Below are positions 1 through 64,000 of a DNA stretch of 64,000 nt, piece after piece. The stretch lies in the NCBI RefSeq assembly GCF_904846225.1, contig NZ_CAJGZJ010000011.1, positions 1 through 64,000 of the forward strand, written 5' to 3'. Position numbers and translations under genes: made by a program. Position 1 is the first letter of the stretch; each line of letters begins with the position of its first letter. This DNA is from Psychrobacter immobilis. Lineage in GTDB: Bacteria; Pseudomonadota; Gammaproteobacteria; Pseudomonadales; Moraxellaceae. The notes under the pieces were generated by a model. That model had not been told where the DNA came from. It worked only from the letters and a program-made list of their open reading frames with translations, and ran no database searches.

Positions 1-58
1 ATCATAGCGCCAATGGTAGTGTGGCTCCGGCCATGTGAGAGTAGGTCATCGTCAGCTC
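1..58 (+). rRNA. rrf: 5S ribosomal RNA, 3' part
   Basis: The first ~58 bases match the conserved 3' half of bacterial 5S rRNA: the ATAGCGCCAATGGTAGTGTG block, then the CCATGTGAGAGTAGGTCATC block that closes helices IV/V and I. The 5' half lies left of the window, so this is the tail of an rRNA operon transcribed rightward. A strong terminator follows within 15 bases. The exact mature 3' end is estimated. Confidence 0.9.
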
Positions 59-71
59 TCTATTCCTCATT

Positions 72-107
72 ACCCCCTTACACAAAAGTGTAAGGGGGTT
101 TTGTTTT
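72..107 (+). terminator. Rho-independent terminator of the rRNA operon
   Basis: An 11-bp perfect stem (CCCCCTTACAC / GTGTAAGGGGG) with an AAAA loop is followed by TTTTGTTTT. It sits just after the 5S rRNA and is the expected end of the rrn transcript. Confidence 0.9.
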
Positions 108-167
108 GCCTACAAAAAAGTACTTTGTGATATTATTTATAACTACTTTAAGATTCAGGAGCATATT

Positions 168-515
168 ATGGGTGTCTCAATCTACTATAAGGCCGAACGT
201 GCCACTCTTTTAACTGAGCAAGAACAAGAAAACATAACAATTATTGTCGATAAGTATAATGAAAGCTTTGAACATGCAGAAGATGCGGAATCTTTTGATC
301 TTTATGCATATGATGATAGCGAATCAGAAGTAATACTAGCAGGTGCTACTAAAATGCCTTCTAGTATGGATGTAGATGTTTTGATGGATAGTATCAACCA
401 TTGGTTGCAATGCTTGACTGAGATTCGACTTGCCGTCGCTCATGCGGATTGGCATGTGCACTTGGATGATAATGATGCTGTATGGATAGATGATAAATGG
501 AAGATGGAAGGATAA
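168..515 (+). CDS. Hypothetical acidic protein (115 aa)
   Basis: I do not recognise this family. The product is small, soluble and acidic, with many Asp/Glu and no signal peptide or membrane segment. Its C-terminal third is rich in Trp and His (Trp at about 79, 95, 106 and 111). The start at 168 is supported by an AGGAG box about 7 bases upstream. The gene stands alone between the rRNA terminator and its own weaker hairpin at 580-618, so it is probably monocistronic. Genes just downstream of rrn operons are often strain-variable, but nothing here indicates a function. Confidence 0.7.
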   Translation: MGVSIYYKAERATLLTEQEQENITIIVDKYNESFEHAEDAESFDLYAYDDSESEVILAGATKMPSSMDVDVLMDSINHWLQCLTEIRLAVAHADWHVHLDDNDAVWIDDKWKMEG

Positions 516-579
516 CTATTTGTTAATCTTAATATTCATATGATGTTTAAACTCCTGTTAGATTATATGTCATTTGCAT

Positions 580-618
580 AAAAAAGCCCTTGATTGGATA
601 ACTGATTGAGGGTTTTTT
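580..618 (+). terminator. Probable terminator after the 115-aa gene
   Basis: AAAAAAGCCCT pairs imperfectly with AGGGTTTTTT across an 18-base loop. The hairpin has few GC pairs but ends in six T. The rest of 516-888 shows no gene and presumably contains the promoter of the TRAP operon. Confidence 0.6.
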
Positions 619-888
619 ATAAGTGTCTAATAAATTTAGCCACTTTTAACCATTGTCTCTCAAACTAATGCAACTATCTTTAATGCATCTGAAAATATAA
701 ATTTATTGCTATGTGTTGCCATCAAAATGATTTGACTTATATCATTATAGCTGCTAATTTTAATCTATATTTTTATTACAGGTACGTAAAAGAATATTCA
801 ATTTTTGTAAGTATCGAGACTCTCAAGGTTTAGATCATTTACTTACACGCTTTACTCCTACTTCCATAATTATCAAAAGGAATTGATA

Positions 889-1956
889 ATGAAATTTGCT
901 CCTCTATTCTCAATAGGTGCTTTGGCAGCTATTAGCTTATTAGGCTGTTCTAATCCATCTGCTGATACTGCCGATACTGCTAACGCCTCATCGGCAACTT
1001 CTAAAGAAACCACTGTTTTACGCTTTTCTCACTTTTGGCCTGCAACTTCGTCTATTAGTAAAGAGGTGTTTGAACCGTGGGCCAAACAAATAGAGACTGA
1101 TTCCAACGGTCGCCTAAAAATAGAATTATATCCTTCAGCGGGTCTTGCTAAAGCAGATGTTACTTACGAATCTGCTGCTAAAGGTACGATAGATATTGGG
1201 TCACAGGCGCATGGCTATACCAATGGTCGTTTCCCTTTGACTCAGATTACCGAACTTCCCGGATTATCAAATTCAGCCACTCAAATGGGTTGTATGTTAC
1301 AGACTCTTTATGAAGATGGTACTCTTGCTAGTGAATATAAAGACACGCATATGTTGTTTATGTATGGTGCAGGACCTGGTTCACTTCATACGACTGACAA
1401 ATTGATTCGAACGCCCGAAGATATGAAAGGTATGCGGATTCGCCGTCCTTCTGCGGTCGCTGGTGATATTATCGAAAGTGCCGGTGCATCGCCTGTAGGA
1501 CTACCCGCCAATGATATGTATACCTCGTTACAGCGTGGGGTCGTTGATGGGCTGAGTTTCCCTTGGGAAGCAGTTACCGCCTTCAAGATTGATGAGATCA
1601 CCAAATACCATACCAATATTCCTTTTTATAGTTCAGCGCTTATGGTTACTATGAATAAGGATAAATACGACAGTCTGCCTGACGATCTGAAAAAAGTATT
1701 AGATAAAAATTCAGGAATGGCGATGGCTAATAAGGTGGGTGAAGTATTTGATAAGCATGACCAAATGGCCATTCAAGCAGCCAAAGATAAAGGTGATGAA
1801 ATTATTGATATTCCTGATCCCCTTAATGATCCAGATTGGAAAGGTCCACTCGAAAGAGGTACCAAAAAATATCTGAGTGATGTCAAGGCTTTGGGTTTAG
1901 ATTCTGATGGCGTCTATGAAAAGGCGAAAGCTGCTAGTGCAGCCTGTAAGGTCTAG
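889..1956 (+). CDS. dctP: TRAP transporter substrate-binding protein DctP, predicted lipoprotein
   Basis: This is the extracytoplasmic solute receptor of a tripartite ATP-independent periplasmic (TRAP) transporter, the family that captures organic acids such as C4-dicarboxylates and feeds them to a sodium-driven permease. The 355-aa length and the central block (about 155-215) with RTPEDMKGMRIRRP and the VVDGLSFPWEA helix are typical of DctP; the Arg in the first motif usually clamps the substrate carboxylate. The N-terminus ends in LLGC at about residue 20, a lipobox, so the protein is probably lipid-anchored rather than freely periplasmic. ATG at 889 is preferred over TTG at 883 because AAAGG sits 8 bases upstream. 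It is first in an operon with dctQ and dctM. The substrate cannot be told from sequence. Confidence 0.9.
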   Translation: MKFAPLFSIGALAAISLLGCSNPSADTADTANASSATSKETTVLRFSHFWPATSSISKEVFEPWAKQIETDSNGRLKIELYPSAGLAKADVTYESAAKGTIDIGSQAHGYTNGRFPLTQITELPGLSNSATQMGCMLQTLYEDGTLASEYKDTHMLFMYGAGPGSLHTTDKLIRTPEDMKGMRIRRPSAVAGDIIESAGASPVGLPANDMYTSLQRGVVDGLSFPWEAVTAFKIDEITKYHTNIPFYSSALMVTMNKDKYDSLPDDLKKVLDKNSGMAMANKVGEVFDKHDQMAIQAAKDKGDEIIDIPDPLNDPDWKGPLERGTKKYLSDVKALGLDSDGVYEKAKAASAACKV

Positions 1957-1973
1957 CCTAAAGGAGTTATCGC

Positions 1974-2501
1974 ATGGCTTATCTGATCAAACTTAGTACG
2001 CTCATCTCAAGGTTATGTCAGCTGATTGGTGGTATCAGTCTTATCATTATTGTCCTGACAACCATGTTAGATGTTATCGCCCGCTATATCTTCAAGCTCA
2101 CCGGTGGTGAGTTTGGATTTACGGTAAAAGGTAGCGTTGAAATTGTCTCTTATTTTATGCTTTTTGCTTTACTCGGTGCCTTTGCCGCTTTTGTTGAGCG
2201 CTCACAAATCATCGTCGATGTATTCACCCAAAAGATGTCAAAAAGCGTTAAAGGCTACATGATGGGTACCTTTATGATGGGTTTCTTTATCATCGGTATC
2301 GTATTTGCTTGGGGTCTTTATGAGAGCGCCTTTGATGCAATAGAGTACGGCAAAGTTACCCAAGATCTTCGAATATCCATGATGCCTATCTATGCTATCA
2401 GTGCCTTCTTGAGTATTTTACTTGCCATTCGATCATTGATTGAATCTATCAATATCTTTAAAACAGGCGAGTTCTTTGACGCTGAGGAGACAGGCGCATG
2501 A
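1974..2501 (+). CDS. dctQ: TRAP transporter small permease DctQ
   Basis: Small integral membrane subunit of the TRAP transporter, 175 aa with four hydrophobic segments (about 15-40, 55-80, 95-120, 135-160), the normal DctQ layout. The TTMLDVIARYIFK motif in the first helix is characteristic. It associates with DctM in the inner membrane. It begins 17 bases after dctP with a strong AAAGGAG, and its stop overlaps the dctM start by 4 bases, so the three genes are translationally coupled. Confidence 0.92.
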   Translation: MAYLIKLSTLISRLCQLIGGISLIIIVLTTMLDVIARYIFKLTGGEFGFTVKGSVEIVSYFMLFALLGAFAAFVERSQIIVDVFTQKMSKSVKGYMMGTFMMGFFIIGIVFAWGLYESAFDAIEYGKVTQDLRISMMPIYAISAFLSILLAIRSLIESINIFKTGEFFDAEETGA

Positions 2502-3787
2502 GTCCAGAAATTATTGGTGCCATTGGTTTGTTATGTATGATTGCGATGGTCATGCTGCGTGTTCCTGTTGCACTTGCCATGTTAGGTGTAGGTTTGGTTG
2601 GCTTCGGTGCTGTGACAGCGCCTGTTGGTGCGCTGCAGATGCTCAAAGACTTACCCGTTGATGTCTTAGCGAAATATGATTTTAGTGCCATTCCGTTGTT
2701 CATACTCATGGGAGTGTTTGCTTCTCATTCGGGTATGGCAGGAAAGTTGTTTGATGCTACACGAATCATATTTGGTGGGGTAAGAGGAAGTCTCGGTATT
2801 GCCGGTATTGGGTCATCTGGTATCTTTGCCTCCATTTCAGGCTCTTCACTAGCCACCGCTTCTACAATGACGAAAGTTGCACTGCCGCAAATGGAGAAGT
2901 ACGGTTATCAACCAGGCTTTGCCTGCGGCATCCTAGCAGCGGGCGGTACGCTTGGTATTATGATTCCGCCCAGTATTGCTTTACTGGTCTATGCCATCTT
3001 AACTCAGCAGTCCGTCGGTGATATGTTTATCGCTGGTTTTTTGCCGGGTATGCTTGGCATGGTCATGTATTCAATTACCGTTATGATTATGGTGCGCTGG
3101 AAGCCGCATTTAGCACAACGCGGAGAGCCTACTTCTTGGAAACAAAAGTTAATCTCTTTGACAGGCCTTATTCCCTTTAGCTTCATTTTTATTGTGATTA
3201 TCGCTGGTATTTTCTTTGGGTTATTTACCCCAACAGAAGGCGCTGCAGTCGGTGCCTTTGTGTCTTGGGCGTATGCTTTCGTTAAAGGCATGCGAATGAA
3301 AGGCCTTAAGCAGTCATTGATTGAGACGCTCGCACTGTCTGCGGTAGTATTTTTCATGCTACTAGGGGCAGAAGCGCTCGGCTACTTTATCTCAGTATCA
3401 CGTTTGTCTTATAGCTTGGCGACTTGGATTGGTACGTTGGCAGTGAGCCCTATGATTGTACTGATTTGTATTTTGATCATGTACTTTTTGCTTGGGTTGT
3501 TTATGGATGCCTTAGCGATGCTCGTCATTACCATTCCAGTGGTTTATCCTATTATTGTTGCTTTAGGGTTTGATCCAGTGTGGTTTGGCATTATCGCTGT
3601 GCTGACGGTAGAGCTCGGTTTGATCACGCCGCCGATGGGGATGAACATCTTTGTGATTAAAGCGATGGCACCGCATATTAAGCTGTCTGATATGTTCCGC
3701 GGAGTCGCCCCTTTTATTGTCTCAGATCTGGTTCGACTGGTCATTTTGGTCGCTTTCCCAGCAATTTCTTTGGTGTTATTAACGTAA
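2498..3787 (+). CDS. dctM: TRAP transporter large permease DctM
   Basis: Large channel-forming subunit, 429 aa with about 12 membrane segments. It has the family's conserved blocks: RVPVALAMLGVGLVG near the N-terminus, SGSSLATASTM around 115-125, GGTLGIMIPPSIALL around 150-165, and LITPPMGMNIFVIKA near the C-terminus. It drives substrate import with a sodium gradient using the DctP-delivered ligand. Its ATGA start overlaps the dctQ stop. It ends the operon, followed immediately by a hairpin. Substrate unknown. Confidence 0.93.
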   Translation: MSPEIIGAIGLLCMIAMVMLRVPVALAMLGVGLVGFGAVTAPVGALQMLKDLPVDVLAKYDFSAIPLFILMGVFASHSGMAGKLFDATRIIFGGVRGSLGIAGIGSSGIFASISGSSLATASTMTKVALPQMEKYGYQPGFACGILAAGGTLGIMIPPSIALLVYAILTQQSVGDMFIAGFLPGMLGMVMYSITVMIMVRWKPHLAQRGEPTSWKQKLISLTGLIPFSFIFIVIIAGIFFGLFTPTEGAAVGAFVSWAYAFVKGMRMKGLKQSLIETLALSAVVFFMLLGAEALGYFISVSRLSYSLATWIGTLAVSPMIVLICILIMYFLLGLFMDALAMLVITIPVVYPIIVALGFDPVWFGIIAVLTVELGLITPPMGMNIFVIKAMAPHIKLSDMFRGVAPFIVSDLVRLVILVAFPAISLVLLT

Positions 3788-3882
3788 GCTTTATGGAAAA
3801 CATAAAGCTGAATAGTAGATAAATCACAGATTTATAATTAATCCGCCTCTCAAGCCATATTGTTATCATGACAATATGGCTT
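3787..3882 (+). terminator. Two hairpins ending the TRAP operon
   Basis: The first hairpin (3787-3809) has a perfect 9-bp stem AGCTTTATG/CATAAAGCT with a GAAAA loop and starts within the dctM stop codon. The second (3852-3882) has a perfect 12-bp stem AAGCCATATTGT/ACAATATGGCTT with a 7-base loop. Neither has a long T tract, so they may stabilise the mRNA end as much as terminate. Confidence 0.55.
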
Positions 3883-3903
3883 CTTTATGGGAAAACGACA
3901 AGT

Positions 3904-4057
3904 TATAGCCAGTGAACAGTAATATCGATATATCACACATTACTGAACTCAATTTTTCTTGCTTGCGGTGCCTGCGTAGACAGAGGCGACAAAACTCTCA
4001 TTACACAAACATGCATACCAGCAGTACCGTCGCTTTTTTAGGATATTTTGACGATAG
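3904..4057 (+). repeat. Dispersed ~150-bp palindromic repeat, copy A (subtype 1)
   Basis: This starts with TATAGCCAGTG and ends with TTTTGACGATAG. The core contains CTTGC...GTGCCTGCGTAGACAGAGGC. It matches 60405-60557 almost throughout and the reverse complement of 33149-33293. Halves are complementary at the ends and around CAGCAGTAC, giving a long imperfect hairpin. It fills most of the gap between dctM and the nucleotidase gene. The 3788-4221 interval holds nothing else recognisable. Confidence 0.85.
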
Positions 4058-4221
4058 ACTAAAAATTAAGATTGCTGAAAAATTCAGTATAAAATTTAAA
4101 AGACTGTTATTTCATTAGATTGCATTGCAGATTGATAACTTTTTTTATCATTATAAAGGCTTACGGATGTAGTAAACTGCTAGGTATTTCCGTATAGATA
4201 ACCTTATAAGTAGAGATATCC

Positions 4222-5274
4222 ATGGCAGTCGATTTTAGTAATACGCTAATAGTCGCGATTTCTGCAACCGCACTTTTTGATTTAACAGAATCAGAAAACT
4301 ACTTATTGCAGCTCATAGAAAAGCGACCTGTAAGCGCTATAAAAGAGTTTCGCGACTACATGACCGAGCGTGAAAATGATCCGCTACATATTGGCGCGGG
4401 CTATCCATTGATTAAGGCACTGCTAAATTTAAACGCTTATTGTAATGGCGATGATACACAAGAATTAGAGACTGAAGCGCCACTAGTGGAAGTCGTTATC
4501 GTCTCAAAAAGTAATCCAGATACTGGCATTCAAGTACTCAACGCAATACGTGAGCACGGACTTCATATTTCACGTTCAGCGTTTATCTCAGGTAGCCCGA
4601 TTGCTCCTTATATTAAAGATTTCAATGTCGATTTGTTTTTGACCACCAATCGCGATGATGCACAACAAGTCGCCGATGCCAATATCTGTGCTTGCGCGAT
4701 ACTTGATGCAACACCTGTCAATACTTATGAGCTAGATACCGATCAGCTGCGTATTGCTTTTGATGGCGATGCGGTGCTATTTGATGATTCAGGTGAGCTA
4801 CTCTATAAGCAAAAAGGCCTACGTGCTTTTCATGATCGTGAAACGAAGATGCGTGATTTGCCGATTGAAAAAGGGCCTTATGCTGAATTATTGATTAAAT
4901 TATCGAATTTACAAGAGCGTCTACCAGCTGGTCTCAAATACTCTCCAATAAAGATTGCATTGGTTACGGCTCGTAATGCGCCTGCTGATTTGCGGGCTAT
5001 TAAGACGTTGCGGGAGTGGGGGGTCAATGTCGATATGGCGTTCTTTTTGGGCGGTCTAGACAAAACAGCGGTACTTAGAACGTTTGCCCCGCATATCTTT
5101 TTTGATGACTCAATCAAACATATTGACGCGGCACGTCGTTTTATTCCGACTGCTTTGGTTCCTTATCATTCAAAATCATTACTACATGGTGACAGTCATT
5201 TAACCGCTGATAAAGACGCAACATTGTTAGATTTTAAACCAGTAGAGCGCCCGCTTTTTGCAGTGAGTCAATAA
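4222..5274 (+). CDS. 5'-nucleotidase (PF06189-type)
   Basis: Predicted cytosolic 5'-nucleotidase that dephosphorylates nucleoside monophosphates, 350 aa. The N-terminus (LIVAISATALFDL) and the later FDGDAVLFDD block (about 180-190, the nucleophile-bearing motif) match the family of animal cN-I-like and bacterial homologues, as does FFDDSIKHID near 300, which would bind the metal. No signal peptide. ATG at 4222 has only a weak GAGA ribosome site. It is monocistronic or possibly read with the rhomboid gene 40 bases downstream. Confidence 0.8.
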   Translation: MAVDFSNTLIVAISATALFDLTESENYLLQLIEKRPVSAIKEFRDYMTERENDPLHIGAGYPLIKALLNLNAYCNGDDTQELETEAPLVEVVIVSKSNPDTGIQVLNAIREHGLHISRSAFISGSPIAPYIKDFNVDLFLTTNRDDAQQVADANICACAILDATPVNTYELDTDQLRIAFDGDAVLFDDSGELLYKQKGLRAFHDRETKMRDLPIEKGPYAELLIKLSNLQERLPAGLKYSPIKIALVTARNAPADLRAIKTLREWGVNVDMAFFLGGLDKTAVLRTFAPHIFFDDSIKHIDAARRFIPTALVPYHSKSLLHGDSHLTADKDATLLDFKPVERPLFAVSQ

Positions 5275-5314
5275 GAACTAACTAAAGAAGTCAGTTAAAA
5301 GGATAAGATATTAT

Positions 5315-5920
5315 ATGAATTGGCAGCCGTTTTTCACTTTGATTATGGCAAGAATAAAGCAGGTTATCGGTTTATATGCTTTTGTATTCATACCGATGTG
5401 GGGTATGTATTTCTTGAACAAAGTGGCGCTGTTTGGCATGTGGAATATCTTTGGCATTGTTCCGCGTGCTGTAGATGTGGGCAGTATGATAGGCGTATTT
5501 GCTTCGTGGACGATGCATGGTAACTTTTCACATTTGCTTGGCAATACTTTAACATTATTACAAATTTTGTTTTTATTTGGACTGTTTGAAAAAAATGCGT
5601 ATCGTACGGTGCTCAAGCTGATTATTGCATCTGGCTTGGTTACTTGGGTTATTGGCTCGCCCTCTTCTATTCATATTGGTGCGTCAGGACTGTGTTTTGC
5701 GATGCTCGGTTATATGATAGGTGGCGCGATATTCGCGCGGCGTTGGGGTTATTTGGTTGCTTGTATTATCATGGGTACTGGCTATTGGCTGACTATCAAA
5801 CAAGGATTGATGCCGCAACAAGGTATCTCATTTGCAGCGCATTTTGGTGGCTTATGCGCAGGGCTATTGTTAGGAGCCAACTCAAAGCATACTTATTCTG
5901 CCACTTCTCAGCGTCGTTAA
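5315..5920 (+). CDS. Rhomboid family intramembrane serine protease
   Basis: A 201-aa membrane protein with about six hydrophobic segments. The rhomboid fingerprints are present: HGNFSHLLGN (about 70-79, the L1/TM2 entry with conserved His and Asn), IHIGASGLCFAMLGY (catalytic Ser in GASG, about 125) and AAHFGGLCAGLLLG (catalytic His, about 178). It would cleave transmembrane substrates within the inner membrane. A GGATAAGATATT ribosome site precedes the ATG. It lies 40 bases after the nucleotidase gene. Substrate unknown. Confidence 0.9.
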   Translation: MNWQPFFTLIMARIKQVIGLYAFVFIPMWGMYFLNKVALFGMWNIFGIVPRAVDVGSMIGVFASWTMHGNFSHLLGNTLTLLQILFLFGLFEKNAYRTVLKLIIASGLVTWVIGSPSSIHIGASGLCFAMLGYMIGGAIFARRWGYLVACIIMGTGYWLTIKQGLMPQQGISFAAHFGGLCAGLLLGANSKHTYSATSQRR

Positions 5921-6004
5921 ATCTCTAACAATACAGATATTATTAGAGATTTTATTCTTTTTTTTATGAACATTTCTCAGGATGTTTTTTGCTCTCACGT
6001 TTAT

Positions 6005-6146
6005 ATAGTCGATCCCCTATAAAAAACACCGTGCTACTGAGATAAGTTTTGCGCCGACTCTGGCAGTAACGGCACAGTAAGCAAGGAAAATTCATACCAG
6101 TAGCGCGTGATTATATTTGACCTGATTTTATTTAGGACTGACTATA
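6005..6146 (-). repeat. Dispersed palindromic repeat, copy B (subtype 2)
   Basis: About 142 bp with TATAGTC at the left end and GACTATA at the right end. The core is the reverse complement of the CTTGC...CAGAGGC core of other copies, so the strand is assigned as minus. Inner arms CGTGCTACTG and CAGTAGCGCG pair. It lies between the convergent rhomboid and 6153-6698 genes and may act as a shared transcription end. Confidence 0.85.
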
Positions 6147-6152
6147 GTATCG

Positions 6153-6698
6153 TTAGCCTTTACCCGTGCAAACACTCATATACAACGGGTCATCTGTGGC
6201 TAAATCTCGCCATATGGTTGTCTGAGTGACATGTTCATCAATTGTAAGCTTACTGTCTTTTTTGGGTATGACGTAATCTGCCCGCGCAGGCGCAGCACAA
6301 TCGATGACTTGTGGTATTTGCTGCACGCTTCTACGTCGCTCAAATAAATATAAATTGACCAAATAAATATCTTTGTTATCTGCATTGGCACGAGCATTGT
6401 CGCTATCCACCGCCATAAAACGCAGAGTTTGTGGTTTTATATACGACCACGGGCGAAACCATGTGCTCTCTTCAACTTTTTTCACGACGGTAAAACCTTC
6501 GGGAAGTTGCGCAACCTGTTGATTAAACCAGCTATATTCTTGTTGGACTTGGAAGCCAAGTATACCGATGGCGGCAAATAATGGGATAAGCCATTTTGGT
6601 GCTTTTTTGCCAGCCAGTTTGCTGAGGTGAGTTATGATAAGTGCTATCCCAGCCAAGCCAAATCCAGCCGCTATCGTAGCGATAAACTCGTAAAGCAT
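6153..6698 (-). CDS. Hypothetical membrane-anchored protein (181 aa)
   Basis: Family not recognised. Two N-terminal hydrophobic segments (about 5-25 and 34-52) are followed by a soluble domain of roughly 125 residues with few features: a conserved-looking WSYIKPQTLRFMAVD stretch and two Cys (VIDCAAP and the C-terminal SVCTGKG) that could form a disulfide if periplasmic. ATG at 6698 is chosen over the upstream 6731 because AAGGA lies 8 bases before it. It stands alone on the minus strand, upstream of the symporter's 3' end. Confidence 0.65.
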   Translation of the reverse strand: MLYEFIATIAAGFGLAGIALIITHLSKLAGKKAPKWLIPLFAAIGILGFQVQQEYSWFNQQVAQLPEGFTVVKKVEESTWFRPWSYIKPQTLRFMAVDSDNARANADNKDIYLVNLYLFERRRSVQQIPQVIDCAAPARADYVIPKKDSKLTIDEHVTQTTIWRDLATDDPLYMSVCTGKG

Positions 6699-6844
6699 AA
6701 AAGCTATCCTTAACGCGCTAGGCGTATTCAATAAAGCAAAAGCCTAAAAATTTTTATAATAATATAAGATAAAAAAATCACTCACAAGCAGCTACTGCCT
6801 GTGAGTGATATATATTAACCGAAGATATATCCTCATTCGTATGT

Positions 6845-8713
6845 TTAGTGGTCGACTGCTCCACCTGCGCCGCGTGGAGAACGCACGCTTTCTACTAACT
6901 CTTGAATATATGCTGGTGGTGGTGGAGTCGCATATGAGACAGCAAATGCGACGATAAAGTTAAGTATGGCACCAACCGCACCAAATGATAATGGAGAGAT
7001 ACCAAACAACCAATACTCTTCTGTATCAGGGAAATTTGCAGTACCACTGATAAAGAACCAACCTTTAAAGACGAAGATATAAACTAGGATACTAATCAAA
7101 CCCGTTAACATACCAGCGATAGCGCCAAGGCTGTTAATACGTTTAGAGAAAATACCCATCATCAGTACTGGGAATAGTGACGCTCCCGCAATACCGAAGG
7201 CTAATGCAACGACCTGTGCGGCAAACCCTGGTGGATTGATACCCAACCATGTTGCTACTACAATCGCCACACCCATTGTGATACGCGCTACTTTTAGCTC
7301 GCCTTTATCACTAATATTTGGATTGAGGTTTCTTTTGATCAAGTCATGACTGATCGCTGATGAGATAGCTAGTAGTAGACCCGCAGCTGTTGATAGTGCG
7401 GCAGCCAAACCACCTGCGGCGATTAGACCAATAACCCATGGTGGAAGATTTGCAATTTCTGGGTTAGCTAGTACTAAAATATCGTTGTTTACGTCAAGCT
7501 CGTTACCTTCCCAACCTCTCGTTACAAAGGAGCCGTCATTCTGCAGATCATGTTTAGCAGCAGCTTCATCAACAGCCGTTGTTGCAGCAGCTACATCGCC
7601 ACCGTCCGCTTGTGCAGCAGCCAATGCAAGCTTGGCAGCACCAAGTCCACTATCGCTATACAATTGAATACGACCATCGTTGTTTAAGTCATTGTATTTT
7701 AGAAGACCTGTGTCTTCCCACGTTTTCATCCAGTCTGGCTGCTGATCATAGTTAAGTGCAGGCTCTGAAATACCTTGTGGATAGATAGTATCAATAAGGT
7801 TCAAACGTGCCATCGCACCTACTGCAGGAGCAGTGAAGTAAAGTAACGCGATGAATACTAGTGCCCAACCCGCTGACCAACGCGCATCAGATACTTTAGG
7901 AACCGTGAAAAAACGAATAATAACGTGCGGTAAACCTGCTGTACCTATCATAAGTGATAAGGTGAATAACACCATATTGAGCTTGTTAGGTACGTCAGCA
8001 GTATAAGCGGTAAAGCCCAAATCAGTGACGATTTGATCAAGCTTAGTCAAAAGAGGTATACCTGACTGAACATCGTTTGAGAACAGACCAAGACCTGGAA
8101 TCGGATTGCCTGTTAATTCAAGTGAGATAAATACCGCAGGAATAGTATATGCAATGATTAGAACGACATACTGTGCAACCTGCGTGTAGGTAATACCTTT
8201 CATACCACCCAGTACTGCATAAAAGAAAACGACAACAGCAGCAATAAGCAGGCCAGTTGTATTGTCAACTTCTAAGAAACGTGAGAATGCGACACCAGCC
8301 CCTGTCATCTGTCCGATAACATAAGTGGTCGAGGCAATAATCAAACAAACAACGGCTATCATAGCCGCAGTCTTAGAATAAAAGCGATCCCCAATAAAAT
8401 CAGGAACGGTAAATTTACCAAACTTACGCAAGTAAGGTGCTAAGAGCATCGCTAGAAGCACATAGCCACCCGTCCAGCCCATCAAATACGTTGATGCGCC
8501 ATAACCACCCATTGCAAGAATACCTGCCATGGAGATAAATGAGGCAGCACTCATCCAATCAGCTGCGGTTGCCATGCCGTTTACTACTGGATGCACACCG
8601 CCGCCCGCAACATAGAATTCACTGGTCGTACCAGCACGTGCCCAAATTGCAATACCAAAATATAGAGCAAAAGACAGACCTACAAAAATAATATTAATCG
8701 TAAATTGACTCAT
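6845..8713 (-). CDS. Sodium/solute symporter, VC_2705-type large subunit
   Basis: An SSS-family (ActP-like) symporter of 622 aa, with the usual core of membrane helices and the ADWMSAASFISMAG and GLAAALSTAAGLLLAISSAISHD blocks. The VC_2705 subfamily pairs with a DUF4212 small subunit and is predicted to import acetate or similar monocarboxylates with sodium. It differs from plain ActP by a hydrophilic insertion (about 315-415) rich in Asp, Asn and Ala, which includes a DLNNDGRI loop resembling an EF-hand. The ATG is preceded by GAGGAATAG and begins only 4 bases after the DUF4212 gene, so the two are one operon. Confidence 0.88.
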   Translation of the reverse strand: MSQFTINIIFVGLSFALYFGIAIWARAGTTSEFYVAGGGVHPVVNGMATAADWMSAASFISMAGILAMGGYGASTYLMGWTGGYVLLAMLLAPYLRKFGKFTVPDFIGDRFYSKTAAMIAVVCLIIASTTYVIGQMTGAGVAFSRFLEVDNTTGLLIAAVVVFFYAVLGGMKGITYTQVAQYVVLIIAYTIPAVFISLELTGNPIPGLGLFSNDVQSGIPLLTKLDQIVTDLGFTAYTADVPNKLNMVLFTLSLMIGTAGLPHVIIRFFTVPKVSDARWSAGWALVFIALLYFTAPAVGAMARLNLIDTIYPQGISEPALNYDQQPDWMKTWEDTGLLKYNDLNNDGRIQLYSDSGLGAAKLALAAAQADGGDVAAATTAVDEAAAKHDLQNDGSFVTRGWEGNELDVNNDILVLANPEIANLPPWVIGLIAAGGLAAALSTAAGLLLAISSAISHDLIKRNLNPNISDKGELKVARITMGVAIVVATWLGINPPGFAAQVVALAFGIAGASLFPVLMMGIFSKRINSLGAIAGMLTGLISILVYIFVFKGWFFISGTANFPDTEEYWLFGISPLSFGAVGAILNFIVAFAVSYATPPPPAYIQELVESVRSPRGAGGAVDH

Positions 8714-8717
8714 AGGG

Positions 8718-8978
8718 CTATTCCTCGTCTACGCCATATTGTTTATCTAATTTATTCATACGCCAGGCGTAAAAGAAAATTAAAATCATAAATACTATAA
8801 TCGCGCCTTGCTGAGCAAACCAAAAGCCCAGATCAGTACCGCCGACTTTAATACCTGCTAAGAGAGGACGTAGTAAGATTCCAAAACCATAAGAGCATAG
8901 CGCCCAAACGACTAGGCAACCTAAAATGAGACGGACATTGGCACGCCAATAACCGGATGAATCGTTGTGGTTTTCCAT
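8718..8978 (-). CDS. DUF4212 symporter small subunit
   Basis: An 86-aa protein with two hydrophobic segments (about 13-35 and 50-75) and the family's YWRANVRLI start and GFWFAQQGAIIVFMILIFFYAWRMNKLD end. DUF4212 proteins are encoded directly upstream of VC_2705-type symporters and are thought to be their partner in the inner membrane. A strong AAGGAG sits 7 bases before the ATG. It is the first gene of the two-gene operon. Confidence 0.92.
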   Translation of the reverse strand: MENHNDSSGYWRANVRLILGCLVVWALCSYGFGILLRPLLAGIKVGGTDLGFWFAQQGAIIVFMILIFFYAWRMNKLDKQYGVDEE

Positions 8979-9867
8979 AGGACAACTCCTTTTGTCTTAC
9001 CTAAAATATTATTGTTGGTCTAATCCTAATAAATAAGGATGATTAAGCATTTATTGAGTGCAACGACATGAGAGCTATAGCAAAAATTCTACTTGATAGA
9101 TTGCTCACATCAAACCTTCAATAGCACTAACAACAACATGAGAGAGGCTTGGTTATTTTTTATCACTTAAACGGTCATAAAAAATAGATATGTACTGCTT
9201 TATCAATTTGAAGTTATAAATCACGAGGCTTTGAATGTATATCAGCATGTGTCGTTGCTAAGAGCTATTTATCTACAATAGTAGCTAAAGTATGAAATTA
9301 CGTGTTAATCACTTTGGTTAACTGTACCGTGTCATCACAGCAGAATTTATCGAGGAAGAAAGAGAAAGGGTAGAACAGTCCGCTGTTTTTTTACAATCTC
9401 GTCTTCCTGACAAGCGTTTTAACGTTTTGATACTTTGTCCATCTATACTGATTATTATATATAAAATCTACACGAATGTTTATAAAATTATTTTAGCAAT
9501 ATTAAATAAAGGTAACTAAAAATAATTTTTTATAGTTACCGATTGATACTATAAAAATTAGTAGGGTAGATACTCTACCATATTATTAACATTGCTGAAA
9601 TGATACAGCAATGGTTTAATTTATGCTGCTAAATTGTTACTCGATCCATTCTATAGGATATCTACTACAAATAATATTTTTTATTGAAAATATTATTATC
9701 GAATAAATTACTAAAGAGGATGTTTGCAAACGACCTAATGCTATAGAATGCCTAGGAAATTTTGAAATCTAGCATTTTAGACAAAATTATTTAAATGTTG
9801 AATTAATTAAAGACGATATCGATACGATATACCAATAAGCTATATAAAGTGTAAATGAGGAATCTGT
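8979..9867. other. 889-bp gene-free region between divergent transporters
   Basis: AT-rich DNA between the divergently transcribed DUF4212 and AGCS genes, so it must hold both promoters. Visible structure: a short hairpin 9592-9613 (ATTGCTG/CAGCAAT) and an all-AT perfect 11-bp inverted repeat at 9670-9697. I found no convincing ORF, RNA gene or member of the repeat families. Confidence 0.5.
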
Positions 9868-11364
9868 ATGAGCGAAGGGATAGCAGGCTGGTTTAATAGC
9901 ATTGTGAACTATGGTGTTAGCATTATTTGGGGTAACAATGATTGGTTGATTGCTAGTAATCCGTGGTATGGACTACTGATGTTCGTATTGATTGGGGCGG
10001 GGCTTTATTTTACCATTGCCACACGTTTTATTCAGTTTCGCCATTTTGGGCACATGTGGCAACTATTGCGTGTCTCTAATCAAGGCCGTAAAGATGGTGG
10101 CATCAGCTCATTTGAGGCATTGATGACATCGCTGGCAGCGCGCGTCGGTACTGGTAATTTGGCAGGGGTTGCGATTGCGATTTACCTCGGTGGCCCAGGT
10201 GCGGTATTTTGGATGTGGATGACCGCAATCGTCGGAATGTCGACCAGCTTTATCGAGTCCACTTTAGCGCAAGCCTATAAAGTGCCGCACAATGATAATG
10301 TGTATCGCGGCGGCCCTGCTTACTATATTGAAAAAGGATTGGGTAAACGCTGGCTGGCGATATTTTTCTCAATTTGTTTATTAATTGCTTTTGGTTTAGC
10401 ATTTAATGGTGTCCAGTCAAATACGATTGCGCAAGCAACCAATGAAGCTTTTGGTGTTCCAACATGGATGACCGGTTTAGTACTAGTGGTCTTGGTTGCT
10501 CCCGTTGTATTTGGTGGTTTGCGCTCAGTGGCGCGCATCGCGGGTAAAGTAGTACCAGTGATGGCTATTCTATATATCTTGTTGGCGCTGTTTATTATCG
10601 TGACCAATTTTAGTCAATTCCCAGCAGCCGTTGCATTGATTGTGAAGTCAGCATTTGGTTTTGAGCAAGCGGCGGGCGGCGTCATTGGTTATGGTATTGC
10701 TCAGGCAATGATTAACGGTATTAAGCGTGGTTTGTTTTCGAACGAAGCAGGTATGGGTTCAGCACCAAATGCTGCTGCAACCGCAAAAAGCTATCCTGAT
10801 CATCCCGCTGTGCAAGGGTTTATGCAAATGTTAGGTGTCTTTTTGGACACGTTGGTTATCTGTACGGCAACCGCCTCAATTATTATCTTGTCGGGTGTGG
10901 TTGACCCGAGTGTTGAGCAAGAAGGCATTCAGCTTACTCAGCTGGCTTTGTCACAGTATGTTGGTGACTTGGGTGTGATCTTCGTAGCGATTGCTATTTT
11001 CTTCTTTTCGTTCACCTCTATTATCGCTAACTACAGTTATGGCGAGTCAAATCTTGAATTTATCTCTGGTGCCAAAAATGCCAAAGTGATGATCATGATA
11101 TTCCGCTTTATGGTATTAGGCATGGTATTTGTCGGTTCTGTAGCAAGTTTGCCCGCAATATGGAACTTCGCTGACTTATCGATGGGCTTAATGGCCTTGG
11201 TCAACTTAACCGCTATTTTACTGTTGTCTCCAGTGGCGTTAAGAATATTGCGTGACTATGAGCGTCAAATTAAAGAAGGCAAAACGGGTGATCAAATCAA
11301 GTTTAACCCTGATGATTTTGTGAAACTAAGAGATGAAGCCAATCGTGATGCTTGGACGGATTAA
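9868..11364 (+). CDS. AGCS family sodium:alanine/glycine symporter
   Basis: A 498-aa permease of the alanine/glycine:cation symporter family, about 11 membrane segments. Diagnostic blocks: FEALMTSLAARVGTGNLAGVA (about 88-108), GGPGAVFWMWM, YRGGPAYYIEKGLG (about 148-162) and RGLFSNEAGMGSAPNAAATA (about 288-307). It imports small neutral amino acids with sodium. A GAGGAATCTGT ribosome site precedes the ATG. The gene is flanked by a long promoter region and ends at a strong bidirectional terminator, so it is monocistronic. Confidence 0.93.
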   Translation: MSEGIAGWFNSIVNYGVSIIWGNNDWLIASNPWYGLLMFVLIGAGLYFTIATRFIQFRHFGHMWQLLRVSNQGRKDGGISSFEALMTSLAARVGTGNLAGVAIAIYLGGPGAVFWMWMTAIVGMSTSFIESTLAQAYKVPHNDNVYRGGPAYYIEKGLGKRWLAIFFSICLLIAFGLAFNGVQSNTIAQATNEAFGVPTWMTGLVLVVLVAPVVFGGLRSVARIAGKVVPVMAILYILLALFIIVTNFSQFPAAVALIVKSAFGFEQAAGGVIGYGIAQAMINGIKRGLFSNEAGMGSAPNAAATAKSYPDHPAVQGFMQMLGVFLDTLVICTATASIIILSGVVDPSVEQEGIQLTQLALSQYVGDLGVIFVAIAIFFFSFTSIIANYSYGESNLEFISGAKNAKVMIMIFRFMVLGMVFVGSVASLPAIWNFADLSMGLMALVNLTAILLLSPVALRILRDYERQIKEGKTGDQIKFNPDDFVKLRDEANRDAWTD

Positions 11365-11389
11365 TCTTTATTGTTCAATGTATAAGCAC

Positions 11390-11438
11390 AAAAAACCGCT
11401 CTTGGCTTCCTATTAATAGTGACCAAGAGCGGTTTTTT
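11390..11438. terminator. Bidirectional terminator between AGCS and ETF-QO genes
   Basis: AAAAAACCGCTCTTGG pairs perfectly with CCAAGAGCGGTTTTTT across a 17-base loop, giving T runs for both strands. It separates two convergent genes. Confidence 0.92.
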
Positions 11439-11484
11439 ATTGGAGCACCCTTATTTTATAAATAAGCGTCACTGCCATCATAGT

Positions 11485-13347
11485 TTACATATTTGGATAG
11501 TTAGGGCCACCGCCACCTTCTGGAGTTACCCAAGTAATATTCTGCGACGGGTCTTTGATGTCACAAGTTTTGCAATGCACACAGTTTTGTGCATTGATAA
11601 CAAACTTAGCCCCTTCTGCGTCTTTTACCACTTCGTAAACGCCAGCTGGACAGTATAAACGTGCAGGTTCGGCATATAACGGTAAATTGATTGAAATAGG
11701 AACCGTTGGATCGGTCAGTTTTAAATGAGTCGGCTGATCTTCAGTATGATTGGTGTTGGAGATAAATACCGATGACAGCTTATCGAATATCAGCTTGCCA
11801 TCAGGCTTTAGATACGTGGGTTGATAAGCGTGATTGGCACGTTCTAACTGATCATAGTCTGGCAGGTTGTCATGCAAAGTAAATGGCATTTTGCCTTTTA
11901 ATAAGTTGTGCTCGATAAAGGTGAAAGCACCGCCCATAAATAGACCCATACGATGTATCGCAGGTGAAAAATTACGCGCCTCGTAGTTGTCTTTATACAG
12001 CCATGATTCTTTATACATCGTGCTATAAGCAACCACTTCGTCATGCTGGCGATCTGCTTGGAGCGCCTCAAAGATAGCTTCGGCTGCTAACATACCTGAT
12101 TTCATCGAAGTATGTGTGCCTTTGATTTTGGCAGGGTTCAAGAATCCCGCATCATCGCCTACCAAGACGCCACCTGGAAAGGTGAATTTTGGTAAAGAGT
12201 TGAGACCACCTTTGGTCAAAGCACGTGCGCCATAAGAGATACGCTTACCACCTTCTAGTACATTTTTGATGACTGGATGCGTTTTTAGGCGCTGCATCTC
12301 ATCAAATGGCGACATATATGGGTTGTGATAAGACAAATCAGCGACGAGACCAAAGCTTACTTGGTTATTTTCATCGAAGTACAACCACCAACCACCCGTA
12401 GAGCCAGTCTCGGTCAATGGCCAGCCAAGACCGTGCATGACCACGCCTTGCTCATGTTTCTCTGGTAAAACGTCCCACAATTCCTTCAGACCAATACCAT
12501 AATGCTGAGCATCTGAGTCTTTATCAAGATCAAAACGGCTGATTAAGCGTTTGCCCAGATGGCCACGGCTGCCTTCAGCAAAAATAGTGTATTTGGCAAG
12601 AAGCTCATAACCTGGCTCAAAACTTGGTTTGGCTTCGCCATTGGCAGCCACACCCATATCACCCGTTAAAATACCTTTTACTGAACCGTCATCGTTATAT
12701 AAAATGTCATCAGCAGGAAAACCTGGAAACATCATGACCTCAAGCTCTTCTGCTTGTACGGCCAACCAGCGAACCACATTACCTAGTGAGACAATATAGT
12801 TGCCGTTATTGTGCATGGGTGCTGGAATAAGAGGATCAGGCACTTTAGTAGAGCGCGTGGCTGAGTTTAGATAGTAAAAGCGATCTTCGATTGCTGGCAC
12901 GTTAAGCGGTGCGCCTTTTTCTTTCCAGTCTGGTATCAGCTCATTTAAAGCACGTGGCTCGATGACTGCGCCAGATAAGGTATGAGCACCAAATTCAGAG
13001 CCTTTTTCGACCACACAAACCATAAATTCATCATTGCCAGCTTGAATAGCGAGTTGACGCAAACGGATAGCCGCAGAGAGACCAGCAGGTCCACCGCCAA
13101 CGATGATGACATCAAATTCCATTGATTCACGTTCGATTTCAGGCTCAGCTTCGATAGGCTCTGGCGTCTCTTCCATCACAGCTGTTTCGGTCGTTTGCTC
13201 TTCTACGATGACCTCTTCAACGGGTACGTCTGCTGTTACCACTGTCGGCTCTTCTTTACTTAGATTTGCCGTCCCTGTCGTTACTGGTGTGTCAGTATTC
13301 ACAGTGTCACCATCAATGACTGGCTTTTGATTGTCTTGCTCTTGCAT
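11485..13347 (-). CDS. Electron transfer flavoprotein-ubiquinone oxidoreductase
   Basis: ETF-QO passes electrons from the electron transfer flavoprotein, reduced by acyl-CoA dehydrogenases, to ubiquinone at the inner membrane. The 620-aa protein has an FAD-binding GGGPAGLSAAIRL motif (about 83-95), the ETF-QO core, and a C-terminal 4Fe-4S domain with CPAGVYE and NCVHCKTCDIKDPSQNI. Residues 1-75 before MEFDVIIVGG are a low-complexity tail rich in Thr, Val and Glu that ordinary ETF-QO lacks; ATG at 13347 has AGGAG 5 bases upstream, so the tail is probably translated. It fits functionally with fadBA at 45-48 kb. No etfAB in the window. Confidence 0.93.
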   Translation of the reverse strand: MQEQDNQKPVIDGDTVNTDTPVTTGTANLSKEEPTVVTADVPVEEVIVEEQTTETAVMEETPEPIEAEPEIERESMEFDVIIVGGGPAGLSAAIRLRQLAIQAGNDEFMVCVVEKGSEFGAHTLSGAVIEPRALNELIPDWKEKGAPLNVPAIEDRFYYLNSATRSTKVPDPLIPAPMHNNGNYIVSLGNVVRWLAVQAEELEVMMFPGFPADDILYNDDGSVKGILTGDMGVAANGEAKPSFEPGYELLAKYTIFAEGSRGHLGKRLISRFDLDKDSDAQHYGIGLKELWDVLPEKHEQGVVMHGLGWPLTETGSTGGWWLYFDENNQVSFGLVADLSYHNPYMSPFDEMQRLKTHPVIKNVLEGGKRISYGARALTKGGLNSLPKFTFPGGVLVGDDAGFLNPAKIKGTHTSMKSGMLAAEAIFEALQADRQHDEVVAYSTMYKESWLYKDNYEARNFSPAIHRMGLFMGGAFTFIEHNLLKGKMPFTLHDNLPDYDQLERANHAYQPTYLKPDGKLIFDKLSSVFISNTNHTEDQPTHLKLTDPTVPISINLPLYAEPARLYCPAGVYEVVKDAEGAKFVINAQNCVHCKTCDIKDPSQNITWVTPEGGGGPNYPNM

Positions 13348-13750
13348 ACCTACTCCTAAACTTTTAGTGGCTTATCTCAGGGCATCATTAGCTTAACACT
13401 TGAATAATAGACTTGCGGCGCTAACTTTACTCAGACATATGGCTGCCCGATAAAAACGGTCTTTGTGGCCTCAATTGACCACGTTAATGTTGAAATCAGC
13501 TTATATAACCGCATCAATACATGAGGTAAAATGTGTCCTTAACTCAAGACACACTTGACCATTTCAATCAAAGACTGTTACTTATTATAAAAGAAAAATC
13601 CTACAAACACGACACGCATTTACGAGCGACGGTGTTAATGTAAGCTTCAATTAATAGCGGTATTAAAATGATATAGTTTCATCATACCCGAAACTAAAAT
13701 TTATAGTAATAATAGATTTTCCAAACTTTCAATATTAGATAAAGGATTAT
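13348..13750. other. 403-bp divergent promoter region
   Basis: Gene-free region between the divergent ETF-QO and DUF1285 genes. It becomes AT-rich toward the right. I see no repeat-family member, RNA gene or clear operator. It should contain both promoters. Confidence 0.5.
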
Positions 13751-14482
13751 ATGATGAATAATAATACTATCAAAAATAGTGAAAATGATACTGAGACCCC
13801 GAATGACGTGGCATCTGACTTAAATAATATGGATGCGCTTAGCCAATATCTCAAGTCTACCGCGGGCGTACGTGAAGGACGCGCCATACCGCCATTAGAG
13901 AAATGGCATCCTGAAAGCGTTGCTGATATGGATCTGGTGATAAAAGCCAATGGTGAATGGTGGCATGAAGGGGGAGAGGTGACTCGAGAGTCACTAGTGA
14001 GCTTATTTGCCACTATTCTTTGGAAAGAAGAACATAATGGTATCACTGAGTATTTTTTGAAGACGCCTGTACAAAAACTTCGTATCCAAGTTGAAGATGC
14101 GCCCTTGCTTATCCGTGACGTTGGTATTGTTAATGAAGACAATCTCAGTTGGTTGGAGTTTACGACGACGACGGGTGATGTGATACGGCTAGATGACGAG
14201 CATTTAATCACGTTAAAGGCGTATAATATTGAGAACAGCACTTCTATAGATAACATTGGTACTATTAATTCGGATACCCGTTCTGAAAATAATCATGACG
14301 TTACAAGCGAATCGCAGGTACGACCTTATATGCTTGTTAGAAATGGCTTAATGGCGCTTATTAATCGTAATACTTTTTATCATTTGACTGAAATTGGTGA
14401 ATTGACCGAGCAAAACGGCGAAACGATTTTAATCTTACAAAGTGGTGGTAAATCTTATTCGCTATCGATGCCCGTTAATTAG
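13751..14482 (+). CDS. DUF1285 domain-containing protein
   Basis: A 243-aa soluble protein. Residues about 38-160 match DUF1285: PPLEKWHPESVADMDLVIK, NGEWWHEGG, SLFATILWKEE, FLKTPVQKLRIQVEDAPLLI. A polar linker follows (about 165-195), then a C-terminal segment with a similar beta-rich character. The role of DUF1285 is not established; structures suggest a ligand-binding fold. Two adjacent ATGs (13751 and 13754) follow AAAGGA, and either may be used. It is followed by a palindromic repeat. Confidence 0.85.
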   Translation: MMNNNTIKNSENDTETPNDVASDLNNMDALSQYLKSTAGVREGRAIPPLEKWHPESVADMDLVIKANGEWWHEGGEVTRESLVSLFATILWKEEHNGITEYFLKTPVQKLRIQVEDAPLLIRDVGIVNEDNLSWLEFTTTTGDVIRLDDEHLITLKAYNIENSTSIDNIGTINSDTRSENNHDVTSESQVRPYMLVRNGLMALINRNTFYHLTEIGELTEQNGETILILQSGGKSYSLSMPVN

Positions 14483-14531
14483 GTGTCATGTATATTGGTT
14501 TATTAAGAGCAATTTATTAATTAATTCCATT

Positions 14532-14675
14532 TATAATCGATCCACTCTAAAACCTACAAAGTGCTACTGGAATAAGTTGTGCGCTGCCTCTGTCTGTTGG
14601 CTACTGCAAGCAAAGAAAACTTATACCAGTGGCGCGTGATAATCTTTGACCTTATTTTATTGAAGGTTAACTATA
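14532..14675 (-). repeat. Dispersed palindromic repeat, copy C (subtype 2)
   Basis: About 144 bp, starting TATAATCGATCC and ending GGTTAACTATA. The core is in the reverse orientation (TGCCTCTGTCTGTTGG...TGCAAGCAAAG). Arms GTGCTACTGGAATAAG and CTTATACCAGTGGCGC pair. It lies between the DUF1285 gene and murI. Just downstream, 14680-14715 holds two tandem copies of CTAATTAGCAATGAC. Confidence 0.8.
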
Positions 14676-14789
14676 GCAGTGACACTAATTAGCAATGACC
14701 CTAATTAGCAATGACTATAATTTTATTCGCTAAAAGATGTGACAAGATAAATATGATGATATGTGCATAAAAATGGTGACAGAGTAGCA

Positions 14790-15782
14790 ATGGATATAAT
14801 CGCAGATAACCCACTGAGTGTAGTTAAAATATCAACGGCTGCTTTCAAAAACAAAGCTTTTGGAGAGACTGCTAAAGCCAATATAGAAGCAGCAGCCGTC
14901 CATACCGTTATGAATAATAACCATCGCAGTGCTCCCATTGGCTTGTTTGATTCTGGTATCGGTGGCTTATCTGTTTATCTACATTTGGTGCAGCAGCTAC
15001 CTGCCGAGCGTTACGTCTACTACGCCGACACATTGAATGTGCCTTATGGCAATCGCGATAGTCAAGACATCGAGACCTTAACGTTAAGAGCAGTCGCGTG
15101 GTTATATAATCAAGGCTGTAAGCTTATTATCATTGCTTGTAATAGCGCCTCAGCACATGCTTTAGAGACAGCAAGGCATCGTTATCCGCAGATTATTATC
15201 GTTGGCCTCGTGCCTGCATTGAAACCTGCGATACTGGCCAGCAAAAGCGGTCGTGTGGCAGTACTGGCGACCAAAGCAACGTTAAATGGGTCGTTGCTTA
15301 ATGAGGTGATTAATAGTTTTGCGAAACCTAATAACACAGCAGTTATTAAATATTTTGATCCACAACTGGTGCCGTGGGTAGAAGCAGGTATGCCAGAACA
15401 ACATGCGACAGCGTTACGCTTGCGCGGGCAGCTACGGGCATTTGCTGATGATGGGATTGATCAGTTAATACTGGGCTGTACACATTATCCGTTTTTCAAA
15501 ACCTTTTTATTAGATGAGATTGCAAAGCAGCAGTTGTCGATGCAAGTCGTTGACTCAGGACAAGCGATTGCTGAGCGAGTCAAACAGCTATTGAGCACAC
15601 ATCAGTTATCTGCCTCTCTTAATAATGAGCAAGATAATAATGGTTTAGAGTCATTTAAAAAAACAAAAGCTGATAAAAAATTACCACTGACTTTTTATGC
15701 TACTAAATATGACGATAAGCTGTGTGATTTAATCGAGCATTTGCTTGGTAAAGAAACGGTATTGCAATACTACTCTCAATAG
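14790..15782 (+). CDS. murI: Glutamate racemase
   Basis: Converts L-glutamate to D-glutamate for peptidoglycan precursors, cytoplasmic. Family blocks are clear: IGLFDSGIGGLSV with the catalytic-site Asp and Ser, YYADTLNVPYG, IIIACNSASAHA with the first catalytic Cys, and LILGCTHYPFF with the second. The start is uncertain: ATG at 14790 gives 330 aa with a poor GAG ribosome site, a GTG lies at 14763, and a downstream ATG at 14910 begins right before the conserved core. The ~40-residue N-terminal extension is unusual, and the true start could be 14910. Confidence 0.9.
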   Translation: MDIIADNPLSVVKISTAAFKNKAFGETAKANIEAAAVHTVMNNNHRSAPIGLFDSGIGGLSVYLHLVQQLPAERYVYYADTLNVPYGNRDSQDIETLTLRAVAWLYNQGCKLIIIACNSASAHALETARHRYPQIIIVGLVPALKPAILASKSGRVAVLATKATLNGSLLNEVINSFAKPNNTAVIKYFDPQLVPWVEAGMPEQHATALRLRGQLRAFADDGIDQLILGCTHYPFFKTFLLDEIAKQQLSMQVVDSGQAIAERVKQLLSTHQLSASLNNEQDNNGLESFKKTKADKKLPLTFYATKYDDKLCDLIEHLLGKETVLQYYSQ

Positions 15783-15795
15783 CCGTTACTGATAC

Positions 15796-15902
15796 TATAG
15801 TCAACTCCATATAAATTCACTGTATCGTCATCCGTGCTATCCATACTAATGTATAGCGTGCACTCGGTTTTCTTGTATCCAAATTATTTGAATTGAACTA
15901 TA
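15796..15902. repeat. Short relative of the palindromic repeat (subtype 3)
   Basis: 107 bp with TATAGTC at the left end and GAACTATA at the right. The inside differs from the other copies but shares CTGTATCGTCA and TTTTCTTGTATC with the degenerate copy at 37661-37764. It lies right after murI and upstream of the DUF4062-type gene. Confidence 0.6.
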
Positions 15903-16077
15903 TTTATATTGAAGCGGCAATTATAGTATTATGTTAAAACCATAATCATAGTATTGACTTAAGTAAAATAAGTTGAGCTCACCTTTATAAGATTATGCTA
16001 GTCTGTGAAAAACAAGATATTTGTGCTTTCTTTTATATCATACTCCTTTATGCCACGACCTAAGATTAGAGGTAATT

Positions 16078-17067
16078 GTGCCAAACCGTCGCTATCATAT
16101 TCATGTTATATGCGCTGACAATGATCAATTGCTGGCTTTGGATAGCTTAGCCATTTTTTTTCAGTCGCGTGCATTTTTGACTTATGATGTATCCAGTAAA
16201 CTGCCAAAAGCGTCTTTATATGGTAGACAATGCATTGATGCCTGTGATTATGCATTGATGATTATCGGCGACAGCTACGGAACAGTGCAAAAAACGGGCG
16301 TTAGCCAAATGCATTTGAGTTATTTAAACGCCAAAGCCAAACTCAAACCTCTCATAATATTGGTCAAAAATCATCATCAAGACGCGAGTATCAGTCGTCA
16401 ATTGCGAGAATTTATCAGTTCAGTGACTCGGCAAGACAATCAGCTCTATTATTACGATACAGAAGAGGATGTCGAGCAACTGCTTGTGCAAGCTTACTAT
16501 AATACAGTGAGTAATCATAAAGTAGTTGGGGGCTGGGTGAGGGGCGGCGAGGAGGTGATTAAGTTTAGTAATCAAACCGTGTCCGAAAGGTTTGCTGATC
16601 TTTTGTCTACGGATAAAATCCAAAAAAAAGACAGTCTCATCGATGATGAACGGGTGGCTGACAGTGTGAGCCAACCCATTGCCTTATTAGAAGGCTTTGA
16701 GATTCAATATAGTGCCCAAGCCTATGAAGGCGGTAACTTGACGGATGTTAATAGAACAATGATATTAACGTGGCGAGAGATTTTGATCATATTGATGAAA
16801 ATACCATCGACCTTTTCTAGTTATGGCTTAAAAAATGCGATTAATCGTTCAATAGCGTCTAAAGCTGAATACGATATTAAACGAGATATGCCCAACGTCC
16901 ATGCTGTCTCACGTTGTCAAATTTTTCAAGATGACTTAAATACGCTACAGCGGCAATTGGTTGGTGCGAATTGGATACAGCTGACAACCTATGGTACTCG
17001 AGTATCACAAGAGCTTTGGAAGTTAACGTTTTATGCAAAAAATCTATTAAATGATGAAAAAGTCTAA
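16078..17067 (+). CDS. DUF4062-like N-terminal domain protein (329 aa)
   Basis: Residues 1-100 look like DUF4062, a Rossmann/TIR-like domain often at the N-terminus of signalling or defence proteins: an opening beta strand (RRYHIHVICA), then CDYALMIIGDSYGTVQ and SQMHLSYLNAKAKLKPLIILV, which fit the family's cDyyvliiG..YG and SxxxxEyxxA..kPil motifs. After a linker, residues about 215-329 form an unrecognised domain of mixed helices. GTG at 16078 is chosen because AGAGG lies 5 bases upstream; a TTG at 16021 has no ribosome site. It is a single gene between murI and a small ORF. Function unknown. Confidence 0.65.
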   Translation: MPNRRYHIHVICADNDQLLALDSLAIFFQSRAFLTYDVSSKLPKASLYGRQCIDACDYALMIIGDSYGTVQKTGVSQMHLSYLNAKAKLKPLIILVKNHHQDASISRQLREFISSVTRQDNQLYYYDTEEDVEQLLVQAYYNTVSNHKVVGGWVRGGEEVIKFSNQTVSERFADLLSTDKIQKKDSLIDDERVADSVSQPIALLEGFEIQYSAQAYEGGNLTDVNRTMILTWREILIILMKIPSTFSSYGLKNAINRSIASKAEYDIKRDMPNVHAVSRCQIFQDDLNTLQRQLVGANWIQLTTYGTRVSQELWKLTFYAKNLLNDEKV

Positions 17068-17316
17068 CCCTGCTAATTCTGACTGCTTTACAGTAAATTT
17101 ACACACCTCTTACCTGATAAGTATTTAGCACTCTAACAGCTATATAAGTTATTGATGCAGCTGTGACTACGTTTTGTAATACAAAATATACGCGCCAACG
17201 GTTGTGAATCCGCTCAGGACTGGCGATAATAAGATTAAGCAGTTTTGATATCCGATGTATTAAAATTACAAACGCATAAATTATAAAATAATACTGACTA
17301 TTTAAGGAGAGAAGTA

Positions 17317-17616
17317 ATGACTAACCCTAAACATGATGCCTTGATAGAAGAGATTAATGGTCTAGAGAAAAGCATGCACGACGCTGAACGGTATCACACG
17401 CTAGCGGAACAAGTGGAAGACATGAAACGTCGTGGTATCGACCCAAGCAAGGCTTATAAGGACTGGGACGACAAGCAGGAAGACGAAGATTGGGGTAATG
17501 CAACTTGGAAAGAAAACGGCAAGTGGGAACCGAAAACGCCTGACGATTTGGATGATAAAGCCCGTGAAAACTGGAATGGGGACAATGGTAAACCAAATCC
17601 ACCTCCTATCGTTTAA
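17317..17616 (+). CDS. Hypothetical charged protein (99 aa)
   Basis: Family not recognised. Residues 1-45 are predicted helical and could form a short coiled coil (Glu/Lys/His-rich). Residues 46-99 are Trp-, Asp- and Asn-rich with repeated W-x-D/N-G-type units (DWDDKQEDEDWGNATW, WKENGKW, NWNGDNGKP), ending in PNPPPIV. No signal or membrane segment. A strong AAGGAG precedes the ATG by 7 bases, and a perfect terminator follows, supporting a real expressed gene. Confidence 0.7.
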   Translation: MTNPKHDALIEEINGLEKSMHDAERYHTLAEQVEDMKRRGIDPSKAYKDWDDKQEDEDWGNATWKENGKWEPKTPDDLDDKARENWNGDNGKPNPPPIV

Positions 17617-17700
17617 CTGTCTATTTAATATTTTTGGTTCAACTATTAAGTTACTAGACAAGCAATCTTAGAGTGCAACGACTTAGAAAAGCAAAATTAT

Positions 17701-17735
17701 AAAAAGGCCACGCTAATATTAGCGTGGCCTTTTTT
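17701..17735. terminator. Bidirectional terminator
   Basis: AAAAAGGCCACGCTAA and its exact complement form a near-continuous palindrome ending in TTTTTT. It lies between the convergent 99-aa gene and the transglycosylase gene. Confidence 0.93.
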
Positions 17736-17767
17736 GATGTATTTAGAACGGGCTAATCGAGGTAATG

Positions 17768-19228
17768 TTACGAGCCTTCATCAACACGAACAAGACTCAC
17801 AACACCGTTAGCGTCAGTGACACGGCGATAACGTGTATTACTAGAGCTTGACGGTTGAGCCGATGGTTGTGTTGAATAAGTAGTAGGGCTGGTCGTTTGT
17901 TGCTGAATCAGTTGTCCCATACGATCGGCAGAGGCAGGTTTTAGAGGTTGGCTATTTGACGGCTGCCCGTATTGATTGCTGCTAGGAGCCGTATTACCAA
18001 CGATGGCACGATAAAATTTCTGTCCTGCGCGGCCATCAGCTGGAAGAATACCCTTACTAGATTGGTACTGCTGAATCGCACCACGCGTACCATCACCGAT
18101 GATGCCATCAACACCGCCAATATCATAGCCGGCGTTCAATAATGCTTGTTGGATATCTTTGGCTTGCTGGCGACTGATGCCCGGATCGTCTGTTGGCCAC
18201 GCGGTGACAAAGTCAGTTTTGCTGCTGTCTTCGCGAGTGATCAGGTCTGATAGATGGGCGATTGCCAACGCATAGTTTTCTGACGCGTTATACGAATAAA
18301 ACGTATCAAAGTTTTTGCCGACTAAAAACGCAGGGCCATCTTTACCAGCTGGCAATAGTAATCCTGCACTGCTTAAATCAGAGGGTAACGGGCTGCCGTT
18401 GGCAAGCGTTAACCCTTGATCGCGCCAGTGGCTCATGGATTTTTTGTTCTTGCGATCAGAGGCTGCCCAAAATCCGCTCGGTAGTTTGACTTCATAACCC
18501 CAAGGCTCGCCAGTACGATAACCGCGCTTAGCCAAGAAGTTTGCTGTAGAAGCCAACGCATCAGGGACGCTGTTGACCAAGTCGCGACGACCATCACCAT
18601 CAAAATCAACCGCCAATTCTAAAAAAGTGCTCGGCATAAACTGTGTTTGCCCAAACGCACCTGCCCACGAACCAGTCATGTCATTTGGCGCAATATCCCC
18701 ATTCTGCACGATTTTTAGCGCATTGGCGTATTCACCTTGAAAGTAGCTTTGACGACGATCAAAGCACGATAGCGTCGCTAAAGACTCAAACAAAGGTTTT
18801 TTACCCAAGGTCTGTCCAAAGTTAGATTCTACGCCCCACACACCCAATACGTGTTCGGCTTTGACGCCATAACGCGATTCGATTTGACGTAACGTATCGC
18901 TCCACTGGCGTTTAGCGCGTACACCATCTTCGACACGCTCTTTATCGACCAGCGATGACAGGTAATCCCAAACGTCTTTTTGAAATTCAGGCTGATAGTT
19001 TAGTGATTGAATCACGCTCGGATCAGGCTGGCTTGGACGATAATTGTTAAAGGTAGCGCTATCAACACCATTAAATTTACTAGAGTTTTTTAATCCATCT
19101 AGACATTGTTGTAGTTCGCTATTGGATAAATTGGGTGCTTCGGGACGCGCAGCTTGGGCAGTACTGGCAAGGCTGATGCCAACGGCCATACTAAGTAGCG
19201 ATAATGTAGAAAGGGAAATCAAACGCAT
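17768..19228 (-). CDS. Lytic murein transglycosylase (MltB-like) with peptidoglycan-binding domain
   Basis: Cleaves the MurNAc-GlcNAc bond of peptidoglycan with formation of 1,6-anhydroMurNAc, in the periplasm. It has a 486-aa chain, a signal peptide ending TAQA (about 26), and an SLT domain of the MltB/Slt35 type with the catalytic Glu in VWGVESNFG (about 135) and GAFGQTQFMPSTF (about 190). A DFDGDGRRDL loop could bind calcium. A PG_binding_1 domain (about 365-415) follows, then a Ser/Pro/Gln-rich tail of about 70 residues. No lipobox, so it is soluble rather than a lipoprotein. AGGATATTTTC precedes the ATG. Confidence 0.9.
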   Translation of the reverse strand: MRLISLSTLSLLSMAVGISLASTAQAARPEAPNLSNSELQQCLDGLKNSSKFNGVDSATFNNYRPSQPDPSVIQSLNYQPEFQKDVWDYLSSLVDKERVEDGVRAKRQWSDTLRQIESRYGVKAEHVLGVWGVESNFGQTLGKKPLFESLATLSCFDRRQSYFQGEYANALKIVQNGDIAPNDMTGSWAGAFGQTQFMPSTFLELAVDFDGDGRRDLVNSVPDALASTANFLAKRGYRTGEPWGYEVKLPSGFWAASDRKNKKSMSHWRDQGLTLANGSPLPSDLSSAGLLLPAGKDGPAFLVGKNFDTFYSYNASENYALAIAHLSDLITREDSSKTDFVTAWPTDDPGISRQQAKDIQQALLNAGYDIGGVDGIIGDGTRGAIQQYQSSKGILPADGRAGQKFYRAIVGNTAPSSNQYGQPSNSQPLKPASADRMGQLIQQQTTSPTTYSTQPSAQPSSSSNTRYRRVTDANGVVSLVRVDEGS

Positions 19229-19471
19229 GAAAATATCCTATAAGCATCGAAATAATGGGTAGAAGTGAAAAGCGAATGGAGCCAGTATGGACTTAGAGTA
19301 ACCAATCTCAATAACAAAGAAAAGGTATCGAAGCACTCAGTTACGATAAGCTGACGGTGGCGTGAGGTTGGGAGAGGTTTTCTGATTAAGGTAAGACTTT
19401 TTATCAGGCTAATAAGAAAAACTTTCAAAAATAGTTTTTCAGAGCTTATTTACAACGCTATTCAAACCCAA

Positions 19472-20185
19472 CTACTCTCCCAAAACCCCATTTAACTCGT
19501 CAATAAACGTAGCAACACGCTCGGCATTTTTACCCAAATCGCTGCCACCGACTCGCGATTTACTGCGTATATCGACTAGACGTTCACTGCCATTATCGGT
19601 GATACGCACGACGACATCATCTTTAAAACCAAACCACATCGTAGTGTCAGTCGCTTCGATGATGCCCTTATTAGCATCGCTATTCACCAACTCCCAGCCT
19701 AAATTATTGACGGCTTGTTCGGTAGCTTCCATCAATTCAGGTTGTGATTGTGTATAGGTTAAGGTTTTCAGATCGGGATAAGCATCACGCTGTTGTTGTG
19801 CCGTTTCTATACCATCGTAGGCTACCGGATTGGGTGCATCGGCGCGTAGTGGGGCAATGGCCACAAATTCTGGTGGGTTTACTAAGTCGGTCGAAATATC
19901 ATGAATAGGCGGTGCGTTTTTGCCTTTATTTATCATACTTAGCGGCATTGCTATGGCGATAGCAGATAGTACGACTGCCACTATCGTACTGCCAAGTGTC
20001 ACTGTCTTACGCTTAAATACAATTTGAAAAACGAGTAAGATAAGGGCCGCAATGCCAGCAAACACGCCGAATTTCAATCCTGTGAATATTGTGCCTAAAT
20101 CGACCATACCATATTTATAAAGCGGACCGGGTAATGCCACCAGTAAAAAAGCAATTACACTGATAAGGATCACTAAAGCTTTCAT
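19472..20185 (-). CDS. DUF1499 domain-containing membrane protein
   Basis: A 237-aa protein with three hydrophobic segments in residues 1-85, followed by a DUF1499 domain (about 95-235) containing PPEFVAIAPLRADAPNPVAYDG and the C-terminal VDIRSKSRVGGSDLGKNAERV. The DUF1499 role is not established. GGAG lies 7 bases before the ATG. It sits 53 bases downstream of tpm on the same strand and could be co-transcribed with it. Confidence 0.85.
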   Translation of the reverse strand: MKALVILISVIAFLLVALPGPLYKYGMVDLGTIFTGLKFGVFAGIAALILLVFQIVFKRKTVTLGSTIVAVVLSAIAIAMPLSMINKGKNAPPIHDISTDLVNPPEFVAIAPLRADAPNPVAYDGIETAQQQRDAYPDLKTLTYTQSQPELMEATEQAVNNLGWELVNSDANKGIIEATDTTMWFGFKDDVVVRITDNGSERLVDIRSKSRVGGSDLGKNAERVATFIDELNGVLGE

Positions 20186-20238
20186 TAAAATTCTCCGTTA
20201 TTATTGAATGAGTGCTTACGCAGTGAGTTTGCTTAATC

Positions 20239-20913
20239 TTACTTTTTATTCAACAGCCAAATATGTTCAGTGACTTTCAGCTCAGGTACAGAGCCAATTG
20301 TAGCTGGCTCAGTCGTCAATTCGCTGATGTGATAGTGCTCGCCATAATAGTGCCGAATTTGCTCGCTACTGATTGAGAATGGTGGCCCCTCTTTTTTACT
20401 TTGATCATAATTCAAGGTAAGCAACAGTTGTGGCGCTATTTTATTACTAACATTACCACCAAGCTTTCGTATTTGCTCGCTATATTTTGGTCGCATATTG
20501 GCTGGCAGGGCAATCAATGCCGCTTTATCATATACCGCATCAATAGAGCCAATCTCAGCGGACGTTAATGCAAAAATATCAGCAACCCAGATTTCTACTT
20601 CTTGGCCAAAAAGCTGACCTTGATAACATTTAATCTCTGGATTATCGGCAAGCTGACGCACGTTAGGTTGGACATTTTGCTCAGTAAAAAATGCTTGTAC
20701 GGCGATTTCAACCAATTCAACGCCAACCACGTCATAGCCTTGTGCCGCTAACCAAACCATATCTATCGATTTGCCACATAAAGGCACAAATACTCGACCA
20801 CCAGCGGGCACGTTTAAATGACCAAAATACTTCACTAATAACGGATTCACTTCAGACTGATTAAAGCCAATACGTTTCTCTTGCCAGCGTTTTTGCCAAA
20901 ACTCAGGATTCAT
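20239..20913 (-). CDS. tpm: Thiopurine S-methyltransferase
   Basis: SAM-dependent methyltransferase of the TPMT family. In bacteria it methylates and detoxifies oxyanions such as selenite or tellurite, and thiopurines. The 224-aa length is typical. Conserved blocks: FWQKRWQEKRIGFNQSEVNPLL at the N-terminus, RVFVPLCGKSIDMVWLAAQGYDVVGVELVE (about 40-70, the SAM loop), and YDKAALIALPANMRPKY (about 130-147). AGAGG precedes the ATG. Upstream of the DUF1499 gene. Confidence 0.93.
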   Translation of the reverse strand: MNPEFWQKRWQEKRIGFNQSEVNPLLVKYFGHLNVPAGGRVFVPLCGKSIDMVWLAAQGYDVVGVELVEIAVQAFFTEQNVQPNVRQLADNPEIKCYQGQLFGQEVEIWVADIFALTSAEIGSIDAVYDKAALIALPANMRPKYSEQIRKLGGNVSNKIAPQLLLTLNYDQSKKEGPPFSISSEQIRHYYGEHYHISELTTEPATIGSVPELKVTEHIWLLNKK

Positions 20914-21124
20914 GGCATTGGCCTCTAATGATGAATGTTCATGTGATTGATTGTTATTTTGAGTAGAGTATTATCATAACTTTTTGAGATGCTTTAATGC
21001 ATTAATGCATTAAAAAACCAAATGCCTATATTATAAGCATTTGGATTATAAGCATTTGGCCTGATTAAATATCGAGATTCAAACTGATTTTGGTTGAATC
21101 ATAAATAATTATTCAACTGATCAT

Positions 21125-21646
21125 TTAGCTGACCATATATTGGCTAAATTCTTTGCGCAGTTTGGCAAGCTTTGGCGGTATGGCAAAGTTACAATAAGCC
21201 TGTCCTGGGTTTCTATTAAAGAAGTCTTGATGAGCGTCTTCAGCCTGATAGAACTCAACGGCAGGGTGCACTTCAGTGACAACGCCAACGCCCATATCAC
21301 GCAGTTTATTGATGGTACGATCGACTGTTGGTTTTTGGTCTTCATCTGTGTAAAAGACCACGCTACGATACTGGCTGCCTACATCGTTGCCTTGGCGATC
21401 TTTGGTGGTGGGATCATGAGTGCCAAAGAATACATCAAGGACAACTTCTAATGGCACAATCGACTCGTCAAACTCTATTTTGATGACTTCGACATGTCCT
21501 GTGGTACCACTACAGACATCTTGATAGTTTGCGGATACAGCGTCACCGCCCATATAGCCAGATACGACGGATTGCACGCCTTTTAGTGATAAAAATACCG
21601 ACTCGGTGCACCAGAAACAGCCACCGCCTAAGATAATAGTTTGCAT
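21125..21646 (-). CDS. msrA: Peptide-methionine (S)-S-oxide reductase MsrA
   Basis: Reduces methionine-S-sulfoxide in oxidised proteins. The 173-aa length is usual, and GGGCFWCTE gives the catalytic Cys10. GYMGGDAVSANYQDVCSGTTGHVEVIKIEFD is the typical central block, and FFNRNPGQAYCNFAIPPKL the C-terminal one. AGGAAAAATT precedes the ATG. It is monocistronic and cytoplasmic. Confidence 0.95.
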   Translation of the reverse strand: MQTIILGGGCFWCTESVFLSLKGVQSVVSGYMGGDAVSANYQDVCSGTTGHVEVIKIEFDESIVPLEVVLDVFFGTHDPTTKDRQGNDVGSQYRSVVFYTDEDQKPTVDRTINKLRDMGVGVVTEVHPAVEFYQAEDAHQDFFNRNPGQAYCNFAIPPKLAKLRKEFSQYMVS

Positions 21647-21945
21647 AATTTTTCCTATTATTATAAATATGAGCTAAGGTCTTTATTTGGTTACAATGTT
21701 GTCATTTTTCAATGCATCATTATCCTTAGCTCGACCCATTTAGCTTAGCAGGGCATCTGACTGCGATAAGTAACAAACAGTAATGTTATAATGGGCTTTT
21801 GCTACGTTGATTTGCTTTAGGCTACTACTAGCTTTGAGCCACTACTGACTATCAGTCAAATAGTAGCCATCAAAACCAATGAACATTTTCTAATCAAAGT
21901 TTCGTTATTAAAACTAAGAACCAAAAATCAAAAACGAGTCGCCCT

Positions 21946-22731
21946 ATGAGCCAGTTCCATCATTCTACAGACGCTGCTATCAAACATGACACCTTATTTA
22001 CCACACCGCTCGATAAAGCGGCGCGTTTTTCCTTTGATGAGCAAGTAGTGGCGTGTTTTCCCGATATGATTCGCCGCAGTGTTCCCGGTTACGGTCAGGT
22101 ATTGGCCATGCTGCCTATCTTTGCCCGTCGTCACTGTAAGTATCGCCAGCAGGATGATAATGGTCAGCGCGTCAGTCGCATTTATGATTTGGGCTGCTCG
22201 CTTGGTGCGGCAAGTATGACGTTGGCTGGTGAATTCGATCCGCAAGATTTACAGATCAAGGCGATTGATATCTCACCAGCGATGACGACTGAGGCGACGA
22301 CTTTATTGAGTGATCATTATCCTGAGCACGATATAGAAGTGATTACGGCTGATATTCGTGATGTGGAGCTTGAATCGTGTGATATGGTGATTTTGAACTT
22401 AACGTTACAGTTTTTGCCAGCAGCCGATCGAGTGATGGTGTTAGAGAAAATTTATGCCGCGTTAAGCGAAGGTGGCATACTAGTATTGACAGAAAAGACG
22501 CATGCGTTTGATGAACAATATGATGCGTGGTTGGTTGAGCGTTATTACGACTTTAAGCGCGCCAATGGTTATACCGAGATGGAAATTAGTGGCAAACGTA
22601 ATGCACTAGAGAATGTCCTGATTACCGATACCTTAGATGAACATCATGCACGGCTAGATCAAGTTGGTTTTGAACGTCATCTGACATGGTTTCAGTTTTT
22701 GAACTTTGTCTCTATTGTGGCGTTTAAATAG
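21946..22731 (+). CDS. cmoA: Carboxy-S-adenosyl-L-methionine synthase CmoA
   Basis: Makes carboxy-SAM from SAM and prephenate; CmoB then uses it to form cmo5U34 in tRNA. The 261-aa protein has [15 protein letters not shown] (about 75-90, cofactor loop), [23 protein letters not shown], and the N-terminal [22 protein letters not shown] family motif. In most relatives cmoB follows immediately, but here it is 1.8 kb away, beyond a KAP NTPase gene. Confidence 0.95.
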
Positions 22732-22805
22732 GGTGGTTTAAATAACTTGTAGGAGCTGATTTCGCTTTTCGCTATTATCTGCTTGTTTGCATGAGGCGAT
22801 AGGCT

Positions 22806-22854
22806 AAGGCTTGGCGCGTCTCTTGCTTCGCGAGACACCCCAAAGCCAAGCCTT
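22806..22854. repeat. GC-rich hairpin upstream of the KAP NTPase gene
   Basis: Outer stem AAGGCTTGGC/GCCAAGCCTT and inner stem GTCTC/GAGAC surround a short loop. It lies between cmoA and the KAP gene, is much more GC-rich than that gene, and may be a terminator-like or boundary structure of the insertion. There is no T tract, and it is not related to the other repeats of the window. Confidence 0.6.
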
Positions 22855-22976
22855 CGCAGCTCATACATCCAAACAGGATAGACGCTGCAATCGAGGCTAG
22901 CGGGGACATCGGGTTTTTGCCTGTATTTATCGTTGTTAAAGAATGTTTTATTTTAAGAGTTACAAGGAAAGATAAA

Positions 22977-24326
22977 ATGGATATGGATATTACAACAAAA
23001 ACGTTTGATGAACGTGATGAGTTTCAACGTGAAAGTATCGCTGAAAAAGCTATTAAGCTTCTAAAGTCTGATATAGATATTTCACCAATGGTCATCGATG
23101 GCAGTTGGGGTACAGGTAAAACTGAGTTTTGCCATAAACTTATCAATCTGATGAAGGAAGATAGTACACACAATATAATTTATATTGACGCTTTCAAAGC
23201 TGATCATGTTGATGAGCCTTTGATGACTGTACTCGCAGAAATTATTAAAATCTTACCTGAAGGTCCACGTAGAAAGGCTTTTATAAATAGAGTATTACCA
23301 GCTGTACGCTATACTCTCAAAACAGTTGCTAAAGCTGGTGTTTCTCATCTTCTGAGACAAGACTTTGCTGATATTGCAAATGATTTTGATGAAGTAATTC
23401 AAAAAGCAGTTGACGATTCAATAGATAAAACAGCAGAGTTAATACTAAAAGATCATGTAGAGGCAGAAAAGAGTTTAAAAACATTACAAACCGCTCTAAC
23501 TGCCATTGCATCCCAAGATCCTATTATTATATTTATAGATGAACTAGATCGCTGTAGACCAAACTTCGCGGTCGACATGCTCGAGATAATCAAGCATACG
23601 TTTGATGTACCAGATGTTAGCTTCGTGCTTATTACTAATACGCAGCAATTGAAAGCGTCTATAAATCATTGTTATGGTCAGGCAGTTGATGCACAGCGTT
23701 ATTTAGATAAGTTTATTAAGTTTCGATTTGAGTTATCTTCTCTTTCTAGTAGGGGTTATCAATCTCCTGTTTTAGCTTCTAAACAGCATTTTTTCAACCT
23801 AGCGTCAGAAAAAAAGTGTTTGCCTGCTGATTATTTAAACGATAATTATTTTAAAGCAGCGATTGAAGATTTAGTTCGCTATCGCAGTCTATCTCTTAGA
23901 GAGATAGAGACATTGATTTTACATATACAAATTGCACAGACTCTATCTGAATCAGCAATATTTTCTGAACAACAACATTTAGGTTATAAGCTGCTCCGAT
24001 TAATTGGCATCTTATTAGTATGTTATAGACCAGAGCTATTAGATCAAGTTAAAAAAGGAATTATTGATGCCAAGTTATTGGGTGAATTTTTAGGAGTTAA
24101 AAAGCTCCCTACTTTTGAGTCAAGTGTAGGTGTACCAAAGCCCTTCGAAGTGATTATGTTTATTATAGCTAAGGGTTGTACTGAAAATGCTGAGTGGTAT
24201 AAGCCGTCGGAGGGGAAAAAAGAACTTTGGGAATCATATGAGAGTGGTTTTATGGGAAATTTTCCAGTTCCTCACAAAGCAATAAATGAAATTATAGAAA
24301 CAGCAAATATAATGGCGTTCGAATAA
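22977..24326 (+). CDS. KAP family P-loop NTPase
   Basis: A 449-aa ATPase of the KAP family. Walker A is GSWGTGKT at 42-49, and Walker B is IIIFIDELDRCRP at about 183-195 with the KAP-typical ELDRC. VSFVLITNTQQLKASI follows, then YLDKFIKFRFELS. No transmembrane segment is visible, unlike many KAP proteins. ATG at 22977 is chosen because AAGGAAAG precedes it; an upstream TTG lacks support. KAP ATPases occur in phage exclusion and defence systems such as PifA and Qat, but the function here is inferred only from the family. It is more AT-rich than its neighbours and splits the cmoA-cmoB pair, so it is probably acquired. No partner gene is beside it. Confidence 0.85.
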   Translation: MDMDITTKTFDERDEFQRESIAEKAIKLLKSDIDISPMVIDGSWGTGKTEFCHKLINLMKEDSTHNIIYIDAFKADHVDEPLMTVLAEIIKILPEGPRRKAFINRVLPAVRYTLKTVAKAGVSHLLRQDFADIANDFDEVIQKAVDDSIDKTAELILKDHVEAEKSLKTLQTALTAIASQDPIIIFIDELDRCRPNFAVDMLEIIKHTFDVPDVSFVLITNTQQLKASINHCYGQAVDAQRYLDKFIKFRFELSSLSSRGYQSPVLASKQHFFNLASEKKCLPADYLNDNYFKAAIEDLVRYRSLSLREIETLILHIQIAQTLSESAIFSEQQHLGYKLLRLIGILLVCYRPELLDQVKKGIIDAKLLGEFLGVKKLPTFESSVGVPKPFEVIMFIIAKGCTENAEWYKPSEGKKELWESYESGFMGNFPVPHKAINEIIETANIMAFE

Positions 24327-24515
24327 TATATAAGTTTAAACCTTAGGATTGGGTAATAACGAAACGTAAACTGAGTTATTAAAGAACACCGACCTATGCC
24401 TCGCATATTTGCCCACTTTTAAAGCACTCCAATCTCGAGGCTCATCTTTTTTTCTTTACTTTCACTCTTTTCATTATTATCCATTTAAATAACAATCAAC
24501 ACGGTAATCCGCTTT

Positions 24516-25598
24516 ATGCTCAACGACACTATCATCCACGCCGAACGCGAACTGTATTTAACCTTGTTAGAGCTCGCCCAGCAGCAGCCGAGCGCCTATG
24601 AGTGGCTGACGCAACTGCCCACGTGGTTAAATGATATCAAGGACAAAGCCAACTATGCGCATGCGCCTGCTTACCAAGCGTCGGTAGCACGTTTGCCAAC
24701 ATTAGCCGTTGATAATGTAGATTTGGACAGTGATATATTGACGATTAATGCGCCCTTAAGTGACTCTGAGCGCAAACAAACCATGGCGCTATTAAAGCAA
24801 CTGATGCCGTGGCGCAAAGGGCCTTTTCAGATTGGCAGTCAAGTCGAAAATCAAATTGATAGTGGTCAGAATGAATACCAACAAGCCGCACCAATTCTCA
24901 TTGATACCGAGTGGCACAGTGATTGGAAATGGCAGCGAGTTGCACCGCATTTAGGAAATTTAAAAGGTCGGCGTGTATTGGATGTCGGCGGCGGCTCCGG
25001 TTATCACGGTTGGCGTATGGCAGGGGCTGGCGCGGATACAGTGATTATCATTGATCCGTCTTGCTTGTTTTATCATCAGTTTATGGCGATTCGTCATTTC
25101 GTCGGTAGCGGCGATACTCATGCTCATGGTACAGGCCGTTATCGTACCCATTATATTCCTGTGCCATTAGAAGCATTGCCTGAGCATAGCCAGCTATTTG
25201 ACACCGTGTTTAGTATGGGCGTGCTCTATCATCGTCAGTCACCTTTTGAGCATTTGCAGCAACTCAAAGGGCAATTGGTAAAAGGCGGTGAGTTGGTACT
25301 TGAAACCTTGGTCATTGAAGGCGATGCCAATACTGTCCTCGTGCCGCATGATCGCTATGCGCAAATGAATAACGTGTATTTTTTACCGTCAGTCGCCGCA
25401 TTAATCGGCTGGCTAGAAAAGGCTGGATTCTCAGACGTGCGCTGCGTCGATGTAGCCGTAACCTCGATTGAGGAACAACGTAAAACAGAATGGATGACTT
25501 ATCATTCGTTAGCCGATTTTTTAGATCCGAATGATGCTAGCAAGACACTTGAGGGCTATCCTGCACCGATGCGTGCCACGTTAATTGCCAAAAAGTAA
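24516..25598 (+). CDS. cmoB: tRNA U34 carboxymethyltransferase CmoB
   Basis: Transfers the carboxymethyl group from carboxy-SAM to 5-hydroxyuridine at the tRNA wobble position 34. The 360-aa protein has LMPWRKGPFQI (about 92-102), LIDTEWHSDWKWQRVAPHL, the cofactor loop RRVLDVGGGSGYHGWRMAGAG (about 150-170), VFSMGVLYHRQSPFEHLQQLK and PVPLEALPE, all matching the family. It works in sequence with CmoA, from which it is separated by the KAP gene. The ribosome site is weak. Confidence 0.95.
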   Translation: MLNDTIIHAERELYLTLLELAQQQPSAYEWLTQLPTWLNDIKDKANYAHAPAYQASVARLPTLAVDNVDLDSDILTINAPLSDSERKQTMALLKQLMPWRKGPFQIGSQVENQIDSGQNEYQQAAPILIDTEWHSDWKWQRVAPHLGNLKGRRVLDVGGGSGYHGWRMAGAGADTVIIIDPSCLFYHQFMAIRHFVGSGDTHAHGTGRYRTHYIPVPLEALPEHSQLFDTVFSMGVLYHRQSPFEHLQQLKGQLVKGGELVLETLVIEGDANTVLVPHDRYAQMNNVYFLPSVAALIGWLEKAGFSDVRCVDVAVTSIEEQRKTEWMTYHSLADFLDPNDASKTLEGYPAPMRATLIAKK

Positions 25599-25610
25599 CG
25601 CTTACTTAAT

Positions 25611-25755
25611 TATAGCCAGTCCTAAATAAAAGGGATGCAAATATTATCACGAGCTACTGAGATAAACGTTACTTGCTTGCTGTGCCTGCGCAGACAGAGG
25701 CGTCGCAAAATTTATCCCAGTAACTCTGTGTCCATTTTATATTGGATCAAATATA
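25611..25755 (+). repeat. Dispersed palindromic repeat, copy D (subtype 2)
   Basis: 145 bp starting TATAGCCAGTCC and ending TTGGATCAAATATA. The core is CTTGCTGTGCCTGCGCAGAC followed by AGAGGCGTCGCAAAA. Arms GAGCTACTGAGATAAA and TTTATCCCAGTAACTC pair. It begins 12 bases after the cmoB stop and ends a few bases before the ribosome site of the next gene. Confidence 0.88.
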
Positions 25756-25773
25756 CCATAAGGAAAATGGACC

Positions 25774-26904
25774 GTGAAAAAATTAACGAGTTTACTCAGC
25801 GCTATGATGGGGTTGCTGCCATTGACGTCCATATCAGCTCATGCTGCCTATGGTACGCCATTTGAAGGCTGGGGCTTTGTGCAGGATGATTGGCAACTGG
25901 TCTGTGATAATACATTGACTTGCCGAGCAGCGGGTTATGCAGATGAGAGTATGTTGGATACGCCTGCTTCGATTTTATTAACTGTCATACCGCAAAAGTC
26001 GATACCAAGTGTATCGGTGGCTTTTGAATACCAAGAAGACGATACGAGTGGTAGTGACAACGAATTAATGACAACAGAGTTTTGGTTAAATAATAAAAAT
26101 TATGGTGCCATTGAGAATGGTGAGCTTAATGCTAAGCAAACCCAGCAGCTTTTGAGTCATTCGCGTCAAAATACTAAGATAGAGATAAGAGCGGGTAATG
26201 ATCGGTGGACAATCAGCGATAAAGGCATGAGTGCCGTGCTGCTCAAGCTTGACGAGGTGCAAGGGCGAGTCGGCACACCGATAGCATTAGTGAGCAAAAC
26301 CAATCCTAATCGGCAAACACCTAAAGCAGCCAAAGCAACACCTGTCATTAAAAAAGCGATCTCATATTCTGATGATAAACAGCAGCTAGACCCTGCAAAA
26401 CTAGTGTATTTTCGAAAAAATATAAACAAGTGGATCGATATTGATGCCAAAGAACTTGTAGGCGCTGAGGACGATATAGGAGACTGTGAGCTGGTCAATC
26501 CAAAAACCGAAGCGTACCAGCGAACGCAAGAATATGGCGCTGATAGGCTAGACTGGGAATTTACAACCGTAGATGCCACCCATACATTAGCCAGTCATAT
26601 TTGTTGGCAGGGCGCATACAACGAAGGCTATGGTTATTGGCTGATCGACAAGGCAAAACCCAGTCGTCCGCAGCTAATTACTACCATGGGCAATGAGTAT
26701 TCTGATGGCGAGATTTGGGCTACTCATAAAGATCGCGGGATTGGTGATTGCTGGAATCGTGCGGTATGGATTTGGGATGGCAAAACCTTTGCTCAATCAG
26801 AAGATGCTAGTACAGGCATGTGTCGCGGCTTTGCTGGTGGCGCGTGGGATTTGCCAACTTACGTCAGTGACGTGATAGAAAATAATGGCAAAGCTAATAA
26901 ATAA
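25774..26904 (+). CDS. DUF1176 domain-containing secreted protein
   Basis: A 376-aa exported protein with a signal peptide ending SAHA (about 25). The DUF1176 signature appears early (DDWQLVCDNTLTCRAAGY, about 38-55) and late in the protein (WATHKDRGIGDCWNRAVWIWDGKTF, MCRGFAGGAWDLPTY), with several conserved Cys likely disulfide-bonded in the periplasm. The family's role is not known. The start is GTG at 25774, with AAGGAAA 8-9 bases upstream placed right beside the end of a palindromic repeat, so the repeat lies in its leader or promoter. Confidence 0.82.
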   Translation: MKKLTSLLSAMMGLLPLTSISAHAAYGTPFEGWGFVQDDWQLVCDNTLTCRAAGYADESMLDTPASILLTVIPQKSIPSVSVAFEYQEDDTSGSDNELMTTEFWLNNKNYGAIENGELNAKQTQQLLSHSRQNTKIEIRAGNDRWTISDKGMSAVLLKLDEVQGRVGTPIALVSKTNPNRQTPKAAKATPVIKKAISYSDDKQQLDPAKLVYFRKNINKWIDIDAKELVGAEDDIGDCELVNPKTEAYQRTQEYGADRLDWEFTTVDATHTLASHICWQGAYNEGYGYWLIDKAKPSRPQLITTMGNEYSDGEIWATHKDRGIGDCWNRAVWIWDGKTFAQSEDASTGMCRGFAGGAWDLPTYVSDVIENNGKANK

Positions 26905-26999
26905 CGTTTCGATAAAAAATGGCATAGCTAACGACAATCTAAAGATCTCACTAATAGCGTCATCAGTATCAATGCGCTATTGGTGAGATGTCATATTTC

Positions 27000-27218
27000 T
27001 TAAATAAACCATCTTTGAAAAGCCACTTCTAACACCAGTTTGAGTAAGAACCCTACAAAACCTGCACCTAATGCTAAAAATATCCAAAATGTGCCAGCGC
27101 GCCCAGCGTCAGATTGTTTAGATATATCCCACATAATAAAAAACAAGAAAGCGATGAATATCGGCAATAAAACGTACAATCCCCAACTGGTGACAGTACT
27201 GGCAGCAATAGCAAACAT
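27000..27218 (-). CDS. Small membrane protein, DUF2788-like
   Basis: A 72-aa protein with two hydrophobic segments (about 12-30 and 42-65) separated by a polar KQSDAGRAGT loop. Length and the MWDISKQSDAGRAG-type loop fit DUF2788, an inner-membrane family of unknown role in Moraxellaceae and relatives. AGGATTATGTC precedes the ATG. It is convergent with the DUF1176 gene and stands alone. Confidence 0.75.
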   Translation of the reverse strand: MFAIAASTVTSWGLYVLLPIFIAFLFFIMWDISKQSDAGRAGTFWIFLALGAGFVGFLLKLVLEVAFQRWFI

Positions 27219-27812
27219 GACATAATCCTATGAAGTAATAACGTGCCGTCTATTTGTATTTATACAAAATCCAAAGTATAAAACCCAGAAATTCTATTGA
27301 CTTAATGTTGTCAAACTTACTTTTGAATTGCAAATCACTATACATAAATAAAAGAGATGAAGTAAAAATATACACCATAGAATAAAGGCCAATGCCTTAG
27401 TGAATAAAGTAGAAGGCCAGCATTATAACGCGGAAGCGAGCGTCTATAAACCGCTATTAAATAGGAGCAACGGGAACGCTACAATGAGTCCAGCTGATTT
27501 GCCCGTATCAATGCGTAATGCGCTTGTATTCCTACTCATTTAATTAGGGTAAGCATAAAGCAAAGCCGTGACAAATCTTTTAATCTTCTTGATTATCAAT
27601 GTCAGCTGTCATAACCGTAAGATTTTAGTGCTAATTTTGGCGCAAATGATGCAATAAAGCGCAAAGATTGTTATATTTGTAGGTTACTTATTTTTTATTT
27701 TATTTTCTCCCATGCAATGCCGGTCGCTATTATAATAAGCAATGAGTGATTGCTCGCATTTGCCACATTTTTGCACTGTTTTTGTCGTTTATTTAACTGA
27801 GTTCAAAACCTT
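27219..27812. other. 594-bp gene-free region upstream of argS
   Basis: Contains the divergent promoters of the DUF2788 and argS genes. 27385-27545 is richer in GC than its flanks and has several short self-complementary stretches, but I do not recognise an RNA family. A 19-codon ORF at 27484-27543 has no ribosome site. No repeat-family member is seen. Confidence 0.45.
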
Positions 27813-29642
27813 ATGTCACAAACCCAAATTGATACACTTGCGTCACTATTTAACGATGCTATTCATGCCTTACAAGCGGATGGTACGCTGCCAAGCGATT
27901 GGCAAAATAATAGCCAAATTACCCGTACTAAAGACCTTAGTCATGGTGACTTTGCCAGCAATATCGCGCTGACTGCTGCTAAAGCTGCCAAAGCCAATCC
28001 ACGCCAGCTTGCCGAAAAAATCGTTAATGCGCTACCTGAAAATCAAGATATTCGCCAAGTAGAAATCGCAGGCCCAGGGTTTATCAATGTCTTTTTGAAC
28101 GCTGAAGCCAAGTTTTCGGTATTAGACGATATCTTTACTCTACAAGATCGCTTTGGTTTAAGTGACCAGTTCGATGGGCAAAAAGTACAGGTTGAATTTG
28201 TCTCTGCCAATCCAACTTCTAGTTTACATGTCGGTCATGGGCGCGGTGCAGCGTTTGGCATGAGCGTGGCAAACCTGCTTGAAGCGATTGGTTATGACGT
28301 CACGCGCGAGTATTATGTCAATGACGCAGGTCGGCAAATGGATATCTTGGCGACCAGTACGTATTTGCGCTATTTAGAAGCCAACGGCGAGCCAGTCACG
28401 TTTCCAGTCAACGCCTATCAAGGAGATTATGTCAGTGATATCGCTCAAACACTAAAAGCACAACACGCTGATAGCTATGTTCATACTTTTGCGCAAGTTG
28501 CCAAAGATGCGCCAGCAGATGCTGAATTTGAGATCAATACTGATGGCGAAAAAGTCCTGCTATCTGGTGATAAAGAAGCGCATATTGATGGCTTAATCGC
28601 CAACAGTAAAGCCTTGCTTGGCGATGGCTACGCGCTGTTTTTAAATGCCGCATTGAGCAGCATTTTGGCCGATATCAAAGATGATTTAAATGATTTTGGT
28701 GTGAGCTACGAGTGCTGGTTCAGCGAAAGATCTATCGACAGCGAAATTGAGCCAGTATTACAAATATTAGATGACAAAGGTTATCTGTACGAAAAAGACG
28801 GCAATATTTGGTTTAAGTCGACCGACTTTGGTGATGAAAAAGACCGTGTGGTACGCCGTGCCAATGGTCAGTCTACTTACTTTGCTTCTGACATTGCCTA
28901 TCATAAAAATAAATTCGATCGCGGCTTCGATAAAGTCATTAACGTTTGGGGCGCTGACCATCATGGTTACGTGCCACGGGTAAAAGCGGCTTTGTTGGCG
29001 TTGGGGATTGATGCAGAGCGTCTTGATGTGGTACTTGTGCAGTTCGTGGCGTTGTGGCGCGGTAGTGAAAAAGTGCAAATGTCGTCGCGTTCTGGTCAGT
29101 TTGTCACCTTACGTGAGTTGCGTGCTGAAGTCGGTAATGATGCCGCGCGTTTTTACTACGTAGCGCGTAAGCCTGAGGTACATATTGATTTTGATTTAGA
29201 GCTTGCCAAATCACAAAGTAAAGACAACCAAGTTTATTATATTCAATACGCGCATGCACGCGTGTGCCGAGTATTAGAAAAACTACAAAACAGTGGCCTT
29301 GTGGTAGATGATGCGATTGGTTTGCAGCAACAAAATCTGCTCAGCGCACCCAATGAAGATGAGTTGATTAAACTGCTAGCAGGATATCCTGCGACATTGC
29401 TACGAGCAGCGACAGGCTATGAGCCACATGTTCTGACCAATTATCTCAAAGAGTTGGCAGCGCTATTTCATGGCTGGTATGATACTAACCGTATTTTGCC
29501 AGTGAGCCTGACCTCAGGTGAAGCGCCAAGTCAGGAAGAAGTTGAGCTGATGCAAGCACGTCTGCGTTTGTCTAAAGCAGTACGCCAAGTATTGGCCAAT
29601 GGGCTTCGTTTATTAGGATTGTCTGCACCGTCTAGCATGTAG
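27813..29642 (+). CDS. argS: Arginyl-tRNA synthetase
   Basis: Class I aminoacyl-tRNA synthetase charging tRNA-Arg, 609 aa. The HIGH motif appears as SSLHVGHGRG with the preceding FVSANPT, and the KMSKS region as KVQMSSRSGQFVTL. The N-terminal Add-1 domain and the C-terminal anticodon-binding domain (LLRAATGYEPHVLTNYLKELA... LRLLGL) are complete. The ribosome site is weak. A SPOR-domain gene follows 66 bases later, an arrangement common in gammaproteobacteria. Confidence 0.97.
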   Translation: MSQTQIDTLASLFNDAIHALQADGTLPSDWQNNSQITRTKDLSHGDFASNIALTAAKAAKANPRQLAEKIVNALPENQDIRQVEIAGPGFINVFLNAEAKFSVLDDIFTLQDRFGLSDQFDGQKVQVEFVSANPTSSLHVGHGRGAAFGMSVANLLEAIGYDVTREYYVNDAGRQMDILATSTYLRYLEANGEPVTFPVNAYQGDYVSDIAQTLKAQHADSYVHTFAQVAKDAPADAEFEINTDGEKVLLSGDKEAHIDGLIANSKALLGDGYALFLNAALSSILADIKDDLNDFGVSYECWFSERSIDSEIEPVLQILDDKGYLYEKDGNIWFKSTDFGDEKDRVVRRANGQSTYFASDIAYHKNKFDRGFDKVINVWGADHHGYVPRVKAALLALGIDAERLDVVLVQFVALWRGSEKVQMSSRSGQFVTLRELRAEVGNDAARFYYVARKPEVHIDFDLELAKSQSKDNQVYYIQYAHARVCRVLEKLQNSGLVVDDAIGLQQQNLLSAPNEDELIKLLAGYPATLLRAATGYEPHVLTNYLKELAALFHGWYDTNRILPVSLTSGEAPSQEEVELMQARLRLSKAVRQVLANGLRLLGLSAPSSM

Positions 29643-29708
29643 TATACATATAGACCAATGAGAGCAATAAATTGATGATAGATAGATTCAGTAGGGAGAA
29701 CAAGATCC

Positions 29709-30515
29709 ATGCTAGCCAAAAAACCTAAAGGTGCGACTGAAAAGCGCAAATCAAGTAGCATATCAGGCTTATTATGGATGTTTGTCGGGGCAGTTTTGAC
29801 GCTGATGATTGGGGTGTTTATATACCTTTCACCGTTATTCAATTTCAGTCCCGCTGACAGTACCGCTGAGAACGATCCTAATCGGCAGGTACAGCAACGC
29901 GTTGAGACTGATACTGATAATAGCGATTACGAGTTTTACGATATTTTGCCAAATCAAGAGATGGCAACCATCCCTGATGAAAATATCGATGAAACAGGTG
30001 ATAATGGATTGGGCAGTATCGGTGCTTTTGAGCCGGACGTGGTCGTCACTCAACCTGATGGCACATCTGCCAACGATACGGGTAACTTTGGTATCGCTGA
30101 AAGCACGACGATTGAGCCTAGTCGTGGTAACAATGCTGGTGCAGCCAATAATAGCGATGATATCGTTATCGTTGAAGAAGATGCTACCTATGATGGCGCG
30201 CCAGCGACTGGTAATAGTGGGGCAAATCGAGCTAATACAGGGGCAGGTACAGCGAGTGTTCAACCTGCTAAGCCTGCAGCAACCTATATCTTGCAGATTA
30301 ATAGCTTCGGTGATGCAGATGAAGCAGATCGTCGCCGCGCCCAAGTGCTCATGGCAGGTGTAGACGCTCGCGTGGTTAAAAACACGACAGGTAATGGGTT
30401 ACCGATTTATCAAGTGATCTCACGTCCGATGAATAATCGTCAGGCCGTGACGACTGCCCAGCAACGTTTACAAAATAATGGTATTGACTCCATTATCGTT
30501 GAACAGCGCCGCTAG
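29709..30515 (+). CDS. SPOR domain-containing protein (FtsN-like)
   Basis: A 268-aa single-span membrane protein: short cytoplasmic basic tail, a transmembrane helix (about 20-42), a long acidic and Asn/Gly/Thr-rich periplasmic linker (about 45-190), and a C-terminal SPOR domain (about 192-268) that binds denuded septal peptidoglycan. The layout and position after argS resemble FtsN, a division activator, but the FtsN essential region cannot be identified with certainty. AGGGAG precedes the start. Ends at a strong terminator. Confidence 0.82.
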   Translation: MLAKKPKGATEKRKSSSISGLLWMFVGAVLTLMIGVFIYLSPLFNFSPADSTAENDPNRQVQQRVETDTDNSDYEFYDILPNQEMATIPDENIDETGDNGLGSIGAFEPDVVVTQPDGTSANDTGNFGIAESTTIEPSRGNNAGAANNSDDIVIVEEDATYDGAPATGNSGANRANTGAGTASVQPAKPAATYILQINSFGDADEADRRRAQVLMAGVDARVVKNTTGNGLPIYQVISRPMNNRQAVTTAQQRLQNNGIDSIIVEQRR

Positions 30516-30546
30516 ACTCAGTAGGTTGTAGTGGTTTATTAATAAT

Positions 30547-30573
30547 AAAAAAGCGTCATAATGACGCTTTTTT
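30547..30573. terminator. Rho-independent terminator
   Basis: AAAAAAGCGTCAT and ATGACGCTTTTTT form a near-continuous palindrome with T runs on both strands, just after the SPOR-domain gene. Confidence 0.92.
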
Positions 30574-30650
30574 ATCGCTGATTTTTAGGAAAAGTGTTTT
30601 ATCCCATTGGTTTATTTTATCTGATTAAAACCTTCACAAAGAGTATGGCT

Positions 30651-31745
30651 ATGACCGTATCTGATTCAGCAACGCCGCCTACTGGCAACGTTAAAGCATT
30701 TTTTCAGAAGTATTTTATCGATGCGTTCACTGGCATGGCTTTAGGGCTATTTGTTACATTGATTGCGGGTCTTATCATCTCGCAAATTGGTGGCTGGTTC
30801 GACCTGCCAGCATTGGTAGCGGTGGGTAAGCTCGCCTCGATATTGATGGGTGCTGGTATTGGTGTGGGCATTGCTTATTATCTAAAAGCGCCAACGCTAG
30901 TGATGCTCAGCTGCTTGGTAGCGGGCATGCTTGGCGCACACTCTGAAGCGCTGATGGCAGGTACGCTTTTTACGCCGCAAGTGGGTCGACCTGCGACATT
31001 TGCAGCGTTGCCTGGCAATCCGATAGGTGCCTATTTGACTTCTGTATTTGCGTACCGTGCTGGTACTTGGGTCGCTGGCAAGACGAAGCTTGATATTTTA
31101 TTGATACCATTATTGGTTTGCGCGGTGGCTTTATTGGTTTGTGCGCTACTTAATCCGCCTATCGTCGCTGGTGTCAACGCGATTGGTCAAGGTATTCAAG
31201 CGGCCACTGAGCTACAGCCATTATTGATGGGTATCGTCATTGCGGTTGTGGTGGGTATTTTATTGACATTACCAACCTCAAGCGCCGCTATCTGCATTGC
31301 TATTGGGCTTGGTGGCTTGGCAGGCGGTGCGGCAGTCGTTGGTTGTGCCGCGCATATGATTGGTTTTGCTGTCGCTAGTTTCAAAGACAATGGTGTTAGT
31401 GGTTTGATATCTCAGGGTTTGGGCACGAGTATGCTGCAAATACCTAACGTGCTCAAAAAGCCTTTAGTACTGTTGCCAGCCGTTATCGCTAGCGCCATCG
31501 TTGGGCCTATTGCTACCGTCGGATTTGGGCTGGCTTGTACGGCTACTGGCGCAGGTATGGGTACTGCTGGTTTGGTTGGGGTCTTTGGTGTCATCGAAGC
31601 GTCGCAAGGGATTATGAGTGGTGCTCAGCTGTGGACGGCCATTATCTTATTGATGTTTGTGTTGCCCGCGGTAATCGCTGGAGTAGTCGCTTATGTAATG
31701 CGTCGTATGGGCTGGCTGGTCGACGGTGACATGAAATTGCCTTAA
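30651..31745 (+). CDS. PTS sugar transporter subunit IIC-like permease (PTS_EIIC_2)
   Basis: A 364-aa membrane protein with about ten hydrophobic segments, Gly/Ala-rich, resembling the PTS_EIIC_2 family (FFQKYFIDAFTGMALGLFVTLIAGLI, AGTLFTPQVGRP, LPTSSAAICIAIGLGGLAGGAAVVGCAAHMIGF). No IIA, IIB or HPr gene is nearby, and many members of this family in non-PTS bacteria have unknown substrates. Three ATG choices exist; 30651 is preferred because AAAGAG lies 7 bases upstream. Inner membrane. Confidence 0.8.
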   Translation: MTVSDSATPPTGNVKAFFQKYFIDAFTGMALGLFVTLIAGLIISQIGGWFDLPALVAVGKLASILMGAGIGVGIAYYLKAPTLVMLSCLVAGMLGAHSEALMAGTLFTPQVGRPATFAALPGNPIGAYLTSVFAYRAGTWVAGKTKLDILLIPLLVCAVALLVCALLNPPIVAGVNAIGQGIQAATELQPLLMGIVIAVVVGILLTLPTSSAAICIAIGLGGLAGGAAVVGCAAHMIGFAVASFKDNGVSGLISQGLGTSMLQIPNVLKKPLVLLPAVIASAIVGPIATVGFGLACTATGAGMGTAGLVGVFGVIEASQGIMSGAQLWTAIILLMFVLPAVIAGVVAYVMRRMGWLVDGDMKLP

Positions 31746-31753
31746 TGAGTACC

Positions 31754-31898
31754 TATAGTCAGTTCAATATAAAATCGATACGTTAATAATTACGTGCAAC
31801 TATTATAAATTTTCTTTGCTTGATGTGCCTGCGTAGACAATTGCGGCGCAAAACTTATCTCAGTAGCATTGTGTTTGTTCTATATTGAATCGACTATA
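31754..31898 (+). repeat. Dispersed palindromic repeat, copy E (subtype 2)
   Basis: 145 bp, TATAGTCAGTTCAATATAAA at the left and TATATTGAATCGACTATA at the right, so the outer 18 or so bases are an inverted repeat. The core reads CTTGATGTGCCTGCGTAGAC. It sits directly after the PTS-like gene stop, before the terminator at 31902. Confidence 0.88.
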
Positions 31899-31901
31899 TA
31901 C

Positions 31902-31937
31902 AAAAAGCCCAGCTACTTTAAATAGCTGGGCTTTTTT
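31902..31937. terminator. Bidirectional terminator
   Basis: AAAAAGCCCAGCTA pairs with TAGCTGGGCTTTTTT across a 7-base loop. It separates the convergent PTS-like and SDR genes. Confidence 0.93.
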
Positions 31938-31981
31938 ATTTGAATATTTATGGTCTGCTCGTTTAGGAAATTGCTTTTTGC

Positions 31982-33007
31982 TCATCGAGCGGTGCTAGTC
32001 TTTTTCTTGCGTCTTGGCTTTAGCTTACGAGAAATCGTATTCATATCGTTCAGCACCTTGCTATAACTAGCGGGAAAGACTCGCTGTACCGCATCCACTA
32101 TTTTGGCGTCATTGCCAATCAAGCAGCGAGTTTGGTTGGTCGCTGCGGCATGTAGAATAACCCAAGCGGCGTCGCTGGCATCGAATTTTAAAAGCTTGTT
32201 AAAACTCTTAATGGCTTTGTCACCAGTATGCATGCCAACACTACTAACGCTGTCATTACCGCGCGCACTATTGGCGATATTGGTTTTGATGCCGCCTGGA
32301 TGAATGCAGGTGGCTGACACACCGCATCGCTGAATGTCTAGCTCTTGACGCAAGCTTTCAGTAAAGCCACGTACGGCAAATTTGCTAGCATTATAAGCAG
32401 AGTATGAAGGCTGAGCAGTTAAACCAAACAAGCTTGAAATATTAATAATATGACCATTTTCAGAAAACAGGCGCGGTTTGCCATCCTTACTAGCACTACT
32501 ATCATTTGCCAATGCGCTTTGTTTGACACTGTTTTTGATTAAGGGTAAAAACGCCTTGGTACCATAAACCACGCCCCAAAAATTGATATCCACCACCCAT
32601 TCAAGCTCCTCAATACTACAACCTTCTATCGTCGAGGAGAACGCCACGCCTGCATTGTTAAAGATAAAATTCACCTTGCCATGTTCTGTCATGACATCGC
32701 TCGCCCATGCTTCCACCGCTTCATTGTCCGAGACATCAACTACCGTTGTTGTCACTTGGACATCGTAGCCGACTAGCAACGCTTTGGTTTGAGTCAGCTG
32801 CTCGGCATTGATATCAGAGAGTGCAACATGGCAGCCCATTTTTGCCAAATGAATCGCCAGCTCGCGTCCCATTCCTGATCCTGCGCCAGTGACAGCGGCG
32901 ACATGGTCACGGTAATAAGGGGCAATACCATTATCTTGAGTATTATTTGAGGAAAAGGGTAAATGTTGACGCAATGAAGACGCCATAGCAGTCATATGAT
33001 TAAGCAT
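31982..33007 (-). CDS. SDR family oxidoreductase
   Basis: A 341-aa short-chain dehydrogenase/reductase. The NAD(P)-binding TGAGSGMG motif lies at about 40-47, NNAGVAF at about 117, the catalytic Ser in NISSLFG (about 190), and the catalytic YSAYNASK Tyr/Lys pair at about 199-206. HPGGIKTNIA follows. The C-terminal 60 residues are basic and specific to longer members. ATG at 33007 with AAAGGA 9 bases upstream is chosen over TTG at 33016. Substrate unknown. It occupies the place downstream of clpX where lon is found in many relatives. Confidence 0.88.
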   Translation of the reverse strand: MLNHMTAMASSLRQHLPFSSNNTQDNGIAPYYRDHVAAVTGAGSGMGRELAIHLAKMGCHVALSDINAEQLTQTKALLVGYDVQVTTTVVDVSDNEAVEAWASDVMTEHGKVNFIFNNAGVAFSSTIEGCSIEELEWVVDINFWGVVYGTKAFLPLIKNSVKQSALANDSSASKDGKPRLFSENGHIINISSLFGLTAQPSYSAYNASKFAVRGFTESLRQELDIQRCGVSATCIHPGGIKTNIANSARGNDSVSSVGMHTGDKAIKSFNKLLKFDASDAAWVILHAAATNQTRCLIGNDAKIVDAVQRVFPASYSKVLNDMNTISRKLKPRRKKKTSTAR

Positions 33008-33083
33008 AATAAACAATCCTTTGTATTATTAGTAATGATATTCACAAGGGTAAATCACGATGGAATACAGCAGCTAACTATTC

Positions 33084-33147
33084 ACTATAAGCGTTGAGAA
33101 ATATAACTATAAGCGTTAAGAAATATAACCATGAGCGTTAAAATATA
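33084..33147 (+). repeat. Three tandem 22-bp repeats
   Basis: Two copies of ACTATAAGCGTTRAGAAATATA and a shorter third copy (ACCATGAGCGTTAAAATATA) run head to tail, ending right at palindromic repeat copy F. They lie upstream of the SDR gene's start, on the promoter side. Confidence 0.85.
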
Positions 33148-33148
33148 C

Positions 33149-33293
33149 TATAGTCAAAACACTCTAAAAACGCCACGGTACTGCTGATATCAATTTTTTG
33201 CAGTCTCTGTCTGTAACGGCACAGCAAGTGAGGAAAATTTATACCAGTAGTATCTGACTATTGATGTATCGACATTACTTTCCACTGACTATA
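33149..33293 (-). repeat. Dispersed palindromic repeat, copy F (subtype 1)
   Basis: 145 bp with TATAGTC at the left end and GACTATA at the right. The core CTCTGTCTGTAACGGCACAG is in the reverse orientation. It is the reverse complement of the 3904 and 60405 copies along most of its length (for example GGTACTGCTG and AAAACGC near one end). Confidence 0.86.
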
Positions 33294-33384
33294 TCTACCT
33301 TAGCATGATTTATGATGATGACTGGTCACGATTGATAAACGCTGCTGTCATTTTACAATCGCTGATTAATCGCCACTAAAATAG

Positions 33385-33424
33385 AAAAAAAGCGCCTGAG
33401 CACAGAATGCCAGACGCTTTTTTT
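33385..33424. terminator. Terminator of clpX
   Basis: AAAAAAAGCGCCTGAGCA pairs with TGCCAGACGCTTTTTTT with two mismatches across a 5-base loop. It is positioned 60 bases after the clpX stop on the minus strand. Confidence 0.85.
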
Positions 33425-33485
33425 AACATAGCCAATAAATAATCATAGGCTATGTTAATCAAATAAAAGTTAATCTAATAGTACA

Positions 33486-34760
33486 TTAAGCAATTTTTGG
33501 AATTTTACCTTCATTAATCACTTCTGCATCAACCATAACGGTTTTAGCATTCTTCATAGAAGGCAGCTCGTACATCGTTTCGAGCAGGGCATTTTCTACG
33601 ATAGAGCGCAAACCACGCGCACCCGTTTTGCGTTCCATGGCTTTTTTAGCAATCGCATCAAGCGCTTCTTGAGTGAAGCTGATTTCAGCACCTTCCATAT
33701 CGAACAGATACTTATACTGCTTAACCAGCGCGTTCTTAGGCTCAGTCAATATCTGAACCAATGCTTCCTCATCAAGCTCTTGTAAAGCCGCTAGCACAGG
33801 CAAACGACCAATCAATTCAGGAATCAGACCAAACTTGATCAAATCTTCTGGCTCAACTTGTTGCAATAAGTCTGAGCTACGACGACTGTCATCTTTTGAG
33901 CTGACATCAGCGTTAAAACCAATACCGCCTTTTTCCGTACGCTGCTGAATCACTTTATCAAGACCGGCAAACGCGCCGCCCACGATGATTAGGATGTTGC
34001 TGGTATCAACTTGGATCAGCTCTTGCTGTGGATGCTTACGACCACCATGAGGGGGGATAGCAGCAACCGTACCTTCGATAAGCTTTAGCAGGGCTTGCTG
34101 TACGCCTTCGCCTGACACGTCACGCGTGATAGAAGGGTTGTCGCCTTTTTTACTGATTTTATCGATCTCATCGATATAGATGATGCCTTGCTCAGCTTTG
34201 CTGACATCATAATCAGAGGCTTGCAATAGCTTCTGTACGATGTTTTCAACGTCTTCACCCACATAACCTGCTTCGGTTAAAGTAGTAGCGTCTGCCATGG
34301 CAAACGGCACATCGAGTAGGCGCGCTAAGGTTTGTGCCAGCAACGTCTTACCAGAACCGGTTGGACCGATCAGTAAGATGTTGCTCTTGGCCAATTCTAC
34401 CATCGCATCGTCAGCACCGATTTTGGCTTTTTTGCTGTCACGAGCCAAGGTTTGGCTCACTTTTAGACGTTTATAATGATTATAAACGGCAACCGCGAGT
34501 GCTTTTTTAGCAGCGTCTTGACCGATGACGTATTCATCAAGCTTGGCGCGCAGCTCTTTTGGCGTTGGTAGCTTTTTATTGACCCACGAGGTATCAATAT
34601 CGCTATCGTCATCACCGTCTTCTGCACTATCTGCGATTAGATCTGTACATAGCTCAATACATTCATTACAGATATTGGCATCGTCAGCGGCGATCAGCTG
34701 TTGTACATCACTTTTGGCTTTGCCGCAAAATGAGCAGTGCGGGGTAGTATCTTCTGCCAT
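33486..34760 (-). CDS. clpX: ATP-dependent Clp protease ATP-binding subunit ClpX
   Basis: AAA+ unfoldase that feeds substrates to ClpP, 424 aa. The N-terminal zinc-binding domain has Cys9, Cys12, Cys31 and Cys34. Walker A is GPTGSGKT at 132-139, followed by the GYVGED pore loop and [10 protein letters not shown] Walker B. The IGF tripeptide for ClpP docking is in [13 protein letters not shown] precedes the ATG by 9 bases. It follows clpP by 109 bases in the conserved tig-clpP-clpX order. Confidence 0.98.
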
Positions 34761-34869
34761 AAAAGGCGCTCCTAAAATTTAAAACGTATCAATATTCTGA
34801 TTGTGTGCATCAATGCCAAAGCAAATAACGCTAAGGCATTTTATGCTTATCAAAGCTGCTATATCGTAA

Positions 34870-35544
34870 TTATAATGAGTCAGGGCGACGCTTTAATACT
34901 TCATCAACCAGACCGTATTCTTTTGCTTCGTCGGCATCCAACCAATAATCACGCTCGACATCTTTTTCGATTTTTTCTACTGGCTGACCCGTACGCTCAG
35001 CTAAGATCTGATTTAAGCGCGCACGCGTTTTTAGAATTTCACGAGCATTAATTTCGATATCTGTCGCTTGACCTTGTGCACCGCCTGATGGCTGGTGAAT
35101 CATCACACGAGCGTTGGCTAGCGCATAACGCTTGCCTTTTTGACCCGCCGCCAACAAGAATGAACCCATGCTATAAGCACCGCCCATACAGATGGTCGAC
35201 ACTTCAGGCTTGATGAAGTTCATGGTATCAAAAATGGCCAAACCAGCGCTTACAGAACCGCCTGGTGAGTTGATGTATAAATGAATGTCTTTATCAGGGT
35301 TTTCAGCTTCTAAGAATAACAGCTGGGCAACAATAAGATTGGCCATGTGGTCTTCGACTTGACCCGTCAAAAAGATAACGCGCTCACGCAATAGGCGTGA
35401 AAAAATATCAAACGAGCGTTCACCGCGTGCTGATTGTTCGACAACCATAGGCACTAATGCCGCTTGCGTGCTTTGCATTTCGTTGTGTGCACTCATCAGC
35501 ATATCAAAATGTGGGTTGGCAGTGATGCGATCATAATCTGTCAT
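34870..35544 (-). CDS. clpP: ATP-dependent Clp protease proteolytic subunit ClpP
   Basis: Serine protease barrel that partners with ClpX, 224 aa. The catalytic Ser is in [17 protein letters not shown], the His in [18 protein letters not shown], and the Asp in the C-terminal DRDYW-type region ([21 protein letters not shown]). Most ClpPs read GQAASMGA at the Ser motif, so GGAYSMGS is a mild variant. AGGACATTTTT precedes the ATG. Confidence 0.98.
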
Positions 35545-35850
35545 AAAAATGTCCTGTTTATAAGTACATAGAATAAAGGGATAAAAGTTAGCGAACAGTT
35601 AAGCTCTTATTGGTGTTTATCATGATAACTATTGCTATTTGTTGATAACACAAACTAGATGCAATGATCTAGATGCCGCTAAAAATAATTGAGCTAATGG
35701 TAACTTTTTTATGGGAGCAATAGTAACTTTTTCATGTGAAAAATTATTTTCTATTAATAATAGAGGTGACTCCCTATTAATAAGGTGTCTGTATGCGTTT
35801 ATCAAGGGGATTACCGATAAACTGTTCATAAAAATAGTGTATTAGTTCTC
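35545..35850. other. Gene-free region between tig and clpP
   Basis: About 300 bp of AT-rich DNA after the tig terminator and before clpP. It presumably contains a separate clpP promoter. A 64-codon minus-strand frame within it has no ribosome site and looks spurious. No repeat is recognised. Confidence 0.5.
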
Positions 35851-35881
35851 AATAAAAATGCCCCAACAAATTTGTTAGGGC
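35851..35881 (-). terminator. Terminator of tig
   Basis: On the minus strand GCCCTAACAAATTTGTTGGGGC forms a hairpin with one mismatch, followed by ATTTTTATT. Located 80 bases after the tig stop, it implies that tig and clpP are at least partly separate transcripts. Confidence 0.8.
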
Positions 35882-35958
35882 ACTGTGCTAGGGTATTCTT
35901 AGATAGCAATTAGCAATTAGCAATGAGTGCCATTAAAGGGCAACGTCAAATGGCTAGA

Positions 35959-37302
35959 TTACATGCCTTGCTGTTGTTGTTGCTGAGCGGCTAGCAAGTC
36001 TTGGTAGCTAACTTCTTTGTCAGTTACTTTACCTTGCTCAATCAAATAATCAACCACTTGATCTTCTAATACCACAGACTCAATGTTAGCGCGCTGTTGC
36101 TTATCAGTCGTGTAGTACTCGATTACTTCTGCTGGATCTTCGTAGTTTTCAGCCGCTTCTTTGATGAAAGTCTCAACGCGTGCTTGATCGACTTCTAAGC
36201 CTTTGGTATCGATAACACGAGCAACGATGATGCCAAGACGGGCAGCACGTAGCGCTTGCTCTTCAAATAGCTCATTTGGTAGCATGTCTTTATCGAAGCT
36301 ATCAGCATTGGCACCGAACTGCTGAGAAAAACGTTGCATCATCATGTTACGTTGACGCTCGATTTCTTGCTCTAGCATGGCGCTTGGTACGTCAAACTCG
36401 TTCTTTTCTAGCAATGCATCAAAAGTCGCTTGCTTGACTTGGCTACGCGCCGCATTTTTGATTTCGCGTTCCATGTTTTTGCGTACGTCTTCTTTTAACT
36501 TCTCAACGCCGCCTTCTTTTACGCCGAATAGCTCAAGGAACGCATCGTCGATTTCAGGCAGTTTAGATTTTTCAACCAATTTTAGGGTGATTTTGAACTG
36601 TGCTTCTTTACCAGCTAGGTTTTCAGCTTGGTAATCTTCTGGGAAAGTCACGTCGATGGTTTTTTCTTCGCCAGCTTTCATGCCTTTGATGCCCGCTTCA
36701 AAGCCTGGGATCATCTGATTGCTACCGATAACCAATTTGAAGTCCTCAGATGAGCCGCCTTCGAATTTTTCGCCGTCGATAGAGCCTTCAAAGTCAAAAG
36801 TAACTTGGTTGTCTTTCGCCGCCATACCTTTCTTTTCAACGAATTCTTCACGTTGTTTTTGTAGGTTTTCGATCATCGTGTCAACGTCTTCTTCACTAAC
36901 TTGTGCCGTGTGACGCTCAACTTCGATCTCATCGATACCTTGTACGTCTACTTCTGGGAAGATTTCAACCGTCGCTTGATAAACCAAGAAATCGTCTTCT
37001 AGTTTTACGTCGTCGATGTTAGGCATGCCAACCGCGCGGATGTCTTCAGATTTGATCGCTTCAAACACGGTATCACGGATCACATCGTTGATGACTTCTT
37101 GTTGAATGCCAGCACCATACTGTGAGCGGATGTGCGACATAGGGACGTTGCCTTTACGGAAACCGTCAATCTTGGCAGTTTTCGCAACTTGGCGAATACG
37201 GCCTTCGACTTTGTTTTGAATTTTTTCAACGGGTACTTTAACCGTGAGCTGGGTTTCTTTGTTAGATAGCTTGTTGGTTGTGACTTGTAAATCTGTAGCC
37301 AT
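35959..37302 (-). CDS. tig: Trigger factor
   Basis: Ribosome-associated chaperone and peptidyl-prolyl isomerase, 447 aa. The ribosome-docking GFRKGNVP motif is at about 47-54, the FKBP-type domain (about 160-245) contains [15 protein letters not shown] and [16 protein letters not shown], and the long helical C-terminal domain ends in a Gln-rich tail ([10 protein letters not shown]). AAAGGTG precedes the ATG. First gene of the tig-clpP-clpX cluster. Confidence 0.98.
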
Positions 37303-37660
37303 GTTAATTACACCTTTAAGATTAAATCGTACTTTGGATTAAATAGTACTTAGGGTTAAATGATAATAGACAAACCGTGCCGCAAATTACGGGCGTGTAC
37401 GACGGTTGCCGTTGGAATAAATAGGGGATAGTGATAAGCTCGCCACTTCAAAATCAACACCAGTAGCAATCGCCGCTGACACCAAAATGTGAAACTGTCG
37501 CTGTTATAAACGCTATCAAATATCAATAATAAACCGCAAATGTGCTGCATAATAACGCTTTTTGGTGAATTATACAGTCAAATAACGGCTTTCAACAAAA
37601 TTTTAAAAGTAGAACAGTATAATCTATCTGCTTATTAAAGTAAAAATTATCTCTTTATCG

Positions 37661-37764
37661 TCAATTTACTTTGAATCTGTCACATCGTCAATCTCGCTTA
37701 AATTACGATTTGTACATCTGCGCTCAATTTTCTTGTATCAGCATTATGCGTGTTGAATCGACTA
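37661..37764. repeat. Degenerate relative of the palindromic repeat (subtype 3)
   Basis: Shares CACATCGTCA, TTTTCTTGTATC and a GTTGAATCGACTA right end with the 15796-15902 copy. The left end is eroded. It lies between tig and rdgB and looks like a decayed copy. Confidence 0.45.
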
Positions 37765-37796
37765 GAAGCGTAAGGTTTTAATTATTAAGGTTTAAC

Positions 37797-38456
37797 TTAT
37801 AAAGCCAGCTGCGCCAATAATTGCTGAATCGCCTGACCGCGATGGCTAATCTGGTTTTTATTTTTAGCGCTTAAGCTTGCCGCGGTTGCCTGCATATCAG
37901 GTAACCAAAACAGGGGATCATAACCAAAGCCGCCATCACCAAGCGGCGCTTCTAAAATCTCACCGTGCCACAGACCTTGGGCGATAATTGGCAATGGATC
38001 GTCGGCATGGCGCACCATGGCCAATACGCACACAAACATACCCGTGATAGGCGTGTTTGGTTGCGTTTCTCGGATAGGCTGTAAGTCAGCGATGAGTTTG
38101 GCGTTATTTTTGCCATCATTGCCGTGCTCGCCTGCATAACGGGCCGAGTAAATGCCGGGTGCATTGCCCAATACTGGCACACAAATTCCTGAATCATCAG
38201 CGATAGCAGGCAATCCGCTGAGTCGGCTGGCATGACGCGCTTTGATAATGGCGTTTTCTACAAAACTCAAGCCATCTTCAATCGCATCTTCGATATCGAG
38301 CTGACCTTGCGGGATGATCGTCACATCCAAATTCGCGTCGCTAAACAATCTTTTGAACTCAGCCAATTTGCCTTTATTATTACTGGCGAGCACCCATTGT
38401 TTACTCGATTCTGCTGTGGCTGTTGCATCGGTTTGATTGGTGTTTGTCGTACTCAT
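37797..38456 (-). CDS. rdgB: XTP/dITP diphosphatase (RdgB/HAM1)
   Basis: Hydrolyses non-canonical purine nucleotides such as dITP and XTP to their monophosphates, keeping them out of DNA. From the chosen start it is 219 aa. Motifs: WVLASNNKGKLAEFKRLF, DGLSFVENAIIKARHAS, LPAIADDSGI, GDGGFGYDPLFW (about 175) and SHRGQA. The frame extends to 38534, but the extra 26 residues (…TYRFYFELT…) are encoded partly by a palindromic-repeat remnant, so ATG at 38456 is the likely start. Confidence 0.93.
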   Translation of the reverse strand: MSTTNTNQTDATATAESSKQWVLASNNKGKLAEFKRLFSDANLDVTIIPQGQLDIEDAIEDGLSFVENAIIKARHASRLSGLPAIADDSGICVPVLGNAPGIYSARYAGEHGNDGKNNAKLIADLQPIRETQPNTPITGMFVCVLAMVRHADDPLPIIAQGLWHGEILEAPLGDGGFGYDPLFWLPDMQATAASLSAKNKNQISHRGQAIQQLLAQLAL

Positions 38457-38498
38457 AGTGTCTGTCCAGCATTGGTTATTTATCAGAATGTGCTTCAT

Positions 38499-38565
38499 AG
38501 TTAGTTCGAAATAAAATCGATACGTCAGCAGCACTGTATCGGGTTTAAAGTGAATCGACTATAGG
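38499..38565 (+). repeat. Internally deleted palindromic repeat, copy H
   Basis: 67 bp. The left end ATAGTTAGTTCGAAATAAAA plus TCGATACGTCAG is joined directly to the right end CAGCACTGTATCGG plus TTTAAAGTGAATCGACTATA. Compared with 56671-56816 the central ~80 bp are missing while both termini remain. It lies 43 bp upstream of the rdgB start. Confidence 0.8.
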
Positions 38566-39053
38566 TTTCAAATAACGATAGGTCGTATCGCAAAATTTTT
38601 GATATTCTTTGTACAAGTTATCTTGATTGCGTTTGCTTTGATTACATTGTTGTATTCTATGCTGTGATTGGCTAAATTATCAATTAGCATAAGTAATCGG
38701 CGAGTCATAACATTTGGTAACTGATATTTGCCGTCACTGTTGCTATAATAGGCGGCAAGTTACAGTGAATTATATCTTATAGATTGTAAACTTAAAGTTA
38801 ATAATACTTTTAAACGCCAATAATGACTTTTAAGTCAATAACTTGGTGCTAGATGGTAGAACAACGATTGAGTCTTGCTTGCTTAAGATAGTCTTAACAT
38901 TTAGAAGTTCTATAGATTCACAGCAATATGTGAATCATATCGAGTAATAAATCTCACTAACAATAAACTAAGCCAATTTAGTCCAATAATTTATAGTGTC
39001 GCTTTTATGCTATACCTAATACTAATGGCTAAACCAGCAAGGATAAAATAATT
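38566..39053. other. 488-bp gene-free region upstream of sodB
   Basis: Holds the rdgB and sodB promoters. A TATAAT at 38744-38749 is a candidate -10 element for sodB, but no good -35 is at the right distance. If used, the sodB leader would be about 300 bases. No ORF or repeat recognised. Confidence 0.4.
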
Positions 39054-39683
39054 ATGTCAAATATTACTTTACCAGACCTACCCTATGCAAAAGACGCGCT
39101 TGAGCCACATATCAGTGCTGAGACGCTAGAATACCATCATGACAAGCATCACAATGCATATGTGACTAAGTTAAATGATTTGCTACCAGGTTCTGGTCTA
39201 GAAGACAAAACATTGCCAGAAATCATCGAAGCGACGTCTAAAGATGACAGCAAGCAAGGTATGTTTAACCAAGCAGCCCAAGTATGGAACCACACGTTCT
39301 ATTGGAACTGCATGACGCCAACCAATGGCGGCGGCGAACCTACTGGTGACTTGAAAGCTAAAATCGAAGAAGATTTCGGTAGCTATGACAAGTTCCGTGA
39401 AGAGTTCAAAAACGCAGCATTGACGCAATTCGGTTCAGGTTGGGCATGGCTAGTCGCTGACAAAATCGGTGGCAAACTGTCTATCGCCAAAACAGCAAAT
39501 GCTGATACACCATTGGCACACGACCAAGTAGCAGTATTGACTTGTGATGTATGGGAACATGCGTACTATGTCGATTATCGTAACCGTCGTCCTGATTACG
39601 TCGACACGTTCCTAGACAAACTAGTGAACTGGGACTACGCCAACGCAAAATATAAAGGTCAAGATGCTGGTGTTGAAGAGTAA
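39054..39683 (+). CDS. sodB: Superoxide dismutase [Fe]
   Basis: Converts superoxide to peroxide and oxygen, 209 aa, cytoplasmic. Metal ligands are in HHDKHHNAYV (His), QVWNHTFYW (His) and DVWEHAYYVDYRN (Asp, His). The AAQVWNHTFYWNCM and QFGSGWAWLV patterns fit the iron form more than the manganese form. AAGGATAAAATAATT precedes the ATG. Followed by a terminator. Confidence 0.95.
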   Translation: MSNITLPDLPYAKDALEPHISAETLEYHHDKHHNAYVTKLNDLLPGSGLEDKTLPEIIEATSKDDSKQGMFNQAAQVWNHTFYWNCMTPTNGGGEPTGDLKAKIEEDFGSYDKFREEFKNAALTQFGSGWAWLVADKIGGKLSIAKTANADTPLAHDQVAVLTCDVWEHAYYVDYRNRRPDYVDTFLDKLVNWDYANAKYKGQDAGVEE

Positions 39684-39710
39684 TCTTTAAGACTTAAGGT
39701 TTTGATTGAT

Positions 39711-39742
39711 AAAAAAGGACGCCGCGAGGTGTCCTTTTTTTT
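39711..39742 (+). terminator. Terminator of sodB
   Basis: AAAAAAGGACGCC pairs with GGTGTCCTTTTTTTT across a GCGA tetraloop, giving eight T. Confidence 0.92.
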
Positions 39743-39804
39743 GCTATCTTTTGTGTTCTAAAAGAATCAGTGCAATTCTATTTTACAATGACCACTTATA
39801 CTTT

Positions 39805-40611
39805 CTACTTAGAATTATTAGCTATTAAATTTCTTATTTCAAGAATTGATAATGTCTTGTCTTTCTTTCTATGGACGACAGAGTGGCAATTTGCGCACAG
39901 AGGGATTAAGTCGGTTTCTGGATCTATTGCTTTGGGTGTTTCAAATTCTGATACAGGAACTATATGATGAACATGAATAAATCCTTCAGCATATTCTCCA
40001 TAAAACTTGCCAAAGTTAAATTCGCAAGCAGCACAAGAGTTACCGTGAATGGCAATCGCTTGCTTTCTGTATTTAGGATTTCTTTCGTATGTAGTTACAT
40101 AACGTTTTGATTGTGTACCTTCACTGAAAGACTCAAGCGAATCTTGATAGCTTTCTGTGACTTCATCTGAGATGTAAGCCGTCTTTTGCTCTGAAACTTT
40201 ATTAGATCTGACTTTAGAGGTAATAAGGTGGTAAGTATCTTCATCGATAGCCCTTACCCCATCGCGCCAATAGTTGGATTTTCTCGACTCGGGAATTGTT
40301 TCTATATACTTCGCATCATCCTTTGCTAAAACTGCTTCTTCAAAGGGTATAAAATCAGTAATAGTAGCAAAAAAGTCGTTTTTACTACTTTCCTTATCTG
40401 GATAAGTTTTGCTGATTTTACCAATACCGAAATAGTGAGGGGCGTCGGATAGTCTATTTTTCGAGAAGGATTTATTTTTGAGACCTCCTTTGTAGTAAAT
40501 AATATTAGTGCCTGGCTCCAGATATTTTAAATATCTTTTAGGAAAGTGGTAAAGGATTCCGGTTTCATCAGCCCAAGCAGACTCATCATTTTCAGTTATT
40601 ATTGCAAACAT
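39805..40611 (-). CDS. HNH endonuclease with uncharacterised N-terminal domain
   Basis: A 268-aa protein. The C-terminal part (about 180-265) is an HNH nuclease: CAACEFNF, the HVHHIVPVSEF His pair (about 220), DLIPLCANCHSVVHR with the second Cys pair and the distal His. Residues 1-130 (with ETGILYHFPKRYLKYL, INIIYYKGG-type and HYFGIGKI patterns) look like a PUA/EVE-type reader as seen in modification-dependent restriction enzymes, but this is inference. ATG at 40611 is chosen over TTG at 40629; AGGG lies about 7 bases upstream. It is AT-rich relative to its neighbours and has no adjacent methyltransferase. A stand-alone type IV-like restriction role is possible. Confidence 0.82.
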   Translation of the reverse strand: MFAIITENDESAWADETGILYHFPKRYLKYLEPGTNIIYYKGGLKNKSFSKNRLSDAPHYFGIGKISKTYPDKESSKNDFFATITDFIPFEEAVLAKDDAKYIETIPESRKSNYWRDGVRAIDEDTYHLITSKVRSNKVSEQKTAYISDEVTESYQDSLESFSEGTQSKRYVTTYERNPKYRKQAIAIHGNSCAACEFNFGKFYGEYAEGFIHVHHIVPVSEFETPKAIDPETDLIPLCANCHSVVHRKKDKTLSILEIRNLIANNSK

Positions 40612-40679
40612 AATTAGCCCTATATTCAAAAACTATGTGTATATATAACTCATCTCACGCAAAATTGCTGCTATCAATT

Positions 40680-41849
40680 TCAATCAACCAACTCCCAACC
40701 CTCATCCACAACCGACTCATCAAACACTCTTTTAAATCCTTGCTTGATCAGTTCAATACGCGACGGTGCTGGCTGATTATCAATAGTAATTACTGGCGCA
40801 TCCGTTGGGATAATCCCTCGCCATTGCAAACTGTCATTATCTTTAATCGCCAATACAAAACTAAAGAAAGCCGTATCGCCCGCCATCATACGCAGATCAT
40901 CAACGACGAGTTGCGTGGTCTGCTCATTATTTTGAGCAGAGTCTTGATTAGAGTCGCTATTAGGTTTTTGCATCCGATAACCTGTCCAATCACCGGAGAA
41001 CCAATCGAGTCTTGTAGCATAAGGCTGGCTGGACTGCGGCAAACTTGCGTTAAGCGCTTTTGAATCCTTATATTGAGTCAAATAGCGATATTCGGGAAGG
41101 CGCTTATCTAACGTGCTACCTCTTAGCTCAATCAGCTGATGCTGATTATCTTCTGCGAGCGTTCGCCACATCAGAATAGTGGGAAGCACTGGTATGGTTT
41201 TGATACGGACGATATTGTCTATACCAGCAGCTGCTAAAGTTTGCTCGGCTTGACTTTGCGCGTAGTATTTTAATCCTACTGACAGTAATAGATAGCTACT
41301 GCTAACGATGAGCATCCACATCGCAAAGCGTTGGCAGTCGGCAAAGAGTCCTGTTTTAAATAGGGATAGATTGCGACCTTTTATTAGTCCCACAATCATA
41401 GCGATAAGCAAGGGTATAGTATAAAGCGGGTCGATGATAAACATTGATGCGATGCTGATAGGCGTCATCTGTAGTGGCTCTTGTAATGGCCAAAATAGCT
41501 GCGTACCGTAGACCGTAAAGCTGTCTAATATCGGATGCGTCGTCAGTGCCAATGTCATGGCAAACGCTAAGCGCCTAAAAGAGTAAGGCAGTGGCATATT
41601 ACGCCATTGATGATATCGACTAAGCAGCCACGCACCGCCTAAGCCTAATGCAGTTAATACAAACAGTGAATGGCTAAAGCCTCGATGATAGGTCATATTG
41701 CTGACTGGATCACCGTAATGTAAAAGCACATCTAAATCAGGGATAGTGCCAAGTATTGCCCCATACAGATAAGCTTTGCGGCCTTGATATTTACCAAGTA
41801 TTGACCCTTGGACGCTAGCACCTAAGACGATTTGACTGAGTGAATCCAT
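40680..41849 (-). CDS. Metal-dependent hydrolase, YdjM family
   Basis: A 389-aa inner-membrane protein. The N-terminal half has about six hydrophobic segments and the YdjM pattern: MDSLSQIVLGASV, GTIPDLDVLLHYGDP, YHRGFSHSLFVL (metal-binding His/Asp) and THPILDSFTVYGTQLFWPL. The C-terminal 170 residues are soluble and specific to this subgroup. The substrate is unknown; relatives are described as LexA-regulated or membrane-bound hydrolases. AAGAG precedes the ATG. Confidence 0.87.
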   Translation of the reverse strand: MDSLSQIVLGASVQGSILGKYQGRKAYLYGAILGTIPDLDVLLHYGDPVSNMTYHRGFSHSLFVLTALGLGGAWLLSRYHQWRNMPLPYSFRRLAFAMTLALTTHPILDSFTVYGTQLFWPLQEPLQMTPISIASMFIIDPLYTIPLLIAMIVGLIKGRNLSLFKTGLFADCQRFAMWMLIVSSSYLLLSVGLKYYAQSQAEQTLAAAGIDNIVRIKTIPVLPTILMWRTLAEDNQHQLIELRGSTLDKRLPEYRYLTQYKDSKALNASLPQSSQPYATRLDWFSGDWTGYRMQKPNSDSNQDSAQNNEQTTQLVVDDLRMMAGDTAFFSFVLAIKDNDSLQWRGIIPTDAPVITIDNQPAPSRIELIKQGFKRVFDESVVDEGWELVD

Positions 41850-41886
41850 AGCGCTCTTATTAATTTAAGGGTTGGGTTTAGATTGA

Positions 41887-42771
41887 TTATAATACGTTAA
41901 AGTTATGAGTAGTTAACGCTTCTCTGAGCATCGCAATATTATAATACGCATGCGCATTGACGGTATTTTGAAAGAAAATATACAGCGTATCGAAATGCTG
42001 ACGCTGATTGGCAATCGCTTGCGCCCAATCCTGCATCTCCGCCTCGCTATAGCGATAATCATGACGATCAGCGGCGCTCATCGCATCCCACCAGTTTAGA
42101 TTATTACCATGCATGCGCAGATAGCCAGTACGTTCAGTAAATATCAATCTTGACGGTGGCAGTCCGCTGACTTTAGGGTAATCAACGCTACACCAAATCA
42201 GACCTTGCTCGATAAAGCTATCGACCACTTGCGGGGTGTGCCAGCCATTATGACGAAACTCGACCGCCAATGGATAGTCTTGAAACCAACTAACCAGATT
42301 GGCCAAATAAAGACGATGCTCGCGAGTACGATCAAAACCATGCGGAAATTGCAGTAATAATGGGGCTAGAGCGTCGGCTTCGATGAGTGGCGTTAGCGCC
42401 TTCAGAAACGCTTGTGCATGATCGCTTGTACCTTTACGTGCATGAGTGAAGTCTTGGTGTAGTTTGACGGCAAATTTTAATTGGCTATCTGTTTGCACAT
42501 AGGCTTTATCGACCATACCCGCAAAGGCTTTTTGGCCGATAGGTGCATAGAATGTGCTGTTTATCTCGACCGCGCCATATTGTTTGGCGTACTCACGTAA
42601 GAAGTCCGTCTTTTTGGTGCCAGTAGGATACAGCGTACCGAGCAAATCAGTATCACTATAGCCGCCAGTGCCGAGGTATATTTTTGGTAAAGGATTGGAG
42701 GAATCAGTGGAATTACTGATAGTAGCAGCCTGATTTAAGGAGTTAGAAGTCTCAGAACTATCATTGACCAT
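41887..42771 (-). CDS. DUF72 domain-containing protein
   Basis: A 294-aa soluble protein with a TIM-barrel-like DUF72 domain: IYLGTGGYSD (about 30-39), FLREYAKQYGAVEINSTFY, FAVKLHQDFTH, LLQFPHGF, AVEFRHNGWH, YLRMHGNN and IFFQNTVNAHAYYNI. The function is unproven in the family. The N-terminus is a Ser/Asn-rich extension of about 28 residues. AAGGC precedes the ATG. Between the YdjM-like and dgkA genes on the same strand. Confidence 0.88.
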   Translation of the reverse strand: MVNDSSETSNSLNQAATISNSTDSSNPLPKIYLGTGGYSDTDLLGTLYPTGTKKTDFLREYAKQYGAVEINSTFYAPIGQKAFAGMVDKAYVQTDSQLKFAVKLHQDFTHARKGTSDHAQAFLKALTPLIEADALAPLLLQFPHGFDRTREHRLYLANLVSWFQDYPLAVEFRHNGWHTPQVVDSFIEQGLIWCSVDYPKVSGLPPSRLIFTERTGYLRMHGNNLNWWDAMSAADRHDYRYSEAEMQDWAQAIANQRQHFDTLYIFFQNTVNAHAYYNIAMLREALTTHNFNVL

Positions 42772-42802
42772 AAATGAATGCCTTATCAGGTAAAACTTGA
42801 GG

Positions 42803-43105
42803 TTAAAAGAGCAAAGTAGATAAAGCCATAAGCCATAAAATAAACAATAAGGTCAGTGCCAAAAACTGGGCGGCAGAGCCAACATCTTTGCCTATTTTTG
42901 CTAATGGATGCTGCGTAGTTGAAGTGTGGTCGATACTTGCTTCAAGTCCTGTATTAAACAACTCAACGATGATAGATAAAAAAGAGGCGATAAGCAGGAT
43001 CATTTTTATAGTCATGGTCAAAGGGAGGAATACGAGCGCAATGAGCAGGACTAAATTGAGCCAAAATGCTTGTCGAAAAGCGGCTTCATTTTTATAGGCT
43101 GCCAT
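42803..43105 (-). CDS. dgkA: Diacylglycerol kinase DgkA, N-terminally shortened
   Basis: Integral membrane kinase that phosphorylates diacylglycerol to phosphatidic acid. From ATG 43105 only 100 aa are encoded. Catalytic-region motifs are intact: NEAAFRQ, IVELFNTGLEASIDH with the active-site Glu, and GKDVGSAAQFLAL. However, the codons directly upstream continue the family's N-terminal amphipathic helix in the same frame (GFGRIVKAAGYSADGF), which is missing from this start. No ribosome site precedes 43105. That upstream part runs into a TAA at 43184-43186 without any ATG, GTG or TTG. The gene is therefore either truncated or broken. Confidence 0.75.
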   Translation of the reverse strand: MAAYKNEAAFRQAFWLNLVLLIALVFLPLTMTIKMILLIASFLSIIVELFNTGLEASIDHTSTTQHPLAKIGKDVGSAAQFLALTLLFILWLMALSTLLF

Positions 43106-43300
43106 AAAGCCATCGGCAGAGTAGCCAGCCGCTTTAACGATTCGCCCAAAGCCTGCTTTGCCTTTTGCAGTATCAGCGAAGCTTTAAGCAGTTTCCGTTC
43201 CCGAATCTGGCGTATGAGCCGCATGGTCATGATGATTGTGCTGTTTAGACGATTGAGAAATCGGCTGTTTATCAGGATTAGGCTGTTTAAGGTCGCTCAT
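43106..43300 (-). pseudogene. Disrupted 5' part of dgkA with an in-frame TAA
   Basis: Reading from ATG 43300 in the dgkA frame gives MSDLKQPNPDKQPISQ, a His-rich segment ending GTETA, a TAA stop at 43186-43184, then SFADTAKGKAGFGRIVKAAGY running without interruption into the dgkA CDS. The part after the stop matches the conserved N-terminal helix of DgkA (GFTRIIKAAGYS in E. coli). A single base change at the TAA would restore a 165-aa protein. Sequencing error, nonsense mutation or readthrough are all possible. Confidence 0.65.
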
Positions 43301-43351
43301 ATAAGTCTTAATCATCGTTGTAGAGTAACGAACAGTTTAGCACGCATAAAC

Positions 43352-44395
43352 TTACTTTTGTCTAGACCACAGCCACTCGATGAGAGCCAATAGCGCATTA
43401 TTCTCTTTATCGTCGTCAAGCTCAAGACCACTCAGTTCGCGAATGATAGCGGCGCGTCCGTCATTGAATAATGATTGTGCATAAGCCGTTGCACTCTCAA
43501 CACCCATTAGTTTTACATAGGTAGACTTGTCTAATTTTTCATCGCTGCCCGCAGGTTTGCCAAGCATATCAGTCGTCATCGTGACGTCCAGCACATCGTC
43601 TTGGACTTGAAAGGCCAGACCAATATGCTGGGCGCAGTCTTGCAACGCCATGCGCTGCGGAGCCGTTGCACCCGCACAGATACCGCCCATCAACATCGCC
43701 GCTTCGATCAATGCGCCCGTTTTATCACGGTGAATGGCTTCCAAATCGCTTTGTGAGATGTCGTTGCTGGCTTCAGCATTGAGATCTAACATCTGACCAG
43801 ACACCATACGCCGCGCACGTGGCGCAAATATCGCGACGAGCTGGCTGGCAATGTCTGTGTCAAAAGGCGCAAAGGTCGGCAGCTCTGCGGTCAATACCTC
43901 AAAGGCTAATGTCTGCAACACATCGCCTGCGAGCAGGGCGGTCGCTTCATCAAAAGCGATATGAGCCGTTGGCTGACCACGGCGCAGCGCATCATCGTCC
44001 ATGCAGGGTAAGTCATCATGCACCAATGAGTAAGTATGCAGCAACTCGACCGCCAATGCTGCACGGCGACACATATCATAATCTGAGTCGCTTTCTAATA
44101 GAGACTCTAAATCATTATTTTTATCCGTGTCTTCATTAATGCTCTGACGGCTGTTTTTATCACGATAATCATTAACACTGGCAAAGGCGCTGGCGACCAA
44201 CAACGGACGTACCAATTTGCCTTGACCAGTCATTACATAGCGGCACGCATCAATCAGTGGACTTGGCAGCTCGGCATAAGCAAACAGCACCTCGATATCT
44301 TGTGCGAGTTGCGCACGTACGGCGCTGTGAAATTGCTCGGTGTCGCTATCAAAGCTAGCAAAAGACATAAAGCTTGGCGTAAAAGAAACAGTCAT
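43352..44395 (-). CDS. ispA: Polyprenyl (farnesyl/geranyl) diphosphate synthase
   Basis: Condenses IPP with allylic diphosphates to make farnesyl diphosphate, cytoplasmic, 347 aa. The first Asp-rich motif is DDLPCMDDDALRRGQPTAH (about 135-153) and the second is FQVQDDVLDV (about 270-279). GKLVRPLL and YSLVHDDLP are conserved. An Asn/Asp-rich insertion at about 75-105 (DKNSRQSINEDTDKNND) is longer than in typical IspA. The short two-residue gap in the first DDxx(xx)D motif indicates the FPP/GPP branch. Confidence 0.92.
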   Translation of the reverse strand: MTVSFTPSFMSFASFDSDTEQFHSAVRAQLAQDIEVLFAYAELPSPLIDACRYVMTGQGKLVRPLLVASAFASVNDYRDKNSRQSINEDTDKNNDLESLLESDSDYDMCRRAALAVELLHTYSLVHDDLPCMDDDALRRGQPTAHIAFDEATALLAGDVLQTLAFEVLTAELPTFAPFDTDIASQLVAIFAPRARRMVSGQMLDLNAEASNDISQSDLEAIHRDKTGALIEAAMLMGGICAGATAPQRMALQDCAQHIGLAFQVQDDVLDVTMTTDMLGKPAGSDEKLDKSTYVKLMGVESATAYAQSLFNDGRAAIIRELSGLELDDDKENNALLALIEWLWSRQK

Positions 44396-45116
44396 AACCC
44401 AACCATTTATAGGTGAATAATAGAAATATCGTTAGTGTAGCATGATAGATTATATTCCTGATGCTGCGCGTATGATCCATGAATTATTTTTTGCTGTTCA
44501 ATGTAAAAAACGACATGAAATGCTACAACAAGCCTTCGTTACGTATTGGTGATTTAACTCACTGGTTGAATATGGTTTGATAAAGGAGCAAGCTAAGTGA
44601 GTCATATTAATACGACTATATCAACAGTTTATCATCCTTGAGATGGTGTACAGTGCAGGCAGGTAGTACGAAATAAACTCAAAATGACAACTCAGTATAC
44701 AATCATTCACTAAAGCACTTTGCGCATAAGGTAAATGCCTACAGGTGATTTAAGAGTGACTTGCGAGTATGGCATTAGCTTGTGACAGTTAGGGGCATAA
44801 TCCCCTACACTAATTGAGTAAGAATAGTCTGCTGACGTTAATATTGAATATTTACGGAATCAAAATCGATACGAAGCCTCTTTTAAAGTGACTTTTGGCA
44901 TTATTAGGCAAGATCGGCTTTAAATTTAAGCAAAAATAAAATTGTCTATATTATTTATATAATAAGAAAGCGCCATCTCACTGCGCGCTGGATAATAACA
45001 ATATCGTTACAGAATTACTTAATACGTCTTAAATAAACATCATTACCCGTATCATCTGATTTTTAAAACATCGTTTTTATCACAACATCGCTTTAAAACA
45101 TAGAAAGGAGTTCCAA
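44396..45116. other. 721-bp gene-free region upstream of fadB
   Basis: The largest non-coding stretch around the fad genes, between divergent ispA and fadB. It must contain both promoters. 44855-44895 has AATCAAAATCGATACG...TTTTAAAGTGA, which resembles the outer parts of the palindromic repeat but is eroded. No RNA gene or clear operator recognised. Confidence 0.4.
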
Positions 45117-47276
<2,160 letters not shown>

Positions 47277-47476
47277 TGGGCAGTCATTAATAGGATGAAG
47301 TGCCGTATGTGTGCTGTTGAAGGCGAGAGCAATTGAGTTATTTATACTCTTTAATGGCAATATTCTCTAATAGCAGACGTACGATTTTAGTTGGTTCAAT
47401 TGATTGCTAGTGCATGAAATCGAGCGCATAAGTACCTATTGTACTTTTAGCGAAATTGATCATTGACTAGTATTAA

Positions 47477-48694
<1,218 letters not shown>

Positions 48695-48734
48695 TCGAAT
48701 TAAGTAAACTTTTTTCTGAATATCTTGTAAACCG

Positions 48735-48768
48735 AATGCCTCTAGCGTAATGTTAGAGGCATTTTTTA
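48735..48768 (+). terminator. Terminator of fadBA
   Basis: AATGCCTCTA pairs perfectly with TAGAGGCATT across a 9-base loop, followed by TTTTT. It ends 25 bases before the DarT-like start. Confidence 0.9.
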
Positions 48769-48792
48769 TGGTTACAGGTGGGGAGCGACTTC

Positions 48793-49983
48793 ATGGGATT
48801 CCTTATATTATTTCTTTTCATATTTATAGTATGGTTATTTACTTCAGCCTCAAAAACTGAAGATGTAAGAAGATTAATTAAGGGAAGGAAGGTTCTCCAA
48901 ATAAAGATGTCTAAACTTTCAAAGCAATTTGAGGAAGTTGTAGACCAAACAATAAAAAATGCTGAAGAAGAAAAGATTAGGGAAGCTAATAAACTTGATG
49001 AGGATATAGAGGAGCTTCTTAAAGGAATAAGTTATCAACAGATAGTACAAAGACCAATTGAACTTAAGTCTAAGAATCATAACATTATAGATATTGATAC
49101 CTTTTTAGAATTTGAAGTCATAGATGACAAACTAGCTAAAGTTTCCAATGATACAGTCAGTATTGAAGATGTTAATAAGTATGCAGGAGAGGTTGACAGC
49201 TACTTAGTTGATTTTTTAAAGATACGTTTCTACCTTGCAGGTAAAAGAGGTTATCCAGACTTACAATGTGTTGATCAATACTTTAATTTTAGATTCTCGA
49301 ATCTTGACAAAATTTCTTATAGTTCTATATGGCAAAATATTGTTAGCGCGACTATCTTTGATAGTAGTAAGTGTAAGAATATTGATTCTATATATCATTT
49401 TACTCACAAGTCAAACCTATCATCTATATTAGAATATGGGATTTTAACAAGAACAAACCTTAATGATATGAATCTTAGATATGCGTTTAATGATCAGATG
49501 AGGCTGGATGGAGTTTTAGACTCTATTTCATTATCATTTAGCCATCCAAATTTTAAGATGTTCTATAAATATAGAAAACAAACTAGTGATGATGATTGGG
49601 TGGTGCTTAAAATTTCACCCTCGCTTATATACGGTAGAGAGCAATGCATATCAAATGGAATTAAAGATTTTAATTATCTTAATAAAGCAGTTTTTTGTCA
49701 TACAAACGCAGCATCTAATAAGATGAGGAATCTGTCTATTGAAGAAAGGATGACATTTAATGCTTTTTTAGATATGTTTGAGTCACCAATAGGTAGGGCA
49801 TTACCAACTTATACTTACGACAACCAAGCCGAAATATTATACCTAGGTAATATTCCAGTAGATTTCATTGAAGAGATATATACTAATCATCAAGATGAAA
49901 GTCTAAACTGGGTTAGAAAGCTTGGGTATAAAGTTACTGAGAATGATATCGTATTCGATCAAAGGAGATATAGAGATGGCTAA
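48793..49983 (+). CDS. darT: Membrane-anchored DarT-like DNA ADP-ribosyltransferase (toxin)
   Basis: A 396-aa protein. Residues 3-22 (GFLILFLFIFIVWLF) form a transmembrane helix, followed by a charged coiled-coil region (about 25-80). The C-terminal part (about 198-385) resembles DUF4433/DarT: IYHFTHKSNLSSILEYGIL (about 200-218), the DWVVLKISPSLIY strand, KAVFCHTNAA, and YDNQAEILYLGNIPVDFIEEIY, where Glu347 fits the catalytic Glu. DarT enzymes ADP-ribosylate bases in single-stranded DNA. ATG at 48793 with GGGGAG upstream is chosen over GTG 48778. The gene is very AT-rich and overlaps a NADAR-like gene by 8 bases, as expected for a toxin-antitoxin operon. The N-terminal anchor is unusual for DarT. 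Confidence 0.78.
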   Translation: MGFLILFLFIFIVWLFTSASKTEDVRRLIKGRKVLQIKMSKLSKQFEEVVDQTIKNAEEEKIREANKLDEDIEELLKGISYQQIVQRPIELKSKNHNIIDIDTFLEFEVIDDKLAKVSNDTVSIEDVNKYAGEVDSYLVDFLKIRFYLAGKRGYPDLQCVDQYFNFRFSNLDKISYSSIWQNIVSATIFDSSKCKNIDSIYHFTHKSNLSSILEYGILTRTNLNDMNLRYAFNDQMRLDGVLDSISLSFSHPNFKMFYKYRKQTSDDDWVVLKISPSLIYGREQCISNGIKDFNYLNKAVFCHTNAASNKMRNLSIEERMTFNAFLDMFESPIGRALPTYTYDNQAEILYLGNIPVDFIEEIYTNHQDESLNWVRKLGYKVTENDIVFDQRRYRDG

Positions 49984-50668
49984 TCGTCCAGTGTTTATGC
50001 CTGGTGATTCAAAAGACGAGCTAGTTATCATTGATAATTTAGATTTTGAATGGTTCCCTGGGTTTAGTGTGGCACAAAAGAAAAAGTCAGTTGAAGCTTT
50101 ACATCAGGCGTTTATAGAAAAATATCCTAGCAAAAAGGTTTTAGAAATATCATCTAAATCTGAGTCTGAATTGGGTATTATGCTCAGTGCTTTTAACCTT
50201 CAAATTGAGCTTCTTAACGGCCATAAAGCTAGTGTTGAAAGTCTTTATCAGTCGTCAAAAGTGTTCGAGCAAGGTGGTCCTTATGATGATATAAGATATA
50301 AAAGTCCATTAGAAGCGAAAAGAGATGAAAGACTAAAGTTTTCAGGTGATGTTATTGCCTTTGAGCACAGAAATGATAGATGGGATATTGAGCCAAAAAC
50401 CGCTTTCTATAACTGGCTATATTTGAATGTTTTGAACTTAAATGGTGATCTGAAAAATCGAATTTTAGAGTATGATGCTTTTACAGATATTGAATTCAAC
50501 CCGAAAAAATCCTTCAGTTGTCAGGCAAATGCTATTGCCTTATACGTATCATTTAGAAGAAATAATATCCTAAAAGAGGAGGATAGTATTCCTAAAAGAG
50601 ATAAGTTTCTAGAGCTAGTCAGTCGCGTGAAAAACAATAAAGGTGAGACACGAGATTTATTTGAGTAA
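49976..50668 (+). CDS. NADAR-like DNA ADP-ribosyl hydrolase (DarT-associated antitoxin)
   Basis: A 230-aa soluble protein starting MANRPVFMPGD. The segment SVESLYQSSKVFEQGG, then SPLEAKRDERLKF and a helix ending ILEYDAFTDIEFNPK parallels the NADAR fold seen in YbiA (SEHYFQAQKF, SPMVAARMG, and LLATGDATLVEHT). NADAR enzymes remove ADP-ribose from guanine bases and are found next to DarT1-type toxins. FEWFPGFSVAQKKKSVEALHQAF is a family N-terminal block. AAGGAG lies 9 bases before the ATG. The start overlaps the darT stop (ATGGCTAA), coupling translation, with the antitoxin second. Confidence 0.8.
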   Translation: MANRPVFMPGDSKDELVIIDNLDFEWFPGFSVAQKKKSVEALHQAFIEKYPSKKVLEISSKSESELGIMLSAFNLQIELLNGHKASVESLYQSSKVFEQGGPYDDIRYKSPLEAKRDERLKFSGDVIAFEHRNDRWDIEPKTAFYNWLYLNVLNLNGDLKNRILEYDAFTDIEFNPKKSFSCQANAIALYVSFRRNNILKEEDSIPKRDKFLELVSRVKNNKGETRDLFE

Positions 50669-50817
50669 GTTTGCTCAAAGTAATTGTTATTAAAAATTAT
50701 CTCCATTGACGCACCCATTAAATTATGACTAAATAAGAGCCAGACGAACCATAATCGTATCAGTGATAAAATCAAAATTGCCTTTATTGATGAGGCCCGT
50801 CGTACAAGGAGTGTACT

Positions 50818-51393
50818 ATGTCTACTATGATTACCGATCGCACCTATCGTATCGCTCGCGAAAATACGCAAGCAATGATTATCGACTTGCAAGAACGCTT
50901 AACGCCGCACATTTATGACCATGAAAATATCTTAAAAAAAACCGTCACGCTTATCAAAGGTTTGCAAGCGTTAAACATTCCCATTATGCTCAATGAGCAG
51001 TATAAGAAAGGGTTAGGCGATACGTTGCCTGAGATACGTGACATACTAGAAGGCGATAACGCAAAAGGCTTTGAAAAAGTGACTTTTAGCGCCTGTGATA
51101 ATAATGAGGCATGGCATTATTTAGCGCAGCAAAATCGTAGCACTATCTTGTTATTCGGTGTTGAGGCGCACGTTTGCGTGCTACAAACCGCGCTTGATTT
51201 GCTGGATAATGGTATGCAACCAGTCATTATTGGCGATGCAGTCGGCTCGCGTTTTCCTTATGACAAAAAACAAGCCATTCGCCGTATACGCCGTGCAGGT
51301 GGGGTGATTACGACTGTCGAAACTATTTTGTTTGAGTTATGCCGAAGTAGCGAAGACCCTGCTTTTAAAACCATTAGTAATTTGATTAAGTAG
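50818..51393 (+). CDS. Isochorismatase family hydrolase
   Basis: A 191-aa cysteine hydrolase of the isochorismatase-like fold. The catalytic triad is visible: Asp in MIIDLQERL (about 23), Lys in the GFEKVTFSAC region, and Cys in FGVEAHVCVLQTA (about 120). Close relatives include YcaC-like proteins of unknown physiological substrate. AAGGAGTGTACT precedes the ATG. A MITE-like element begins 3 bases after the stop codon. Confidence 0.88.
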   Translation: MSTMITDRTYRIARENTQAMIIDLQERLTPHIYDHENILKKTVTLIKGLQALNIPIMLNEQYKKGLGDTLPEIRDILEGDNAKGFEKVTFSACDNNEAWHYLAQQNRSTILLFGVEAHVCVLQTALDLLDNGMQPVIIGDAVGSRFPYDKKQAIRRIRRAGGVITTVETILFELCRSSEDPAFKTISNLIK

Positions 51394-51396
51394 CTA

Positions 51397-51565
51397 GGGC
51401 GTATCCTCAATCTGAACGAAAGCGACTAAATGGGCTAAAAATAGCTAAATCTTGCCAAACTATGTCAAATAGCTGGTCAATATCTCGATATTGTCTGCGC
51501 TATTTTCCTTGTTTGGCTGCCACTTATCTTATTTTTATCACCATTTTCAGATTGAAGACACGCCC
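51397..51565. mobile_element. 169-bp MITE-like element, copy 1
   Basis: Ends GGGCGTATCCTCAATCTGAA and TTCAGATTGAAGACACGCCC are an inverted repeat of about 20 bp with two mismatches, flanked on both sides by TA. The inside also holds inverted motifs (GGCTAAAAATAGC, AAATAGCTGG). It is about 95% identical to 60656-60824 by direct comparison (8 differences). No coding capacity. Non-autonomous transposon-like. Confidence 0.85.
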
Positions 51566-51692
51566 TAATAACCATGAGTCAATTAGTTAATTAACACATC
51601 TACATACTGCTAAACGAACCATTTACTAACCATTCTAATAGAGATAGCGCTTGTGAATATAAGCGCTATTTTGCTTTTAAGTAGAGAGAAAT

Positions 51693-52322
51693 ATGTCCTC
51701 AATCAATTCTATGTCATTGACCAATCCAACGCTCGCTTCAACTGTCGATATCGATGACGTTACTCATTTTTTGTTAGAGTTGGACGCGCTTAAACGCGTC
51801 AATCGCCGCAGCTACGTGACGAATACCACACGGTTAGAAAACTCCGCCGAACATTCTTGGCATTTAGCGATGGCTTGTTGGTCAATTGCTGAATTATTTG
51901 CACTGGATGTCAATTATGAAAAATTGCTCAAATTGGCGTTGATACACGATTTGGGTGAGATTGATGCTGGCGATACGTTTTTATTTGCCAGTAGTCGTAG
52001 CAAGGCGCACATCGAAGAGCGCGCGGGCATTGCTCGATTACAAGCAGAGCGTGGTAATGGTATTACTAATCTAACTGAGATTTGGGAAGAGCAAGAAACG
52101 GGCAGCAGCAAAGAAACTGAGCTGCTAAAAGTGGTGGATCGTTTATTGCCGTTTTTACTCAATCTAAAAACTGAGGGAAAAACGTGGATTGATGGTGGGG
52201 TCACGCGCTCGCAAGTGGCAGGGGCACTGGCATTCATTAAAGACAGCTTTCCGACCATCCATGATTGGCAGACACAGCAAATTGATTTTGCGACCAAACA
52301 AGGGTGGCTGATTGATGCATGA
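51693..52322 (+). CDS. HD domain-containing hydrolase (HDDC2/YfbR-like)
   Basis: A 209-aa HD-superfamily metal-dependent phosphohydrolase. Metal ligands: SAEHSWHLA (about 48-56), LALIHDLGEIDAGD (about 85-98), KVVDRLLPFL (Asp at about 150). The pattern and length match HDDC2/YfbR proteins, which dephosphorylate 5'-deoxynucleotides. AGAGAG precedes the ATG. Substrate inferred from family. Confidence 0.85.
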   Translation: MSSINSMSLTNPTLASTVDIDDVTHFLLELDALKRVNRRSYVTNTTRLENSAEHSWHLAMACWSIAELFALDVNYEKLLKLALIHDLGEIDAGDTFLFASSRSKAHIEERAGIARLQAERGNGITNLTEIWEEQETGSSKETELLKVVDRLLPFLLNLKTEGKTWIDGGVTRSQVAGALAFIKDSFPTIHDWQTQQIDFATKQGWLIDA

Positions 52323-52429
52323 TTTGATACAAGCGTTGGTTAGTCGCGCCTTGTTACTGACTCGCAATGGTTAACGTTGTCTAAAACCTTTATATTACAC
52401 AATGAGGTCAATAACAAAAGAGAGGCTAC

Positions 52430-53035
52430 ATGCGCTTATTTAGAAACCATAAAACATTGTGCAAATCGCTAGCCCTTGTCAGCATGCTAGGATTAGCACA
52501 AATGGCTCAAGCCGTAGCTCCTATTAGTGATGGCAGTAAATTGGCACACGATGCTAAAAAACAGATCGGTGTGACGGTCAGCTATGATCCTACTTATCGT
52601 AAATTAGAGTTTCCACGTGGCGACGTACCGATAGATACTGGTATCTGTACTGATGTCATTATTCGTGCTTATCGTTTGCAAAATGTGGATTTGCAGCAGT
52701 TGGTCAATCATGACATGAAAGAAAATTGGTCGGCCTATCCGAAGATTTGGGGACTCAAATCAACGGATAAAAATATCGACCATCGACGTGTGCCCAATCT
52801 AGAAACGTTTTTTTCGCGTCAAGGAACCACGTTATCTACGACTGACAAAGACAGCTTTCAAGCTGGTGATATTGTGACGTGGCGCTTGCCAGATGGCGAT
52901 CTGCCACATATGGGTATTGTCTCAGATAACAATGCTGATGATGATACGCCGCTGATTATTCATAATATTGGACAGGGTACACAGGAAGAAAATATCCTTT
53001 ATAGTTATCCCATACACATGCATTTTCGGTATTGA
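52430..53035 (+). CDS. DUF1287 domain-containing exported protein
   Basis: A 201-aa protein with a signal peptide ending AQAV (about 30). The DUF1287 domain fills the rest: VTVSYDPTYRKLEFPRGDVP, GICTDVIIRAYRL (conserved Cys), MKENWSAYPKIWGL, NIDHRRVPNLETFFSRQG, GDIVTWRLPDGDLPHMGIV (His) and IIHNIGQGTQEENIL. The Cys/His arrangement suggests an NlpC/P60-like fold, but the activity is unproven. AGAGG precedes the ATG. Periplasmic. Confidence 0.88.
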   Translation: MRLFRNHKTLCKSLALVSMLGLAQMAQAVAPISDGSKLAHDAKKQIGVTVSYDPTYRKLEFPRGDVPIDTGICTDVIIRAYRLQNVDLQQLVNHDMKENWSAYPKIWGLKSTDKNIDHRRVPNLETFFSRQGTTLSTTDKDSFQAGDIVTWRLPDGDLPHMGIVSDNNADDDTPLIIHNIGQGTQEENILYSYPIHMHFRY

Positions 53036-53118
53036 TAACGCCTTTTAGACAAGGTCGCCCGCAGTCGTAAAACTAAGCAATCAGTCGTAAAAACAAGCAA
53101 TACGAAATGAGAGCCACT

Positions 53119-53163
53119 AAAAAGCCCAGTTAAGCGTCAATGATGACGCTTAACTGGGCTTTT
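53119..53163. terminator. Strong bidirectional terminator
   Basis: AAAAAGCCCAGTTAAGCGTC pairs perfectly with its complement across an AATG-type loop. The stem is about 20 bp, with T runs on both strands, between convergent DUF1287 and psd genes. Confidence 0.95.
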
Positions 53164-53185
53164 ATGGTTATGAGTGTCTTAAAAA

Positions 53186-54028
53186 TTAAGATTCTTGAGC
53201 ATTCGCCTCACCCAATAACTGTCCCATTTTGACAATGCTATTGGCTTGCATGCTGTCTTGCCAATCTGCTTTGGCCGCTTTTGGTAACACGACAATCGCT
53301 GTTGAACCCAAATAAAAACGTCCAAGCTCGTCACCTTTTTCAAAGCTCATGTCGTGATCGGCTTCCTGAATATCGTCAGTGCGCATGATTTTTCCGGTAG
53401 CGACAGTTTCGATACCAGCGACAATCATCGCGCCAACCATCACCACAGCCGCTTTGCCATATTTGGTATCAAACATACAAACCAGTCGCTCATTACGCGC
53501 AAATAAGTCGGGTACATTAGCGGCCGTCGTGGTATTAACAGAAAACAGCGTACCGGGCACATAACGAGTCTTGGTCAATGTGCCCGCAAATGGCATATGG
53601 ACACGATGATAATTGCTTGGTGCTAGATAAACGGTCGCAAAACTGCCATCGGCAAAATAACGACCATCTTCGCTATCAGCCAGTAGTTGCCCAACATCAT
53701 AATAGCGACCTTTTGCTTGCAGCACTTTATGGTCGTCAATCTGTCCTAGTTGAGAGATAATGCCATCAGCAGGACTGACAATGCCGTCAGCCGTGGTATC
53801 GATAGGACGTGCATCGTGTTTTAGCTCACGCGTAAAAAAGTCATTGAAGCTCTCATAAGCGTTCAGGCTTTGGCGTTCATACTCATCCAGACTGACATTG
53901 TAGGCTTTGGCAAAGCTACGAATAAAAGTGCGTTTGACATAAGGGTGGCGGCTGGCGGCCAAACGCCCAGCGACTTTACTCAGCTGCTGCTGCGGGACAA
54001 GCTGTTGCAAGGTGGTAAATACATTCAT
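53186..54028 (-). CDS. psd: Phosphatidylserine decarboxylase proenzyme
   Basis: Makes phosphatidylethanolamine from phosphatidylserine at the inner membrane, 280 aa. The LGST motif (FYLGSTAIVVL, near residue 250) is the autocleavage site that creates the pyruvoyl group. Other blocks: YESFNDFFTRELK, VSPADGIISQLG, YHRVHMPFAG and NERLVCMF. Start ATG 54028 begins the usual N-terminus; the 15 upstream codons in the frame are not conserved. The ribosome site is weak. Confidence 0.95.
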   Translation of the reverse strand: MNVFTTLQQLVPQQQLSKVAGRLAASRHPYVKRTFIRSFAKAYNVSLDEYERQSLNAYESFNDFFTRELKHDARPIDTTADGIVSPADGIISQLGQIDDHKVLQAKGRYYDVGQLLADSEDGRYFADGSFATVYLAPSNYHRVHMPFAGTLTKTRYVPGTLFSVNTTTAANVPDLFARNERLVCMFDTKYGKAAVVMVGAMIVAGIETVATGKIMRTDDIQEADHDMSFEKGDELGRFYLGSTAIVVLPKAAKADWQDSMQANSIVKMGQLLGEANAQES

Positions 54029-54156
54029 AATAAGGCTACCAAAATAAAGTTCGATGTAATAATTAATAGGCAAGTGAGTAGCGGTATTTTATCATGGACA
54101 GCAGGGTGTTGTATGAGCATAATCTGTAAGCCATTTATAAATAAAGAAGGCCGTAA

Positions 54157-54609
54157 ATGAAAGCAATTATACAACGAGTACGCTGTGCTAGTGTCACCGT
54201 CGATGAGCATTGTGTGGGTAATATTGAGAATGGCGTGTTGGCCTACATTGGCTTGGGGCACGATGATACTCTACAAACACCACAGCGTATGATTGATAAA
54301 ATTCTGAATTATCGCATTTTTGAAAATACGGACGATCCTAATAAGCTTGGTAAACTGGATAAAAGTGTCCAGCAGGTTGGTGGCGGATTGTTATTGGTAT
54401 CCCAATTTACCCTGATGGCAAAAACAGACAAAGGCCGTCGTCCTGACTTTGGTGGCGCGATGGCACCTGAGGCGGCGCAAGCACTGTTCGCACAATTGGT
54501 CGATTATGCAAAGACCCAACATCCCAACGTTGCTACTGGTCAATTTGGTGCAAATATGCAAGTTGAAAGCGTTAATGATGGACCGTTAAACTTTTTATTA
54601 GAAGTATAA
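54157..54609 (+). CDS. dtd: D-aminoacyl-tRNA deacylase
   Basis: Hydrolyses D-amino acids mischarged on tRNA, 150 aa. N-terminal MKAIIQRVRCASVTVDE, LLVSQFTLMAKTDKGRRPDFGGAM (SQFTL block, about 80-100) and C-terminal GPLNFLLEV, where the usual GPVT cross-subunit motif reads GPLN. AAGGCCG precedes the ATG. It is divergent from psd, and phoB follows. Confidence 0.95.
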   Translation: MKAIIQRVRCASVTVDEHCVGNIENGVLAYIGLGHDDTLQTPQRMIDKILNYRIFENTDDPNKLGKLDKSVQQVGGGLLLVSQFTLMAKTDKGRRPDFGGAMAPEAAQALFAQLVDYAKTQHPNVATGQFGANMQVESVNDGPLNFLLEV

Positions 54610-54615
54610 AAGGGT

Positions 54616-54633
54616 CTGTCATTAAGCTGTCAT
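54616..54633 (+). promoter_or_regulatory. Pho box upstream of phoB
   Basis: CTGTCAT-TAAG-CTGTCAT is a perfect 7-4-7 PhoB-binding direct repeat, 87 bases before the phoB ATG. This indicates positive autoregulation of phoBR under phosphate limitation. It begins just after the dtd stop codon. Confidence 0.9.
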
Positions 54634-54719
54634 AATTAATACGTCTAATAGGTAGAAACTGGCGAATATTACTGGCCCTGTACCTGCTAAACTTTGTACG
54701 CTAACATTGAGAATGCTAT

Positions 54720-55424
54720 ATGTATAATGAGCAAATTTTGATTGTTGAGGATGAACCTGCCATTCGTGAGATGGTGGTAATGACACTAGAGATGGCCGGG
54801 TTTGATAGCTTGCAGGCAGCTGACGTGTCAGAGGCGCATCAACAAGTAGTCGATCACAGGCCAGCACTGATTTTATTGGATTGGATGCTACCTGGAGAGA
54901 AAAGCGGCGTTGATTTTTGCCGTATGCTCAAAAACGACGATTTGCTTTCTGAGATACCAGTCATCATGCTGACGGCCAAAAGTGAAGAGGACAGTAAGGT
55001 TCATGGCCTTGATGCGGGTGCTGACGATTATATGACCAAGCCTTTTTCTACCCGTGAATTGATATCAAGAATCAAAGCGGTGCTGCGTCGTAGTAATGCG
55101 CTCAGTAGCGATAAACCGATTGAAGTAGGAAAGCTAAGCTTGGATCCAAAGAGTCAGCGCGTGACCGCAAATGGTAAAGTCATTGAGACGGGGCCCACTG
55201 AGTATCGTTTGTTGGCGTTTTTTATGAGTCATCCAGAGCGTGCTTATACTCGGACACAGCTGCTAGACCAAGTATGGGGCGGCAACGTTTATATTGAAGA
55301 CAGAACTATTGACGTACATATTAAGCGTTTGCGTACATTATTACGCCCTTATGGCTGTGATACGTTGATACAAACCGTTCGAGGTACAGGCTATCGATTT
55401 TCTAGTCTTATTGAACCAACGTAA
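54720..55424 (+). CDS. phoB: Phosphate regulon response regulator PhoB
   Basis: An OmpR-type transcription factor, 234 aa. Receiver domain (1-120) with acidic pocket EDE at 10-12, phosphorylated Asp54 in LILLDWMLPG, and Lys in YMTKPFS. The C-terminal winged helix (about 130-232) contains TPTEYRLLAFFMSHPERAYTR, LLDQVWGGNVYIEDRTIDVHIKRLR and TVRGTGYRF. A perfect Pho box precedes it, and phoR follows 124 bases downstream. No pst genes are in the window. Confidence 0.95.
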   Translation: MYNEQILIVEDEPAIREMVVMTLEMAGFDSLQAADVSEAHQQVVDHRPALILLDWMLPGEKSGVDFCRMLKNDDLLSEIPVIMLTAKSEEDSKVHGLDAGADDYMTKPFSTRELISRIKAVLRRSNALSSDKPIEVGKLSLDPKSQRVTANGKVIETGPTEYRLLAFFMSHPERAYTRTQLLDQVWGGNVYIEDRTIDVHIKRLRTLLRPYGCDTLIQTVRGTGYRFSSLIEPT

Positions 55425-55548
55425 TTAATTATAAGTAACTGATTATAAAAAATTATTTACAAGTAAGTTATTTTAAGTAAATCACTATAAGAAGTCTCAT
55501 GATAGTCGCAACCTAACATAACACAGCGAATAGTGGTAAGGATGATGA

Positions 55549-56655
55549 ATGAGCACAATAATGCCAATGGCAAATGATCTACAAGGTCAACAGAATCAAT
55601 TAGAGCCAATCTCTCACCAGCATGCAACCGATCAATTGCAAAAAATCCGAAGCGCCTTACGAGCACTACGAGATGCCGTGATTTTGCTAAATGAAGAGGG
55701 TGATTTGGAGTGGTGGAATCAGGCCGCGCAAGACTTATTAATCTTACAGTCAGACGATAAAGGCAAGCATATTTTTGATTTCATTAGTGCCCCTGAGTTT
55801 CGTCAATACTATCAGGCAACCACGACATCTAACGATGGTGTGCATATAGAGTCATGGCAAGGTCCTAAGCGTTATCTGAGGTGTGAGATCACGCCTTTCG
55901 GTGACGAGAAGCTCTTAATTATTTATGATGTGACTCGCTTGCAGCAATTAGAAGAGATGCGTCGCGACTTTGTGGCCAATGTCTCGCACGAATTACGCAC
56001 ACCATTGACAGTGATGACAGGTTATCTGGAGAATTTCTCCGATCAGCCAGATATGCCGCCGCATTGGCGACGAGGGTTTGAGCTGATGACTCAGCAGACC
56101 GCTCGCATGAATAGAATCGTGAATGACTTATTGCTGCTGTCTAAGATCGAAATTGAAGAGTCACACGAGTTACATTATATTGATATGACCAAGTTGTTGA
56201 CCAATATTTATGATGATGCGCAAGCCTATAATCATGAATACAAACATACCATTCACTTACAGATAGACACGTATGATGGGCTATATGGTTCAGAGATGTA
56301 CCTAAATAGCGCGTTATCCAATTTGGTGATTAATGCCATTAAATACACACCAAAAGGCGGCAATATAGCCATTAGCTGGACCAGAACATCAGAAGGTTGC
56401 CGATTTGCTGTCGAAGACAATGGCATTGGCATTGCACCGCAGCATATTGCACGTTTGACTGAGCGTTTTTATCGCATTGATAAAGGGCGCAGTCGTGCCA
56501 CAGGTGGTACAGGGTTGGGGCTAGCCATTGTGAAACATGTTTTGTATCAACATGAGGCCAACTTAAAAATCGATTCAGTAGAAGGCGTGGGATCGACATT
56601 TAGTATGGTGTTTCCAGCGGCTTATGTTCGATCTACATCGACGGATAAATGCTAA
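55549..56655 (+). CDS. phoR: PhoR-like histidine kinase without visible membrane segment
   Basis: Sensor kinase partner of PhoB, 368 aa. It begins directly with a polar region, then a PAS domain (about 35-120: LNEEGDLEWWNQAA, HIFDFISAPEF), the HisKA box with His147 in VANVSHELRTPL, and HATPase_c motifs NLVINAIKYTPKGG (N), VEDNGIGIA (G1) and GGTGLGLAIVKHVL (G2). E. coli PhoR is 431 aa with two N-terminal transmembrane helices, which are absent here, and the 124 bp upstream encode none. AAGGATGATGA precedes the ATG. Confidence 0.9.
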   Translation: MSTIMPMANDLQGQQNQLEPISHQHATDQLQKIRSALRALRDAVILLNEEGDLEWWNQAAQDLLILQSDDKGKHIFDFISAPEFRQYYQATTTSNDGVHIESWQGPKRYLRCEITPFGDEKLLIIYDVTRLQQLEEMRRDFVANVSHELRTPLTVMTGYLENFSDQPDMPPHWRRGFELMTQQTARMNRIVNDLLLLSKIEIEESHELHYIDMTKLLTNIYDDAQAYNHEYKHTIHLQIDTYDGLYGSEMYLNSALSNLVINAIKYTPKGGNIAISWTRTSEGCRFAVEDNGIGIAPQHIARLTERFYRIDKGRSRATGGTGLGLAIVKHVLYQHEANLKIDSVEGVGSTFSMVFPAAYVRSTSTDKC

Positions 56656-56670
56656 AAAATGCTTTCTTAT

Positions 56671-56816
56671 TATAGTCAGTTCAAAATAAAAACGATACGT
56701 CAGTAGCCACGTGCTGCTGGGATAAATTTTTCTGGCGTGCTGTTCGCAAGCGCGACAGAGGCTGCAAAAGACATATCCCAGCAACACTGTATCGGATTTA
56801 AAGTGAATCGACTATA
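56671..56816 (+). repeat. Dispersed palindromic repeat, copy I (subtype 2)
   Basis: 146 bp with TATAGTCAGTTCAAAATAAA at the left and TTTAAAGTGAATCGACTATA at the right. Arms CGTGCTGCTGGGATAAA and TATCCCAGCAACACTG pair. The core differs (CGTGCTGTTCGCAAGCGCGAC in place of TGCTGTGCCTGCGTAGAC). It lies between convergent phoR and M23 peptidase genes. Confidence 0.88.
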
Positions 56817-56839
56817 TGATAAGTAAGTCGTTGCAAACG

Positions 56840-57430
56840 TTAGTTTTTTTGCAAAAGTGGGTACGGATTAACGGCGCTGCCATTGATATAGATGCCATAA
56901 TGCACATGTGGCGGTGTGCCTTTGGCGTTGCCACTGTCACCCACATAACCGATGATATCGCCAGCGTTAACCCAGTCATTGGGTGAAATGTCGGCATAAT
57001 CCTCTAAATGCGCATAGTAGTGTCCTGCGCCACCTGGTCCAACGACCACTACCACGCGACCACCCAAGTTATTCTCACCAACTTTTCTGACGATGCCTTG
57101 CGTCGTTGATTGTATAGGCGTGCCTCGCGGGGCAAAAATATCAATCCCTTCATGTGAGCGACCTTGACTACGTGCAGCGCCCCATGTATCAGTCAAACCT
57201 TGTTCTGGTAGCGGACTGGGCAAGCTGTTTTCTGTCGGTAACTCTTGTTGCAATAGGCTCATTTGTTGCCATTTTGCCATCACAAAAGACTGTGTTTGCT
57301 GGCTGATGCTTGGCAAGAGCTTATCGAATACGAATAAAAGTGCTATTAGCACCACTACCTTAATCAACACTTTTAGTATGCGACTTAAAAATGCTGGGTT
57401 CGGTGGCTGCTTATTTTCATTCGGTCGCAT
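56840..57430 (-). CDS. M23 family metallopeptidase (LytM/peptidase-like)
   Basis: A 196-aa membrane-anchored protein: a transmembrane helix (about 22-45), a linker, then an M23 zinc endopeptidase domain (about 95-190) with [12 protein letters not shown] (His and Asp ligands), the [10 protein letters not shown] His and the PPHVHYGI final HxH. It would cut peptidoglycan cross-links or act as a scaffold. ATG 57430 has AGAGG just upstream; a TTG one codon earlier is also in frame. Confidence 0.88.
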
Positions 57431-57598
57431 CAATGCCTCTTATTTATCTTTTATTGCTTTCATTAATATTGTACGGTTCTTATTGATTAACGTATGTATA
57501 GCATTGTTATATAAGCATTTTAACCCCATAAATATAATACTTCTTTTGAAATACAATTTTAAAATACGATGGCTGCTATTTATTATGGTTCATTCTTT

Positions 57599-58294
57599 AT
57601 GACTGATGTTTTTAATAGTGCTGACACGGCGCTGGTTATCGATACCGAAACCGATCAAGGGCGCGATCCACGGCCTATCCAAGTTGCTACCATCAATGTG
57701 GCAACCGGATTTGAATGGATGAAGTATTTCAACAGTGGGCGCTCGATATCACCGATTGTTATCAGGGTGCATGGTATTACCGATGAGGATGTCGCGGGGC
57801 TTGAGCGTTTTGAATTAGAACAATTTGAATTACCAGAGTATTTGATTGGTCATAATGTACGCTTTGATTGGCGCGTGATTGGTAGTCCATCTGCGAAGCT
57901 AATTTGCACCGTGAGACTTGCGCGCGTCGCTTTTCCAGAATGGAGTGCGTATGGTCAGTCCAAATGTATCGAGCAATTATTGGGCACAGGCGAGGCGAGC
58001 AGGATGACGGTTGCCGCTCATGATGCGTTAGGCGATGCACGGATGTGTTATCTGCTTTATCAAGCCTGTTGTGAGCGTTTAGAGATTGCCCCGACCGATT
58101 TTGCGGCGGCGCATGCGGTCTCTAATACAGCGAATCCTGTGAGTAAGATGCCATTTGGCAAGCACAAAGGCACGCCAATCAAAGAAGTGCCCATCAGCTA
58201 TGTTAAATGGATGATAGGCAATATTCATAACATGCAGCCGTCGCTCTATTCAGCATTGACGAAGCGTGTTAAGGCAGAAGAAGCAAAAGAATAA
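57599..58294 (+). CDS. DnaQ-like 3'-5' exonuclease with C-terminal DUF3820
   Basis: A 231-aa protein. Residues about 10-165 are a DEDD exonuclease: LVIDTETD (ExoI), GHNVRFDWRV (ExoII) and HDALGDARMC (ExoIII, HxxxxxD). Residues about 180-225 are DUF3820 (SKMPFGKHKGTPIKEVPISYVKWM), found alone or fused to such nucleases. The start is unclear, because neither ATG 57599 nor ATG 57569 has a good ribosome site. 57599 is the shorter form. Probable DNA or RNA end-trimming enzyme. Confidence 0.83.
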   Translation: MTDVFNSADTALVIDTETDQGRDPRPIQVATINVATGFEWMKYFNSGRSISPIVIRVHGITDEDVAGLERFELEQFELPEYLIGHNVRFDWRVIGSPSAKLICTVRLARVAFPEWSAYGQSKCIEQLLGTGEASRMTVAAHDALGDARMCYLLYQACCERLEIAPTDFAAAHAVSNTANPVSKMPFGKHKGTPIKEVPISYVKWMIGNIHNMQPSLYSALTKRVKAEEAKE

Positions 58295-58297
58295 CGA

Positions 58298-58358
58298 GGG
58301 CGTGTGCTCATTTTTAAAACGGCCATATCTAAATGATAATAAAAATGAAGACACGCTC
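58298..58358. repeat. Short hairpin element resembling MITE ends
   Basis: 61 bp. GGGCGTGTGCTCATTTTT pairs with AAAAATGAAGACACGCTC with a few mismatches. The GGGCGTGT ends match those of the 169-bp MITE-like element, but the centre is unrelated, so it may be an internally deleted derivative. It lies 3 bases after the exonuclease stop, between convergent genes, and may terminate transcription. Confidence 0.6.
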
Positions 58359-58390
58359 TAGGCTCATTTGCGATTAAAGCAAAAATTAAT

Positions 58391-59341
58391 CTATCCCTGC
58401 TTATGAAACCAGTCGACTGCCATCTGCCATAACTGTGGCGCTTTGACATTGGTCTTACTGCTAAAATAACGCATGTGGCCAATATGATTTAGTCCGAAAT
58501 CTTCAGGATTCAAAAATCGCTTTTCGACTGGCATTTTCGTAAATACCCGTATCATGTCGTCCATGTTTTCGCTATTGGCGATATCATCATCGCTAAAGCC
58601 GAGCCACAATGCTTGCATGCTTAGCGCATCATAAAAATGCGTGTGTATGCTTTTGCCAAATGCCGTTTTGATATAGCCTGCGCCATTGCACCACTCACGC
58701 CATTGACGAGCAACACCGCGCGGCAGTGGCTCGCCCATGCCGATTTTATCGGAAGGCGTGTAGCCCAGCGTCAAGTTAGCGAGTGGGATAAACGCATCCA
58801 TAAATCCCATTGCTTTGAGTTTATAAGGCATGCCCATATTTTTGATACGGCCTGAAGAGCACGCGACATTGAATACTGAAGTAATCGCCTGATAATTTGG
58901 CATCAAACCCATAAGCTGGCCACCTGCGCTATGGCCGACGAGATGATAAGACGCATCAGGAAACTCGTCCTGTAGAGCATCCAGTACGGCAGGCATGTCA
59001 TGGCGACCCCAACTTATCAGAGAGGCATCGCATTTTGCCAGTTCAGTCGATAGCGACTCACCGATACCTTCGTTATCAAAGGTCAGCACACCAAAGCCAC
59101 TCTCTGCCAAATACGTCGCAAAGTTATGGTAAAAATGGCGTTTAATCCCTGTAGCTGGTGCGATCATAATCGCTTTTTTTGTCTCATCTTTAGGGCGATA
59201 AACCGTCGCTGCCAATACCTGATTGCGATCGGTCATGATACTGATGGCATACTTATCGACAGTGTCATCGTTATCGAGAACACTATTATTAATCATAATG
59301 TTTGGCAGTTCTGTGGTAGCAGCAGTATGGTGAGTATTCAT
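58391..59341 (-). CDS. Alpha/beta hydrolase
   Basis: A 316-aa serine hydrolase. The nucleophile elbow GHSAGG lies at about 141-146 in YHLVGHSAGGQLMGLM. An earlier MIAPATGIKRHFYHNFATYLAESGFGVLTFDNEGIGES strand-helix pair is typical of the serine aminopeptidase/hydrolase 4 group, and the final His is in DFGLNHIGHMRYF. An N-terminal 30-residue extension precedes the fold. Substrate unknown. Convergent with the exonuclease gene. Confidence 0.87.
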   Translation of the reverse strand: MNTHHTAATTELPNIMINNSVLDNDDTVDKYAISIMTDRNQVLAATVYRPKDETKKAIMIAPATGIKRHFYHNFATYLAESGFGVLTFDNEGIGESLSTELAKCDASLISWGRHDMPAVLDALQDEFPDASYHLVGHSAGGQLMGLMPNYQAITSVFNVACSSGRIKNMGMPYKLKAMGFMDAFIPLANLTLGYTPSDKIGMGEPLPRGVARQWREWCNGAGYIKTAFGKSIHTHFYDALSMQALWLGFSDDDIANSENMDDMIRVFTKMPVEKRFLNPEDFGLNHIGHMRYFSSKTNVKAPQLWQMAVDWFHKQG

Positions 59342-59646
59342 GGTTATATCTCAATGTTTTTTATTAGTAGATAATGATTATTGAACGGCGATGAGCCATA
59401 AATACGCATCTTTAACATGTAGTCATTGCGTAGTGATAAATCGTTGTGACTATGTGGTAGCATTGCTTATGTTAAGATAAATACTAGCGAGACAGGCGCT
59501 CAAAGATGACTTATAAGTTTTGTATAGATTGGCTGAGATTGTCTCATGAATCATATACACGATAATATTAATTAAGGGTGTCGGTATGCGACCTCCTCTA
59601 ATAACAAGCACTCAATAAAAACTGATATAAAAATTAAGGAAGCTAT
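59342..59646. other. 305-bp gene-free region
   Basis: Lies between the divergent hydrolase and LOG genes and should hold both promoters. No repeat or structured element was recognised. Confidence 0.4.
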
Positions 59647-60330
59647 ATGCAAATGAAAATCAACGATGACACTTATGACGTAATCACTAGCAAAGACATC
59701 ACCAATATCGAAAAAGCCGTGGACAAATCTACATTGTCGATGCCGCTGGTCGCTGTTTACTGCGGTTCGCGTTTGGGTAGTAGTGAGGTGTATGAGCAGG
59801 CAGCACGCGAGCTAGGCAATGCTTTAGCAGAGAATGGCATGGGGCTGGTCTATGGTGGTGCTAGTATTGGTCTCATGGGTGCAGTCGCAGATGAGGTGAT
59901 CAAAGCTGGTGCCGAGGCGGTGGGCGTTATTCCAACCTTTATGCTCAAGCATGAAATCGCTCATGCACAGCTGACCCGCCTGCATTTGACCGATACCATG
60001 CACACGCGCAAAACAGTCATGGCAGAGTATGCCGATGCGTTTATTACCTTGCCGGGCGGGCTTGGGACGCTAGAAGAAATTATGGAAATCGCCACATGGC
60101 GTCAACTGTATCAACACGAAAAGCCAATGATTATTTTAAACATTAATGGTTTTTATGATCGTATGATTGAGCATTTAAAATACACTGCTGATCAGGGTTT
60201 TATGAAACAAGAAGACCTTGAGCGTTTGGTCGTATGTAATACGATTGCTGAAGCCATTGATGTGCTAAAGACCGTTGTGAAGATAGAGGATGCGGTTGAT
60301 ACCAAAAAAATGGCTGGTAGTGAAAGCTAA
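59647..60330 (+). CDS. LOG family protein (cytokinin riboside phosphate phosphoribohydrolase-like)
   Basis: A 227-aa TIGR00730-type Rossmann protein. LVAVYCGSRLGSSEVYEQAA (about 35-54), GMGLVYGGASIGLMGAVAD, and the signature PGGLGTLEEIMEI (about 138-150) with LHLTDTMHTRK. The family cleaves nucleoside monophosphates such as AMP to base and ribose-5-phosphate. AAGGAAGCTAT precedes the ATG. The first 30 residues are an extra polar leader. Confidence 0.92.
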   Translation: MQMKINDDTYDVITSKDITNIEKAVDKSTLSMPLVAVYCGSRLGSSEVYEQAARELGNALAENGMGLVYGGASIGLMGAVADEVIKAGAEAVGVIPTFMLKHEIAHAQLTRLHLTDTMHTRKTVMAEYADAFITLPGGLGTLEEIMEIATWRQLYQHEKPMIILNINGFYDRMIEHLKYTADQGFMKQEDLERLVVCNTIAEAIDVLKTVVKIEDAVDTKKMAGSES

Positions 60331-60404
60331 TCTCTCTCCATGACGTAACCAGTTATACAGACCACTGTGTCGTTCTGAAATCAATGCTATAACAACGCGG
60401 TTAA

Positions 60405-60557
60405 TATAGTCAGAAAAAAGTAATATCGATACATTACTCACTGCTAGTATCAATTTTTCTGGCTTGCTGTGCCTGCACAGACAGAGGCTGCAAAACACTC
60501 ATTAAAAAACATGGATTCCAGCAGTACCGTAGCGTTTTTAAAGTATTTTGACGATAG
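60405..60557 (+). repeat. Dispersed palindromic repeat (subtype 1)
   Basis: About 153 bp starting TATAGTCAGAAAAAAGTAAT and ending TTTTGACGATAG. The core is GGCTTGCTGTGCCTGCACAG followed by ACAGAGGCTGCAAAA. It is nearly identical to 3904-4057 in the same orientation, and copy F is the reverse complement. It follows the LOG gene, before a terminator. Confidence 0.88.
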
Positions 60558-60563
60558 CAATAA

Positions 60564-60606
60564 AAAAGGGAGGCCTTAACCAATCATTGGTTAAGGCCTC
60601 CCTTTT
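60564..60606. terminator. Strong terminator
   Basis: AAAAGGGAGGCCTTAACCAA pairs perfectly with its complement across a 3-base TCA loop and ends in TTTT. Confidence 0.92.
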
Positions 60607-60655
60607 GTGCTTTATTCATATCAAGATTTAGTCGTTACTCAAAGGATTTATATTA

Positions 60656-60824
60656 GGGCGTGTCCTCAATCTGAACAAAAGCGACTAAATGGGCTAAAAA
60701 TAGCTAAATCTTGCCAAACTACGTCAAATAGCTAGTCAATATCTCGATATTATCTGCACTATTTTCCTTGTTTGGCTGCCATTTATCTTATTTTTATCAC
60801 CATTTTCAGATTGAGGACACGCCC
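60656..60824. mobile_element. 169-bp MITE-like element, copy 2
   Basis: GGGCGTGTCCTCAATCTGAA and TTCAGATTGAGGACACGCCC are a perfect 20-bp inverted repeat, flanked by TA on each side. It matches 51397-51565 in the same orientation with 8 differences and no gap. It ends 15 bases before the 3' end of the FAD oxidoreductase gene. Confidence 0.88.
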
Positions 60825-60838
60825 TAGGAAGCTATCAT

Positions 60839-62407
60839 TTATCTAGAGACAGCTTTGTCTAAAGCGAGCTCGTCAATACCGTGATTCACATCAGCCATCG
60901 CCAGCGGAAAACCGCGTTGTTCAGCCAATACCCGCGCGACTTTATCAATAGACAAACTATCGTTGTGCATCAAATAAGACCATTCATGAGCATAACGTTG
61001 TTGGTTGGCTTGCGTGTCATTATCAATCAAACCAAGCTCAGTCAACTCATCCACAATTTGATCAGCAGCGATTAGCGTCGAGGATGCTTTAACATTCTCA
61101 GCACGGGCATAGCGTATGTTTGAATATAAGCTTACATCAGCGACCCGCAAGGTATCGTCTTGACCGGGAATTTGCTGCCCGCCATATAGAGCATTACCAA
61201 CGGTACGCGCACTATGAAATGTCGGCACAAACTCCGCTATATAATCAATGGCTTGCTGGCTGCGCGCTTGCAGTGGTGCTTTATCCCAGCCGTCTTCAAT
61301 ATAGTGTACGTATTTTTGCGGTAATTCAGGTTGGGCGCTGTCTTTATTAGATGCGACCAATCCATCATCGAACAGAGTAATGAATTTACTCATACCATGT
61401 ATTTGAAAATAACCACCTGGATAAGGTGTGAGCTGTGCCATACCTTCTGGTGTTCCGCGATCGCCGTAGACAATAATCTCTGGTATCTGTCCGCCAGTTT
61501 CGTTCCAACGTGTGATATAAGAGGACTTAAACTCAACCATACGTGTGACCTTTACGCCGACCATATCATCGATTACGCCCGTTCGAAAGCCACAAGCATT
61601 GATTAGGTAATCGACCTCGATGGACTCAGCCGTCGATTCAAGTTCAGGCTCAATTTTAGAACTGGCAGCTTGCTTATAATCGATGCGCCATTTGGTCACA
61701 TGATGGTCAGCGTTTGAGCAGTTTTCGCAATCGACAGGCATGACTTGCTTAACTTCAGTATCCGTAAAGACATGCGCATGCTCATAACCTTGTAACGCCA
61801 ATTGGGCAGAGGCCGCCAAACGAAAAATATTCCAGCCATATTCTTGCACCACAATCAGCGGAAATCTGACTTTATTTAGGTCCAAATATTTTGCGACGGG
61901 TATCATCCATTCATCAACGGTACTTGGCACAGCCACCTGTTCACGCTCAGCCAATTCAATCAACTGCTCATGACTGTATAATTGATAATAATCTTCAGGC
62001 TCGCCCAATACTTTATTTTGGGCATCTTCAGCAATCAGTTCACGATAAGCATCCGTCAATATATCGAGGCGTGGTAGCAAATCTTCAGGCAACCCTTCAT
62101 CACGGGTCGGGACGGCAAATACGGTTGGACGTACATCGATGGTATAAGGATAAAGGCGCAAGATATCGATACATTGTTTGAGCAGTGCCACGCAGTCCTC
62201 ATCAGGAATTTCACGATATAAATTACCGCCTGCATGCAAATGACACATCGGTGGCCCATCAATCAGAGATTTCTTTTTCTCAAATAAATAAGTTTCAAGT
62301 CCTAGCGCGGCTAGGCGAATAGCAATGGTTGCCCCTGCTGTACCACCACCGAGAATGCCAACACGTTTGGTAGAAGGAACTTGTGGTTTAGTCAAATAGT
62401 CAGTCAT
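60839..62407 (-). CDS. FAD-dependent oxidoreductase
   Basis: A 522-aa flavoprotein. The N-terminal dinucleotide-binding motif VGILGGGTAGATIAIRLAALGLETYLFEKK (about 17-46) binds FAD, and a second region (YLINACGFRTG, about 275) is the returning ATG-like motif. PMCHLHAGGNLYREIPDEDC and the C-terminal IPGQDDTLRVADVSLYSN follow. It resembles FAD-dependent oxidoreductases related to malate:quinone types, but the substrate is unknown. AGGATACAA precedes the ATG at an unusually long distance (about 12 bases). Possibly membrane-associated through its quinone acceptor. Confidence 0.82.
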   Translation of the reverse strand: MTDYLTKPQVPSTKRVGILGGGTAGATIAIRLAALGLETYLFEKKKSLIDGPPMCHLHAGGNLYREIPDEDCVALLKQCIDILRLYPYTIDVRPTVFAVPTRDEGLPEDLLPRLDILTDAYRELIAEDAQNKVLGEPEDYYQLYSHEQLIELAEREQVAVPSTVDEWMIPVAKYLDLNKVRFPLIVVQEYGWNIFRLAASAQLALQGYEHAHVFTDTEVKQVMPVDCENCSNADHHVTKWRIDYKQAASSKIEPELESTAESIEVDYLINACGFRTGVIDDMVGVKVTRMVEFKSSYITRWNETGGQIPEIIVYGDRGTPEGMAQLTPYPGGYFQIHGMSKFITLFDDGLVASNKDSAQPELPQKYVHYIEDGWDKAPLQARSQQAIDYIAEFVPTFHSARTVGNALYGGQQIPGQDDTLRVADVSLYSNIRYARAENVKASSTLIAADQIVDELTELGLIDNDTQANQQRYAHEWSYLMHNDSLSIDKVARVLAEQRGFPLAMADVNHGIDELALDKAVSR

Positions 62408-62967
62408 TGTCGTTGTTGTATCCTTAATCGCATTTACGATAGCTCATGCTTGGCGTAATCATTAAATATATTTACTCATTAAATATCTTATATTTGTCGA
62501 TATGAGTGCAAAGGTAGTCAAGTTCAATACCTATACTAGGTTGCTATGAATACATTTTAGATTGTGTAGTCATTCTTAATTTCTATAGTGGTATTCTACA
62601 AAAAAATTTAACCAACATAATGACAAATACGTAAGTGCATGCATGAGTTTTGTCAATGAAAAACCGTCAGTTTACGAGTGTCAAATAGTTGTAAGCATAA
62701 TAATGTTTTTAGGGCGATTAAAGAGTGATATTCATTGTTGATTATTTGTTTATCGATACTCTTTATAGGATTGAATGAACGAATTTGCTTAACTGGTAGC
62801 ATTGATATGCTTTTGTAAAATTATATATTGATAGGAAAGAATATAAGAGCGCATATGCTATATTAAAAATGCTCGAAATCAGATTTAAGAGATTGTCTGT
62901 CTTATTGCTTAGACAATAAGAAAAGAGCCAAATAAAAATTCATTACGACAATAACAAGGAAGTGACT
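62408..62967. other. 560-bp gene-free region
   Basis: AT-rich divergent promoter region between the FAD oxidoreductase and the lipoprotein gene. Short inverted repeats occur (CTTATTGCTTAGACAATAAG near 62900), but no gene, RNA or repeat-family copy was recognised. Confidence 0.4.
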
Positions 62968-63402
62968 ATGAAACGTATTTTGATGGTATCTGCTATCGCC
63001 GGTGTGTTAACGCTTAGCGGTTGTTCTACGTTGAACAATGTGTTCGGCAACGACGATTCTGGCATGCATGACGTGCAAGCAACCATGAGTAATAAAGCAC
63101 CCGTGGCGAGCATGAGTGGTATGTTGGTCGATGCAACCAACCGTATGACACTATATACCTTTGACAAAGATTCTATGAATAAGTCAGAGTGTGGCGCCGC
63201 TTGTATGTTGGCTTGGCCTGCATTCATGGCACCGAGCAATGCCAAAGCTTCTGGTCAATTTGCCGCTTTTCAACGTGAAGATGGTAAGTATCAATGGGCA
63301 ATGAATGGCAAACCTTTATATTTCTATGCCAATGATACCAAAGTGGGCGATAAAGACGGCGATAATAAGCTGGGTGTTTGGCATATCGTTAAAACCAAAT
63401 AA
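62968..63402 (+). CDS. Secreted-repeat lipoprotein (PF03640-like)
   Basis: A 144-aa lipoprotein: signal peptide with lipobox LSGC (Cys at about 20). The mature part has the PF03640 'secreted repeat' pattern, with MLVDATNRMTLYTFDKDS, SECGAACMLAWPAFMAP and the second unit MNGKPLYFYANDTKVGDKDGDNKLGVWHIV. Function unproven, with relatives often stress- or metal-responsive. ATG 62968 with AAGGA upstream is chosen over GTG 62962. Ends at a terminator. Confidence 0.87.
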   Translation: MKRILMVSAIAGVLTLSGCSTLNNVFGNDDSGMHDVQATMSNKAPVASMSGMLVDATNRMTLYTFDKDSMNKSECGAACMLAWPAFMAPSNAKASGQFAAFQREDGKYQWAMNGKPLYFYANDTKVGDKDGDNKLGVWHIVKTK

Positions 63403-63454
63403 TTTGAACCAAATACTCTACGCTTAATAAGTGAGACAAGTTATTGAGCAAAAT

Positions 63455-63487
63455 AAAAAAGCAGCCATCATAATGGCTGCTTTTTTT
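63455..63487. terminator. Bidirectional terminator
   Basis: AAAAAAGCAGCCAT pairs with ATGGCTGCTTTTTTT across a CATA loop, between the convergent lipoprotein and YceI genes. Confidence 0.95.
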
Positions 63488-63557
63488 AGCGGACTATTTT
63501 CTATAGGATCATTTTCAAAAATAATTATCGCTCAAAAATAATGATCTTTATTTAGAC

Positions 63558-64000
63558 TTATTTTGCTGCTGCTTTTTTCTCTACCAGCTCACCATCGATT
63601 TGAATAGGAACATTGGTCGTGATGCCAGCGGCATAAGCAGTCATACCGTAAGCAGCGCGATCGATATTACCCGTTGCGCGGAAACCAATGACTGGCTCTT
63701 TGGTAAGAGGACTGTTGGCAATTTTGTTCAATGTCACATCTAACGTCAATGGTTTGGTTTGACCCAGCATAGTAAAGTTACCAGTGATCTTGGCTTGTTG
63801 CGGATTCACAAAAGTGACTTGAGTAGACTTAAACGTCATCGTTGGGTACTTGGCGACATTGAAGAATTCTTCTTTCTTTAGATGTTCATCACGTGCATCC
63901 CAATTGGTATCGATACTATCGCTATCAATGGTAAAGTCTAGTTTGGTTTTACTTGGCGCTTTGACATCGTAATCTACCATGCCTTTAACGTCGTTAAAAT
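63558..64000 (-). CDS. YceI family protein, 5' end outside the window
   Basis: C-terminal ~147 residues of a YceI protein, a periplasmic lipocalin-like family that binds polyisoprenoids or similar lipids. Visible blocks: KLDFTIDSDSIDTNWDARDEHLKKEEFFNVAKYPTMTF (the SIDTN..RDxHL..xxFF.v.kyP signature), NFTMLGQTKPLTLDVT and GFRATGNIDRAAYGM. The frame stays open to the window edge (codons reading FNDVKG before the internal ATG at 63980), so the true start and signal peptide lie to the right. Confidence 0.92.
   Translation of the reverse strand, partial: FNDVKGMVDYDVKAPSKTKLDFTIDSDSIDTNWDARDEHLKKEEFFNVAKYPTMTFKSTQVTFVNPQQAKITGNFTMLGQTKPLTLDVTLNKIANSPLTKEPVIGFRATGNIDRAAYGMTAYAAGITTNVPIQIDGELVEKKAAAK

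Follow-up and report, generated by a model that had tools for sequence, protein, structure and literature searches.

PifA of the F plasmid, a KAP ATPase that excludes T7, is a single-gene exclusion system acting by abortive infection. Many KAP NTPases have a membrane-spanning insertion in the P-loop domain, as an optional feature. RdrA, of RADAR, forms a heptameric AAA+ ring; its helical insertion follows strands β2 and β3, and its C-terminal lobe is helical (PMC9994260, accessible sections). The PDC families originate in a guilt-by-embedding screen of Payne and colleagues, as described in the accessible sections of PMC12988326, according to which most PDCs are without experimental validation. 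Small hotspots of anti-phage systems are found in P2-like phages and P4 satellites, and an anti-phage hotspot lies between cI and integrase in Vibrionaceae (Rousset et al., PMC9122126, accessible sections). The term KAP does not occur in the accessible text of PMC12839542, PMC9519451, PMC13092281 and PMC12111858, nor the whole word in that of PMC9122126. In the literature searched, no mention of the name PDC-S20 was found, and no paper combining Psychrobacter with a hotspot or with cmoA.

The locus compared here with these systems belongs to Psychrobacter immobilis. The window is the whole stretch of DNA that was analysed (64 kb); the features are given in Table 1. The flanking methyltransferase genes are named cmoA and cmoB by interpretation of their Pfam matches. 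The interval between them (22732-24515) is larger than the KAP gene, which is its sole gene and has the same direction as both flanks; besides it, the interval contains no second ORF of at least 80 aa. The first-pass annotation, made from the sequence alone, had described this gene as an AT-rich KAP ATPase with intact Walker A and B separating cmoA and cmoB, and the description holds on all these points. The ORF encodes 449 aa from its ATG; an alternative upstream TTG (22917) would give 469 aa. Pfam KAP_NTPase (PF07693) matches residues 18-322 of the protein (197.3 bits, cutoff 20), and the PADLOC PDC-S20 profile matches residues 3-447 with its positions 1-447 of 450. G45, G47, K48 and T49 (Walker A) and D188-C193 (Walker B) are invariant in 32 relatives. 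R308 is likewise an invariant arginine and could be sensor 2. The GC content is 35% (GC3 24%) for the KAP gene, 45% (44%) for cmoA and 48% (47%) for cmoB; across the 64 kb, 2.7% of the segments of 1347 nt are as AT-rich as the KAP gene.

Table 1. Features of the cmoA-cmoB interval and its flanks (positions in the window).
Feature	Positions	Strand	Basis
cmoA, left flank	21946..22731	+	Pfam Methyltransf_25; homologue in 104/105 genomes
Flavo-1-type dispersed hairpin repeat, 122 nt	22752..22873	-	RF01705 match at 22754-22902, minus strand
KAP-family NTPase, 449 aa	22977..24326	+	Pfam KAP_NTPase 4.5e-58; PADLOC PDLC04956 (PDC-S20) 4.2e-175
Conserved ATPase half, residues 1-253	22977..23735	+	8 close homologues average 90% identity to the window
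Walker A, residues 42-49	23100..23123	+	Motif GSWGTGKT
Predicted helical insertion between Walker A and Walker B, residues 97-180	23265..23516	+	AlphaFold2 model, hydropathy
Walker B region, residues 183-196	23523..23564	+	Motif, DELDRC at 188-193
Variable C-terminal half, residues 254-449 (lid-like part, then helical module)	23736..24323	+	56% homologue identity, model
Dispersed repeat, about 75 bp, between KAP stop and cmoB	24379..24457	+	Genus-wide matches
cmoB, right flank	24516..25598	+	Pfam Methyltransf_9 5.9e-121 / DUF1698; homologue in 104/105 genomes

No membrane segment is predicted in the protein by a 19-residue Kyte-Doolittle scan of its whole length: the best mean is 1.23 overall and reaches 0.81 in the stretch separating the two Walker motifs. 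The first-pass annotation was thus right that a transmembrane insertion is lacking. It had also regarded this as less common for the family; the lack looks normal for the subfamily, in which one of 32 PDC-S20-type relatives reaches 1.6 between the two motifs. Twelve of the 32 reach 1.6 in the C-terminal half and the window protein does not. Since the membrane insertion is an optional trait, its absence does not bar membership of the KAP family.

The window protein fits PDC-S20 from end to end, with no difference found, and is a further member of this known candidate family. The same profile also fits the scanned relatives from E. coli prophages, from Neisseria and from the rbgA-mutY site described below. 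Likeness to PifA is confined to the ATPase part: the PADLOC PifA profile hits residues 14-254 (1.1e-17), but this profile is 720 long, is matched at 17-254 only and leaves the C-terminal half of KAP unmatched. QatA also has a KAP ATPase half; the NCBIfam QatA model, however, gives 36.2 bits against a cutoff of 600, and the neighbours in the window are cmoA and cmoB, not qatBCD. No effector domain was recognised in KAP.

The predicted fold appears nearest to that of RdrA. The full AlphaFold2 model is of moderate confidence (pLDDT 76.5, pTM 0.51) and its insertion (97-180) of low confidence (residues 115-158, pLDDT <50). In VIA-align 2, the best seven structural matches are RdrA (Z from 18.6 down to 14.9); the top one covers 282 residues at an rmsd of 4.3 Å over KAP residues 1-350. 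ORC/Cdc6 (about 13) and BrxC (12.3) come after RdrA. Foldseek also places RdrA first, with low TM-scores (0.34-0.47). The traits that KAP would share with RdrA are an AAA+ core, a helical insertion between Walker A and B, a helical C-terminal part and an invariant arginine (R308 in KAP, the possible sensor 2). RdrA nevertheless has about 800 aa against 449, at about 15% identity; no RdrB adenosine deaminase gene lies beside the window KAP gene, and a KAP ring is hypothetical. A sequence search of solved structures with KAP gave weak Pex1 matches only. The C-terminal half modelled alone (255-449) has a pLDDT of 88.6. Its residues 263-329 (lid-like part) align weakly with part of the RuvB/RFC chains (Z no higher than 4.6), and searched alone against the PDB this half has no match at E≤0.001. 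Such weak matches of a model are no proof of a new fold.

The cmoA-cmoB interval was compared in a genus set of 105 genomes, 102 of which have cmoA and cmoB co-directional on one contig. The gap is 48-86 bp in 59 of these, 144 bp in 2, 160-600 bp in 5 and at least 600 bp in 36. A rough control gap, from cmoB to its downstream neighbour, is 28-178 bp in 23 of 30 loci and unmeasurable in 7; as the top cmoB matches, these loci come from close relatives. KAP homologues (E≤0.001) are found in 26 of the 105 genomes. Three of the 102 have KAP between cmoA and cmoB: the window genome (G000), G010 (94% identity) and G075 (broken frames). An additional, distant homologue (33% identity) lies near a contig end in the window genome (contig C7:213-959, L002).

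Forty-one intervals were inspected: all 36 of at least 600 bp, three of the five with 160-600 bp, and two that are short. The commonest cargo (by eye) is a protein of about 187 aa, of which the single copy scanned has no Pfam or PADLOC match. The intervals also contain a reverse transcriptase of a type VI retron (RT_VI 9e-77), overlapped by a gene that is HTH-like by eye (G028, L071:876-2118); a GmrSD-like enzyme (G055); an FRG protein (PDC-S15, 4e-102; G102); a VapC-like protein, under the curated cutoff in G077 and likewise present by eye in G078; and a PAAR protein (G097). A 795-aa protein is the lone large ORF in G004 (L066:282-2669), with a similar one by eye in G002 (L067); the one copy scanned is matched by no profile of Pfam, PADLOC or NCBIfam. 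In G096 (L062:404-2624), the interval has an operon of three genes (357, 149 and 231 aa) without Pfam or PADLOC matches; by eye it recurs in G050 (L063), with the first ORF split. Both the 795-aa protein and the operon are defence candidates by location. Three of the 36 long intervals (G029, G076, G101) have no ORF of 90 aa. PADLOC, run on 20 non-KAP cargo proteins, matched four, three strongly and one weakly (Specificity_I, 1.5e-5), and gave no match for the other 16. L061, an interval of 11.9 kb, contains a GmrSD-like gene and, by eye, a CobU-like gene, together with four ORFs of 519-536 aa that resemble one another and have signal-like N termini.

The site between cmoA and cmoB is a genuine hotspot; KAP is exchangeable cargo in it, and some of the other cargo is defence-like too. 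A hot spot had been proposed in the first-pass annotation, together with a comparison of the interval across the genus; gap sizes and cargo do vary over the 102 genomes, and KAP, present at the site in three of them, is not syntenic in all relatives.

Two dispersed repeats border the KAP gene. The GC-rich hairpin that had been noticed ahead of it is real: the 122-nt element outfolds all 200 shuffles on both strands (z -3.1 on plus, -5.3 on minus). The complete 246-nt leader of KAP folds unremarkably (z -1.0; 32 of 200 shuffles fold at least as well). The window copy scores 37.8 bits with Rfam Flavo-1 (RF01705) on the minus strand, under the gathering threshold of 42; in the repeat set, seven of ten loci reach the threshold and two have no match at E≤0.01. 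Flavo-1 RNA has been described mainly from Bacteroidota. In Psychrobacter (L140-L145, L148) it is a dispersed element with a large apical insertion. A search for the hairpin at other loci, which the first-pass annotation had proposed, finds the element or part of it (some matches 20-40 nt) in 41 of 105 genomes at E≤0.001, at many sites; the homology extends to 22928-22941. Among the 41 inspected intervals, the hairpin occurs in those of G000, G012, G026, G029 and G097, whose contents differ, and no match was found beside the same KAP gene in G010 and G075. Present with varied cargo and absent beside KAP in these two genomes, it is, judged by this distribution, tied to the site and independent of the KAP module, of which it had been thought a part. 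A role as KAP-linked regulator is rejected on the same grounds.

The repeat on the 3′ side was searched within a 176-nt query, which has matches in 54 of 105 genomes; in G011, G015, G068, G074 and G089 they lie only or nearly only outside the repeat. The repeat alone is found in 14 other cmoA-cmoB intervals of the 41 (one match spans 28 nt only), where it lies 3′ of the cargo. Elsewhere (L151-L170), it occurs in an hsdS-hsdR gap, downstream of tkt-like genes and, inverted, at valS-like genes (names given by eye). An attachment site specific to KAP is rejected, the repeat being found 3′ of unrelated genes and inverted at valS-like ones; a general intergenic repeat is the better reading. It may provide shared homology for cargo exchange, or act as a terminator.

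A scan of the genome contigs gave 37 KAP loci. In 19 of them, the six ORFs closest to KAP on each side include hsd-like genes, and in 12 of the 37 HsdR is the next ORF; the other 18 lack an hsd-like ORF within this range, some owing to a contig end. HsdM, HsdS and a YgjP metallopeptidase are confirmed by Pfam in L106, and HsdR in L109. The remaining hsd labels come from BLAST to proteins of L106, L117 and L102, or were given by eye. This context resembles guilt by embedding; the candidates covered in the accessible sections of PMC12988326 are, however, embedded in Hma and not in hsd operons. Four Psychrobacter hsd operons also include a 330-aa ORF 139 nt 5′ of KAP (L102:8870-9862; Mrr-like by Pfam in L102).

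The seven nearest Psychrobacter kin outside cmoA-cmoB (G019, G021, G029, G050, G057, G083, G088; 68-76% identity) all occur together with hsd genes; the G083 locus is truncated by its contig end. In five of these kin, the DNA similarity to the window begins 12-13 nt 5′ of the start codon; in G029 it begins 19 nt 5′ of it. Five of the seven lose the similarity near codon 376, four of these regain it over the final 12-15 codons, and it ends about 2 nt past the stop codon, G021 excepted. In a tree that handles the gene as one unit, though it is possibly recombinant, the window copy and that of G010 group together (100/100) within a six-row set (100/98), itself within a nine-row set (100/99); all other rows of both sets are Psychrobacter copies embedded in restriction-modification (R-M) operons. 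Next come two embedded Shewanella copies and a copy from a Saccharophagus MAG without hsd genes nearby. On the simplest reading of these sequences, the lone state of KAP would be derived. The lone gene probably descends from one that lay in a type I R-M operon, flanked by hsdS and hsdR, and probably moved as a gene-sized piece via homologous recombination. The latter is proposed because no integrase or transposase gene accompanies KAP; a mobile element with its own recombinase is rejected, no further ORF of at least 80 aa being present between cmoA and cmoB.

The history of the gene appears to differ between its halves. In comparison with the embedded copy of G019, the window has 95% nucleotide identity in the first part (residues 1-253) and 57% in the second (254-449); in comparison with the lone copy of G010, it has 91% and 96%. 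At discriminating sites (window identical to one of these copies and not to the other), the N half favours G019 over G010 by 43:13 and the C half favours G010 over G019 by 236:9. The binomial p for 43:13 is 7e-5, with sites treated as independent. Against other embedded copies, the N half favours G010 (40:34 for G088, 46:30 for G050); the exchange signal therefore rests on the G019 comparison. The pattern of G088 and G050 is as would be expected if the ATPase half of the window were closest to that of G019. These sequences suggest that the gene does not have a single history and that lone and embedded copies may exchange ATPase halves. Computed for every pair among nine copies, dN/dS ranges from 0.03 to 0.12 in the first part and from 0.11 to 0.49 in the second, with many dS >1. 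The gene thus appears to be under purifying selection, with a freer C-terminal half for which positive selection is unproven.

KAP is also carried as a single gene at other sites. A second Psychrobacter subfamily (L012-L023 and L028; 13 loci; 39-46% identity), of which the one member scanned is PDC-S20, lies 3′ of an rbgA-like gene in all 13 loci (names by eye). A mutY-like gene is directly next in nine, a contig end in two and another ORF in two. In the 96 genomes with rbgA and mutY on one contig, their gap is at most 300 bp in 16 and more than 600 bp in 76, and contains the second-subfamily KAP in 11; it is variable like cmoA-cmoB. In Neisseria (L126:8006-12376), a lone PDC-S20 gene parts the neighbouring RNA-modification genes mnmG and rsmG, and in L114 a lone KAP gene lies between dinB and an M20 peptidase gene.

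Matches are found in 106 of 5426 E. coli genomes, every one chromosomal; query coverage is 80% in only 14, and family membership was checked for only some. The two E. coli relatives compared have 43% and 40% identity to the window (PDC-S20 2e-173 and 1e-176). Twelve E. coli loci were inspected (H25, H27, H31-H39 and H41; H26, H28, H29, H40 and the unlisted ones were not). In all twelve, KAP is a single gene amid phage genes (prophage) with no R-M genes adjacent: it lies between CI repressor and integrase in seven and between holin and antiterminator Q in five. The context is similar to the P2/P4 prophage hotspots in the accessible sections of PMC9122126, but the cmoA-cmoB slot has no phage or integrase gene beside KAP. 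KAP also lies 3′ of primase-helicase-like genes in Salmonella enterica subsp. houtenae and near a transposase on an Enterobacter plasmid. Relatives are rare on phage records (4 of 50,697) and plasmid records (23 of 72,556; E≤1e-20).

The explanation judged likely is that the window KAP is a stand-alone PDC-S20 candidate anti-phage ATPase, RdrA- and PifA-like, carried as hotspot cargo and descended from an R-M-embedded gene. With kin in R-M operons and in E. coli prophages, it is probably a one-gene virus-defence protein. The single-gene defence module of the first-pass annotation accordingly gains a family, R-M operon kin and prophage cargo in E. coli, and its function stays that of a candidate, named from sequence. 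The conserved ATPase half would oligomerise in the manner of RdrA or another AAA+/STAND switch. A phage product or an infection state could be recognised by the variable C-terminal half, and ATP-driven assembly would then halt infection, most plausibly by abortive infection as with PifA. A broader reading is tentative: PDC-S20 might be a portable, partnerless defence ATPase that joins a conserved ring engine of the RdrA type to a C-terminal sensor open to exchange, and that is remixed by homologous recombination. Recombination would shuttle it among type I R-M operons, cmoA-cmoB, rbgA-mutY and prophage hotspots, and a single ATPase would both sense the phage and end the infection.

It is unlikely that the lone KAP is an orphan accessory fragment of type I R-M, needing R-M in trans or persisting as a decaying passenger. 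Its nearest kin do lie in hsd operons, and the copy of G075, a genome with a 92% HsdR match elsewhere, has broken frames. These may be an assembly error, because cmoA and cmoB of G075 are broken or cut too. The frame is, however, intact in the window and in G010, outside any hsd operon in the window; the single HsdR query used, which has matches in 72 of 105 genomes and which a very different HsdR could escape, finds none at E≤1e-30 in either genome. Action in trans with a resident type I R-M system is rejected on this result. As two of the three lone-KAP genomes are without an HsdR match, the protein probably acts alone. The low dN/dS also speaks against this alternative, and so does the occurrence of KAP as a single gene, with no R-M genes adjacent, in E. 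coli prophages and next to rbgA in Psychrobacter.

PAAR and VapC-like proteins are also hotspot cargo, and association with R-M suits any foreign DNA; KAP could thus guard against plasmids, natural-transformation DNA or rival bacteria, and the hotspot could be a general conflict locus. This is improbable: single-gene carriage in temperate phages, for example between CI and integrase (compare the anti-phage genes reported for a Vibrionaceae phage in the accessible sections of PMC9122126), points first to phages. Still less credit is due to a housekeeping or stress ATPase tied to the interrupted tRNA wobble-modification genes. The Neisseria relative between mnmG and rsmG would suit such a tie. 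The products of mnmG, cmoA and cmoB all act on wobble U34. Yet KAP is at cmoA-cmoB in only 3 of 102 genomes, unrelated cargo is found there elsewhere, and other KAP copies adjoin hsd, prophage, mutY-like or dinB genes; this tie is very improbable, and a one-gene anti-phage ATPase is the reading kept here.

To the known family are added here the cmoA-cmoB slot, the likely R-M-embedded descent, the domain exchange and the prophage copies. None of the four was found in the literature searched, which does not include the preprint naming the PDC families; they may be published. PDC-S20, an unvalidated family, gains independent context from R-M-embedded, prophage-borne and hotspot-borne copies of one protein. 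E. coli prophages and Psychrobacter supply natural single-gene constructs. The conserved engine and the variable C-terminal half hint at where phage specificity may lie.
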